Assembly (NCBI RefSeq): GCF_000949295.1 | Contig: NZ_JXYS01000074.1 | Span: 14 to 40,925 of the forward strand | Source: Acidithrix ferrooxidans | GTDB lineage: Bacteria; Actinomycetota; Acidimicrobiia; Acidimicrobiales; Acidimicrobiaceae | DNA length: 40,912 bases | Reading direction: 5' to 3' | Shown: in pieces, positions 1-40,912 of the stretch | Numbering within the stretch: the stretch's first letter is position 1 | Layout of the letters: every line of letters begins with the position of its first letter | Made by a program: the position numbers and the translations under genes | Notes under the pieces: model-generated | Told to the model about the DNA's origin: nothing | What the model saw: the letters and a program-made list of their open reading frames with translations, nothing else | Database searches by the model: none

Positions 1-914
1 TATGCAAATGGAAGCGGCGTTTTATCAACTACGGAGTGGAACTTCTCGATGACGCACCGAGAAGTGGAAAACCGAGAAGCATTGATGACGAAAAGATCGC
101 CGAGATTCTAAGGATCACTTTGGAAGAAGAGCCCCCGCTTGCTACCCAGTGGTCGACGTCTTCAATGTCCAAGCGGATCGGGGTATCACCAGCGAGCATC
201 TCACGTATCTGGAGAACCTTTGGCCTCAAGCCCCATGTCTTGGGATACTTCAACATCAGTACCGATCCGGCCTTTACCGAAAAGGTCCGCGACATAACTG
301 GGATCTATCTCAATCCCCCTGATGCTGCACTGGTACTATGTATTGACGAAAAGACACAGATCCAGGCGTTGGATAGAACCCAGCCACTGCTTCCCATGAG
401 ACCTTTTGTTCCAGAGCGGCAAACACATGACTACAAACGCAACGGCACAACAAATCTCTTTGCAGCACTTGATGTTGCCTCTGGCAAGGTGATCACCAAC
501 ACCACAAAGGCTCATCGGGCGATCGAGTTCATAGCCTTTTTGGATCAGGTGAAAAAAGAAGTTCCAAAAGAACTCGAAGTCCACGTCATCCTGGACAATT
601 ATGCAACGCATAAAACCGATGCTGTACGGGCCTGGCTCATAAAAAACCCGAGATTCCACTTCCATTTTACACCCACCTACTCCTCGTGGATGAACCTGGT
701 TGAGAGATGGTTTTCGGAACTGACTACCAAAATGCTCCACACATCCACCCATAAGTCAGAAAAGCAACTCGTTGCTTCGATCAACACCTGGGCAGAGCGC
801 TGGAACCAAGACCCAACACCATTTAGGTGGGTAAAGACAGCTGACGAGATATTCGCATCGATGGCAAAGTATCTGGGGAACTAGAACTCATGGAACTTAT
901 GAGAGGGGACACTA
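1..914 (+). mobile_element. Right part of an IS630-type insertion sequence
   Basis: The transposase gene ends at 884. By about 915 the sequence already reads as the interior of a serine recombinase, so the element must end between these points; a TA dinucleotide at 913-914 is the expected target type for IS630. The left end is outside the window, so the terminal inverted repeat could not be matched. The boundary is an inference from where homology switches. Confidence 0.6.
3..884 (+). CDS. IS630-family transposase, 5' end outside the window
   Basis: DDE transposase of the IS630 family, which cuts and joins the ends of its element at TA targets. The reading frame is open from the first bases of the window (residues CKWKRRFINYG precede the first possible start, GTG at 36), so the N-terminus lies outside. 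A helix-turn-helix-like region (SMSKRIGVSPASISRIWRTFGL) is followed by the catalytic domain. The acidic triad is visible as IDEKTQ (Asp codon at 345), LDNYATHK (Asp at 594) and LVERWF (Glu at 702), with about 35 residues between the last two. Family signatures ALDRTQP, THDYKRNGTTNLFAALD and HFTPTYSSWMNLVERWF are intact, and the C-terminus is complete. Within what is visible the gene looks functional. It is inserted in an IS607-type recombinase gene. Confidence 0.93.
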   Translation, partial: CKWKRRFINYGVELLDDAPRSGKPRSIDDEKIAEILRITLEEEPPLATQWSTSSMSKRIGVSPASISRIWRTFGLKPHVLGYFNISTDPAFTEKVRDITGIYLNPPDAALVLCIDEKTQIQALDRTQPLLPMRPFVPERQTHDYKRNGTTNLFAALDVASGKVITNTTKAHRAIEFIAFLDQVKKEVPKELEVHVILDNYATHKTDAVRAWLIKNPRFHFHFTPTYSSWMNLVERWFSELTTKMLHTSTHKSEKQLVASINTWAERWNQDPTPFRWVKTADEIFASMAKYLGN

Positions 915-920
915 GCGCTT

Positions 921-1202
921 ATGGATCGTATACAGCACGGAGAGATTGAACGATTAATAATCGCTCATAAAGACAGACTCGTTAGGTTTGGATTCGATCT
1001 TATCGCCCACATAGCTGAAGAATCGGGATGCGAGATAGTAGTAGTCAATCAACCATCGTGTTCACCAGAACAGGAGATGGTCGAAGATATGCTCGCTATC
1101 GTCCATGTGTTTGGTCATCGGATTGACGGCATGAGAAGATACGAGCAGGAATTGAAGACTGAGTATCCAGGGCATAAGATCCAGGTACTCAGTGACAACT
1201 AG
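921..1202 (+). pseudogene. IS607-type serine recombinase (TnpA), N-terminus removed by IS630 insertion
   Basis: The 93 residues match the middle and end of the resolvase catalytic domain of IS607-type TnpA: GEIERLIIAHKDRLVRFGFDLI is the conserved helix and strand with its arginines, followed by the SPEQEMVEDMLAIVHVFGHRIDGMR dimerisation helix. The N-terminal part that holds the MerR-like DNA-binding domain and the nucleophilic serine is absent. Upstream codons back to about 915 still fit the family (LAL before MDRIQ), and then the IS630 element begins. The gene overlaps the following tnpB by 11 nt, as is usual for IS607 elements. It cannot make an active recombinase. Confidence 0.85.
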
Positions 1203-2521
1203 CACTCGTATCATCTACGCCGACACACCCAAAGAGCTACTGCCGATAGCTAAGGCCGTTGGCTACATAAGAGCGGACATCTGGCGAAGATACGGTGGAC
1301 GAAAGACGGTTGGCAAAAGCTCTAACGATATTCGTAATGAAATCAGCAGTCTCGCCCTCTATTTTAACTTGCCAATAGATGGCACCATCCCTAACGAGAG
1401 CACGAAAGATATTGTTAATGATGTCTTCCTTTATCGAGCTGCCGCTCGCAAGCAGGTACGTAGGGCTATCTATGCCCGAGCCAAAGACGACAAAGAAGAA
1501 CTCGCTCGCCTCTACACACTCTTGCAGGGCGAGTGGACCAAAGACAACTTCCGACACCGCCAGATGCGAAAGCATTTCAAGCACGGACATTCCAAGGTCA
1601 ACAACCAATTCGTAGTCCGTTCAGACAGACACCATACCGAGATTGTTGATGGCAAAGTCGTCGTGGTCATCAACATCGCAGCCAAATACGGACAACCCAT
1701 CCGTCTAGTCACAACTACCAATGGCAAGAATGTTGATCTTATCTTGCAAGAACCTCAGGATCATAGTCAAGGACGACGTTATCGAGATCCATTACGCATT
1801 CAAGAAACCACCAGGCCGCCCAGTCGGGGCCGATGTTATCGCCGTTGACAAAGGATACACCGAAGCGTTCGTGGACTCAGATGGAGACACGCACGGCATG
1901 GGGCTTGGCAAAATCATGACCGAGTACAGTGGCAAGGCTAGTAAAACCGCCAAGGCTCGCAACAAGCTACACGCCCTAGAAAAAAAGCACAGAGAAGCCG
2001 GACACACAGCTAAGGCTGACCGTATCAAGACCAACAACCTTGGGACAAAGAAGATCAACGCTCGCAAGAATAAGGCACAGAAACGAATCAGGAACATTGC
2101 TTTCAAGGCAGCCCATTCGGTAGTAGACAAGGCCAGCCTCGTTATCTCCGAAGACCTAAGCCGTCCTATCGCCAAGAAGAAGCCCCAGAAGAAGTACAAC
2201 AGGAAAATGTCAGCATGGGCCAAAGGCACACTAGCAGAAGCCCTTGAATCTACAACACAACAGGCTAAAGCGAGAAATGTTCTCGTGAATGCGGCCTATA
2301 CATCGCAAATGGACTCCAACACACATCTACTGGAAGGTAAGCGTGTGGGGGATAAGTTTCACTGTGCAAACGGGGATGTTCTCCAGGCTGATTTCAACGC
2401 TGCTTTGAACCTGCGACATAGATACTTCGACCATGAGATAACTCTCTATACCCCTCATAGGGAAGTTCGACGTATCTTACTAGCTCGTTCATCCGGCGCA
2501 ACGATGCGTCAAGGGGCATGA
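1192..2521 (+). pseudogene. tnpB: tnpB (RNA-guided nuclease of IS607/IS605 elements), frameshifted
   Basis: TnpB is the transposon-encoded, RNA-guided endonuclease ancestral to Cas12. The N-terminal half is read in one frame (GTG at 1192 to about 1741). The RuvC half is read in the next frame, joined at KNLRIIVKDDVIEIHYAF. Dropping one base near 1741 restores a continuous protein of about 440 residues (NGKNVDL-S-CKNLRII), so a one-base insertion is the simplest explanation. RuvC residues are present: Asp in IAVDKGYTEAF, Glu in VISEDLSRP, Asp in QADFNAALNL. The zinc-finger segment reads YTSQMDSNTHLLEGKRVGDKFHC, so the first CxxC pair is missing; I recall this as a variant seen in some TnpBs. 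Either a decayed gene, programmed frameshifting, or a sequencing error. Confidence 0.85.
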
Positions 2522-2600
2522 GTTGCAAGAGACCCAAATCTCTTATCAACCATGTGCGGATAAGCCCAACGGCTTTGAGCAATTATGCTCAGGTTTTTGG
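2521..2600 (+). ncRNA. Candidate omega-RNA / right-end structure of the IS607-type element
   Basis: Directly after tnpB three hairpins follow one another: 2527-2532 with 2539-2544 (AAGAGA/TCTCTT), 2562-2566 with 2571-2575 (AAGCC/GGCTT, loop CAAC), and 2576-2580 with 2587-2591 (TGAGC/GCTCA). In IS605 and IS607 elements the guide RNA scaffold of TnpB is made from the 3' end of tnpB and the right end, with the guide read from the flanking DNA. Position and structure fit; the exact element end, and so the guide, could not be fixed without a second copy. Confidence 0.35.
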
Positions 2601-2694
2601 GAGCAGTTGATGATTTACAGACTTCAAATGTGACCTCGGTTGGATTATCTTTTGGATTGCCTTTGCTTTGAGGCACTATGCGGCTATACCTTCT

Positions 2695-2745
2695 TTGTTT
2701 CGCCTCTCGGGGTACATTTGAGGTTCCGAATTAGAGGCGAAACAA
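2695..2745. repeat. 13-bp perfect inverted repeat in the gap before the phosphatase
   Basis: TTGTTTCGCCTCT at 2695-2707 is the exact reverse complement of 2733-2745, with a 25-nt loop. No T tract follows on either strand, so it does not look like a terminator. It lies in the gene-free stretch 2601-2829, downstream of both the IS607 remnant and the minus-strand phosphatase gene. It may be an mRNA 3' structure, an operator, or the trace of a small element. Confidence 0.6.
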
Positions 2746-2829
2746 TTGGCCACATATAGATAAGAATGAGACAGCTAAGCACATTTATTTGTGGAAGTAA
2801 CGAATGCATTAGCTATGACTTGGCTGAGG

Positions 2830-3615
2830 TTAAATAATCATTGAGGCTTTGAAGGTCGCTAGGTCGGATTCCAAGACGCCAATCGAGGTCAGATACTTAT
2901 GGGTGCTACCGTATTTTTGGTCTATCCATGCCAAAACGCGTTCCATGTCTTCACCTTTTGCACCCATGACAACTTGTGGTAAAGCTCTAATTTGCTTGGC
3001 CACATCTGGTAGCTGGAGGTCGAGCCAGCCAAGCATTTCCTCAACAGCCTTTTGTGTCAGTGCATAATCTTCGACGATGGATTGTCGTTCTACGTCGAGG
3101 CCGCTTAAACATAGAGCGGCGATTAGTCCTGTTCGATCCTTCCCTACGGCACAGTGAAAGACCGCGGGTCGACTAGGAGCGGCGGCCAGCGTTGTGATTA
3201 CCTGGGCGATCCCGGAGGATCCTTCGGTCAATATTTGCGTATATCGCTCAAAGATATAGTTCAGAGCGCCATCGCCAGCAGCTAGGGAGTAATCTGCCGA
3301 GATGTCGATCAAAGACCTCTGTAGGTAATTGAGACTGTACTTATCGAGGGGAAACCTTCCCCTCGCAGTCGCCTCTTGGGGGGTTCGAAGGTCGATTACC
3401 GTCTTTATCCCTATTTGATCAAATAATGAAATGTCTGAATCACTAAGGCGAAAGAGGTCGTCGGATCGAAATAGCTTCCTCCATGCTACAGTGCCTCCAT
3501 TTTGGGTTTTGTAGCCTCCTAGGTCGCGGAAGTTGAATGCACCATCCATTTTTATGTGGCGATTCGGTTGTGGATCGCCTTGTTGGCCTTTGGACTTATC
3601 TTGTGTTGTTGACAT
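2830..3615 (-). CDS. Tyrosine-protein phosphatase (Y_phosphatase3 family)
   Basis: The 261 residues belong to the bacterial protein-tyrosine/dual-specificity phosphatase family typified by IphP and mycobacterial PtpB. The signature loop HCAVGKDRTG (His154, Cys155, Arg161) carries the catalytic cysteine and phosphate-binding arginine; the Lys-Asp pair inside the loop is typical of this family, some members of which also hydrolyse phosphoinositides. The N-terminal family motif FNFRDLGGY is at about 27-35 and a conserved VIDLRT follows. No signal peptide is visible, so it is probably cytoplasmic. The ATG at 3615 has GGAG about 11 nt upstream. The gene stands alone between an IS remnant and a divergently oriented membrane-protein gene; its substrate cannot be inferred. 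Confidence 0.9.
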   Translation of the reverse strand: MSTTQDKSKGQQGDPQPNRHIKMDGAFNFRDLGGYKTQNGGTVAWRKLFRSDDLFRLSDSDISLFDQIGIKTVIDLRTPQEATARGRFPLDKYSLNYLQRSLIDISADYSLAAGDGALNYIFERYTQILTEGSSGIAQVITTLAAAPSRPAVFHCAVGKDRTGLIAALCLSGLDVERQSIVEDYALTQKAVEEMLGWLDLQLPDVAKQIRALPQVVMGAKGEDMERVLAWIDQKYGSTHKYLTSIGVLESDLATFKASMII

Positions 3616-3797
3616 TTTGGTAGGTGCTCCGTTTCGATTTATCGCTTTTTATTAACCTCTAAGTTATATTGCTCTATCGGATTGCATAACGCTCAGGGTT
3701 CTTAAATGAATGACGGTCGTGATCTATTTTGATTCAGGTGGCCCAGGTGGCTCTCTAGGGGGCGATTTATTCTGAAGGGTGATTTAGTGACCGAGAG

Positions 3798-5282
3798 GTG
3801 TCGGTCATAGCTCGATGGCGCTTTTATGTACAGGAAACTTCTTTTTGTACCGATAAATACAGAGTGAAGAACGAATCGGAGACCTTGGCAGTAGTTGTTG
3901 GGAGATCTAGAGTTACCTCAAAGAGGTGGTTCTATCCGCTCTTTTTGTATCTCTTATTTGTCTCGCTGGCACTTTGTGCCACTTTTTTTTACGCTGAACT
4001 CTTCTTCGGCAAGAGAAGTTGGATCTATTCGGGGGATTTATTCGCCACTCTGAGGGATTCTCATATGATCCTCTGGGGGGGATATGGGATAATGTACTCG
4101 TCCCACAATGGCCTTATAGCGCCACCGTTGGGTCCACTTTCCCTCACGCCTCTAGCTGAATTTCTGAGCCTATTGCATCTCGTAGAGCCCTATCCATACC
4201 CGACACATCACCCCGTGGCATGGATATATTCGATCTTTTATCTAGGTTTATTTCTCGCCTTTTGGGCTTATTGCGCTCAGAGGTTCATTGAGCACATCTT
4301 TCCTGAAAGAAAAGCCAAGGTTTCATATATCTTAGGTGCATGTGCGGTTGGTGCTTATCTGCTTTTCCCGTGGGGTCACCCTGAGGATCTAGCAGCACTG
4401 TCCTTTGGCATTTTGGCAGTAGTGGAAGTTAAAGAAGGTAGAAGGGTAAAGGCCTCCTATTTGGCTGGTATCTCCCTGGGTTTCCAGCCTCTCACCTTGT
4501 TTCTACTTCTGCCTATATTTATTGCCAAGACGCCAAAGTTCAAGCAACTGCTTGGAAGTTTGGCGCGAATGGCGGGTGTTCCTTTTTTTCTGTTTTTGCC
4601 AGCAGTTATCGCCGCTCCGTTTCAGAGCTTGAAATCCATTCTCAATCAACCGAACTTTCCGGCGGTCGATCATCTGACATTGATTGGACTGATCGGGTCA
4701 ATTCATTCAAAGGCGCTCTCGGCTGGTCCGTTTCGCTTGGCCGCTTTGGTGCTCGTTGTGCTTATTTCATTTCAACTTCGGAGCCGATTGCTAAAGAGGG
4801 AGATGCAATGGAGCGAGCTTGTTACAATTGCTACGCTTTGCCTGAGCTTGAGAGTCTTCTTTGAACCTGTGATGGTTCCGTATTATCTAGCACCATCGTT
4901 GGCATTGATTATTCTGTGTACGGCAGGAATTGAAGACTATCGTTTTTGGGTGGTTGGATCATTGGTATTGGCATCGGTCATTGCATTCTACTTTTCTGCT
5001 CAAAAGTTTTCCCCGCTGGTCTATAGCTCGATACTTGATTTTTCAATGGTTGCGGTCTTTCTTGCCGCCGTATCTTGGCAGTTGTATGGCACCACCGCTA
5101 TTCATAGTCCAACTCCGATGAAGCTATATATCGTCGAGGATGAAACCACAGCGCCAACTTCGATGGCTCGACGATCGACGTTAGCTAAGATTTTTGATTC
5201 CTCGGAGAGCCGCGGACGTTTTGGATTGAGTAAAGAAGCTACTCGGCGCCTGCGTCAATCACAAAGAGATCTACCAAGGTGA
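3798..5282 (+). CDS. Polytopic membrane protein of unknown function, coupled to prepilin peptidase
   Basis: A protein of up to 494 residues with roughly ten hydrophobic segments (the first near residues 47-68, further ones through to about 435) and a basic, soluble C-terminal tail of about 60 residues ending RRLRQSQRDLPR. The layout (large loop after the first segment with Asp80, then many short helices) recalls GT-C-type polyprenyl-phosphate glycosyltransferases, but I see no diagnostic motif and do not assign an activity. The start is uncertain: GTG at 3798 gives a long polar N-terminus; GTG at 3864 is an in-frame alternative. The stop TGA overlaps the GTG of the prepilin peptidase (GTGA), so the two are probably co-translated, which hints at a role in pilus or pilin handling. 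Confidence 0.7.
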   Translation: MSVIARWRFYVQETSFCTDKYRVKNESETLAVVVGRSRVTSKRWFYPLFLYLLFVSLALCATFFYAELFFGKRSWIYSGDLFATLRDSHMILWGGYGIMYSSHNGLIAPPLGPLSLTPLAEFLSLLHLVEPYPYPTHHPVAWIYSIFYLGLFLAFWAYCAQRFIEHIFPERKAKVSYILGACAVGAYLLFPWGHPEDLAALSFGILAVVEVKEGRRVKASYLAGISLGFQPLTLFLLLPIFIAKTPKFKQLLGSLARMAGVPFFLFLPAVIAAPFQSLKSILNQPNFPAVDHLTLIGLIGSIHSKALSAGPFRLAALVLVVLISFQLRSRLLKREMQWSELVTIATLCLSLRVFFEPVMVPYYLAPSLALIILCTAGIEDYRFWVVGSLVLASVIAFYFSAQKFSPLVYSSILDFSMVAVFLAAVSWQLYGTTAIHSPTPMKLYIVEDETTAPTSMARRSTLAKIFDSSESRGRFGLSKEATRRLRQSQRDLPR

Positions 5283-6046
5283 CACCAAACGGGATTTTCG
5301 TAGCCCTATTCGCGGTTGTCGGTCTAGCAGTGGGCTCGTTTTTGAATGTGGTCATATGGAGGGTTCCAAGAGGTGAATCTATCGTATTGCCACCGTCACA
5401 CTGTACCTCATGCGGGTATAGATTGCGAACTGTTGACAACCTGCCGATAGCTTCTTTTTTGGCGTTAAGGGGGCGATGTCATAGCTGCGGCTCAAAGATA
5501 TCTGTTAGGTACCCTTTGGTGGAACTTTCCACCGGAGCCCTGTTTGGTCTTGTCGCAGCCCTCTTTGGAAGGACCTTCGTCGCTCCGCAGCTAGCCCTTT
5601 TTAGCGCGAGTTTAGTTTGCCTTGCCCTTATTGATATAGAGACACGAAAGCTTCCCCGCAAGATCATCTATCCCAGCGCCTTGGTGACATTTCTTCTGAT
5701 TGTGGCCTACTGCATTGAGATGGGGTCGTTTCACTACTTGGTCTCTTCGATCGAAGGATTTGGTATTGACATAGGTATCTTTGGATTGATCTTTTTGTTG
5801 CGACCCAGTTCGATTGGCTTTGGAGACGTTAGACTGGCCGGCTTTATCGGCCTGAACCTGGGTGTTTTGGGGCTGAATCCCACGATCAATTTCCTCTACG
5901 GTGCCTTCGGATTTGGATCAATCTTTGGAATTGGCTATATATTGCTTGTCTCTAGATCCGTTAAATCCTCAATTCCCTTTGGTCCATTTATGGCACTCTC
6001 GGCACTGACGTCGATGGTTATTGGAAATAGTTTTCGTATATTTTAG
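5279..6046 (+). CDS. pilD: Prepilin peptidase / N-methyltransferase (type IV leader peptidase, A24)
   Basis: Cleaves the short basic leader of type IV prepilins at the cytoplasmic face of the membrane and usually methylates the new N-terminus. The 255 residues show the bifunctional layout: an N-terminal cytoplasmic loop with the two zinc pairs CTSC (42, 45) and CHSC (67, 70), then the membrane aspartyl protease domain with Asp119 in LIDIETRKLP and Asp183 in GFGDVRLAG, the two catalytic aspartates. Six to eight membrane helices are apparent. The GTG start overlaps the previous stop by 4 nt. The other pilus genes start about 0.75 kb downstream; the genes for pilin, motor ATPase and PilC platform are not in this window. 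Confidence 0.93.
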   Translation: MTPNGIFVALFAVVGLAVGSFLNVVIWRVPRGESIVLPPSHCTSCGYRLRTVDNLPIASFLALRGRCHSCGSKISVRYPLVELSTGALFGLVAALFGRTFVAPQLALFSASLVCLALIDIETRKLPRKIIYPSALVTFLLIVAYCIEMGSFHYLVSSIEGFGIDIGIFGLIFLLRPSSIGFGDVRLAGFIGLNLGVLGLNPTINFLYGAFGFGSIFGIGYILLVSRSVKSSIPFGPFMALSALTSMVIGNSFRIF

Positions 6047-6800
6047 GATATGGCGGTTTTCGTCTTGGTGAAGGTCTATTCGCTCGAACCAGGCGTAGTC
6101 TTTCCTAATCGATCTCCTGGATGGATCTAACAGGCCCTTTGCAGGGGACTAACGTGTTAGAGCGTTACTATGGGACTCCCAGTTGTGTCTATGAGTGGGT
6201 TCCACCTCTTTGTGGTGCAGCAGCCGTATTTTTTTATGTTGTTTTGCCCAAGACTTTGTTTTTTAGGTTGATTAATTAGAAATTTTAGTTCAATTTTGAT
6301 TCAGTTATTTGGATATTTTTGAGGTTATTAATTTCAATATCGAAGAGTAAAATGTAACTTTTATGATGAATATCTCGTTAGTATGGCCTAATTCGATAGC
6401 TCATCGGCCCATAGTATTTTGGATGGCTTAGATTATACGATTTGTTCTAGCTGGCTTTATTCGTTAGTGACTCATGGTGACGTCGACCTTGGGTCGATCT
6501 CTATTTCTGATTTAATTGGATCAATTTATTTCGGATCGATTCTTCAAAGATGCTCTAGAGCGATAATTTTTATAAACTAAATTACATTGATGTAATTATA
6601 CATCGGTAATTATTTTTCTGTAATTTCATCATTAATCGTCAACTTGGGCAAGATGTTGCCGATATTCTTATTGTTGTCAATGTTGAAGATGTTGAATAAG
6701 TAGATGATGCGGCGGAAGTTGGGACACTGCATGACATTGCGTTATGGTGACTATTTCTTGAATGTTGATTCGTTAGTTTTGCCCTAAGAGGGGTGCCTTA
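6047..6800. other. AT-rich 754-bp non-coding region upstream of the HTH-pilM operon
   Basis: No convincing coding frame in either direction. It is visibly more AT-rich than its surroundings from about 6230 on. It contains a T run after a weak stem (CCAC/GTGG near 6200-6212, T7 near 6230) that could end the pilD transcript, a small palindrome CTAACGTGTTAG near 6152-6163, and the longer palindrome at 6580-6597 listed separately. Size and composition suggest a regulatory region for the downstream pilus operon; I recognise no known riboswitch in it. Confidence 0.5.
6580..6597. promoter_or_regulatory. 8-bp palindrome, operator-like
   Basis: AATTACAT-TG-ATGTAATT is a perfect 8-bp inverted repeat with a 2-bp centre, followed by GTAATT (6607-6612) and TGTAATTTC repeats of the same half-site. 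Repeated TGTAATT half-sites suggest a dimeric regulator. It lies about 200 bp upstream of the small HTH gene, which would be a natural autoregulator, but that is inference. Confidence 0.35.
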
Positions 6801-6980
6801 ATGTTTGAAGACGAATTGATGCGAGTACGCGAAGTTGCGGACGTGATGAAGGTGTCCACTACGACCGTCTATCGGTTGATAGCGACGTCGGAGTTGCCAG
6901 CTACACGGGTTGGAAAGGCTTGGCGGATCCGTAGGGGAGATGTCGAGAGCTATCTCAAGCGCGGAGGATATATCAGTTGA
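6801..6980 (+). CDS. Small excisionase/MerR-type helix-turn-helix protein, coupled to pilM
   Basis: A 59-residue protein that is almost entirely one winged-helix domain of the excisionase (HTH_17) type: MRVREVADVMKVSTTTVYRL is the helix-turn-helix, and LPATRVGKAWRIRRGDVESYL the wing and last helix. Start ATG 6801 has AGAGGGG upstream at good spacing. Its stop overlaps the TTG start of the PilM gene (TTGA at 6977-6980), so both are probably translated together. Proteins of this class bind DNA, often cooperatively (phage excisionases, Streptomyces BldC). The likely target is its own long AT-rich upstream region, making it a candidate local regulator of the pilus operon. No neighbouring integrase supports a prophage origin. 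Confidence 0.85.
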   Translation: MFEDELMRVREVADVMKVSTTTVYRLIATSELPATRVGKAWRIRRGDVESYLKRGGYIS

Positions 6981-8890
6981 AACGAGTTGCTGGTGTTGAC
7001 ATTGGCTCTTTTGCTATCAAAGCCGTAGAGATCGAATACGACAGCAAGAGCCTGCCAAGGATTTCCAATTTTGGCCTTGTGACTCTTCCTAACGGTGCGG
7101 TAGTAGGTGGAGAGATTCGCGATGCAGCAGCGGTAACTGCTTCGATCAAGAGACTTTGGAACCAGGGTAAATTTAGCTCTACCGAAGTCGTCGTAGGTGC
7201 ATCGGGATCACGCGTATTTATTCGCGATTTAGAGCTGCCCAAGATGACAGAGCAAGAGTTAAAAGGGGCCATGACGATCGAGGCAGCACAGTTTTTGCCT
7301 GGTGATATCAACGAATATCGAGTCGACTATGAGTCCAATTTTCAGATGAAGCGGGTCCCCCGAGGTAACTTGGACTATATGCACTTGGTCGCCGGCGATG
7401 TGGAGGTGCTTTCTGAATACGAAGTTGCAGTTGCAGCGGCAAATCTGCGGTTGGCGGCTATCGATTCATCATTCATAGCACTCTTTCGCACGGTGAGCCT
7501 TCTAGATGAGATTGCCTCAGGTAGCTCTGTTTCAGAACTGTTGAAATCCTCGAGCAAAGTGGTTCGCTTTCCAAAGATCAATAGGGTCAAGGCGGACAAA
7601 GGCGATGGTTTACTCGAAGCAAATGACTCTTCGGACCTTGAATCCAAGGGTGATTCCACAGATCTTTTAGATGCTCTTGCGGATCCAATGCGGGGTCGGT
7701 CGAGCCAGGTGATCGTAATCGTAGTTGTTGGGGCGGATAAGGTGAGCGTTGGTATCGCCGAAGATGGGATGCTGACTGTTGCGAGATCGTTAGACGACAT
7801 AGGCGGGGATCTTGTTACTAAATCGATAGCTCGAGAGTTTTCGGTGGATTTGGCAACAGCTGAGGCGATCAAGAGATCCTTGGGAGCATTTTCTGATGTA
7901 TATGAAGAGATTGATGCAGATATTGACCCGAAGCGTCTTCGTACGGTTGTTCGCAACGGCATTGATGAGATCACTGAAGCCATAACCACAACACTTAGCT
8001 CTTACCTATTTCAGAGAGAAGAGGATGCTAACGTCCGTGTCTTGGTAGGAGGGGGAGGATCTCTAACTGCTGGCTTTTACGAGGCGCTTCGCCAAAGCTT
8101 GTCTCCAGAGATTGAATTGGCCCGATTGGATATGTTCGAGTCGATTGAACTCGATGTACCTGACCTCTCGAGCGCCGACAAAGATCGAATAGCCAGTGTA
8201 ATGCCTGAAGCATTGGCGCTGGCGCTTAGTCGTTGGATCGGTTCAGGTCCGAGACACGTCGTAAACCTTCTAAGTGGTGATGCGGCTCTACAGCGCCAAA
8301 TTAGAAGTGCGAGCCTATATTCTGGTGCTGCAGTAGTGGTGATAATCGCTGGACTCGCCGGCCTCTATCTCCTTCATAATAATGAATTGACAAATATCAA
8401 CTCCCAGATATCTCAGTCTGACCTTCAGATAACTCTTGATGCGGCACAGATAGCTCAATTGAGTCCGGTTGCAGGGGTGAGGACGACCCTAACGAATGCA
8501 GAAAATCAAGTTCGAGCCGTCCTTACCAATGATGTGAATTGGTCGGTTCTGATTACGAAGCTGAATTCCGCGACTCCTAATGACGTGTGGTGGACTAATT
8601 TTTCGGGGATATCCTCGAGTGGATCCGGGCCTGCTACAGTTAGCTTTGGCGCTATGGGGTGTTCTCAACAGTCGCCTTCTCACTGGATCAATGGTATCGG
8701 GAGCCTCTCTAGCATCCTTGATCCTTGGGTATCGTCTTCCACGACAGATTCAGGTAAGTCATGTACAAATGCTCCAGTTGTAAATGGAGCGAGTGCAAAT
8801 ATCGTCACCTTTAGCTCGACTGCGACATTGGCACCGAATCCTACGCCTAGTCGCTTTCAGTCCTATCTCATTGGTGGGGGGATCTCATAA
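6977..8890 (+). CDS. pilM: Type IV pilus assembly PilM-PilN fusion protein
   Basis: Residues 1 to about 425 are an actin-like PilM ATPase: VAGVDIGSFAIKAVEIE at the N-terminus (phosphate-1), DLELPKMTEQELKGAMTIEA, QFLPGDINEYRVDYE, and VLVGGGGSLTAGFYEAL as the adenosine motif. A polar, charged insert (about 185-240) separates the two halves. From about residue 427 (HVVNLLSGDAALQRQ) the protein continues as a PilN: one membrane helix (about 448-469), a short coiled coil and a periplasmic-type domain. In proteobacteria PilM is a separate cytoplasmic protein of about 350 residues that binds the N-terminal INLLP tail of PilN; here the contact is covalent. Start TTG 6977 overlaps the HTH stop; pilO starts in TAATG. 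Length 637. Confidence 0.88.
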   Translation: MKRVAGVDIGSFAIKAVEIEYDSKSLPRISNFGLVTLPNGAVVGGEIRDAAAVTASIKRLWNQGKFSSTEVVVGASGSRVFIRDLELPKMTEQELKGAMTIEAAQFLPGDINEYRVDYESNFQMKRVPRGNLDYMHLVAGDVEVLSEYEVAVAAANLRLAAIDSSFIALFRTVSLLDEIASGSSVSELLKSSSKVVRFPKINRVKADKGDGLLEANDSSDLESKGDSTDLLDALADPMRGRSSQVIVIVVVGADKVSVGIAEDGMLTVARSLDDIGGDLVTKSIAREFSVDLATAEAIKRSLGAFSDVYEEIDADIDPKRLRTVVRNGIDEITEAITTTLSSYLFQREEDANVRVLVGGGGSLTAGFYEALRQSLSPEIELARLDMFESIELDVPDLSSADKDRIASVMPEALALALSRWIGSGPRHVVNLLSGDAALQRQIRSASLYSGAAVVVIIAGLAGLYLLHNNELTNINSQISQSDLQITLDAAQIAQLSPVAGVRTTLTNAENQVRAVLTNDVNWSVLITKLNSATPNDVWWTNFSGISSSGSGPATVSFGAMGCSQQSPSHWINGIGSLSSILDPWVSSSTTDSGKSCTNAPVVNGASANIVTFSSTATLAPNPTPSRFQSYLIGGGIS

Positions 8891-9615
8891 TGATGAAAAA
8901 CGAAAAGAGTAGGCGCATCGTCATTGTCGCAACCCTGGTTGGGCTGATCTTGATAGTAAGCTTCTACTTTTTGATATGGCAACCTAAAAGTAAAGCTATT
9001 GAGGCGGCTAATGTAACACTCTTATCGAATCAATCGCAGCTATCTTCGATGCAGAGCCAGATCTCGACCTTGAAGGCATTCAAAAAGGAACTCCCAGCTG
9101 CGCAAAACGAATTGAAAACTCTCGCATTGGCGATTCCGGTCTACCCCGATTTAGCAAATTTTCTTCTTTCTTTGAATACGATATCGGGGATGAGCGGTAT
9201 TACCTTTATGTCGGTAACGCCATCGCAGCCTCAAGCGAGTGCTTCGACTCAAGGTTCCACATCCCAAGGGGCCGCCAATTTGCCAGCGGTGACAGCGGGA
9301 ATTCAGATTCAGGGTGGTTACTTTCAGGTTCTTGACTTTCTGAACCGCCTAAATCAACTCTCGCGCTTAGTAATAGTGAATTCGGTAAACCTCTCAGCGA
9401 CAGGGGGTTCTGGCGGTAGCTCTACGGCTTCTCCGTCTCAATCGGCGGGGGCTGAGCTTTCAGCAAATATCAGAATCACGATCTATTCCCAGCAAATACC
9501 ACCTGGAGTTCCGGGACAGGCGTCAACATCCTCTGGTGCAACCATAAAGGTGGCGCCCCCAACTAGTCCTAGCGTTTCGTCGGGTACCTCGACTACGACC
9601 AGCGCTGTCGGATAG
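8890..9615 (+). CDS. pilO: Type IV pilus assembly protein PilO
   Basis: 241 residues with the PilO plan: short cytoplasmic N-terminus, one membrane helix (about 9-28, IVIVATLVGLILIVSFYFLI followed by WQP), a coiled-coil segment (about 32-75), and an alpha/beta domain (about 80-185) with FLLSLNTISGMSGITFMSV and GIQIQGGYFQVLDFLNRLNQLSRLV, the ferredoxin-like core of PilO. Pro/Gln/Ser/Thr-rich linkers interrupt and end the protein. PilO pairs with PilN to form the inner-membrane alignment complex between motor and pore. The ATG overlaps the preceding stop by one base (TAATG), so expression is coupled. Confidence 0.85.
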   Translation: MMKNEKSRRIVIVATLVGLILIVSFYFLIWQPKSKAIEAANVTLLSNQSQLSSMQSQISTLKAFKKELPAAQNELKTLALAIPVYPDLANFLLSLNTISGMSGITFMSVTPSQPQASASTQGSTSQGAANLPAVTAGIQIQGGYFQVLDFLNRLNQLSRLVIVNSVNLSATGGSGGSSTASPSQSAGAELSANIRITIYSQQIPPGVPGQASTSSGATIKVAPPTSPSVSSGTSTTTSAVG

Positions 9616-9628
9616 CCAAGGAGGCAAA

Positions 9629-10246
9629 ATGGCTAACCCTATAGAAGATCTGTTATCGAAACTTAAAGGAGGCGGCGCTTCGAGTCGTCGAACTTTGCTC
9701 ATCGGGGCTTTGGCTCTAGTGGTCATATTGATTGGGGTTGGTGGTTATCTTTACGTAAAGGGTAACGCGTCATCTTCGCCAAGTACCTTATCCACTCCAT
9801 CTCTTCCGACGGTGACATCATCAACTACCACTTCAACCACCTTGCCAGGCGTGACCACGACAATTTTGAACTACGGAAACAAAGATCCATTTGTTCCTTT
9901 GGTTGCTAGCACGACAACGACCGCCGCATCGTCGCCTACTACTTCGGCTACAGGATCTACAACCACATTGGCGGGAGGTTCCACCTCTACGACGTTGGTG
10001 TCATTGACGACGACAACGACGGGGTCGCCTAGCCAAATTGCATTGATATCGGTGTCGCCGGTTGGACAACCCGCTGTTGCTCAAGTCTCTGTGAACGGGA
10101 CAGTATATTCAGGGATCACCCCCGGCCAAACTGTTGGCGTAAGCTACGTGTTGACTTCGATAGATCAAACGACGGGTTGTGCTACCTTTAGCAATGGTGG
10201 AGCAAATCCATTCGAGCTTTGTCTCAACCAAGCGATAGTTAAATAA
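9629..10246 (+). CDS. Single-pass Thr/Ser-rich protein, PilP-like by position
   Basis: 205 residues: short cytoplasmic N-terminus, one membrane helix (about 22-43), then a threonine/serine-rich stretch around NYGNKDPFVPL (about residues 88-98) and a compact C-terminal domain (about 130-205) of beta character: ISVSPVGQPAVAQVSVNGTVY, SGITPGQTVG, YVLTSIDQTTGCATFSNGG. The sequence KDPFVPL followed by a small beta domain with a turn reading GQTVG is the pattern of PilP or GspC-type proteins, which link PilNO to the outer pore. There is no lipobox, unlike classical PilP. Two cysteines (in GCATF and FELCLN) may form a disulfide. Located 13 nt after pilO. The PilP assignment rests on order and weak pattern only. 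Confidence 0.55.
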   Translation: MANPIEDLLSKLKGGGASSRRTLLIGALALVVILIGVGGYLYVKGNASSSPSTLSTPSLPTVTSSTTTSTTLPGVTTTILNYGNKDPFVPLVASTTTTAASSPTTSATGSTTTLAGGSTSTTLVSLTTTTTGSPSQIALISVSPVGQPAVAQVSVNGTVYSGITPGQTVGVSYVLTSIDQTTGCATFSNGGANPFELCLNQAIVK

Positions 10247-10356
10247 TAGGCAAATAAGAGCTGTGGCGACTTCTCTAGATGAACCTTGAAGTCGCTCGTC
10301 GGCGATATCCGCTAAGAGGAAATACCTTTGGCGCCAGACAAGCTAGATTGTTGACC

Positions 10357-11544
10357 ATGATTCGATTTCTAACTGCAGGTGAGTCCCATGGACAGGGTTT
10401 GGTGGTTGTGCTTGAAGGTGTTCCTGCGGGCCTTGCGATAAGTGAAGCAGAGATTCAAGGCGAGCTTGGAAGAAGGCGCTTGGGTTTTGGCCGTGGTCCT
10501 CGAATGCGTTTTGAAAAAGACGAGTTGACGCTTCTTGGTGGAATTCGACATGGACGTACCCTTGGTTCTCCGATTGCCATTGAGATCCACAACAGTGAAT
10601 GGCCCAAATGGCAAGAGGAGATGTCTCCAAGCCTTGGAGCGACTACGAAGCCGCTTTCTACGCCAAGACCAGGTCACGCAGATTTGACTGGTATGCTCAA
10701 GTACGGCTTTGACGACGCTCGCGACGTGCTGGAACGTGCTAGTGCTCGCGAGACGGCTGCGAGGGTCGTTGCTGGTGCTATAGCTAAGAAAATGTTGGCT
10801 GAGATTGGCGTAAGCATCCTATCTCATGTAATTTCTCTGGGCCAAGTATCGCTTTTAGTTGAAGAACTTCCACAACCCAAGGATTTAGCCGAGATCGACG
10901 CCTCGGAGATCAGGTGTTTTGATAGGTCTAAAGAAGAGCTTATGATCGCAGAGATCAAAGCTGCCGCCAAAGTAGGAGATTCTTTGGGCGGTGCCGCTCA
11001 GGTTGTAGCATGGGGTGTTCCCGTTGGTCTTGGCTCTCATGTGCATTGGGATAGACGAATTGATGGATTGCTAGCCCATGCGTTAATGAGCATTCAGGCG
11101 ATAAAAGCCGTCGAAATCGGAGATGGAATCGAGGTCTCCTCCAAACTGGGCTCCCAAGCCCATGACGCTGTTTTTTGGGATAGTCAAGAGAATTCATACT
11201 ACCGAACTACCGATCGCGCTGGCGGTGTCGAAGGTGGCATGACCACTGGAGCACCTTTGATCATGACTGCTTATATGAAGCCTCTCGCAACCCTGAATCG
11301 TCCGGTTTTAGAGACTGTCGATGTGGCCACCAAGCAAGCCACGGTCTCTTTCAAGGAACGAACTGACGTCACGGCAGTCCCTGCAATGGGCGTAGTAGCT
11401 GAGACGATGGTCGCATTGGTCTTGCTCGATGAGGCAGTGCGAAAGTTTGGTGGAGACTCGGTCTCAGAGTTTGTGCGAAACTATAGCAGCTATGTCCAGG
11501 CGTTAGGGAATACTGATTCCAAGTCTCAAGGAACTCATCTGTAA
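10357..11544 (+). CDS. aroC: Chorismate synthase
   Basis: Converts 5-enolpyruvylshikimate-3-phosphate to chorismate using reduced FMN, the last step of the shikimate pathway. Family signatures are intact: GESHGQ (residues 8-13), RHGRTLGSPIAI, PRPGHADLTGMLKYGFDDARDVLERASARETAARV, DRAGGVEGGMTTG and RTDVTAVPA. Homology begins at MIRFLTAGESHG, so I place the start at ATG 10357 (395 residues). In-frame ATG 10279 would add 26 residues without family support, although a purine-rich AAGAGGA lies between the two starts and no good ribosome site precedes 10357. It follows the pilus genes in the same direction after a 110-bp gap. Confidence 0.95.
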   Translation: MIRFLTAGESHGQGLVVVLEGVPAGLAISEAEIQGELGRRRLGFGRGPRMRFEKDELTLLGGIRHGRTLGSPIAIEIHNSEWPKWQEEMSPSLGATTKPLSTPRPGHADLTGMLKYGFDDARDVLERASARETAARVVAGAIAKKMLAEIGVSILSHVISLGQVSLLVEELPQPKDLAEIDASEIRCFDRSKEELMIAEIKAAAKVGDSLGGAAQVVAWGVPVGLGSHVHWDRRIDGLLAHALMSIQAIKAVEIGDGIEVSSKLGSQAHDAVFWDSQENSYYRTTDRAGGVEGGMTTGAPLIMTAYMKPLATLNRPVLETVDVATKQATVSFKERTDVTAVPAMGVVAETMVALVLLDEAVRKFGGDSVSEFVRNYSSYVQALGNTDSKSQGTHL

Positions 11545-11881
11545 TAGATGAGCCTTTGGTCGTAGCTTTTGAGGCAGTGCCAACCTAATGTAGGTTTAAT
11601 CCGTCGATTTCGACACTAACTTCTTCGACTTGGTTGGCAGCTATCGCCAAGGTGCGCCTTGGATCTCTAAGCATTCAATCTAAAAAGGTTCAATGAGATG
11701 TGCGAGGTTGCAATTTGATTTGAAGCGGTAGCTATGGTTGGCGGGATTCTATTTACATTCACCTTGTTATATTCACCATGGGGCGTCTGGCGAGTGTGAA
11801 CTTGAGCGGCTTAGTTGATCGTTCCGGGTGGCACTTTGACAGCGTGATTTAACAATATCTGTATGGGGAGTATTTTTACAC
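11545..11881. other. Gap between aroC and aroB where aroK is usually found
   Basis: 337 bp without a coding frame in either direction; shikimate kinase, commonly encoded between aroC and aroB in actinobacteria, is absent. A loose inverted repeat (TGCCAACC near 11578 with GGTTGGCA near 11632) encloses GTCGATTTCGAC and could be a weak transcript end for aroC. GGGGAG near 11863 lies upstream of aroB. Confidence 0.5.
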
Positions 11882-12919
11882 ATGAGAGAGACGTACCTCA
11901 ATCTAGGTGACGATCGTGGCTATCCTATCTTGGTTGGCAACGATCTGTTGGATGAATGGTGGAAGTACTTACCGGAAGACGTTTCCAAGGTAGTAATACT
12001 TAGGCAACCTAATATTCCGATGATTCCTGATCCGCCAAATATTGCGTCTTCTACATTTGTCATTGAAGATGGAGAGAATGCAAAGCGGATATCCACTGTC
12101 GAGAGGCTACTTGAGGAGATAGCTGCCTTTGGTCTAAGTAGACGAGATTGCATAGTAAACGTAGGTGGTGGAGTCGTGAGTGACCTAGGCGGGTTTGTGG
12201 CCTCGATCTACTTTAGAGGTATTCGCTATATAAATATCTCCACTACTCTCCTGGGTCAAATAGATGCTGCAATTGGAGGAAAGACCGGAGTGAACCTTTC
12301 AGCTGGAAAGAATCTAGCTGGTAGTTTTTGGCACCCGTCCTCGGTGATCTGTGACGTTTCGACGCTGAAGTCGTTACCTGAGCGTGAATTTCGTTCAGGT
12401 TTGGGCGAGATGGCAAAGTATGAATTTTTAGGTGCTGGCAATCTAGATGTTGATGACCTAGAGGCTTCCATCTCGCAGTGCGTCAAGATTAAGGCCGACG
12501 TAGTCTCTTTCGATGAGCGTGAAGGTGGTAGAAGGGCCCTCTTGAATTATGGCCACACTATGGCCCATGGCCTAGAGGCGCTCTCCCTGGCGGGGAAGAT
12601 CTCTCCGTTGATGCATGGCGAAGCGGTAGGAATTGGTCTAATCTTCGCTGGGCACCTAAGTCATATAATGGGTCGAATCTCTTCGGAGATGCTTGATCGT
12701 CACTATGAGATAGTCTCTCGCTTTGAACTTTCTACCTCGATTCCAGACAGCGTCGACTTTGACGATGTCATTGGATATCTCGCTCGCGATAAAAAGGCCT
12801 ATGGTTCGCTAACTTTCGTCTTGATGAATCAAACTGGAGAACTAGAGGTCGTAAATGGCATCCCATCGCAATTGATTGAATCGGCAATTGCCTCTATGGG
12901 GTCATATCATCGCAATTGA
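11882..12919 (+). CDS. aroB: 3-dehydroquinate synthase
   Basis: Second step of the shikimate pathway: NAD- and metal-dependent conversion of DAHP to 3-dehydroquinate in the cytoplasm. The 345 residues include the NAD-binding VNVGGGVVSDLGGFVASIYFRGI, the STTLLGQIDAAIGGKTGVNLSAGKNLAGSFWHP segment, GLGEMAKYEFLG with a metal-ligand glutamate, and LNYGHTMAHGLEAL / MHGEAVGIGL, which provide the metal-binding histidines. Length is normal. ATG 11882 is preceded by GGGGAG. Same strand as aroC but separated by 337 bp, so it probably has its own promoter. Confidence 0.96.
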   Translation: MRETYLNLGDDRGYPILVGNDLLDEWWKYLPEDVSKVVILRQPNIPMIPDPPNIASSTFVIEDGENAKRISTVERLLEEIAAFGLSRRDCIVNVGGGVVSDLGGFVASIYFRGIRYINISTTLLGQIDAAIGGKTGVNLSAGKNLAGSFWHPSSVICDVSTLKSLPEREFRSGLGEMAKYEFLGAGNLDVDDLEASISQCVKIKADVVSFDEREGGRRALLNYGHTMAHGLEALSLAGKISPLMHGEAVGIGLIFAGHLSHIMGRISSEMLDRHYEIVSRFELSTSIPDSVDFDDVIGYLARDKKAYGSLTFVLMNQTGELEVVNGIPSQLIESAIASMGSYHRN

Positions 12920-13402
12920 TTGGGTTTTAGATTCAAATTGATTAGTTGATTGACTTAGGTCCTAGCTGCGTGGTCGTACGGGTGGTTTTTACGAGCCGAC
13001 CAATGTGGCAGATGAGATTCATTGAAGATGACCTAATCGTTTGCGAGATTGCCGTTTGCTAGGCGGCTTTTGGAAAGGTGTATTCCTATGTGTATTTCAA
13101 GTGCCGATCGATCGCAGTTGCTGCTTTGGTAATTCGCTAACACCTAATGGCAGTGGTGGCCGATGTGGGTTTTGGATAATTTGTGGCGTGAATATCGGGT
13201 TTTGATCGAGACGACCTGTGCTAGTTTCCTGAAACGCCAAGGCGACCCAGGAAATCTTGTCTAATCTAGTGTGGCTGCCTTCGCGAGGTCATGGGATCCA
13301 CTAAGTTGATGACTTCGATTACTATGGGTAGGAACTTAAAAAAAGATATGAGCAAGTGACCCCAGTTTCCACGCTCGGAAACTGGATAGACAAGAGACAT
13401 CG
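12920..13402. other. 483-bp non-coding region after aroB
   Basis: No supported gene. The only clear structure is the 9-bp hairpin at 13362-13385 close to the next start. An A-rich run AACTTAAAAAAAGATATG (13333-13350) just before the hairpin could include a promoter -10 element. Nothing else recognisable. Confidence 0.45.
13362..13385. promoter_or_regulatory. 9-bp hairpin in the leader of the 13403 gene
   Basis: CCAGTTTCC (13362-13370) and GGAAACTGG (13377-13385) pair perfectly around ACGCTC, ending 17 nt before the ATG at 13403. There is no T tract, so it is more likely an operator or an mRNA structure controlling translation than a terminator. Confidence 0.45.
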
Positions 13403-14092
13403 ATGCTTCGGCTGATTTTAGTCGATCTGCAAGATGGTTTTAAAGGGGTAAAATTGAAGGCAAGTCCAACGGTATTTGAGCCAGGTACGAAACCATGGTA
13501 CCGAAGAACTTGGGCCATTGCGACTATTGCCATTTTGGCAATCGCGATAGTTGTTGTATCAGACTATCCAAGGTCTGCAACCAAGGCAGATAGGTCTAGT
13601 CAGTATCAGATACTTCAAACTACGATGTGGGGCCAGATCCAGTCGTGCAACGCCTCGTTGGCCGACTCGATTATCGCTGTTACTGCGATAATCAACAAGA
13701 CCAGCAATCAGCTCTCAACTGCCAAGGCGATTGTAAGCAATGCGGAGCCAAACTGTTCGCCGATCGGCAACTCGGATCTGCTTGATCTAGCGTCGACGAG
13801 CATACCTAATATTCTGCAAAATTACCATATCAACGTGATAGTAAATTCACTTGGAAGTTGGGCATTCCCAGATGCTGCTCAAATCCTGATCGACTTTAAG
13901 GGTATCTTGGTAAATCCTAAAAACACAGCCTTGCTTGCGGATATCGTTAGCCACCAAAAGGCAATGGATCGCCTTGCCGCCAAGGCTCAAGCGACCATGA
14001 ACCTCGATGCAAAGGAGCTGGGAGTCGCACCAAAGACTCTCGGATTGACCACTATAAAGAACTATCCGTCAGCACTTGTCTCGGTTTCCTAA
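13403..14092 (+). CDS. Membrane-anchored exported protein of unknown function
   Basis: 229 residues: about 32 polar residues, one membrane helix (about 37-54, AIATIAILAIAIVVVSDY) preceded by arginines, and an extracytoplasmic domain of about 170 residues that looks mostly helical, with two cysteines (in QSCNASL and NCSPIG) that may form a disulfide. I recognise no family. The predicted topology is N-in with an uncleaved anchor. A hairpin sits just ahead of the ATG and a purine-rich ACAAGAGA lies 6-13 nt upstream. It is a single gene facing the nusB operon and shares its strong terminator. Confidence 0.65.
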   Translation: MLRLILVDLQDGFKGVKLKASPTVFEPGTKPWYRRTWAIATIAILAIAIVVVSDYPRSATKADRSSQYQILQTTMWGQIQSCNASLADSIIAVTAIINKTSNQLSTAKAIVSNAEPNCSPIGNSDLLDLASTSIPNILQNYHINVIVNSLGSWAFPDAAQILIDFKGILVNPKNTALLADIVSHQKAMDRLAAKAQATMNLDAKELGVAPKTLGLTTIKNYPSALVSVS

Positions 14093-14145
14093 CTTCCATA
14101 GTAAAAGTCGTGATTACTAGGTATTGAACCAATAATGACTAGGTG

Positions 14146-14185
14146 GCCACAGTGTAAAAACAGCCGCCACAGTGTAAAAACAGCC
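14146..14185. repeat. Perfect 20-bp tandem duplication overlapping the terminator arm
   Basis: GCCACAGTGTAAAAACAGCC occurs twice without gap (14146-14165, 14166-14185). The second copy runs into the 5' arm of the terminator, so the first copy is an upstream decoy arm that could pair, less well, with the 3' arm. Confidence 0.9.
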
Positions 14186-14216
14186 ACCACCTCTGATTGA
14201 GGTGGTGGCTGTTTTT
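14176..14216. terminator. Strong bidirectional rho-independent terminator
   Basis: An 18-bp perfect stem (14176-14193 with 14199-14216, core ACAGCCACCACCTC) with the 5-nt loop TGATT. A runs on one side and T runs on the other give a U tract in both directions, so it ends the plus-strand 13403 transcript and the minus-strand nusB transcript, which converge here. Confidence 0.93.
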
Positions 14217-14250
14217 TCGCCTTTTTTGGAAAGGCTAGATTTTGTCTATT

Positions 14251-14280
14251 GATATCTACTCGATCGATATCTACTCAATC
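14251..14280. repeat. 15-bp tandem duplication over the nusB stop
   Basis: GATATCTACTCGATC (14251-14265) is followed directly by GATATCTACTCAATC (14266-14280), one mismatch, and a partial third unit. The second copy includes the nusB stop codon (14275-14277, minus strand). Confidence 0.85.
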
Positions 14281-14751
14281 GATATTTTGGATTGGGTTTG
14301 GCTCAAGGTACTGCTTGGCTATATTGGCCAAGATTCCATTTATGAATTTGACCGACTTTGGATCGGCGATAAGTTTGGTTAATTCAACGGCTTCGTTTAT
14401 GACTACTGCCTTGTTGTTTCTGCCATCGAGAAGTTCAAATATGGCAATCTCTAAGATGCATACCTCAACTAGTGGGAGTCTATCAAATTGCCAATTGGAT
14501 GAGAGGCGATCGATGATTGCATCAATCGATTGGGCCTCTGCGTCGACACCATCTACAAGATATGCCGTTAGGTCATCAAGCGAGCTCCGCCCTTGCTCTT
14601 CGGCGACACTCTTTGGGGTGATCTCTTTGATCTTTGCTTCGTAGATAATCGAAACAGCTCTTTGGCGAGCCTCCCGCCGCGCAAGGCCGACCGATAGGTC
14701 GTTAACGCCCTTCTTGGCGGGCGACGATCCAGAACCAGTGGTTTTGCTCAT
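14275..14751 (-). CDS. nusB: Transcription antitermination factor NusB
   Basis: 158 residues; binds boxA RNA with NusE (S10) in rRNA antitermination. The all-helical NusB core is clear: ARREARQRAVSIIYEAKI, then LTAYLVDGVDAEAQSIDAIIDRLSSNW, LPLVEVCILEIAIFELL, and VVINEAVELTKLIADPKSVKFINGILANIAK, the most conserved C-terminal block. An N-terminal extension of about 20 residues is low complexity. The start overlaps the EF-P stop in ATGA, as in many actinobacteria where efp-nusB are coupled. Confidence 0.94.
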   Translation of the reverse strand: MSKTTGSGSSPAKKGVNDLSVGLARREARQRAVSIIYEAKIKEITPKSVAEEQGRSSLDDLTAYLVDGVDAEAQSIDAIIDRLSSNWQFDRLPLVEVCILEIAIFELLDGRNNKAVVINEAVELTKLIADPKSVKFINGILANIAKQYLEPNPIQNID

Positions 14752-15314
14752 GCTCTGGATATGTATTCACCAGTACGGGTATCGACTGTGATTTTCTCAC
14801 CTTGCTCGATGAATAGTGGCACCTGGAGAACGAATCCCGTCTCAAGGGTGGCTGGCTTGCGCGCGCCAGAGACTCGATCACCTTGAATTCCAGGTTCAGT
14901 ATTTGTTACTGTCAGGTTAGCTGAAGCTGACAGTTCAACTCCAACCACTACTTCTTGGTACGAAGACACCGATGCGGTGTCACCTTCTTTTATAAAGCTT
15001 GCGGCACTTCCAAGTTCGTCTGGACTTACCGAGATCTGATCGTAGGATGAATTATCCATAAAGACGTAGCTTTCACCATCTCGATAAAGGTATTGCATAT
15101 CGTGCTTTTCAATTATCGCTTGGTCTACCTTCTCGTCTCCACGGTAGGTTCTATCGATAACAGCCTTTGTCTTTAGGTTTTTAAGTTTCGTCCTTACGAA
15201 TGCACCGCCCTTACCGGGCTTTACGTGTTGAAATTCGACGATTGCGAAAAGACCATCAGGGAGGTCTAAGGTCATGCCATTTTTAAAGTCGTTAGATGAC
15301 GTGGGTACGCCCAT
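14748..15314 (-). CDS. efp: Translation elongation factor P
   Basis: EF-P rescues ribosomes stalled at proline runs. The protein shows the KOW-like N-domain, with Lys35 at the tip of the PGKGGAFVRTKLKN loop (the position modified in E. coli), followed by two OB domains (YMDNSSYDQISVS is replaced by FMDNSSYDQISV here; GVELSASANLTVTNTEPGIQGD and the C-terminal VPLFIEQGEKITVDTRTGEY are typical). I choose ATG 15314, which has CGGAG 5 nt upstream and matches the family N-terminus (TSSNDFKNGMTL); a TTG 42 nt further upstream would add 14 residues without family support. 188 residues. Encoded with nusB on the minus strand. Confidence 0.95.
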   Translation of the reverse strand: MGVPTSSNDFKNGMTLDLPDGLFAIVEFQHVKPGKGGAFVRTKLKNLKTKAVIDRTYRGDEKVDQAIIEKHDMQYLYRDGESYVFMDNSSYDQISVSPDELGSAASFIKEGDTASVSSYQEVVVGVELSASANLTVTNTEPGIQGDRVSGARKPATLETGFVLQVPLFIEQGEKITVDTRTGEYISRA

Positions 15315-15319
15315 ATTAG

Positions 15320-15324
15320 CTCCG
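15320..15324 (-). promoter_or_regulatory. Ribosome binding site fixing the efp start
   Basis: CGGAG on the minus strand, 5 nt before ATG 15314. No comparable site precedes the longer in-frame TTG at 15356. Confidence 0.7.
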
Positions 15325-15419
15325 TTGGTAGTCGGCAAAGTTTTGCCTGAAGTCAAAGATCTCTGAAATATTCTTGTTCAAGCTTAGCTGAGCATCAGTT
15401 GTTGTTCGGCTAGGCGACT

Positions 15420-15435
15420 TTGGCGACTTCGCCAA
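15420..15435. repeat. Short hairpin between pepQ and efp
   Basis: TTGGCGA (15420-15426) and TCGCCAA (15429-15435) form a 7-bp inverted repeat with 2-nt centre in the 227-bp gap between pepQ and efp. Could be an operator or weak transcript end; no T tract. Confidence 0.4.
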
Positions 15436-15541
15436 TGTGGTTTATCTTCCACTGGGTCGATGAACCGATGTCCCTGACGAAGCCAAAATGAAGCAGTTAG
15501 AGATCCTTTATTAGGAACCTTAATTCGGGTTTTCGAGTCAG

Positions 15542-16648
15542 TTATTTGGTCAGGTTGGTTAGTAACCTAGCACCTTGGTCTGTGATAACGAATAGGTCTT
15601 CAATTCTTATCCCAAATTGGTTTGGGTAGTAAAGGCCTGGTTCAACCGTTACGACCATTCCTTCGCATAGTTCAGTAGTCTGGCCCTTTAGCAGCCAGGG
15701 TGCTTCGTGGATCTCTAAGCCAACGCCGTGGCCCGTGCCATGAGAGAAGTATCTTCGGGATCCCTCGTCGAAGGAGGTGCGACATCTATCGTCAATGGTG
15801 CCTGATGAAACGCCCGGCCTAAGCATTGAGATGCCTTCTTCCTGGGATAATAGAACTTTTTGATAGACCTCTTCGACCTCGTCACTAAAGCTTGTTCCGG
15901 CGGTTTTGATCGTGCGGGAGCAGTCGGAGCGATATCCTTCGAAGGTAGCGCCAAAGTCAACCACGATTGGCTCGTTCGTCATTATCGGTCGATCGGTTGG
16001 AACCGCGTGGGGAAAGCTCGAATTGGGACCGGATGCGACAATCGTATCAAAGGCAACTCCTTCTCCTCCGTTGATTCGGATCAGATAATCGAGTCTGGCC
16101 GCCGCTTGGGCTTCTGTCGTTCCCGGTCGTAGTTCGGTCGCAAATTCCTCAAAGGCCATGGACGCAATGGTTGCGGCACGAGCTATCTTTTCAATCTCTT
16201 TGTGGTCTTTAACCTGGCGTTGACTAACCAAAAGGGAAGTGACGTCTAAGACCTCAGGTTTGGTTGCAAAGCTACTTAATACACCAAGGAAGTTGGCGTG
16301 GGAGATTCTATCGAACTCCAAAAGCAGACGTGGTTCTTTGGTGGAGTTCGATTGGATTATGCTTTGGAAGCTGTTTTCGGCTTGGTTGATAATTTGAAAG
16401 TTGATCTGCGTCGATTGCAAAAGGTCCGATAAATTTGAACGAGCTTGATCTAGGTACCGTCCGTCTGTCACCAGATTGACTTCGACGGTCTCCTGGTCTG
16501 ATTTGGTTATAAGGATTGTCGCATTCGAGGAGGCAAAGGCGGTGAAGTAGTAGACAGTCGTCGGTTCTGTGGATAGAAATATGAACGGTTCTTGGGTCTT
16601 GGAAAGTGCAAGTTCAACGAAGCGCAAAATTCTTGAAATGGACATCAT
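15542..16648 (-). CDS. pepQ: M24 metallopeptidase, Xaa-Pro aminopeptidase/dipeptidase type
   Basis: Cleaves N-terminal residues or dipeptides next to proline in the cytoplasm. 368 residues: an N-terminal creatinase-like domain (about 1-140) and a C-terminal pita-bread domain. The five metal ligands are visible in order: Asp in VVDFGATFEGYRSD, Asp in SDCSRTI, His in GTGHGVGLEIHEAP, Glu in VTVEPGLYYP and Glu in GIRIEDLFVIT. Substrate specificity (PepQ or PepP) cannot be separated by eye; the symbol follows the conserved pepQ-efp-nusB neighbourhood. Starts ATGATG at 16648/16645. Divergent from ctaB. Confidence 0.9.
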   Translation of the reverse strand: MMSISRILRFVELALSKTQEPFIFLSTEPTTVYYFTAFASSNATILITKSDQETVEVNLVTDGRYLDQARSNLSDLLQSTQINFQIINQAENSFQSIIQSNSTKEPRLLLEFDRISHANFLGVLSSFATKPEVLDVTSLLVSQRQVKDHKEIEKIARAATIASMAFEEFATELRPGTTEAQAAARLDYLIRINGGEGVAFDTIVASGPNSSFPHAVPTDRPIMTNEPIVVDFGATFEGYRSDCSRTIKTAGTSFSDEVEEVYQKVLLSQEEGISMLRPGVSSGTIDDRCRTSFDEGSRRYFSHGTGHGVGLEIHEAPWLLKGQTTELCEGMVVTVEPGLYYPNQFGIRIEDLFVITDQGARLLTNLTK

Positions 16649-16896
16649 TGAGTCACAATAGTAGCTTGTTTGGTGGATTTTTGCGATCTCGGAATGTCTT
16701 GTTATGGTGTGGCTGTTGAGGGTGGAGAGATAATGAGGTGACCTTTCCTTGAGAAGCCACCTTTATTGTCGACCAAGAGATGTGGGCGAATCGACATGAC
16801 ACTCACTATCATCTAAAAATCAAGTAAGTTTTTTATGTGGATTTGGTTAGGGTATAAAGTCCTAACTTTTGCGGCAGAAGCGAGTAACCAAAAACG

Positions 16897-17802
16897 ATGA
16901 ATTCCATCCCTGTTGCCCTAAAGACCGGTTCCGGATTTAAGACGGTTCGGGCATATGTAGTATTGATGAAGCCGCGCATTATCGAGTTGCTTTTGACCAC
17001 AACTCTCCCAGCTATGGTTGTAGCACAGCGTGGACTACCATCAATAAGTCGAGTTTTGATAACGCTTCTCGGAGGAACTTTAAGCGCTGGCGGTGCAAAT
17101 GCAGCCAATATGTGGTTTGATCGAGATATAGATGCCTTGATGAAGCGTACAAAGCAGCGTCCTCTTGTAACCGGCGAGATCTCTCCAACGGCGGGCCTCT
17201 CGTTTGCTATTTTGGTCGAGCTGATATCGTTCATTATTTTATGGAAATATGACAACCTTCTGACGGCGTCACTCTCGCTTGCAGCAGCAGCTTTTTACTT
17301 CTTTGTCTACACAATGTGGTTAAAGAGGAGTAGCTCCCAAAATATTGTTATAGGTGGTGCTGCTGGTGCCGTTCCTGTCTTGGTTGGCTGGGCTGCAGTG
17401 CAGAATGATATAACGCTTTCCGGAGTTATGATGTTTCTGATCATATTTCTGTGGACTCCGCCACATTTTTGGGCTCTAGCCTTCCGTTACAAGGAGGACT
17501 ATTCGAACGCTGGCGTTCCAATGCTGCCGTCGGTGGCTAGCTTCGAGCAGACATCTCGATCCATATTGATCTATACAGTTATCCTGGTCATCGCGACACT
17601 GGTTATGGGGCCAATCGCACACCTTGGGGTGATATATGATGTTACAGCTATAGCACTAGGAGCAGGCTTTATCTACTACGCCTTAAAGTTGCGCAGTAGT
17701 CATAGTCCCAAGGTTGCAATGCGGGTATTTAGCTATTCGATAACCTATTTGACAGTCCTATTTTTAGCAATGGGGATTGATACCCTTGTCTTCCACCACT
17801 AG
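16897..17802 (+). CDS. ctaB: Protohaem IX farnesyltransferase (haem O synthase)
   Basis: Membrane UbiA-type prenyltransferase that adds farnesyl to haem B, making haem O, the precursor of haem A for the terminal oxidase. 301 residues with about eight to nine membrane helices. The first Asp-rich motif is NMWFDRDIDALMKRTKQRPLVTG (about residues 70-92) and the second conserved loop is FRYKEDYSNAGVPMLP. The N-terminal MKPRIIELLL is the family start of helix 1, so about 25 residues precede it. No strong ribosome site is visible. Followed, with overlap, by a thioredoxin-like gene and then by the oxidase operon about 1.6 kb downstream of ctaB. A haem A synthase gene is not in the window. Confidence 0.95.
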   Translation: MNSIPVALKTGSGFKTVRAYVVLMKPRIIELLLTTTLPAMVVAQRGLPSISRVLITLLGGTLSAGGANAANMWFDRDIDALMKRTKQRPLVTGEISPTAGLSFAILVELISFIILWKYDNLLTASLSLAAAAFYFFVYTMWLKRSSSQNIVIGGAAGAVPVLVGWAAVQNDITLSGVMMFLIIFLWTPPHFWALAFRYKEDYSNAGVPMLPSVASFEQTSRSILIYTVILVIATLVMGPIAHLGVIYDVTAIALGAGFIYYALKLRSSHSPKVAMRVFSYSITYLTVLFLAMGIDTLVFHH

Positions 17803-18412
17803 CTCACCACTTGAGCCGTCAGGGTCTATGGGTGGTGACCAAAGAGGATCAAAGGTGACACCAACTCGGGTGCTCACCTTGATCGGGGTATTAGCGATTG
17901 GCCTGTTGGTGGTCTTTGCAGTTTTGAAAGCTACTAGCTCTAAAGCGTCGCTAGCTCTCTCAGCTCCTGGTTCTGGCGTGGTCACCTCCTCGCCGCTCGT
18001 TGGGCATCCGGCACCATTATTTTCGTTACCTTCTCTATCTAATGGTTCGAAATTCGTCTCTCTAAAGAGTCTTGAAGGACGACCGTTGGTGATAAATTTC
18101 TTTTCTCCCGCCTGTATTCCCTGTAGACAGGAGATGCCAACATTTGCATCTTTGGGTGGAAGATACGCTGGCAAGATTAACTTTGTTGGGGTTGATGAGA
18201 CGTCGAGTTCTAGCGCCGCGCTTTCGTTCGTTAATTCCTTTCGGATTCCCTATCCTACGGTCATTGATGCAAATGGGGATTTAGTCGGACCATATTTGAT
18301 TCCGGGAGTACCAGTGACAGTCTTTGTCGGATCTAATGGCGTGATCAAAGGGTACGTTGCTGGGGCAATCTCAAAGTCGACCCTCATCGCACGCACTAAC
18401 GCCTTGGCCTAA
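17777..18412 (+). CDS. TlpA/ResA-like membrane-anchored thioredoxin
   Basis: Membrane anchor (about 31-51) followed by an extracytoplasmic thioredoxin fold with the redox motif CIPC (Cys113, Cys116) in FFSPACIPCRQEMPTF, and the cis-proline loop PGVPVTVFVG. Such proteins reduce disulfides in apocytochromes or copper-centre proteins; between ctaB and a CuA-containing oxidase, a role in oxidase maturation is the natural inference. The start is uncertain: TTG at 17777 overlaps the ctaB end by 26 nt, TTG 17786 and ATG 17828 are in-frame alternatives that leave the anchor intact. No haem-binding motif. Confidence 0.85.
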   Translation: MIPLSSTTSSPLEPSGSMGGDQRGSKVTPTRVLTLIGVLAIGLLVVFAVLKATSSKASLALSAPGSGVVTSSPLVGHPAPLFSLPSLSNGSKFVSLKSLEGRPLVINFFSPACIPCRQEMPTFASLGGRYAGKINFVGVDETSSSSAALSFVNSFRIPYPTVIDANGDLVGPYLIPGVPVTVFVGSNGVIKGYVAGAISKSTLIARTNALA

Positions 18413-18769
18413 GCGTCTTTAGTTAGGTGTTTTAGCTTCCTTTTGATGCTCCGGTGGTCTTTGTGGCCTTATTCGGAGTGGCTTTTGGGGCCTGTACCAC
18501 GCGCAATGCAACCGAGACTGGACATGTACCGTGAAGCAGCCGGCCAAGATCACATATCACGGCTAAGGCGACTGCGAGGTGAGGAACAATTCGGTAGTCA
18601 TTCCTCTTTTGAATCAATTTCGAACGAGGCTGCCTTCAATTCGCAGATCTTCCTTCTGCTTGCAGATATCGAATGAGCTAAAGGTCTCCTTATTATGGTT
18701 GCTTGGAGCATTGGGAGGAGTCAGGTCACAGAAGATCTCGCTTTGATCCCAGCGACGATGTTGCCCATT

Positions 18770-18799
18770 GGATCGAGCGGTTATCGGATCGAGCGGTTA
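18770..18799. repeat. 14-bp tandem duplication, period 16
   Basis: GGATCGAGCGGTTA at 18770-18783 and again at 18786-18799. Confidence 0.85.
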
Positions 18800-18852
18800 A
18801 GGGGCATTTTGGGTCATTAGCGAGTTGATTGAGTTGTCTAACCACGGCGAAG

Positions 18853-18921
18853 TGGTCCAAAGATTATGGAATCATGGTCCAAAGATTTCGGCGAGGTGGT
18901 CCAAAGATAGAAGAAAAGTCA
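18853..18921. repeat. Three TGGTCCAAAGAT units at 22-nt spacing; possible solo IS end
   Basis: TGGTCCAAAGAT begins at 18853, 18875 and 18897, exactly 22 nt apart with unrelated 10-nt spacers. The last unit is part of the 28-bp sequence (18894-18921) that recurs at 24435-24462. Regularly spaced copies with variable spacers look like protein-binding sites, as in the multi-repeat ends of IS21-type elements or iterons. No transposase is adjacent. Confidence 0.8.
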
Positions 18922-19046
18922 AAATCTGTCTCGTTGTAACGTGACAACGCTCCATATGTGATTTATCGTTAGCTTGATTTTGGTTAAAACATTCAACCAA
19001 AGAGTTTTATGAGGCGCATAAAAGCCCTAGGTAAAGCGCTGAGCCA

Positions 19047-19083
19047 AACCAACTCCCTTGGCCCCAAGGCAAGGGAGTTGGTT
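19047..19083. terminator. 14-bp stem-loop, probable transcript end
   Basis: AACCAACTCCCTTG (19047-19060) pairs perfectly with 19070-19083 around GCCCCAAGG. The following TCTTTACATT is only moderately T-rich. Probably shields the oxidase operon from upstream transcription. Confidence 0.55.
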
Positions 19084-19104
19084 CTTTACATTGGCAGATT
19101 TGCC

Positions 19105-19123
19105 AATGGCGCTTGCCATTTTT
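19105..19123 (+). terminator. Short stem-loop with T tail
   Basis: AATGGC-GCTT-GCCATT followed by TTT; sits 22 nt after the 14-bp stem-loop and may act with it. Confidence 0.4.
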
Positions 19124-19300
19124 GTCAACTTCATTTAGAGCTGTAAATTAATAAAGCGAGATACTATCTACTAGTTTGTATCGTTATTTACACTACAGAT
19201 TTGCATATACAAACTTTATTCTAAATATTCTCGAAGATGACATTCAGTTGATCCTCAGGCATAGTAAATTTTTAGACGAAGGTGAAGGAAGACACTATCG

Positions 19301-19336
19301 ATAGGGCCATTGGTCCTATTCTCAATAGGGTCTTTT
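19301..19336 (+). promoter_or_regulatory. Mutually exclusive hairpins in the oxidase-operon leader
   Basis: Hairpin A pairs ATAGGGCC (19301-19308) with GGTCCTAT (19312-19319), loop ATT, one G-T pair. Hairpin B pairs GGTCCTATT (19312-19320) with AATAGGGTC (19324-19332), loop CTC, and is followed by TTTTG. Both need the same GGTCCTAT segment, so only one can form; B resembles a weak terminator 35 nt before the first start codon. Confidence 0.45.
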
Positions 19337-19370
19337 GTAGTCTTCAAAGTAGTTATAGAAAGGGGTAAGA

Positions 19371-20048
19371 TTGTCGAAAGGAGCTCGCGCTGGCGCGCTA
19401 TTAGTATCATTTGCGGCACTGCTTGGATTAATTGTCTTTGCGGTCGCAGGATATCTTAGGTCGACACCGCCGACTGTTTCAGCAACACCCTCCTCTACTC
19501 CTGGCGTCGTTAACCTTGTTATGCAGACCGATGGTGCAGTGGGCGTAGGTCCTCATCCAAGTTGGGTGGGGTACTTTATCCAAGATGCCAACGGAGCTTG
19601 GCATCAGACCACTCTGATCCAGCTTCCTACACATAGCACTGTTCACGTAACGCTTTACGAATACGATTCAGGTGGAAACCTGAGAAATACCGTCTGGTCC
19701 AAAATACAGGGCACAGTCGGTAATATTGCGTATGTAAATGGAGTAGCGGAGAATATAGTAAATCCAAATTCCAATACGGGAAATGGAATAGCTCACACAT
19801 TTAATGTTCCAGGCCTTGGGATCAATGTCCCGATGTATGGCGTCAGCTCAACTGCAAAGAATTTCTGTAATGCAGGTCCTTGCAACTTGAGCGAGGCTCA
19901 TACTACTATTACCTTCCAATTCCACACCGGTGGCGTTGGTAGCTATAGATGGCAATGCTTTGTTCCATGTGGACTTGGTTATGTAGACGGCAATGGTGGC
20001 CCAATGCAAAACATAGGTTACATGGCCGGATTTCTGAAGGTGGTTTAG
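19371..20048 (+). CDS. Membrane-anchored cupredoxin-like protein, AcoP-like by context
   Basis: 225 residues: an N-terminal membrane helix (about 9-28) and an extracytoplasmic domain ending in a cupredoxin-type copper-loop region, GSYRWQCFVPCGLGY (Cys196, Cys200) and GGPMQNIGYMAGFLKV (Met212, Met218), with an upstream histidine in GIAHTFNV (His142). The CxxxCG spacing recalls the CuA loop of oxidase subunit II but the loop histidine is absent. In acidophilic iron oxidisers a cupredoxin gene (acoP) lies directly before coxB and its product partners the aa3 oxidase; gene order here is the same, so electron delivery to the oxidase is the likely role. Start TTG 19371 with GAAAGGGG upstream. Metal binding is inferred. 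Confidence 0.65.
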   Translation: MSKGARAGALLVSFAALLGLIVFAVAGYLRSTPPTVSATPSSTPGVVNLVMQTDGAVGVGPHPSWVGYFIQDANGAWHQTTLIQLPTHSTVHVTLYEYDSGGNLRNTVWSKIQGTVGNIAYVNGVAENIVNPNSNTGNGIAHTFNVPGLGINVPMYGVSSTAKNFCNAGPCNLSEAHTTITFQFHTGGVGSYRWQCFVPCGLGYVDGNGGPMQNIGYMAGFLKVV

Positions 20049-20051
20049 TCG

Positions 20052-20966
20052 ATGGCTAATTTCGTTTTAGACGAATCCCGCAGCGAAGAATCCACTAAGG
20101 GCCATCTGACTAAGATCCTGGTAATTTGGGCTATCACCTCGGTTATCGGCATGGCGTTGGTTTGGTTCGTATTAGGACCTCACCTCCCGCCTGGCACGAT
20201 GACCGACCAAGCCCAAGGCGCCCAGTTTGACATCAGGTTGGTGTCAACACTGGTAGTACCTGTGCTCTTTTTCGTCTGGCTCTTTTTTGGGTATTCGATT
20301 ATGAAATGGAGGGTGCGTCCGGGTGAAGACCCACTCGCTCCCGGCGCCAATATCAGCGGAAACTCTAAGGCTCAGGGCGCGTGGTATATAATCACCACCA
20401 CTTTGGTCTTGGGTTTGGCTGCTTTTGGTACTTACTTTTTGGTGGTTCCAGCCGGAGCTGGAGGAGCTGAAGGTTCGAGCCCAATTTGGAGGCCTGCAAC
20501 TAAGAATATATTGCAGGTTCAAGTCATTGCACAGCAATGGCGCTTTACTTACCGATGGCCCCAATTTGGTGGCATGGAGACCACTAGTCTTGAACTTCCA
20601 AACAATACAGAGATTCAGTTCAATGTTACAAGTTTGGACGTTATTCACGACTTTTGGGCCTATGGCCTAGGGGTTAAGGCTGATGCGAACCCTGACTACA
20701 ATAACATAGCTTACGCCAAGACTCAACAGACTGGAAAGTTTGTTGTTCGTTGCGACGAGCTATGTGGTATTTGGCACGGGGCTATGTATAACTACGGACA
20801 TGTGGTAAGTCAAGCACAATTTCAGACATGGGCCTCCAATATGGAGACCCAAAATGCTGCTTTGACGAAACTTCTACCTAAGTATTCATTGACCTATACG
20901 CCTTCTTACTCAGGTGCTGGTGGCGGTTATTACAATACTGCAACCGACCCCAATGCGAATCTTTAG
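20052..20966 (+). CDS. coxB: Cytochrome c oxidase subunit II (CuA subunit)
   Basis: Accepts electrons at the CuA centre on the outer face and passes them to haem a in subunit I. 304 residues: two membrane helices (about 25-45 and 75-95, then 113-133 giving a longer N-terminal membrane region), followed by the CuA domain. CuA ligands are all visible: His199 in DVIHDFWAYGLGVK, and CDELCGIWHGAM supplying Cys234, Cys238, His242 and Met245, with the acidic residue between the cysteines replaced in the usual way (Glu236). VRPGE and a Trp-rich QQWRFTYRWP strand fit electron entry. Starts 3 nt after the cupredoxin stop; no extra cytochrome c domain. Confidence 0.95.
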   Translation: MANFVLDESRSEESTKGHLTKILVIWAITSVIGMALVWFVLGPHLPPGTMTDQAQGAQFDIRLVSTLVVPVLFFVWLFFGYSIMKWRVRPGEDPLAPGANISGNSKAQGAWYIITTTLVLGLAAFGTYFLVVPAGAGGAEGSSPIWRPATKNILQVQVIAQQWRFTYRWPQFGGMETTSLELPNNTEIQFNVTSLDVIHDFWAYGLGVKADANPDYNNIAYAKTQQTGKFVVRCDELCGIWHGAMYNYGHVVSQAQFQTWASNMETQNAALTKLLPKYSLTYTPSYSGAGGGYYNTATDPNANL

Positions 20967-21051
20967 TTTGATTTGAATTGGCGGTATGTAATGTATAGCG
21001 AAAACAGCAAATATTTTGTTTTATTTTTTTTGAATTTGGAGGATTGCATTC

Positions 21052-22998
21052 ATGGCAATTGACTTCTCGAAAGAGACCGAATCAGGTTCTTCGAGTGGCA
21101 CTCCAGGTACTTCAGGTAAGGGTATCTTTAGCCCGAGCATAATAACTGGAGCCGTCGCCGGTGGCATAGGGTATCTCTTTGGCCACTGGATGGGTAATGC
21201 CATCGCCGGCGGCTATCCACAAGTTATAGGTAGTGGTCAAAACGACGTTGCCATCTGTCTTGGTTATGCTTTTGCTGTCGTTGGATGGTTTGCTGGCCTT
21301 GGGGCTCTCAACTATCCAATCAAGAAGATGCTGGGTTACGAGCCCGACTTTAGCGAACCTGAACTAAAGCCTGGATGGACGAAGTATTTTCAATATACCC
21401 AAGACCATAAGATAGTTGGAATCCAATATCTCTTTGGTATGTTGGTCTACTTCTTCACGGCGGGCCTGTTGGCTCTAGCCATTCGAACAGAACTGTTGTC
21501 GCCTACCCACCATATATGGGGACCAAGCACCTACCTTGAAATCGTAGGTGAGCATGGAACCATGATGATGATGATGATGACTTCGGTGGTTCTTGGACCG
21601 TTTGGTAACTTTATGATTCCTTTGATGATTGGCTCCAAGAAGGTGGCATTTCCTCGTTTAGAGGCAGCCTCGTTCTGGTTTACGCCGATCTCATATGTAA
21701 TATTGTTGTCCGCATTGTGGCAGGGCGGCTTCCAATCTGGTTGGACGTCGTATGCTCCGCTCTCGATCCAACAAGGTGTGGGCCAGGATGCATATATCTT
21801 TGGATTCGGCCTGCAGGGCCTTTCAATGGTCTGTGCTTCGACGAACATTGTGGCTACGATTATCAACTATCGAGCACCAGGTATGACTTGGAATCGCTTG
21901 AATATCATGGGTTGGTCGATGCTGTCCCTTGGTTTCACAATGATTCTCTCAGTTCCAGTGCTTATTGATGGTTTGTATGTTTTGACACTTGATCGAACTG
22001 CCCAAACTTCGATGCTCTATGGTCCCCACGGAGGTTCATCCTTCCTCTGGGAGAACTTGTTCTGGTTCTTTGGCCATCCGGAGGTCTATCTGTTGGCGAT
22101 TCCAGGCTTTGGAATGGTCGCAGAGATTATCCCGGTCTTCGCGAGAAAGCCGATCTTTGGTTACAAGACATCGGCCGCTGGTATGATTGGTCTGGCAGTT
22201 CTTAGCTTCTTTGTATGGCAGCACCATCTCTTCCAGAGCGGTATGAACCCGGATATGCGTCCATTGTTCATGTTGACAACAGAGCTGATCTCAATTCCTA
22301 CAGGCTTTATTTACTTGGTTGGAATGGGAACTCTTTGGAAGGCTCGAATCCGCCTTACTGTGCCGATGCTCTTTATGTTGGGTGTTTACTTCAACTTCCT
22401 CTTCGGCGGACTGACTGGAGTTTACGTCTCTGACGTACCAATCAACGTAACGGTGCACGGTAGCTTCTTTGTTATGGCTCACTTCCACTACACCATCATG
22501 GGTGGGGTAATCTTCGCATTCTTTGGTGCGATCTATTACTACACTCCTTTGGTTACTGGATTCCAGCTCAACCAGAAGTGGGGTAAGATTCATTTCTGGT
22601 CGATGATGATCTCATTCAACTCGACCTTCTTGCCTTTGTTTGCGGTCGGACTCTTGGGTCAGCCGCGCCGAGTATTCGAGTATGCTCAGCGTCTTCAGAC
22701 CTTGAATGATTGGGTTTCGATCTCGAGCTATGTGCTTGGGCTCTCTTTGACCTTCTTTGTCGTAACCTTCCTTTGGCAGCTTGTGGTTACTCGTACTCCT
22801 GCAGTTCGAAACCCATGGGGATCGCGCAGTCTTGAATGGCATGTGGACTCTTATCCACCGCCTCAACATAACTTCAAGACGGTACCTGTTGTAATGGCTG
22901 GACCCTATGAGTATGCTGATCTGGATGCATTGCCAATGGCTGATATAGTTGTTGAGAATGCCGATAAGGATGTAGTTCGCACGGGAGGCAAAGCATGA
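21052..22998 (+). CDS. coxA: Cytochrome c oxidase subunit I, with altered proton-channel residues
   Basis: Haem-copper oxidase catalytic subunit. 648 residues with an N-terminal extension of two extra hydrophobic segments before the core. Redox-centre ligands are intact: His168 in GEHGT (haem a), His342-Pro-Glu-Val-Tyr346 (CuB and the cross-linked tyrosine), His391 and His392 in VWQHHLF, His477 and His479 in AHFHYT. Channel markers differ from A-type oxidases: IGSKKVAFPRLE has Lys197 where Paracoccus has Asp124 and Glu204 for Asn131, and IPTGFIY has Ile420 for Lys354. Glu344 (Glu278) is kept. Six methionines (171-176, an ATG repeat) follow the haem ligand. GGAGG precedes ATG 21052. The stop overlaps coxC. 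Confidence 0.96.
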   Translation: MAIDFSKETESGSSSGTPGTSGKGIFSPSIITGAVAGGIGYLFGHWMGNAIAGGYPQVIGSGQNDVAICLGYAFAVVGWFAGLGALNYPIKKMLGYEPDFSEPELKPGWTKYFQYTQDHKIVGIQYLFGMLVYFFTAGLLALAIRTELLSPTHHIWGPSTYLEIVGEHGTMMMMMMTSVVLGPFGNFMIPLMIGSKKVAFPRLEAASFWFTPISYVILLSALWQGGFQSGWTSYAPLSIQQGVGQDAYIFGFGLQGLSMVCASTNIVATIINYRAPGMTWNRLNIMGWSMLSLGFTMILSVPVLIDGLYVLTLDRTAQTSMLYGPHGGSSFLWENLFWFFGHPEVYLLAIPGFGMVAEIIPVFARKPIFGYKTSAAGMIGLAVLSFFVWQHHLFQSGMNPDMRPLFMLTTELISIPTGFIYLVGMGTLWKARIRLTVPMLFMLGVYFNFLFGGLTGVYVSDVPINVTVHGSFFVMAHFHYTIMGGVIFAFFGAIYYYTPLVTGFQLNQKWGKIHFWSMMISFNSTFLPLFAVGLLGQPRRVFEYAQRLQTLNDWVSISSYVLGLSLTFFVVTFLWQLVVTRTPAVRNPWGSRSLEWHVDSYPPPQHNFKTVPVVMAGPYEYADLDALPMADIVVENADKDVVRTGGKA

Positions 22999-23642
22999 GT
23001 GAAATTACCGAAGATCGTCCCGTAGTGGACGAGGTGCAACTCTATCATGAGGCTGCGCTAGGTTCTCACTGGTGGGGCGCGAGGATAGCTATTGGCTTGG
23101 TGATGACCCTTTTTGGTGGAATTGCCTTTGCTTATTTCTATCTACGTTCTCTGAACTCGCATGGCCTTTGGGATCCACATGGTCAGACTGCTTCGACCCT
23201 TATGGGCTCTCTTATTCTGACCTTGGTTCTTCTGAGCGCTATCTTAAATGCATATGGCAACTTTCGCCTAAAGAAGGGCTCGACAATTGACTGGCAGGTA
23301 GCCAACATTACGGCTCTTCTGGCTGGGTTGTTTGCGGCTGGTTTCCAGATTTGGGAGCTGAGTCGGTTGAACTTCTTTCCAGGTGCTTTTGGATACGCTG
23401 GGGTCTATGTTGCATTTGCTCCTGTCTATTCCGGCGTTATTATCCTGTCAATGTATTGGCTAGAGACCTTGATTGCTCGTTCGTTACGCAATGCTCGCGC
23501 ACTTGCTAGCGATGGGGGAGTGGGGCTCTCGAGCTCGATGATGGCTGAGAACTTTAGATCTAATCTTGAGGGGTTTAGCTATTACTGGGCTTTCATGGCA
23601 ATCGTTTCAGTGGTATTTTTTGTCCTCTTTTACGTTCTCTAA
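22995..23642 (+). CDS. coxC: Cytochrome c oxidase subunit III
   Basis: 215 residues with five membrane helices, the short form of subunit III found in bacterial oxidases. GSHWWGARIAIGLVMTLFGGIAFAYFYLRS is the first-helix pattern, and later helices follow at about 70-90, 100-120, 135-155 and 190-212. It has no redox centre; it stabilises subunit I and its proton uptake. The ATGA overlap with the coxA stop implies coupling. Followed after 55 nt by the small coxD-like gene. Confidence 0.9.
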   Translation: MSEITEDRPVVDEVQLYHEAALGSHWWGARIAIGLVMTLFGGIAFAYFYLRSLNSHGLWDPHGQTASTLMGSLILTLVLLSAILNAYGNFRLKKGSTIDWQVANITALLAGLFAAGFQIWELSRLNFFPGAFGYAGVYVAFAPVYSGVIILSMYWLETLIARSLRNARALASDGGVGLSSSMMAENFRSNLEGFSYYWAFMAIVSVVFFVLFYVL

Positions 23643-23697
23643 CTTGTGGTTGTGATGAATAGAGTGCCTATTCGTCACAACTCAAAGAAAGGTAGCC

Positions 23698-23820
23698 ATG
23701 TTTGCTAGTGTAGGTCCGATGAACGTGCCTGCTGGTGGTGTTCTGACAATGGTCATTCCGCTAGGCATATTTATAGGAATTCTCTTTTGGGGTTTCTTCC
23801 AAAGGAAAAGATTCAATTAG
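23698..23820 (+). CDS. coxD: Small single-helix oxidase subunit (CoxD/subunit IV-like)
   Basis: A 40-residue protein, MFASVGPMNVPAGG followed by one membrane helix (VLTMVIPLGIFIGILFWGFF) and a basic end QRKRFN, which puts the C-terminus inside. ATG 23698 has AAAGAAAGG upstream. It lies between coxC and the operon terminator on the same strand, the place of the small coxD subunit in other oxidase operons. Sequence alone is too short to prove homology; size, topology and position are the evidence. Confidence 0.65.
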   Translation: MFASVGPMNVPAGGVLTMVIPLGIFIGILFWGFFQRKRFN

Positions 23821-23843
23821 TTTTTAGTTAATAATTATGCAGG

Positions 23844-23885
23844 AACGGGGGTGTTGGCCATTTTGGCCGGTACCCCCGTTTTTTA
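23844..23885 (+). terminator. Rho-independent terminator of the oxidase operon
   Basis: AACGGGGGT (23844-23852) pairs with ACCCCCGTT (23872-23880); an inner GGCC-ATTTT-GGCC extends the stem; TTTTTT follows. Located 24 nt after coxD. Confidence 0.92.
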
Positions 23886-24434
23886 TTCTCTTTGGTTTTG
23901 TTCCCCTTGTCGTCTTTTTGGCGACGTATGCCAAGGTGGCTTAGGGGTGTTCCTGTTAGCTCGCTATCGAACTCGTGGTCTTCTTTAGTCCATCGTGTTT
24001 GGATGTAGGCTTCGGTGGATTCGGCTGGTTTTTGGGATTGATGCCATAGCGGAGTGACTAGGGGCGCATTGGGCGTGAACGCTGAGTTGGTGTTTAGTCT
24101 CCTGGTGGATTTTTTCTGTAACATTGGCTTCTTTAATGGCTACCCAGTTTTCAAGTGTCCATGGGTTGTAGTGACAAAGTTTCCCAGGATCGCTTTAGCG
24201 GACAATTTGTCGAATTAGAGATTGATGCGATTCGATAGCGGAGAGAGGCGACAGTTGCACAAGTGAATTTTTTACCCTTTGTATTTTAGACCATGTGCTT
24301 TTTGTAATACAACGCGCACCTTTTGTTCAAGAGTTTTTATTCAATATTGCCTAGCACCGGTAGGTGGAGGGAGAAAATGCCACTTGGAATAGTTGATTTT
24401 TTCAATTGTGTAATTGTCTCTGAGGGTTGGATAT

Positions 24435-24462
24435 AGGTGGTCCAAAGATAGAAGAAAAGTCA
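24435..24462. repeat. Second copy of the 28-bp direct repeat
   Basis: Identical over 28 bp (starts AGGTGGTCCAAAGAT, ends AAAAGTCA) to 18894-18921, same orientation. The two copies enclose the cupredoxin-oxidase operon and its terminator (5.5 kb apart). Confidence 0.9.
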
Positions 24463-24468
24463 CCAAGT

Positions 24469-24510
24469 TGCATTTTGGTCTTGGCAAGGTGCATTTTGGT
24501 CATAGCAAGG
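24469..24510. repeat. 21-nt tandem duplication
   Basis: Two 21-nt units (24469-24489, 24490-24510), each starting TGCATTTTGGTC and ending GCAAGG, with two mismatches. They begin 6 nt after the 28-bp repeat, so the whole 24435-24510 may be one decayed element end with two types of subrepeat. Confidence 0.8.
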
Positions 24511-24622
24511 TGCCAAGGCGGTCTTTGTTGATTTTAGTTCTTGTGGGTTTCGCAAGAGCATCAGATCAGACATTGCGACGCACGCTATGACACATATAAA
24601 AATATCGACGAGATTGTGGTTT

Positions 24623-24650
24623 TTCCAGGGCTTCTTCCAGGGCTTCTTCT
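24623..24650. repeat. 12-nt tandem duplication
   Basis: TTCCAGGGCTTC at 24623-24634 and 24635-24646, with a partial third unit (TTCTAGGG). Confidence 0.75.
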
Positions 24651-25003
24651 AGGGTTGGGTGAGCTCACGCAGTTGAGATTATTTGCTCATGCTTTGGACT
24701 CTTTGGTTCTTTTTTTGCTTTGATCTAAGGGTTCTTCCAAAGGTTGGTAAAGGCTGCTCTAGAGGCGAACTTGGAGAGAGGTCTCTTAGATTCGGCCGAG
24801 GCGTATTTATTGGCCCGCGAGAACCATTGCTCTAGATGCAGCGTTTTGTCGGATGGTTGTTCGATTAGATCGAGAGGGCTTTGGTTAGCTGTCGAGGTCG
24901 TATTAACTTTCTCTTTTTTTGTATGGTTCTAGCTCTCAAGCGGGGCTATCTTTCCTTTTTGTTGTAATTGGCAATGGTTTGGTGGGTTGTAGATTCGGTT
25001 TTT

Positions 25004-26515
25004 CTATCCGGCGTTGGTGGTACAGGCTCGGGGGTCCCAGGGCTGAAGCGGTGTATTAGAACTAGTTGCCGGCAGGGTGATGGGTGCTGTGGTAACTGTC
25101 GGATGGGAGTTTGCGGCTGTTGAATTTGGCGAAGGTTGTGCTTGTTGTTGAGGTGGGGCGACGCTTAGTGAGGTGCCTGTTATGACATTTATCTTTGCAC
25201 CATTGGATGTCGTTCCTTGGCTTAGGACCACTGCGCCTGAGAGGCTCGCCATGACTACTTGTGCTTGGTTTAGATATCCAGGAGCATAACGCACCACCGT
25301 CTCTAGGTTTGAGCCGTAGATAGGACTATTTCCTGTTGCTAGGACCTTGTAGCCCAGGGCGCCTAAGGAGGTAGCGATGGATGAGGCTTGTTGGTATTGA
25401 CCTGTTCCATTTAGCACTGCGATAGAGATGGTGCTATGTGACAGTTTTGGTACACTAAGGCCAAGATATTGGTTCATTACCGCAGCGTCTTGGGGTTGTG
25501 CTGGAAAGACCACATCTCCGTAGCTGGCACCTAGGTATTGATAGTTGTTCTCGAGGGCAATTGGGAGGGTGGCTGTTGCTACCGCGCTTGGATTAATATT
25601 TCTGAACGTTGTGGCCAGGCCAAGAAGTCCATTGAAGGTAAAAGTGCTGTCTAGCTTGAGGAAGGGGACCACTGACGAGAGGATTGAGTTGAGCTTTAGT
25701 GGGTTGGATATTCCTTTAGCTTTTACTTGTTGGGCCAGTACTCTGAGGAATTCGTGATCTCTTCGAATCCTAGAGAGGTCTCCTAGTCCATCGGGTAGGT
25801 AGTTGATCCCATTTGTTGAATAGTACATTTCGCGAGAGCGCACTAGAGCTAGGGCCTGTGTGCCGTTGAGGTATTGGCACCCAGTGTGGGTTATGTTGAG
25901 ACCGGTCATAGCGTCTTTTACGTAATATGGAAAGTCCATATACAAGCCGCCTAAAGCGTTGACAAGGGATTGAAATGTATCGAAGTTCAATTCGACGTAG
26001 TGCTGGATAGGTATCCCTAGGTCTTGTTCTATTGTGCTCACGAGCACCGATGGCCCTTTGTTTAGAGCGGCATCGACGCGGTTTGATTTGGTTGAGCCGG
26101 GTATGGGCAGGAACAGATCACGAGGTAAGGATACCAAGGTGACCCTTTTGGTTGCGGGGTCGAGATGAGCGATCATAGTCACATCGCTTCTGGCGCCACC
26201 GACTTGAGCTCCTGTGCCAAAGGCGCTGGCTTGTTTGCCGTTCAAAACGCTTCTGGAGTTGTTCCCAACCAGAAGGATGTTGATTGGTTGGTTGGAGATG
26301 GTTGCAGAGAGACCGCCCACTCCTACCTTTTTTATCTGTCCAAATTTGATCCTGGCATAGCCATAGACGCCTACTACCCCGAGGATCAGAACCAGAACCA
26401 AGATACCAATTGTTGCAACCAATATTCGTCGTCTGCGATAGATCTTGTGGTTTGGTAGGGCTGGCTTTGAGTCCTTTGGTTGAGGAGGTTGATAGTAAAA
26501 TTGATTCTCGGGCAT
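25004..26515 (-). CDS. LytR-CpsA-Psr (LCP) family protein with LytR_C domain
   Basis: LCP proteins transfer polyprenyl-linked glycopolymers onto peptidoglycan at the outer face of the membrane. 503 residues: proline-rich cytoplasmic N-terminus, one membrane helix (about 30-54), LCP domain (about 85-290) with RSDVTMIAHLDPATKRVTLVSLPRDLFLPIPG, NRVDAALNKGP, and NGTQALALVRSRE ... DLSRIRRDHEFL, which carry the conserved Arg/Asp residues that bind pyrophosphate; then a LytR_C domain (about 365-440, ISIAVLNGTGQYQQASSIATSLGALGYKV); and a Ser/Thr/Pro/Gln tail. In actinobacteria these attach arabinogalactan or related polymers. Divergent from pyrR; ATG 26515 has only a weak ribosome site. Confidence 0.9.
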   Translation of the reverse strand: MPENQFYYQPPQPKDSKPALPNHKIYRRRRILVATIGILVLVLILGVVGVYGYARIKFGQIKKVGVGGLSATISNQPINILLVGNNSRSVLNGKQASAFGTGAQVGGARSDVTMIAHLDPATKRVTLVSLPRDLFLPIPGSTKSNRVDAALNKGPSVLVSTIEQDLGIPIQHYVELNFDTFQSLVNALGGLYMDFPYYVKDAMTGLNITHTGCQYLNGTQALALVRSREMYYSTNGINYLPDGLGDLSRIRRDHEFLRVLAQQVKAKGISNPLKLNSILSSVVPFLKLDSTFTFNGLLGLATTFRNINPSAVATATLPIALENNYQYLGASYGDVVFPAQPQDAAVMNQYLGLSVPKLSHSTISIAVLNGTGQYQQASSIATSLGALGYKVLATGNSPIYGSNLETVVRYAPGYLNQAQVVMASLSGAVVLSQGTTSNGAKINVITGTSLSVAPPQQQAQPSPNSTAANSHPTVTTAPITLPATSSNTPLQPWDPRACTTNAG

Positions 26516-26615
26516 TTAGTTGCGTTCTTTGTTATCGATCGAATATGAGATTTGTGCAATTGGGTTGAAAGTGCAATCGCTCAAACTAGCCTATTAGGTA
26601 TTAGTTGCCCGTAAA

Positions 26616-26635
26616 GTAAGTACTGCGATACTTAC
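26616..26635. promoter_or_regulatory. 7-bp dyad in the pyrR leader
   Basis: GTAAGTA-CTGCGA-TACTTAC, ending 9 nt before the GGAGG ribosome site of pyrR. In bacteria with PyrR the leader often holds a PyrR-binding hairpin that controls the operon; I do not see the usual PyrR-binding-loop consensus, so this is only a candidate, or an operator for the divergent promoters. Confidence 0.35.
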
Positions 26636-26653
26636 ACGGTTCATGGAGGCTAA

Positions 26654-27256
26654 ATGCCATCGAATAAACTGCGGCTCGTACCAACTGGTGCGGGTGGCCT
26701 CACACTCAAAGCGCAAGTTCTCTCCAAAACAGAGATAGATCGCGCGATTACTCGAATAGCCCACGAAATATTAGAGCGCAACAGAGGTCCTCATGACCTA
26801 ATGCTGCTAGGTTTGCTCCGCGGTGGCGAATGGTTTGCCCAGGCGTTGGCCAAACGAATTGAAGTTCTCGAAGGGGTAACGGTCCCTCAGGGTGTTTTAG
26901 ATGTTACCCACTTCAGGGATGACTCCACGGAGGCTTCGGCTGGCGCAATGGATCTTCCAGCCGATCGTAGTTTTCTGCCTTGTTCCGCAGAGGATAAAGT
27001 CGTCATTTTGGTTGATGATGTTATCTTTACAGGTCGAACGGTCCGTGCTGCTTTGGACTCGCTTTTATCTCGCGCTCGGGCATCTAAGGTCCAACTTGCG
27101 GTGATTGTGGACCGTGGCCATCGGGAGGTGCCAATACGCCCTGACTTTGTCGGCAAGAACTTGCCAACAGCTCTTAGTGAATACGTTGAGGTTACCCCTG
27201 AATCGATCTCCATCTACCAAGATCAGGGACAGACAAACCAAGTTCAAGAATCCTAG
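26654..27256 (+). CDS. pyrR: Bifunctional pyrimidine operon regulator / uracil phosphoribosyltransferase
   Basis: RNA-binding regulator of pyrimidine genes that senses UMP/UTP and has uracil phosphoribosyltransferase activity. 200 residues, type I PRTase fold: VLSKTEIDRAITRIAHEILERN, GLLRGGEWFAQALAKRI, and the PRPP loop VVILVDDVIFTGRTVRAAL (about 115-133), followed by VQLAVIVDRGHREVPIRPDFVGKNLPT, which is highly typical of PyrR. A charged tail (QDQGQTNQVQES) is not conserved. ATG 26654 has GGAGG upstream. First gene of a pyr operon; pyrB follows after 14 nt. Confidence 0.96.
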   Translation: MPSNKLRLVPTGAGGLTLKAQVLSKTEIDRAITRIAHEILERNRGPHDLMLLGLLRGGEWFAQALAKRIEVLEGVTVPQGVLDVTHFRDDSTEASAGAMDLPADRSFLPCSAEDKVVILVDDVIFTGRTVRAALDSLLSRARASKVQLAVIVDRGHREVPIRPDFVGKNLPTALSEYVEVTPESISIYQDQGQTNQVQES

Positions 27257-27270
27257 GGCGGTATTGCTAA

Positions 27271-28200
27271 ATGCTTTCAGAGGGGCTTCATACAATTCAA
27301 CAACTCGGCGAAGCGGATTTGAGGTCTATCATAGACCGTTCGCTGGATCTTCGCGGTGGTGCAAGTCCAAGGGTTTATCGGTCCAAAACTTTAGCGTTGA
27401 TGTTTTTTGAGAGCTCCACTAGAACGCGTGTCTCCTTTGAGATGGCAGCCAAAAAGTTGGGTGCCTCGGTGGTGGTCTTTGATTCGAAGAACTCATCCTT
27501 AGCTAAGGGCGAGACCCTAAAGGATACAATCTCGACGATTTCGTCCTATTGTCCAGATGCCATAGTGATTCGTTCCTCTTTCGGTGGTGCTTCAATACTG
27601 GCTCAAAGGTGGTCCAATAGCGCGGTCATTAACGCTGGCGATGGAGCTCACCAACATCCGACTCAGGCTCTCTTGGACCTTGTTACCTTGGTCTCACACT
27701 TTGGGTCGATCGATGCTCTGGCGGGTAAAAAGATTGCAATTGTCGGCGATATCTCTCATTCGCGCGTCGCGCGTTCCCTGGTATCCCTATTGTCAAAGGT
27801 TGGCTCCAAGGTGGTACTTGTGGGTCCCAGGGATCTTGTTCCATGGCAATTTGAAGGCGAATCTGTCGAAATCACTGATTCGTTTGATTCGGTTGTTCCT
27901 AAGGTCGATATCTTCTACATGTTACGAGTGCAACGCGAACGGATTCGAGGTGACTCAGTGATCCATGACCAAGAATATGCGAGCAAGTTTTCCTTGACCA
28001 AGGAGCGATTTTCAAAGGGTTCTAATGGCGCGATGATCATGCACCCTGGCCCGGTATTTCCAGGCATGGAGGTGGACTCGGATCTCGCAGAATCTCAGCG
28101 TTCGCTAATTAGAGAGCAGACTAGAAATTCCATCTTTACCAGGATGGCGGTCTTAGAGGCGGTCTTTGAGGCCAATTCAAATACAAAGGGAGAGGCTTGA
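27271..28200 (+). CDS. pyrB: Aspartate carbamoyltransferase catalytic subunit
   Basis: Second step of UMP synthesis: carbamoyl phosphate plus aspartate gives carbamoyl aspartate. 309 residues with the carbamoyl-phosphate motif FFESSTRTR (residues 45-53), SSLAKGETLKDT, NAGDGAHQHPTQALLD, and the aspartate-domain RVQRERI and MHPGP. The segment after MHPGP reads VFPGMEVDSD, where most relatives have a variant of NRGVEI, a modest divergence near the active site. No regulatory subunit (pyrI) is nearby. The stop shares TTGA with the TTG start of pyrC. Confidence 0.96.
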   Translation: MLSEGLHTIQQLGEADLRSIIDRSLDLRGGASPRVYRSKTLALMFFESSTRTRVSFEMAAKKLGASVVVFDSKNSSLAKGETLKDTISTISSYCPDAIVIRSSFGGASILAQRWSNSAVINAGDGAHQHPTQALLDLVTLVSHFGSIDALAGKKIAIVGDISHSRVARSLVSLLSKVGSKVVLVGPRDLVPWQFEGESVEITDSFDSVVPKVDIFYMLRVQRERIRGDSVIHDQEYASKFSLTKERFSKGSNGAMIMHPGPVFPGMEVDSDLAESQRSLIREQTRNSIFTRMAVLEAVFEANSNTKGEA

Positions 28201-29597
28201 ATCGTTCAATCTTGATTTTGAATGCAATTATTGCTGATCGTAATGGGTTTCGTTTGGGTGACTTGCGAATTGGCGAAGGGCTGATTCAAGAGGTTGGCGA
28301 TCGATTGACTCCGGGCTATGGTGATATTGTACTAGATGTTCGCGGGGGCGTCGTTGCCCCGGCGTTTGTGGATCCTCATACTCATTTACGACTTCCAGGT
28401 GATGGTGAGTCAGAGACCTTTGAAAGCGGAAGTCGAGCCGGTGCGCTAGGTGGCTATGCATCGCTCTTGGCCATGCCCAATACCACTCCAGTGGTTGATA
28501 ACCTTTCTATTTTGTCGCACCTTCGAGAGATGGTAAAAGACCTGCCGCTTCGAATTGCCTTTGCTGCATCAATTACTAAGGCGAGACAAGGAGAAGTTCT
28601 CTCGCCAATTGGTGAGCTGGCCAGTGCCGGAGTTAGAGTTTTTACCGACGATGGTTCGGGTGTTCAAAGTAATCTAGTGATGCGCCGGGCTCTAGAGGTG
28701 GCATCGCGCCTGGGTGTCGTTGTTGCACAGCACGCTGAAACGTCAGAGTTTTTCGATGGTGGGGTAATCAACGAGGGACTTGTCTCAGCTGAGTTAGGTC
28801 TACCTGGGATTCCTGGCATCTCTGAAGAGTTGATGGTTTCTCGAGATATAGAATTAGCCACCAATACCAAGGCTCCAATTCATTTCTTACATCTTTCGAC
28901 CGCTCGCTCGGCCGAACTGGTTCGTTCAGCTAGGGCGAACGGATTAGCAGTGACGGCTGAAGTCACCCCACACCACCTCTTTTTAGACGATGGAGCAACT
29001 AGAAGCTTTGATTCGCGCTTCAAGGTCAATCCGCCCCTTAGAGATAGGGCCTCTATCGAGGCGCTTTGGAGAGCGGTTGGTGATGGAGTCTTTGAGGTAA
29101 TTGGGACCGATCATGCCCCCCATGCAACCTGGAAGAAGGATGCTCCAATAGAGATCGCTGCCTTTGGGATGTTGGGCCTACAAAACTCGTTCCAAGTTTT
29201 ACTCACTGGAGCACAAGGTGTAATTGCGGATTTAGGGATCATTCCGAAGCTTCCATCCCAGGTGATAAAAAGTGCACAATTGCTCGATAACGATCCCCAT
29301 CCATTTGAGTTATTGGCCTGGTTATGGCGGATCATCTCGATGATCTCCTGGCAAAGTGCAAGCCTCATTGGTGATACGGGCGGATCGATTGGAATCTTGG
29401 ACGTAGGGGCAATAGCAGACTTGGTGGTATTGGATATTGAAGCGACGCGAACCATGGCGATAGAGGCTCTGGCCTCTAAGGCCAAGAATTCGCCATATCT
29501 TGGCATGACACTAAATGGCGCAGTTCGCCATTTGATAGTTGGAGGCAAAGCTTTGGTAATAGATGAGAAACTTCAAGAAGAGGGTAGTTGGCGTTGA
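28197..29597 (+). CDS. pyrC: Dihydroorotase
   Basis: Cyclises carbamoyl aspartate to dihydroorotate; zinc amidohydrolase, class I type. 466 residues: VDPHTHLRLPG holds the HxH metal ligands (His61, His63), AQHAETSEFF and FLHLST carry further histidines, and GTDHAPH the conserved aspartate. Flanking beta-sandwich segments (VRGGVVAPAFVDP; GDTGGSIGILDVGAIADLVVLD) are typical. TTG 28197 overlaps the pyrB stop. The last codons overlap the carA start, so the operon is tightly packed. Confidence 0.95.
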   Translation: MNRSILILNAIIADRNGFRLGDLRIGEGLIQEVGDRLTPGYGDIVLDVRGGVVAPAFVDPHTHLRLPGDGESETFESGSRAGALGGYASLLAMPNTTPVVDNLSILSHLREMVKDLPLRIAFAASITKARQGEVLSPIGELASAGVRVFTDDGSGVQSNLVMRRALEVASRLGVVVAQHAETSEFFDGGVINEGLVSAELGLPGIPGISEELMVSRDIELATNTKAPIHFLHLSTARSAELVRSARANGLAVTAEVTPHHLFLDDGATRSFDSRFKVNPPLRDRASIEALWRAVGDGVFEVIGTDHAPHATWKKDAPIEIAAFGMLGLQNSFQVLLTGAQGVIADLGIIPKLPSQVIKSAQLLDNDPHPFELLAWLWRIISMISWQSASLIGDTGGSIGILDVGAIADLVVLDIEATRTMAIEALASKAKNSPYLGMTLNGAVRHLIVGGKALVIDEKLQEEGSWR

Positions 29598-30709
29598 TTT
29601 TTAGCGAAGAAACTTTTTTTTCCAGTGATGGTTATCTCGTTTTGAGTGATGGTACCTTTTATGAGATCGAGATCCTCTCGCTCTCTCAAAAGAGCTACGC
29701 CGGGGTGGTAGCCCTTGGCGAGGTTGTATTCAACACTGTTCTAACGGGATACCAAGAGGTTGTTACCGATCCATCCTATGCAGGCCAATTTATAACTTTT
29801 ACTACTCCAGAGATAGGAAACTATGGCTGCAACTTCCATGATATGGAGTCAGATCGGATCTGGGCTAACGCGGTTGCTATCCGCAACTACAGCGGAGTGC
29901 GCTCCAACTATCGTGGGGAGAAGTCGCTCCTGGCGCTTTGTGAAGAGTCCAACGTTCCCCTGATACAAGGTTTGGATACCCGAGCCCTGACGAGACATAT
30001 CAGAGAACATGGTGCCATGCCTGGAGTAATTGGCGTTGGCGACCCAAGGGAACTTGCCAAATTCGCCACCTCCGAACACTCTACCGACAATAAAGATTTA
30101 GCTGCGGTGGTCACTAGGGGTAACTCCTTTGAAGTTGGAGAGGGACCTTTGGTAGTTGCGATCGATTACGGGATGAAGTCATCGATCATAAGATATCTAG
30201 CGGGGCGCTTTCGCCTTAGGGTGGTCCCGGCGACTACAAGTGGAGCCGAGATCTTGAGCTATGGTCCAGCTGGCGTTTTTCTATCCAATGGTCCAGGTGA
30301 CCCTTCCGCGCTCACCTATTCCAATAGCCAGATAACAGAGGTACTTGGGAAGGTACCGCTCTTTGGAATATGTCTTGGCCATCAACTTCTTGCTCGAGCT
30401 ATCGGTGCCACAACCTATAAGTTGAACTTTGGTCACCATGGTGGTAATCATCCGGTTTCGCGCTTGAGCGACCAGGTGGTGGAAATAACGAGCCAAAATC
30501 ACAACTACGCAGTCGATCGAGATTCGCTCTCTTTGGCCTATGGCAAATCTACAATTACTCATGTCAATCTGAATGACAATGTGGTTGAGGGCTTTTCGCT
30601 AGATGATGCAAGGGCCTTTTCAGTGCAATACCACCCAGAAGCTTCACCAGGTCCCCACGACTCGCTCTACCTCTTTGATCTATTCGCAAAAGAAGTGCGA
30701 TCTGCCTGA
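29588..30709 (+). CDS. carA: Carbamoyl-phosphate synthase small (glutaminase) subunit
   Basis: Releases ammonia from glutamine for CarB. 373 residues: N-terminal CPSase domain ([10 protein letters not shown]..., [35 protein letters not shown]) and a class I glutaminase domain with the nucleophile Cys262 in [10 protein letters not shown] and His349/Glu351 in [12 protein letters not shown]; the [13 protein letters not shown] segment is typical. The start is probably TTG 29588 or TTG 29594, both inside the pyrC end; there is no ATG in the family-consistent region. Eleven bases separate its stop from the longest carB frame. Confidence 0.95.
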
Positions 30710-30785
30710 GACTACGGGCGATGAGCCCTAGAGCTGGGCTCACACCAACTTTCAATATTGATCTAAGAAACAAATTTAAACTACT

Positions 30786-30791
30786 AGGAGG
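30786..30791 (+). promoter_or_regulatory. Ribosome binding site fixing the carB start
   Basis: AGGAGG, 7 nt before TTG 30799, just where CarB homology begins ([15 protein letters not shown]). It argues against the ATG at 30721. Confidence 0.85.
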
Positions 30792-30798
30792 AATTCGG

Positions 30799-33700
30799 TT
30801 GGCGGCTAGAACAGATATTAGATCGGTATTGGTGATCGGCTCTGGTCCAATTGTCATTGGACAAGCATGCGAATTTGACTACTCCGGCACACAAGCCTGT
30901 CGAGTCCTCTCTAAAGAGGGTTATCGAGTAATCTTGGCGAATTCAAATCCAGCTACGATTATGACCGATCCCGACTTTGCAGATGCCACCTATATCGAAC
31001 CACTAACTTTGGCCGTGTTAGAGATGATCATTGCCAAGGAGCGACCGGACGCCTTGCTCCCGACCCTTGGCGGACAGACCGCTTTGAATCTAGCAATGGA
31101 GTTGAATGCTGCTGGGGTGTTGGAGCGCTACGGAGTTGAGATGATTGGTGCAAATGCCCTTGCTATCAATACAGCTGAGAATAGAGAGCTCTTCAAGAAT
31201 GCAATGGACGAGCTTGAACTTAGGGTTCCTCGCTCTGGCTTTGCTCATGACATGGAAAAGGCTATAAGCGTCGCCGAGGAGATTGGCTTTCCAGTTGTGG
31301 TTCGACCAAGTTTTATCCTAGGTGGTGCTGGTACTGGTATTGCCTTAGATTCTGAGGAGTTCCTAGAGATTGCTTCTTTTGGCCTGAGCGCTTCACCGAT
31401 ATCTGAGATTTTGATCGAAGAGTCCATTGCGGGATGGAAAGAGTTCGAGCTTGAGGTGATGCGCGATCGAGCAGATAACGCAGTCATTGTCTGTTCTATT
31501 GAGAACTTTGACCCAATGGGCGTGCATACAGGAGACTCCATAACGGTTGCCCCTGCCCAGACGCTAAGTGACGTCGAATATCAGATGATGAGAGACGCTG
31601 CATTTAGAATTATCCGCCGTATTGGAGTGGAGACCGGCGGATCGAATATCCAATTTGCCATCGATCCCACTAACGGTGAGATGGTTGTGATTGAGATGAA
31701 CCCAAGGGTTTCGCGGTCATCAGCTTTGGCCTCTAAAGCCACAGGTTTTCCCATAGCCAAGATAGCAACTCTGTTGGCGATAGGCTATCGCCTCGATGAG
31801 ATAGAAAACGACATAACAAAAGTTACACCCGCCTCTTTTGAGCCGAGCATCGACTACGTGGTGGTAAAGGTACCTAGATGGGCCTTTGAGAAGTTCCCCG
31901 GTGTCTCTAGCCGACTTGGAACCAGGATGCAAAGTGTCGGCGAGGCGATGGCGATCGGTCGAACTTTTACTGAGGCGCTCCAAAAGGCGATGCGCTCGAT
32001 CGAACTTGGTCGTTATGGCCTTGGGGGAGATCCGCTGGATAAGCCACTTGATCTACTAGGCCTCGATGAGGTCTTGAACCTGGCTACAAAGGCAACTCCT
32101 AGTCGAATCTTTGAGGTAGAATCAGCATTGCGCAAGGGGGCATCGATTGAGCTCGTCTACGAAAAGACAAAGATTGACCCTTGGTTTCTATTTCAGATTC
32201 GAAAGATCGTCGACGAGAAGAGGTTTTGGAGCGATCTAGCAGTTGACGACGAAGGCGACTCTATTGATTCGTTGAAAGATCAAATAACACGTAAGGATCT
32301 ACTTCGCGCGAAGCGAAATGGCTTTTCTGATGCTCAATTGGGCTATTTGACCAATACATCTGAGACATTGTTTCGTGAGCTTAGATCGAAGTTCGCCTTA
32401 GTGCCTGGATATAAGACAGTTGACACCTGTGCAGCAGAATTTGAGGCGACAACCCCATATCACTACTCCAGCTATGACGGAGAGTCCGAGGTCACTCTTG
32501 GGGATCGCAAGAAGGTAATAATTTTGGGGTCGGGGCCAAACCGAATTGGCCAAGGCATTGAATTTGACTACTGCTGCGTGCATGCTAGTTATGCGCTATC
32601 TGAAGCAGGCTATGAGACGATAATGCTCAATTGCAATCCAGAGACTGTTAGCACTGATTACGATACCTCAGATAAGCTCTATCTCGAGCCGCTCTTTCCT
32701 GAAGATCTAAATTCGGTAATTGAAGCCGAATCAAGCGGTCTTGGTGGCGGTAATCTCGCTGGGATTATCGTTAGCTTGGGAGGTCAAACACCCCTTCGGT
32801 TAGCTCAAGGAATTGATCCAAGCCTGATTTTAGGCACATCAGCTGACGCCATCGATATCGCCGAAGATCGAAAGCGATGGTCGGCAATGTGTGAGTCACT
32901 TTCGATTCCACAGCCCCCAGGTGGTACTGCAACGACCTTTGAAGAGGCTTCAAAGGTCGTTGCAGAGATTGGCTTTCCTGTTTTGGTGCGTCCGTCTTAT
33001 GTCCTTGGTGGCAGAGCCATGGAGATTGTCTACGATCTTGAAGAATTTGAGGCTGCATTTTCGCGCCTTAGTGCGCTGTCGGCCGAAGGTGGCGAAGCGT
33101 CGATGCGCCCGGTTTTGATCGACTCGTTTTTAGAGGATGCAATTGAGATCGACGTCGATGCCATCAGGGATCAAGATGGTGGCTTTTTACTAGGGGGCAT
33201 CATGGAGCACGTTGAGGAGGCCGGGATCCACTCAGGCGATTCAGCCTGTGTGATTCCACCGATAACGCTTCCCCCGCAGATCCAGCAAGAGATCGTCCAA
33301 ACGACAGCCAAGATAGCAGATGCACTTTTGGTGGTGGGGTTGATAAATGTACAATTTGCCCTCAAAGCCGGTTCGCTCTATGTCATTGAGGCTAACCCTC
33401 GAGCTTCGCGTACCGTACCCTTTGTCTCTAAGGCAACGGGCGTACCACTTGTCAAGATCGCAAGTTTGGTGATGGTCGGACGTAGCCTAAAAGAGCTTGC
33501 CTCAGAGGGGATCCTTCCTGTAGCGGTGGATCGAGACTACTATGCGGTAAAAGAGGCTGTAATGCCATTTTCACGCTTTCCTTCAGCTGATACTTTGCTT
33601 GGGCCAGAGATGCGCTCCACCGGTGAGGTAATGGGTATCGACTCCACCTTTGCCCTGGCATTTGCTAAATCTCAATTGGCAGCCGGAACCTCCCTTCCCT

Positions 33701-34131
33701 CTAGCGGAAAGGTCTTTTTATCCCTCGCCGATCGAGACAAAGCATCGGGGGTTGAGTTGGCCCGTCGTCTGCGCGCTCTAGGATTTTCAATAGCTGCTAC
33801 CAGTGGGACTGCAAAGCTGCTATTGAGTTTTGATATTTCGGTTGATGACGTGGTTGGTAAGATTGGCGAAGCTCAAGACGACGAGTTAGACGCAGTGAGC
33901 CTTATCTCATCGGGTGAAGTTGGTCTTGTGATAAATACACCACGAGGACGAGGACCAAGAAGTGACGGATATCATATTCGAAGTTCCGCCAATCGTTACA
34001 AGGTGGCCTGCGTAACTACCATGTCTGCTGCGCTAGCTGGCGTTTCGGCGATCGAGGCACTAAAAGACAACAAAATGACCATTACCTCGATTCAAGAGTT
34101 CCACCGTTCGATCTCCAAGGGTTCGAGATAG
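30799..34131 (+). CDS. carB: Carbamoyl-phosphate synthase large subunit
   Basis: Makes carbamoyl phosphate from bicarbonate, ammonia and two ATP, feeding pyrimidine and arginine synthesis. 1110 residues from TTG 30799. The two homologous ATP-grasp halves are evident: [22 protein letters not shown] and [21 protein letters not shown] begin each half; [14 protein letters not shown] and [14 protein letters not shown] are the paired ATP-binding loops; [23 protein letters not shown] and [23 protein letters not shown] the metal-binding segments. The C-terminal methylglyoxal-synthase-like domain (from about residue 960) is the allosteric site. Length is typical. Last gene of the tight pyrR-pyrB-pyrC-carA-carB run. 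Confidence 0.98.
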
Positions 34132-34144
34132 CGCTACAGTACAA

Positions 34145-34219
34145 GTTGATACCATGTTGTTGATACAGCGCCGTTGATACAGTGAAATGGCAGGGCGCAA
34201 CGAAACGGCAGGGCACAAC
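34145..34219. repeat. Two short tandem repeats after carB
   Basis: GTTGATAC begins at 34145, 34159 and 34173 (period 14). Then GGCAGGGC(G/A)CAAC occurs at 34189 and 34207 (period 18). Both lie in the 230-bp gap between carB and pyrD, which otherwise shows no gene or clear terminator. Confidence 0.8.
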
Positions 34220-34290
34220 CGAAGTATTCTTTAGTTTGGGTAGTAACGTCACTGGATCTAGAAAATAGTATTGGAGCGGTTGTACTTTAT

Positions 34291-34317
34291 TAGGCGATAT
34301 TAGGCGATATTAGGCAA
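34291..34317. repeat. 10-bp tandem repeat before pyrD
   Basis: TAGGCGATAT at 34291-34300 and 34301-34310, with a partial third copy TAGGCAAT. Confidence 0.85.
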
Positions 34318-34361
34318 TGGAGCCGAATTGAATTGGATGGCTAAATCGGGAGGTCGAGCAA

Positions 34362-35303
34362 TTGGTTGATATGACAAGTGTGATTTGCCAAGGGCTGACC
34401 TTGAAGACGCCAGTTATGAATGCATCAGGCGTTGGGGGTTTTTCAAATGAGTTGCACGGATACGTCAATATGGCCGAGATGGGTGCATTTGTCACTAAAT
34501 CGCTAGCCCCTTTTGAAACCAAAGGCAATCCAGCTCCTAGGGTTGTTGGTGCAAATGCGGCCATGTTGAATTCGGTTGGCCTTACGGGGCCAGGAATTGA
34601 ATTTTGGCGAGAGAACCTACTTGCTAAGTTGGTGAAGATAAATGTTCCCACGATCGTGAGCATTTGGGGAAGAACCATCGATGATTACGCTCGAGCTGCA
34701 GCTCTTCTACAAGGGGTAGATCCAATAGTGGTTGGCGTTGAGGTAAATGTATCTTGTCCAAATATTGAGGATAAGAACAAGATGTTTGCCCATTCGGTTA
34801 CCAGTGTAGGCGAGATTCTTGATGCCACAAAGGAATTGTCACTGCCTAGACTTATTAAACTTTCTCCAAGCACACACCTTCTGGGGGAGATCCTTGAAGT
34901 AGTTGATGCCTCAAGCGCATCTGGGGTGGTCCTCACAAATACAGCTCTAGGTCTCTCTCTTGACATGGGTAACCTTCTGCCATCTCTTGGGGCGCGCGGT
35001 GGAGGACTCTCGGGTCCAGCGTTGCATCAGATTGCATTGAGAGCGATCTACGACTCCTATAGGGCACTTCCGAATCTTCCGATCGTCGGTGTGGGCGGAG
35101 TCTCGAATGCCCGAGGGGCTATTGAGATGTTGGCAGCTGGGGCTCGAGTAATCCAAATTGGAACGGCATCCTTTGTCGAGCCTCGAGTAATCTCGAAGGT
35201 GATTCAGGATCTTCCAAAAGAGATCGAGAAGTTGGGGTTTTCAGCTGTTTCGGACCTCGTAGGTGCCGCTCATCGTGGTGGAGCTGCCGCTACACGAGAT
35301 TGA
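34362..35303 (+). CDS. pyrD: Dihydroorotate dehydrogenase, class 1B type
   Basis: Flavin enzyme that oxidises dihydroorotate to orotate in the cytoplasm. 313 residues: TPVMNASGVGG near the N-terminus, the catalytic cysteine Cys132 in EVNVSCPNIED (class 1 enzymes use Cys, class 2 Ser), GVVLTNTALGL, GGGLSGPALHQIALRAIYD, and the FMN phosphate loop VGVGGVSNARGAIEMLAAGA. A class 1B enzyme normally needs the iron-sulfur subunit PyrK; no pyrK is in this window. Start TTG 34362 is favoured by GGGAGG 8 nt upstream (34348-34353); in-frame ATG 34371 is the alternative. Confidence 0.93.
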   Translation: MVDMTSVICQGLTLKTPVMNASGVGGFSNELHGYVNMAEMGAFVTKSLAPFETKGNPAPRVVGANAAMLNSVGLTGPGIEFWRENLLAKLVKINVPTIVSIWGRTIDDYARAAALLQGVDPIVVGVEVNVSCPNIEDKNKMFAHSVTSVGEILDATKELSLPRLIKLSPSTHLLGEILEVVDASSASGVVLTNTALGLSLDMGNLLPSLGARGGGLSGPALHQIALRAIYDSYRALPNLPIVGVGGVSNARGAIEMLAAGARVIQIGTASFVEPRVISKVIQDLPKEIEKLGFSAVSDLVGAAHRGGAAATRD

Positions 35304-35410
35304 TCGTTTTCTGTGGTTTTCCATACTTTGGCTTCTTCAATTGGTCGAGCATGGCAACTGAAGCCAGGCGGTAGATAACGATAGATTGGTCGATTCCCAC
35401 ATAGTTGACT

Positions 35411-35452
35411 CCACAGAGCCGGCTGTACCACAGAGCCGCGTGTATCACAGAG
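35411..35452. repeat. 17-nt-period repeat, three copies of CACAGAG
   Basis: CACAGAG begins at 35412, 35429 and 35446; the first two copies share CCACAGAGCCG. Confidence 0.75.
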
Positions 35453-35757
35453 AATCGCCTTGGGCTAAGTGGGCCAATACTTATAAGATTCCTTTGGCCA
35501 TCAAGAACAATTCCATGTGTGCCTATATCTTTGCCACCATGTTGGCTACTAGGGGTAACTCGGGGAGGACGCTTGATCGTGGGGGCCTCTAGTACCTCGT
35601 TGTTTCATTGGCATGATTGGAGAAAGAAGACGCTCTATGAGTTTTCAATTGCAACCTATTTAATGGTAAATACGTTTCCAAAACTGATATATGCATACGA
35701 CTTCTATGCAAGTATTGATTTGGGAAGTTTCGAGTTAAATTGACTTGATTTTTTTAG

Positions 35758-35786
35758 TTTTGACCTGTGAAATTTTGACCTGTGAA
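35758..35786. repeat. 14-bp tandem duplication, period 15
   Basis: TTTTGACCTGTGAA at 35758-35771 and 35773-35786, about 70 bp upstream of pyrF. Confidence 0.85.
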
Positions 35787-35856
35787 GTCGCGTAATAAAA
35801 AAGGCAGGCTTGACTAGCCCTTGTGGTCCTTTGATACCAAGAAGAAAGATTGTGAG

Positions 35857-36540
35857 ATGTCAGACTCTAGGCTCGCATTGGCGATAGATACCGATGATGT
35901 GGTTGAAGCTCTTCGCTGGGCGAAGGAGTATTCCTATGCATTTGGATATGCAAAGGTTGGTTTGGAGCTGTTTGTGTCGGAAGGACCAAGTGTAATCTAC
36001 TCCTTGAGGGAGCTCGGATATAGAATTTTCTTGGATTTGAAGCTTCATGACATTCCTAATACCGTCTTCAAAGCAGCCAAGGTCATAGGTAGCTTTGGTG
36101 TGGAACTCCTGACTGTTCACTCTCTGGGAGGCCTTGATATGCTAAAGGCTGCCGTTGAGGGCGTGGTGACTGGGGCGGTTCTAGCTGGAGTCGCAGAGCC
36201 TCCGGCGATCATAGGGGTGACCTATCTGACCAGTGATTCATCCATCGACCCCGCGGGTTTCGCCGAGCGATTGACTCTAATTAAAGACAGCGGCGCCCGT
36301 GGATTTGTCTCTTCTGGCCACGAGGTCGCTAGAGCTAAGGAGCTTGAGCCAGATCTTTTTGCGGTCGTTCCCGGAATACGTTTTAGAGACGATGCTAGAG
36401 ATGATCAATCTAGAGTCATGACACCCACCCAAGCGCTGACTCAAGGAGCGGACCTTCTTGTTCTGGGTCGAAGCGTGACGCGCTCACAGCGACCTCGCGA
36501 GGCTATTGAGATGCTTCTGGAGTCGATTTCGAAGATTTAA
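35857..36540 (+). CDS. pyrF: Orotidine 5'-phosphate decarboxylase
   Basis: Last step of UMP synthesis. 227 residues from ATG 35857; homology begins at SRLALAIDTDD, and AAGAAGAAAG lies upstream, so the longer in-frame GTG at 35821 is unlikely. The type 1 family signature FLDLKLHDIPNTV contains the catalytic Asp-Lys pair; VKVGLELF appears as AKVGLELF, and the phosphate-binding end reads LLVLGRSVTRSQRPREAIE. The family is the PyrF subfamily common in E. coli-type bacteria rather than the longer mycobacterial type. Separated from pyrD by a long repeat-bearing gap, so probably transcribed from its own promoter. Confidence 0.95.
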   Translation: MSDSRLALAIDTDDVVEALRWAKEYSYAFGYAKVGLELFVSEGPSVIYSLRELGYRIFLDLKLHDIPNTVFKAAKVIGSFGVELLTVHSLGGLDMLKAAVEGVVTGAVLAGVAEPPAIIGVTYLTSDSSIDPAGFAERLTLIKDSGARGFVSSGHEVARAKELEPDLFAVVPGIRFRDDARDDQSRVMTPTQALTQGADLLVLGRSVTRSQRPREAIEMLLESISKI

Positions 36541-36766
36541 TATGGTTATTAGCTGAGCGAATCACCTTGATTTTATCAATTTTACCCGTGGCATCGCTGT
36601 CTCTAAATGGAATTAAAGTCGACTCGTTTTGAGTACGAAGATTTTCTATACATGTAGGTTTTCGGGCTTGTTGACATTTGGGGACGTCTAATAGAGATCT
36701 TAGGATCGCTAGATTTGCCTATCTGTGCCTCTGTAGCCGCAAGTGTGCTATTAGGAAGGTCGCACT

Positions 36767-38191
36767 ATGAAGCGCAAAGAAAAGATGCTTTCTGACGCCA
36801 ATATGATCCAGTGCGGGGATCTGTGGGGCGGTGGCTGTCATGAAGTGCTTTTAGATGCGGATCGATTTAGATGCAAGATAGATTCACATACATCGAGTCG
36901 CCATGCAATAGTAATTCGAGATGCACTCCGTGTTGGCTTTGAGCCCGATGAATTGGTGGTACTTCAGCGGATCGAAAGCGACGATGACCTCTCGACGGAG
37001 TTGTGTGACTTTTTGTCAACCTCGCTGGAGGGACGGTTTTTATTGGCGCGCCATAGATGCTGCCCGCCCGAGGTGATGAGAAAGATCGTCGATTTCAAAG
37101 AGCTTAAAGTTCTTCGTGCTGCTTCGACAAATCTATGCGCTCCGGCGGATGTGTTGGTGACCTTGAGTTCCCATAGCGACTATGGGGTTCGTGCTAATGT
37201 GGCAGAAAACACCTCTTGTCCAAGGGATGCTCATGCTAGCTTGGCGGGCGATCGTTCGGTTACTGTGAGGGCGGCCGTTGCGTCAAACACGGTGGTGGAT
37301 CCTGCGATCTTGATAAGCCTTATGCACGATGATAGCGACCCCGTGAGATTAGCATTGGTCAAAAATCCAATCTCACCCCCAGCGGTCTTAGAGTCACTGA
37401 TCTCTGGCAAATCACATGAGATTAGAATCAGAGCGGCTACGCACCCTAACTTGCATCGATCCTTGGCGCTCAAACTATCTCGGGATGTAGATTGGCGCGT
37501 GAGGGGAGCCCTCGGAGCATCCATTACCGCTGTAATTGATGGATCGTTAGAGATCTTTCGGGCATTGGCTTGCGATCGAGATGTCCCAGTGAGATCTAAA
37601 GTGGCCGCAAATAGCTGCCTTCCGGAGGATTTGGCACTTGAGCTTTGCCAAGACCCCGACTATAGCGTGAGACATCACTTAGCGGCAAATAGTGCTCTGT
37701 CGGTGGCTACTTATGCAAGGCTCCGCTTTGACGAGCGTGCAAGCGTACGTCGCAACCTTGTCAACAATCCCAGCCGACCGCTCTTTTACAGCGATGAAGA
37801 GGTGGAGAAGTTTATGGACTCCAATCCTGACTTTGCGTGGCTGGTCTTTTGGGGCGACCACCGTTTGACTCCGATCAATGCTCGTCGCGCAGTGGACCTT
37901 TCGATTGGAAAGAGCCTTCCTTATGACGACTTCTTTTTCATTCACGAAGAGAACCGTGTTCTTTTAGGTGAGCTTTTTTTGGCGGGAAAGATCAAATTTG
38001 ACAAGCGAGAGAGCTTGAGCCTTTTGCATTCGATCTGTCAAATCGAAGACCAGATCGAGTTGTCAAAGAATATCTATTCTGTGATTGCTGCCCGTGGGGA
38101 ATTCGATACACTCCATGGTGCCAAGGAAGTCCTTCGTGCATCATACGGCCAGGATCAACTTCGTGATTTTAAGGTTTCCGGACTCCACTGA
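36767..38191 (+). CDS. Leucine-rich-repeat-variant (LRV)/HEAT-like repeat protein
   Basis: 474 residues of unknown role. From about 115 to 345 the protein consists of helical repeats of about 24 residues with the pattern D-x-VR-x-x-(V/L)-A-x-N-(T/P)-x-x-P, for example YGVRANVAENTSCPRD, VTVRAAVASNTVVDPA, DPVRLALVKNPISPPA and YSVRHHLAANSALSVA. This is the LRV pattern first described in a nitrogen-fixation-linked iron-sulfur protein of Azotobacter. The N-terminus carries Cys16, Cys24 and Cys36, plus a Cys98-Cys99 pair shortly before the repeats, which might bind a metal or cluster; spacing differs from what I would need to be sure. The C-terminal 130 residues are unlike known domains. Preceded by a 226-bp gap; AGGAAGG upstream of ATG 36767. 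Confidence 0.75.
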   Translation: MKRKEKMLSDANMIQCGDLWGGGCHEVLLDADRFRCKIDSHTSSRHAIVIRDALRVGFEPDELVVLQRIESDDDLSTELCDFLSTSLEGRFLLARHRCCPPEVMRKIVDFKELKVLRAASTNLCAPADVLVTLSSHSDYGVRANVAENTSCPRDAHASLAGDRSVTVRAAVASNTVVDPAILISLMHDDSDPVRLALVKNPISPPAVLESLISGKSHEIRIRAATHPNLHRSLALKLSRDVDWRVRGALGASITAVIDGSLEIFRALACDRDVPVRSKVAANSCLPEDLALELCQDPDYSVRHHLAANSALSVATYARLRFDERASVRRNLVNNPSRPLFYSDEEVEKFMDSNPDFAWLVFWGDHRLTPINARRAVDLSIGKSLPYDDFFFIHEENRVLLGELFLAGKIKFDKRESLSLLHSICQIEDQIELSKNIYSVIAARGEFDTLHGAKEVLRASYGQDQLRDFKVSGLH

Positions 38192-38297
38192 TTTGGCCGC
38201 AAATCCATTAATAACATTACGTATATGTTGATATTCGATTCATGAAATGACTACATTGATATTAATTACCAACTTTTTTTTGAAATTTTGCCGAAAT

Positions 38298-38312
38298 CGA
38301 CACGAAGTGTCG
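38298..38312. promoter_or_regulatory. 6-bp hairpin upstream of mihF
   Basis: CGACAC-GAA-GTGTCG, ending 22 nt before ATG 38335. Between it and the ATG there is no ribosome-binding sequence. It may be an operator overlapping the promoter or a leader structure. Confidence 0.4.
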
Positions 38313-38334
38313 TAGCCTGCGGTAATTTCACAAT

Positions 38335-38655
38335 ATGCCTTTGCCTCCACAATTAACACCAGAACAAAGAGCCGACGCACTAAAGAAAGCTGCTGAAGCC
38401 CGTAAACAACGAGCTGAAATCAAAGAAAAGCTAAAGCTGGGTACGGTTACCCTCTCTGAGCTTCTTGAAAAGGCTCCCAACGATGAACTTATTGGAAAGA
38501 TGAAAGTCGCATCCGTTCTTGAATCTCTGCCAGGAATTGGCAAGGTTCGCTCTAAGAAGATTATGGATGCTGTCGGAATCACTGAAACGAGACGCCTCCA
38601 GGGTCTAGGGGTCAAGCAGAAGCAAAATCTGCTTGAAGAGGCTTCTAAAGCCTAG
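38335..38655 (+). CDS. mihF: Actinobacterial integration host factor (mIHF/sIHF)
   Basis: Nucleoid-associated protein that bends DNA; unrelated to proteobacterial IHF and restricted to actinobacteria. 106 residues: helical N-terminus (PPQLTPEQRADALKKAAEARKQRAEIKEKLKLGTVTLSELL) and the helix-two-turn-helix domain VASVLESLPGIGKVRSKKIMDAVGITETRRLQGLGVKQKQNLLE, with the GIGKVRSKKIM hairpin contacting DNA. Position between pyrF and gmk is the conserved actinobacterial place. No Shine-Dalgarno sequence is evident, so it might be leaderless. The guanylate kinase starts 5 nt after its stop. Confidence 0.96.
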   Translation: MPLPPQLTPEQRADALKKAAEARKQRAEIKEKLKLGTVTLSELLEKAPNDELIGKMKVASVLESLPGIGKVRSKKIMDAVGITETRRLQGLGVKQKQNLLEEASKA

Positions 38656-38660
38656 CTAGC

Positions 38661-39221
38661 TTGATTTTCGTCCTTTGTGGTCCGGGCGGCGTCGGTAAAG
38701 GTACCGTTGCCGGCCGACTCATTGAATGTGTTGAGAACCTCTCTTTGTCTCGCTCTTGGACGACAAGAACTCGTCGTGAAAATGAATCGGCGAGCGCTTA
38801 CGTCTTTGTGGATGAAGAGAGCTTTCTCTCTAAGGTTGCCGACCACGGCTTTATTGAGTATGCTCGTTTTTTAGACAACTTCTACGGAACACCGCTTCCA
38901 GAGGAACGGTTTTTTGGGTGCGAAAGTCATCTTCTCCTTGAGATAGATGTTCAAGGTGCCAAACAGATTAGAGAGCTGATTGCATCTGCAAAGATTATGG
39001 TCTTAACTCCGCCAAGCGATTCAGAGCTAGAGCGTCGGCTTCGCGTTCGAGGTGACGACCAGGGTCATATTGCTGCTCGTGTTGCCTTGGCAAATAGCGA
39101 AATTGAAAGTGCACTGGCTCTAGGCGGACAGCGCTTTATCAATGATGATCTTGAGGCGGTAGTCGCTGAGATAGCGGGTTTTATTGAAACCTGTATTGGC
39201 GATTGTCACGATCATCCCTAG
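38661..39221 (+). CDS. gmk: Guanylate kinase
   Basis: Phosphorylates GMP to GDP with ATP. 186 residues: P-loop GPGGVGKGT (residues 7-15), the GMP-binding SRSWTTRTRRENES and EYARFLDNFYGTP (aligning with family SRSATTRPPRPGE and EFANVHGNYYGT), LLEIDVQGAKQI, and the lid RRLRVRGDDQGHIAARVALANSEI. A somewhat short version lacking a long N-terminal extension. Start TTG 38661 immediately before the P-loop strand, 5 nt after mihF; translation is probably coupled since no separate ribosome site is visible. Confidence 0.95.
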   Translation: MIFVLCGPGGVGKGTVAGRLIECVENLSLSRSWTTRTRRENESASAYVFVDEESFLSKVADHGFIEYARFLDNFYGTPLPEERFFGCESHLLLEIDVQGAKQIRELIASAKIMVLTPPSDSELERRLRVRGDDQGHIAARVALANSEIESALALGGQRFINDDLEAVVAEIAGFIETCIGDCHDHP

Positions 39222-39259
39222 ATTGCCAAGATTATCCCTAGTGGCTCTTTGTCATTCAT

Positions 39260-39357
39260 GACTTGACTTGATGACTTGATGACTTGACTTGATGACTTGA
39301 CTTGATGACTTGACTTGCTGACTTGACTTGATGACTTGACTTGCTGACTTGACTTGA
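39260..39357. repeat. Minisatellite of 13-bp units (GACTTGACTTGAT)
   Basis: About seven units of GACTTGACTTG(A/C)T, one shortened to 8 bp, in the 281-bp gap between gmk and rpoZ. The 5-bp subrepeat GACTT and its alternation produce the pattern. No spacers of unique sequence, so it is not a CRISPR array. Confidence 0.95.
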
Positions 39358-39502
39358 ATTGGGAGATTAGCTATCAACACCGAGGTGGTCATGGCCATCA
39401 AGGTAGAGTAGCTCGGATTCCTTAGTCTTTGCGATAGTCGTAACTTCAGTGAACTGGACTAGACTGAAAAGCCGTATTTAATGTTTTTTTTAAGGATTCG
39501 CA

Positions 39503-39868
39503 TTGGCTAAGTCTGCATTCGATGGTTCGCTTATGAGTCCCCCAATTGAGGACCTTTTGGATAAGGTTGATTCCAAGTTCTCCCTAGTGACACTCGCTGC
39601 GCGTCGGGCCCGACAGATCAATGCCTATCACGCTCACCTTGGTGGAAATATGGGAGCTATAGTCCCACCCCAATTTGACGACGTTACACGAAAGCCCCTG
39701 TCAGCATCGTTTGATGAAATTGCTTCTGGCTTTGTGGTTCCGATTCGTGAGGCGATTGCAGCTGTTGTAATACCAGAGTCAGAGGACGCTGAGGAGTTCG
39801 ATGCAATGGATCTTGGCGATGAGATCTTTATTGCCTCTGAGATCGATGGTAACGGCGAACTGGACTGA
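39503..39868 (+). CDS. rpoZ: DNA-directed RNA polymerase omega subunit
   Basis: 121 residues; omega helps fold the beta' subunit. The core pattern MSPPIEDLLDKVDSKFSLVTLAARRARQINAYH matches the family, including the ARRARQI helix; EIASGFVVPIREAI follows at the usual distance, and an acidic tail (PESEDAEEFDAMDLGDE) extends it beyond the typical 90 residues. TTG 39503 has AAGGA upstream. Position after gmk is the conserved actinobacterial order. Two terminators follow. Confidence 0.92.
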   Translation: MAKSAFDGSLMSPPIEDLLDKVDSKFSLVTLAARRARQINAYHAHLGGNMGAIVPPQFDDVTRKPLSASFDEIASGFVVPIREAIAAVVIPESEDAEEFDAMDLGDEIFIASEIDGNGELD

Positions 39869-39910
39869 GGTCTTTTGCTCTTGGGTAATCCCTTCTCGTA
39901 ACGACTTAGA

Positions 39911-39950
39911 AAAAACTACTGAGTGAATCTCTTCCTATCGTAGTTTTTCT
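39911..39950 (+). terminator. Stem-loop with T tail after rpoZ
   Basis: AAAAACTAC (39911-39919) pairs with GTAGTTTTT (39940-39948), a 20-nt loop. T-rich tail. First of two in tandem. Confidence 0.6.
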
Positions 39951-39969
39951 TTCCCTCGCATCAGTTTTG

Positions 39970-40002
39970 ATGGCATCTGCGACGAGCGGGTGCCATTTTT
40001 TT
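39970..40002 (+). terminator. Rho-independent terminator after rpoZ
   Basis: ATGGCATC (39970-39977) pairs with GGTGCCAT (39989-39996) with one G-T pair, followed by seven to eight T. The stronger of the two terminators here. Confidence 0.85.
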
Positions 40003-40245
40003 ATTCAAATACTTTATTTAAATTTTGTATTCTAAGGCGCCCGTTCGCAGCTGATTCGATGTCTTTCCTATGTTGCTCCCAGCTAAAGCGAATCCTTTAG
40101 CTTGAAGGCAAAAATGCATCCAAGAGATGGCGAACTAATGGGTGTTCCTGCGATGACTATCGATTGTTTTTGGAATCATACTTATCAAGTTTCGTAAGTT
40201 TCGCCTCCACCGAGACCAGATTGGAGCTAATCTTTAGTAGAACAG
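40003..40245. other. Non-coding stretch upstream of the IS1595-type transposase
   Basis: Together with the terminator region this makes about 375 bp without a gene. The left end of the insertion sequence must lie here but was not identified. The only structure is the hairpin at 40081-40102: AGCTAAAG and CTTTAGCT around CGAATC, a perfect 8-bp inverted repeat. Confidence 0.5.
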
Positions 40246-40912
40246 ATGTTCGATAAAGGAGGCATGGTGGATATCTCAGGCTTTATGGTACGCTTCGCTT
40301 CAGAGGAAGCATGTGAAGATCATTTGATCAAATTGCGGTGGAAAGAGGGATTTAGATGCCCAAAGTGTGACTCTGACCAGTTTACCTTAATCAGGCCAAA
40401 CCATCGAAGAAATGCAGCATCTCGAGCTCCACTTTTTCAATGTAAATCTTGTCACCGTCAAACTAGCGTTACCTCCGGAACCATCTTCCATCGAAGCCAT
40501 ATCTCTTTATCCAAGTGGTTCTCCGCTATCTATCTATTGTCCAACGACAAGCGTGGTCTTTCGGCTACTACCATTGCTAAATTCGTTCAAGTATCTTATT
40601 CGACTGGCTGGTTGATGCTAAATAAGCTACGAAAAGCAATGGCTGACCGAAATGGTTTATATAAACTTGGAGGAAACGTCCAGGTAGATGAGTTCTTTTT
40701 AGGTGGTGAGAGCCATGGCGAAGGCTAAAGAGGAAAGGGAACAAAACAAACCAATGTCCTAATTGGAGTGTCGATTAGCAATGGTGCTCCTACTCATTGC
40801 TTCATGGAAGTAATCAAAGATACCACTGCTAAATCATTCAAAGATGTTTTTGTGAGACGTTTAGATTCCGATACCAAGCTGATAAGTGATGGTAACCCAA
40901 GTTACGGGGTAT
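40246..40912 (+). pseudogene. IS1595-family (ISXO2-like) transposase with in-frame stop, 3' end outside window
   Basis: The first 160 residues show the family plan: N-terminal zinc ribbon with CPKC (in EGFRCPKCDSDQF) and CKSC (in FQCKSCHRQTSVTSGTIFHRS), a helical DNA-binding region (SATTIAKFVQVSYSTGWLMLNKLRKAM), then QVDEFFLGGE with the first catalytic aspartate. TAA at 40726-40728 stops translation, but the same frame continues with the expected sequence RGKGTKQTNVLIGVSIS and reaches SDGNPSYG with the second catalytic aspartate before the window ends. One substitution (for example AAA to TAA, giving family-like GEGKRGKG) explains it. The start may be ATG 40246 or a later in-frame start after AAAGGAGG. 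An IS1595-type insertion, probably inactive. Confidence 0.85.

Follow-up and report, generated by a model that had tools for sequence, protein, structure and literature searches.

Proton-path residues of an A-type haem-copper oxidase from the iron oxidiser Acidithrix ferrooxidans: a putative re-registered D path

Introduction

Do the terminal oxidases of acidophilic iron oxidisers pump protons? To our knowledge, this energetic question is open. A locus in Acidithrix ferrooxidans raises this question for an oxidase in which the residues that mark both of the classical proton channels are replaced: by which route do protons reach its active site, and are any of them pumped? What one acid does within the D path is a question central to the mechanism of oxidases, and it has hitherto been addressed with mutants. 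We examined the locus in a stretch of 40,912 nucleotides, here called the window, from A. ferrooxidans Py-F3, a ferrous iron oxidiser whose source is a stream of pH 2.5 and whose genome is a 4.02 Mb draft in 183 contigs (PMC4417699). An earlier note on this DNA had described a subunit I without the D and K marker residues, and had argued that the enzyme must use another route or pump differently.

Results

The oxidase operon and the class of its subunit I

The operon contains, in this order, the genes for a small copper-protein candidate, a CuA-containing subunit II, subunit I and subunit III. Upstream of it are genes for UbiA and a thioredoxin-fold protein, both of which recur in the relatives that were fetched with long flanks. 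The features of the operon are as follows.

19371..20048, + strand: small candidate copper protein with one His, two Cys and two Met conserved; immediately precedes subunit II in those family loci that extend to it
20052..20966, + strand: subunit II with a CuA site; columns of Cys234, Cys238, His199, His242 and Met245 conserved in 38/38
21052..22998, + strand: subunit I (COX1, A-type fold, 648 amino acids; Pfam COX1 E 2.1e-119; AlphaFold2 model)
residues 30-52 and 65-83 of subunit I: two extra N-terminal helices in the AlphaFold2 model
22995..23642, + strand: divergent subunit III; weak NCBIfam CtaE match, E 3e-4, below the cut-off; same place in the family operons

The small protein had no match in Pfam or NCBIfam. 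Its residues H142, C196, C200, M212 and M218 were conserved in all 66 homologues of a separate alignment, five of which came from outside the oxidase family described below, and it may be a copper protein that donates electrons in iron oxidation.

The AlphaFold2 model of subunit I, built from 50 alignment rows, had a pLDDT of 88.6 and a pTM of 0.89, and superimposed on a Rhodobacter aa3 chain with a Z-score of 52.3 and 1.1 A over 497 residues. The structural neighbours among the matches listed by Foldseek and VIA-align were A-type oxidases. The sequence search gave the same picture, with an E-value of ~4e-114 to an A-type chain and ~1e-6 to ba3 chains, and oxidases of the B and C types were matched only at ~1e-6 to 1e-7. 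The haem and CuB ligands and the helix VI tyrosine of the A type, for which the cross-link is predicted, were also present. Conversely, the alternative K path of the B type, in which Thr, Ser and Tyr act together with the subunit I tyrosine, was absent, these sites being Ile420, Thr417 and Ala357 in the window. Subunit I thus appears from its sequence to belong to a haem-copper oxidase that does not fit cleanly into the A1 type and is not of the B type either, because it combines an A-type fold with incomplete sets of channel residues.

The two extra N-terminal transmembrane helices in the model are the defining feature of the 2TM COX1 clade, a basal COX1 group that is described as including iron oxidisers (Degli Esposti et al. 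2021, PMC8239418), and the iron-oxidising host is a second shared trait. It was also noted that the extra N-terminal part contains the conserved residues His45 (34/37) and Asn64 (36/37), and that a run of six Met residues adjoins the haem ligand His168 (HGTMMMMMMTS, residues 168-178, 21553-21585), which is found in the close relatives except L028.

The family and its distribution

For the comparisons we used a family of 66 rows, which form one clade and were at least 45% identical to subunit I in the window. These rows correspond to 60 distinct cores, since some genomes were present twice via two collections. Another 85 outside rows were at most 41% identical, of which 67 contain the K-path lysine (Lys354 in Paracoccus numbering) and 18 do not. 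Second copies of the same locus, rows shorter than 480 amino acids and L063, which is broken by N, were left out of the counts; the readable half of L063 contains GARRVAYPRIE and has no K-path Lys. In one scan of genome contigs the best 80 matches were kept, and the comparison set contained no oxidases of At. ferrooxidans, Sulfobacillus, Ferroplasma or Sulfolobales.

In a midpoint-rooted FastTree phylogeny, the family formed a clade with a support of 1.00 that was nested within a K-less clade of 80 rows, also with a support of 1.00. Within the order, family COX1 genes were identified in 41 of 397 sampled genomes and 24 of 203 genera (E up to 1e-170), and 7 of the 396 genomes in a sample of the phylum contained one (E up to 1e-150). 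No close relative was found among plasmid records, of which 922 had a match, all below 60% identity.

Rows of at least 60% identity over most of the protein came from 27 genomes, including that of the window. A second, less similar COX1 was present in 26 of them, and all 21 that were read among these 26 were canonical, with Asp124, Asn131, Glu278 and Lys354. Four genomes (G016, G022, G027 and G034; one genus, same family) had a single COX1 match of ~40% each, and the sole match in G016 (L051) was canonical.

Substitutions at the channel markers

The residues at the marker positions are listed below with their equivalents in Paracoccus (Pd) and Rhodobacter sphaeroides (Rs).

21640..21642, + strand: Lys197 at the D-path entry (Pd Asp124, Rs Asp132); family Arg 49, Lys 16, Gly 1 of 66; outside Asp 85/85
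21661..21663, + strand: Glu204, acid at the asparagine gate (Pd Asn131, Rs Asn139); family Glu 63, Gln 3 of 66
21844..21846, + strand: Asn265 (Pd Asn199, Rs Asn207); kept in the window, Asp in three relatives with Gln204
22081..22083, + strand: Glu344 at the end of the D path (Pd Glu278, Rs Glu286); 66/66 in the family
22309..22311, + strand: Ile420 replacing the K-path Lys (Pd Lys354, Rs Lys362); family Ile 46, Leu 14, Thr 4, Val 2 of 66

The alignment is anchored by GSKKVAFPRLE against GAPDxAFPRLN and by IPTGFI against VPTGIK, and this register was supported by mycobacterial chains, Rhodobacter numbering and the alignments. The replacement of Paracoccus Asp124, Asn131 and Lys354 by Lys197, Glu204 and Ile420 had been proposed in the earlier note, and both the residue numbers and the register proved right. 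All three markers are substituted, and Lys354 is lost in 66/66 family rows. The catalytic residues are kept, as the note had also stated: the six His ligand columns (168, 342, 391, 392, 477 and 479 of subunit I in the window), as well as Glu344 and Tyr346 (Pd Tyr280), are each conserved in 66/66 rows.

Misalignment was ruled out, since the AFPR and PTG motifs fix the register, and so was an assembly error, since the same change was found in 66 rows from many genomes. The substitutions are not a matter of chance, because Asp124 and Asn131 were present in 85/85 rows outside the family, both with and without Lys354, and because the second COX1 of the window's own genome (L001) is canonical. Asn199 was likewise present in all 85 outside rows. 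A further difference was noted at the Rs Asp412 position, which we take to be the Mg site, where the window has Gly470 (22459-22461) and Gly was found in 66/66 family rows.

An acid within the D path

The D-channel set of the A1 type comprises Asp124, Asn199, Asn113, Asn131, Tyr35, Ser134, Ser193 and Glu278 (Sousa et al. 2011, PMC3084760). The window keeps five of the eight, namely Tyr35, Asn113, Ser134, Asn199 and Glu278 (Tyr126, Asn186, Ser207, Asn265 and Glu344, respectively), and has lost Asp124, Asn131 and Ser193. Within the family, Tyr126 was retained in 65/66 rows (with one gap), Asn186 in 61/66, Ser207 in 54/66, Asn265 in 63/66 with Asp in the other 3, and Glu344 in 66/66. The Ser193 position is Met259 in the window, and Met in 59/66 family rows.

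Across columns 124, 113, 131 and 199, exactly one acid was found in 66/66 family rows, whereas an acid inside the path was found in 0/85 outside rows. The displaced acid is Glu at the Asn131 position in 63 rows and Asp at the Asn199 position in the three rows with Gln204 (L030, L161 and L162). Few evolutionary events lie behind the two placements, because the branch with Gln204 and Asp265 consists of three rows from one genus. The subunit I proteins on this branch are 842 residues long and possibly fused to subunit III, and no subunit III gene was found adjoining L030.

An acid at Rs position 139 or 207, as in the decoupled variants of Rhodobacter, is thus present in 66/66 rows, with the qualification that the residue at 139 is Glu rather than Asp. 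In the Rhodobacter Asn139Asp mutant, pumping is uncoupled, activity is slightly increased and a pKa is raised from 9.4 to about 11, and pumping is likewise uncoupled in Asn207Asp (PMC6934443). A review describes normal channels as having ionisable groups at the entry and at the end, and none within (PMC8239185), a pattern from which the family departs, as judged from its sequences.

The results point to a D path that has been re-registered rather than abandoned, its acid having moved from the mouth to the gate, because one acid is displaced into the asparagine-gate region in 66/66 rows and five of the eight listed residues are kept. On the same evidence, a loss of the whole D path was rejected. 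Acids at neighbouring channel sites, the finding that the earlier note had itself set against its claim of a non-D route, were present in the gate region of every family row, and this claim is not supported.

Loss of the K path in both subunits

The K-channel set of Lys354, Thr351, Ser291 and Tyr280 was incomplete in the window, which keeps Thr351 and Tyr280 and has lost Lys354 and Ser291. The Ser291 position is Ala357 and the Rs Ser365 position is Val423, both of them non-polar. Two features bear on the path.

20373-20375, + strand: Gln108 of subunit II at the K-path entry Glu (Pd Glu78, Rs Glu101); family column Gln 32/38
22282..22293, + strand: Glu411 to Ser414 (ELIS) in helix VIII of subunit I; both residues 66/66 in the family

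The subunit II alignment contained 38 family rows (37 distinct) and did not extend to 28 that were found later, and the canonical subunit II of L001 was left out. The entry column contained Gln in 32 rows, Glu in 3, Ser in 1 and Thr in 1, and was unreadable in 1, which means that the entry Glu was lost in 34 of the 37 readable rows. Outside the family it was kept in 58/58 rows with Lys354 and in 1/16 rows without it (L088), the alignment of L037, L038 and L039 being weak at this column. The pattern indicates that, at the level of sequence, the K path is dismantled as a unit in both subunits. Under one hypothesis, the K channel has been lost seven times in family A (Degli Esposti et al. 2021, PMC8239418).

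In helix VIII, Glu411 was present in 14/18 and Ser414 in 15/18 of the other K-less rows, as compared with 0/67 and 3/67 of the K-containing rows.

Discussion

The route and use of the protons

Our preferred reading, which we hold tentatively and with confidence just short of even, is that the oxidase works in the iron oxidation of acidophilic Acidimicrobiia, pumps no protons and is supplied by a single re-registered D path. This path would carry all four of the chemical protons used per O2 out of the cytoplasm, from Glu204 to Glu344 and on to the haem-copper site, and the buried acid would decouple the pump, by analogy with Asn139Asp and Asn207Asp in Rhodobacter. Energy would then be conserved solely by electrons from the outside meeting protons from the inside. 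From the sequence we infer a single cytoplasmic D path for all of the chemical protons. The suggested absence of pumping is less certain, because Branden reportedly described in 2006 a Rhodobacter D132N/N139D double mutant in which the acid was moved from 132 to 139 and pumping was restored. The role in iron oxidation is suggested by the physiology of the host and the gene neighbourhood.

An energy sum bears on the pumping step. It uses textbook potentials and 15 combinations of conditions that we chose, with assumed values of 0.65-0.77 V for the Fe couple, an inside pH of 6-6.5, an outside pH of 1.5-2.5 and a potential of 0 to +50 mV inside. Under these 15 combinations, the drive per electron would pay for 0.24 to 0.96 pumped H+, and never for 1. 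By our own estimate, an extra pumped proton per electron would therefore be unaffordable on iron at pH ~2. No measured H+/e- ratio for any enzyme of the clade was found in the literature searched.

Several observations count against the preferred reading. Its combination of a Lys or Arg mouth with a Glu gate has no tested counterpart that we could find, and the positive charge at the mouth could slow proton uptake. The upper D path may be drier because Ser193 is replaced by Met in most of the family, Asn186 is replaced in a few of the 66 rows (by Gly in four, by Gln in one), and the subunit II Glu is still present in three. The recoupling mentioned above would favour a pumping enzyme, and in the mammalian enzyme the equivalent mutants leave pumping unaffected (PMC6934443). 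An alternative, which the reported recoupling supports, is that the re-registered D path still pumps, with Glu204 replacing Asp124 as the proton collector and coupling being kept. The presence of one acid in the path of every family row would also suit this alternative. We nevertheless regard it as unlikely, in that the energy of Fe(II) fell short of 1 H+/e- in all of the assumed conditions, which would be compatible with fractional pumping, and in that single gate acids uncouple the Rhodobacter enzyme (PMC6934443).

More improbable in our view is a substitute K path, which would lead from the cytoplasm via Glu411, Ser414 and polar neighbours in helix VIII and leave the D path with little weight. 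The conservation of both residues in the family and the distribution of Glu411 among K-less and K-containing rows speak for such a path, as does the alignment of Ser414 to Rs Ala356, at a corner of the K-channel volume as it is outlined in PMC10341450. However, non-polar residues line the lower K path of the window's enzyme (Ile420, Val423 and Ala357), there is no subunit II Glu, and the conservation of the D-path acid in 66/66 rows argues against a D path of little weight. A wholly different route, the stronger form of what the earlier note proposed, for example from the acidic outside via Glu411, Gln390 and Asp461 with a turnover that is non-electrogenic, seems very improbable. Gln390 and Asp461 are both conserved in 66/66 family rows, Gln390 was found in 0/85 outside rows, and with Gly at the Rs Asp412 position throughout the family, the protein has changed in its outer half. 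On the other hand, such a route would squander the one step that conserves energy, and neither a conserved gate acid nor Glu278 would be needed for it. There is at most a slender chance that the chemical protons come from the acidic outside via Glu411, Gln390, Asp461 and the altered Rs Asp412 site and that the iron electrons are burnt without charge movement, the enzyme acting as an electron sink or an oxygen scrubber.

The loss of two classical channel markers could also be taken as the mark of a degenerate or repurposed gene without oxidase function, which we find hardly credible. The ligands and the operon are kept, there is no internal stop in any listed family match, and the differences from L004 over 642 codons were distributed as 317 at third, 91 at first and 47 at second positions. 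A pseudogene was ruled out by the retained ligands and this excess at third positions, and the enzyme looks functional from its sequence. The overall interpretation in the earlier note is thus upheld as far as the missing markers and the functional enzyme are concerned, and the enzyme may well pump differently, as the note had suggested; its inference of a route other than the D path is the part that did not stand.

Relation to known oxidases

The family shares its fold (Z about 50 to 52), its catalytic ligands and Glu278 with the A1-type aa3 oxidases of Rhodobacter sphaeroides and Paracoccus, and it shares an acid at the same D-path sites with the Rhodobacter mutants Asn139Asp and Asn207Asp. 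It differs from aa3 and its mutants in the Lys or Arg at the mouth, in the absence of a K path in both subunits and in the two extra N-terminal helices. Unlike in the decoupled mutants, the change is natural and fixed in a clade, which may thereby be the natural counterpart of the laboratory changes that stop proton pumping. The classical D-path markers are also absent from B-type oxidases (PMC3084760), but the Thr, Ser and Tyr path of that type was not seen in subunit I of the window, and the sequence is far closer to the A type. In the survey as cited from Sousa et al., the channel residues were absent in only 4 of 1216 sequences, all of which grouped with the B type (PMC3084760). Variants of the K and D channels have been mapped on archaeal COX1 (PMC8239418). 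We found no description of the change from Asp to Lys or Arg together with that from Asn to Glu in the literature searched.

The family breaks the residue rule by which haem-copper oxidases are sorted into types. Evolution has here fixed an acid at two key sites and removed the K path, while a canonical oxidase that the cell has retained provides a control, and the culturable organisms Acidithrix, Acidimicrobium and Ferrimicrobium are offered for measurements of coupling.

Other K-less oxidases

In the 18 K-less rows that lie outside the family, Asp124 and Asn131 are still present, unlike in the family itself. Nine sequences (L031, L032, L064-L068, L072 and L097) are A2-like oxidases with HPAVY and no Glu278, in which Lys354 is absent, Asp124 is kept and Glu411 and Ser414 are present. 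A separate group (L037, L038 and L039) has Leu or Gln at the Lys354 position and PSG replacing PTG, and is without Glu411; it represents another kind of K-path loss within the same order. Finally, L033, L034, L035 and L036 are further oxidases from the genomes of relatives, of which three belong to the same taxonomic family as the window. They have lost Lys354 but not Asp124, and at each of these four loci the oxidase gene is adjoined by a relative of the small copper-protein candidate.
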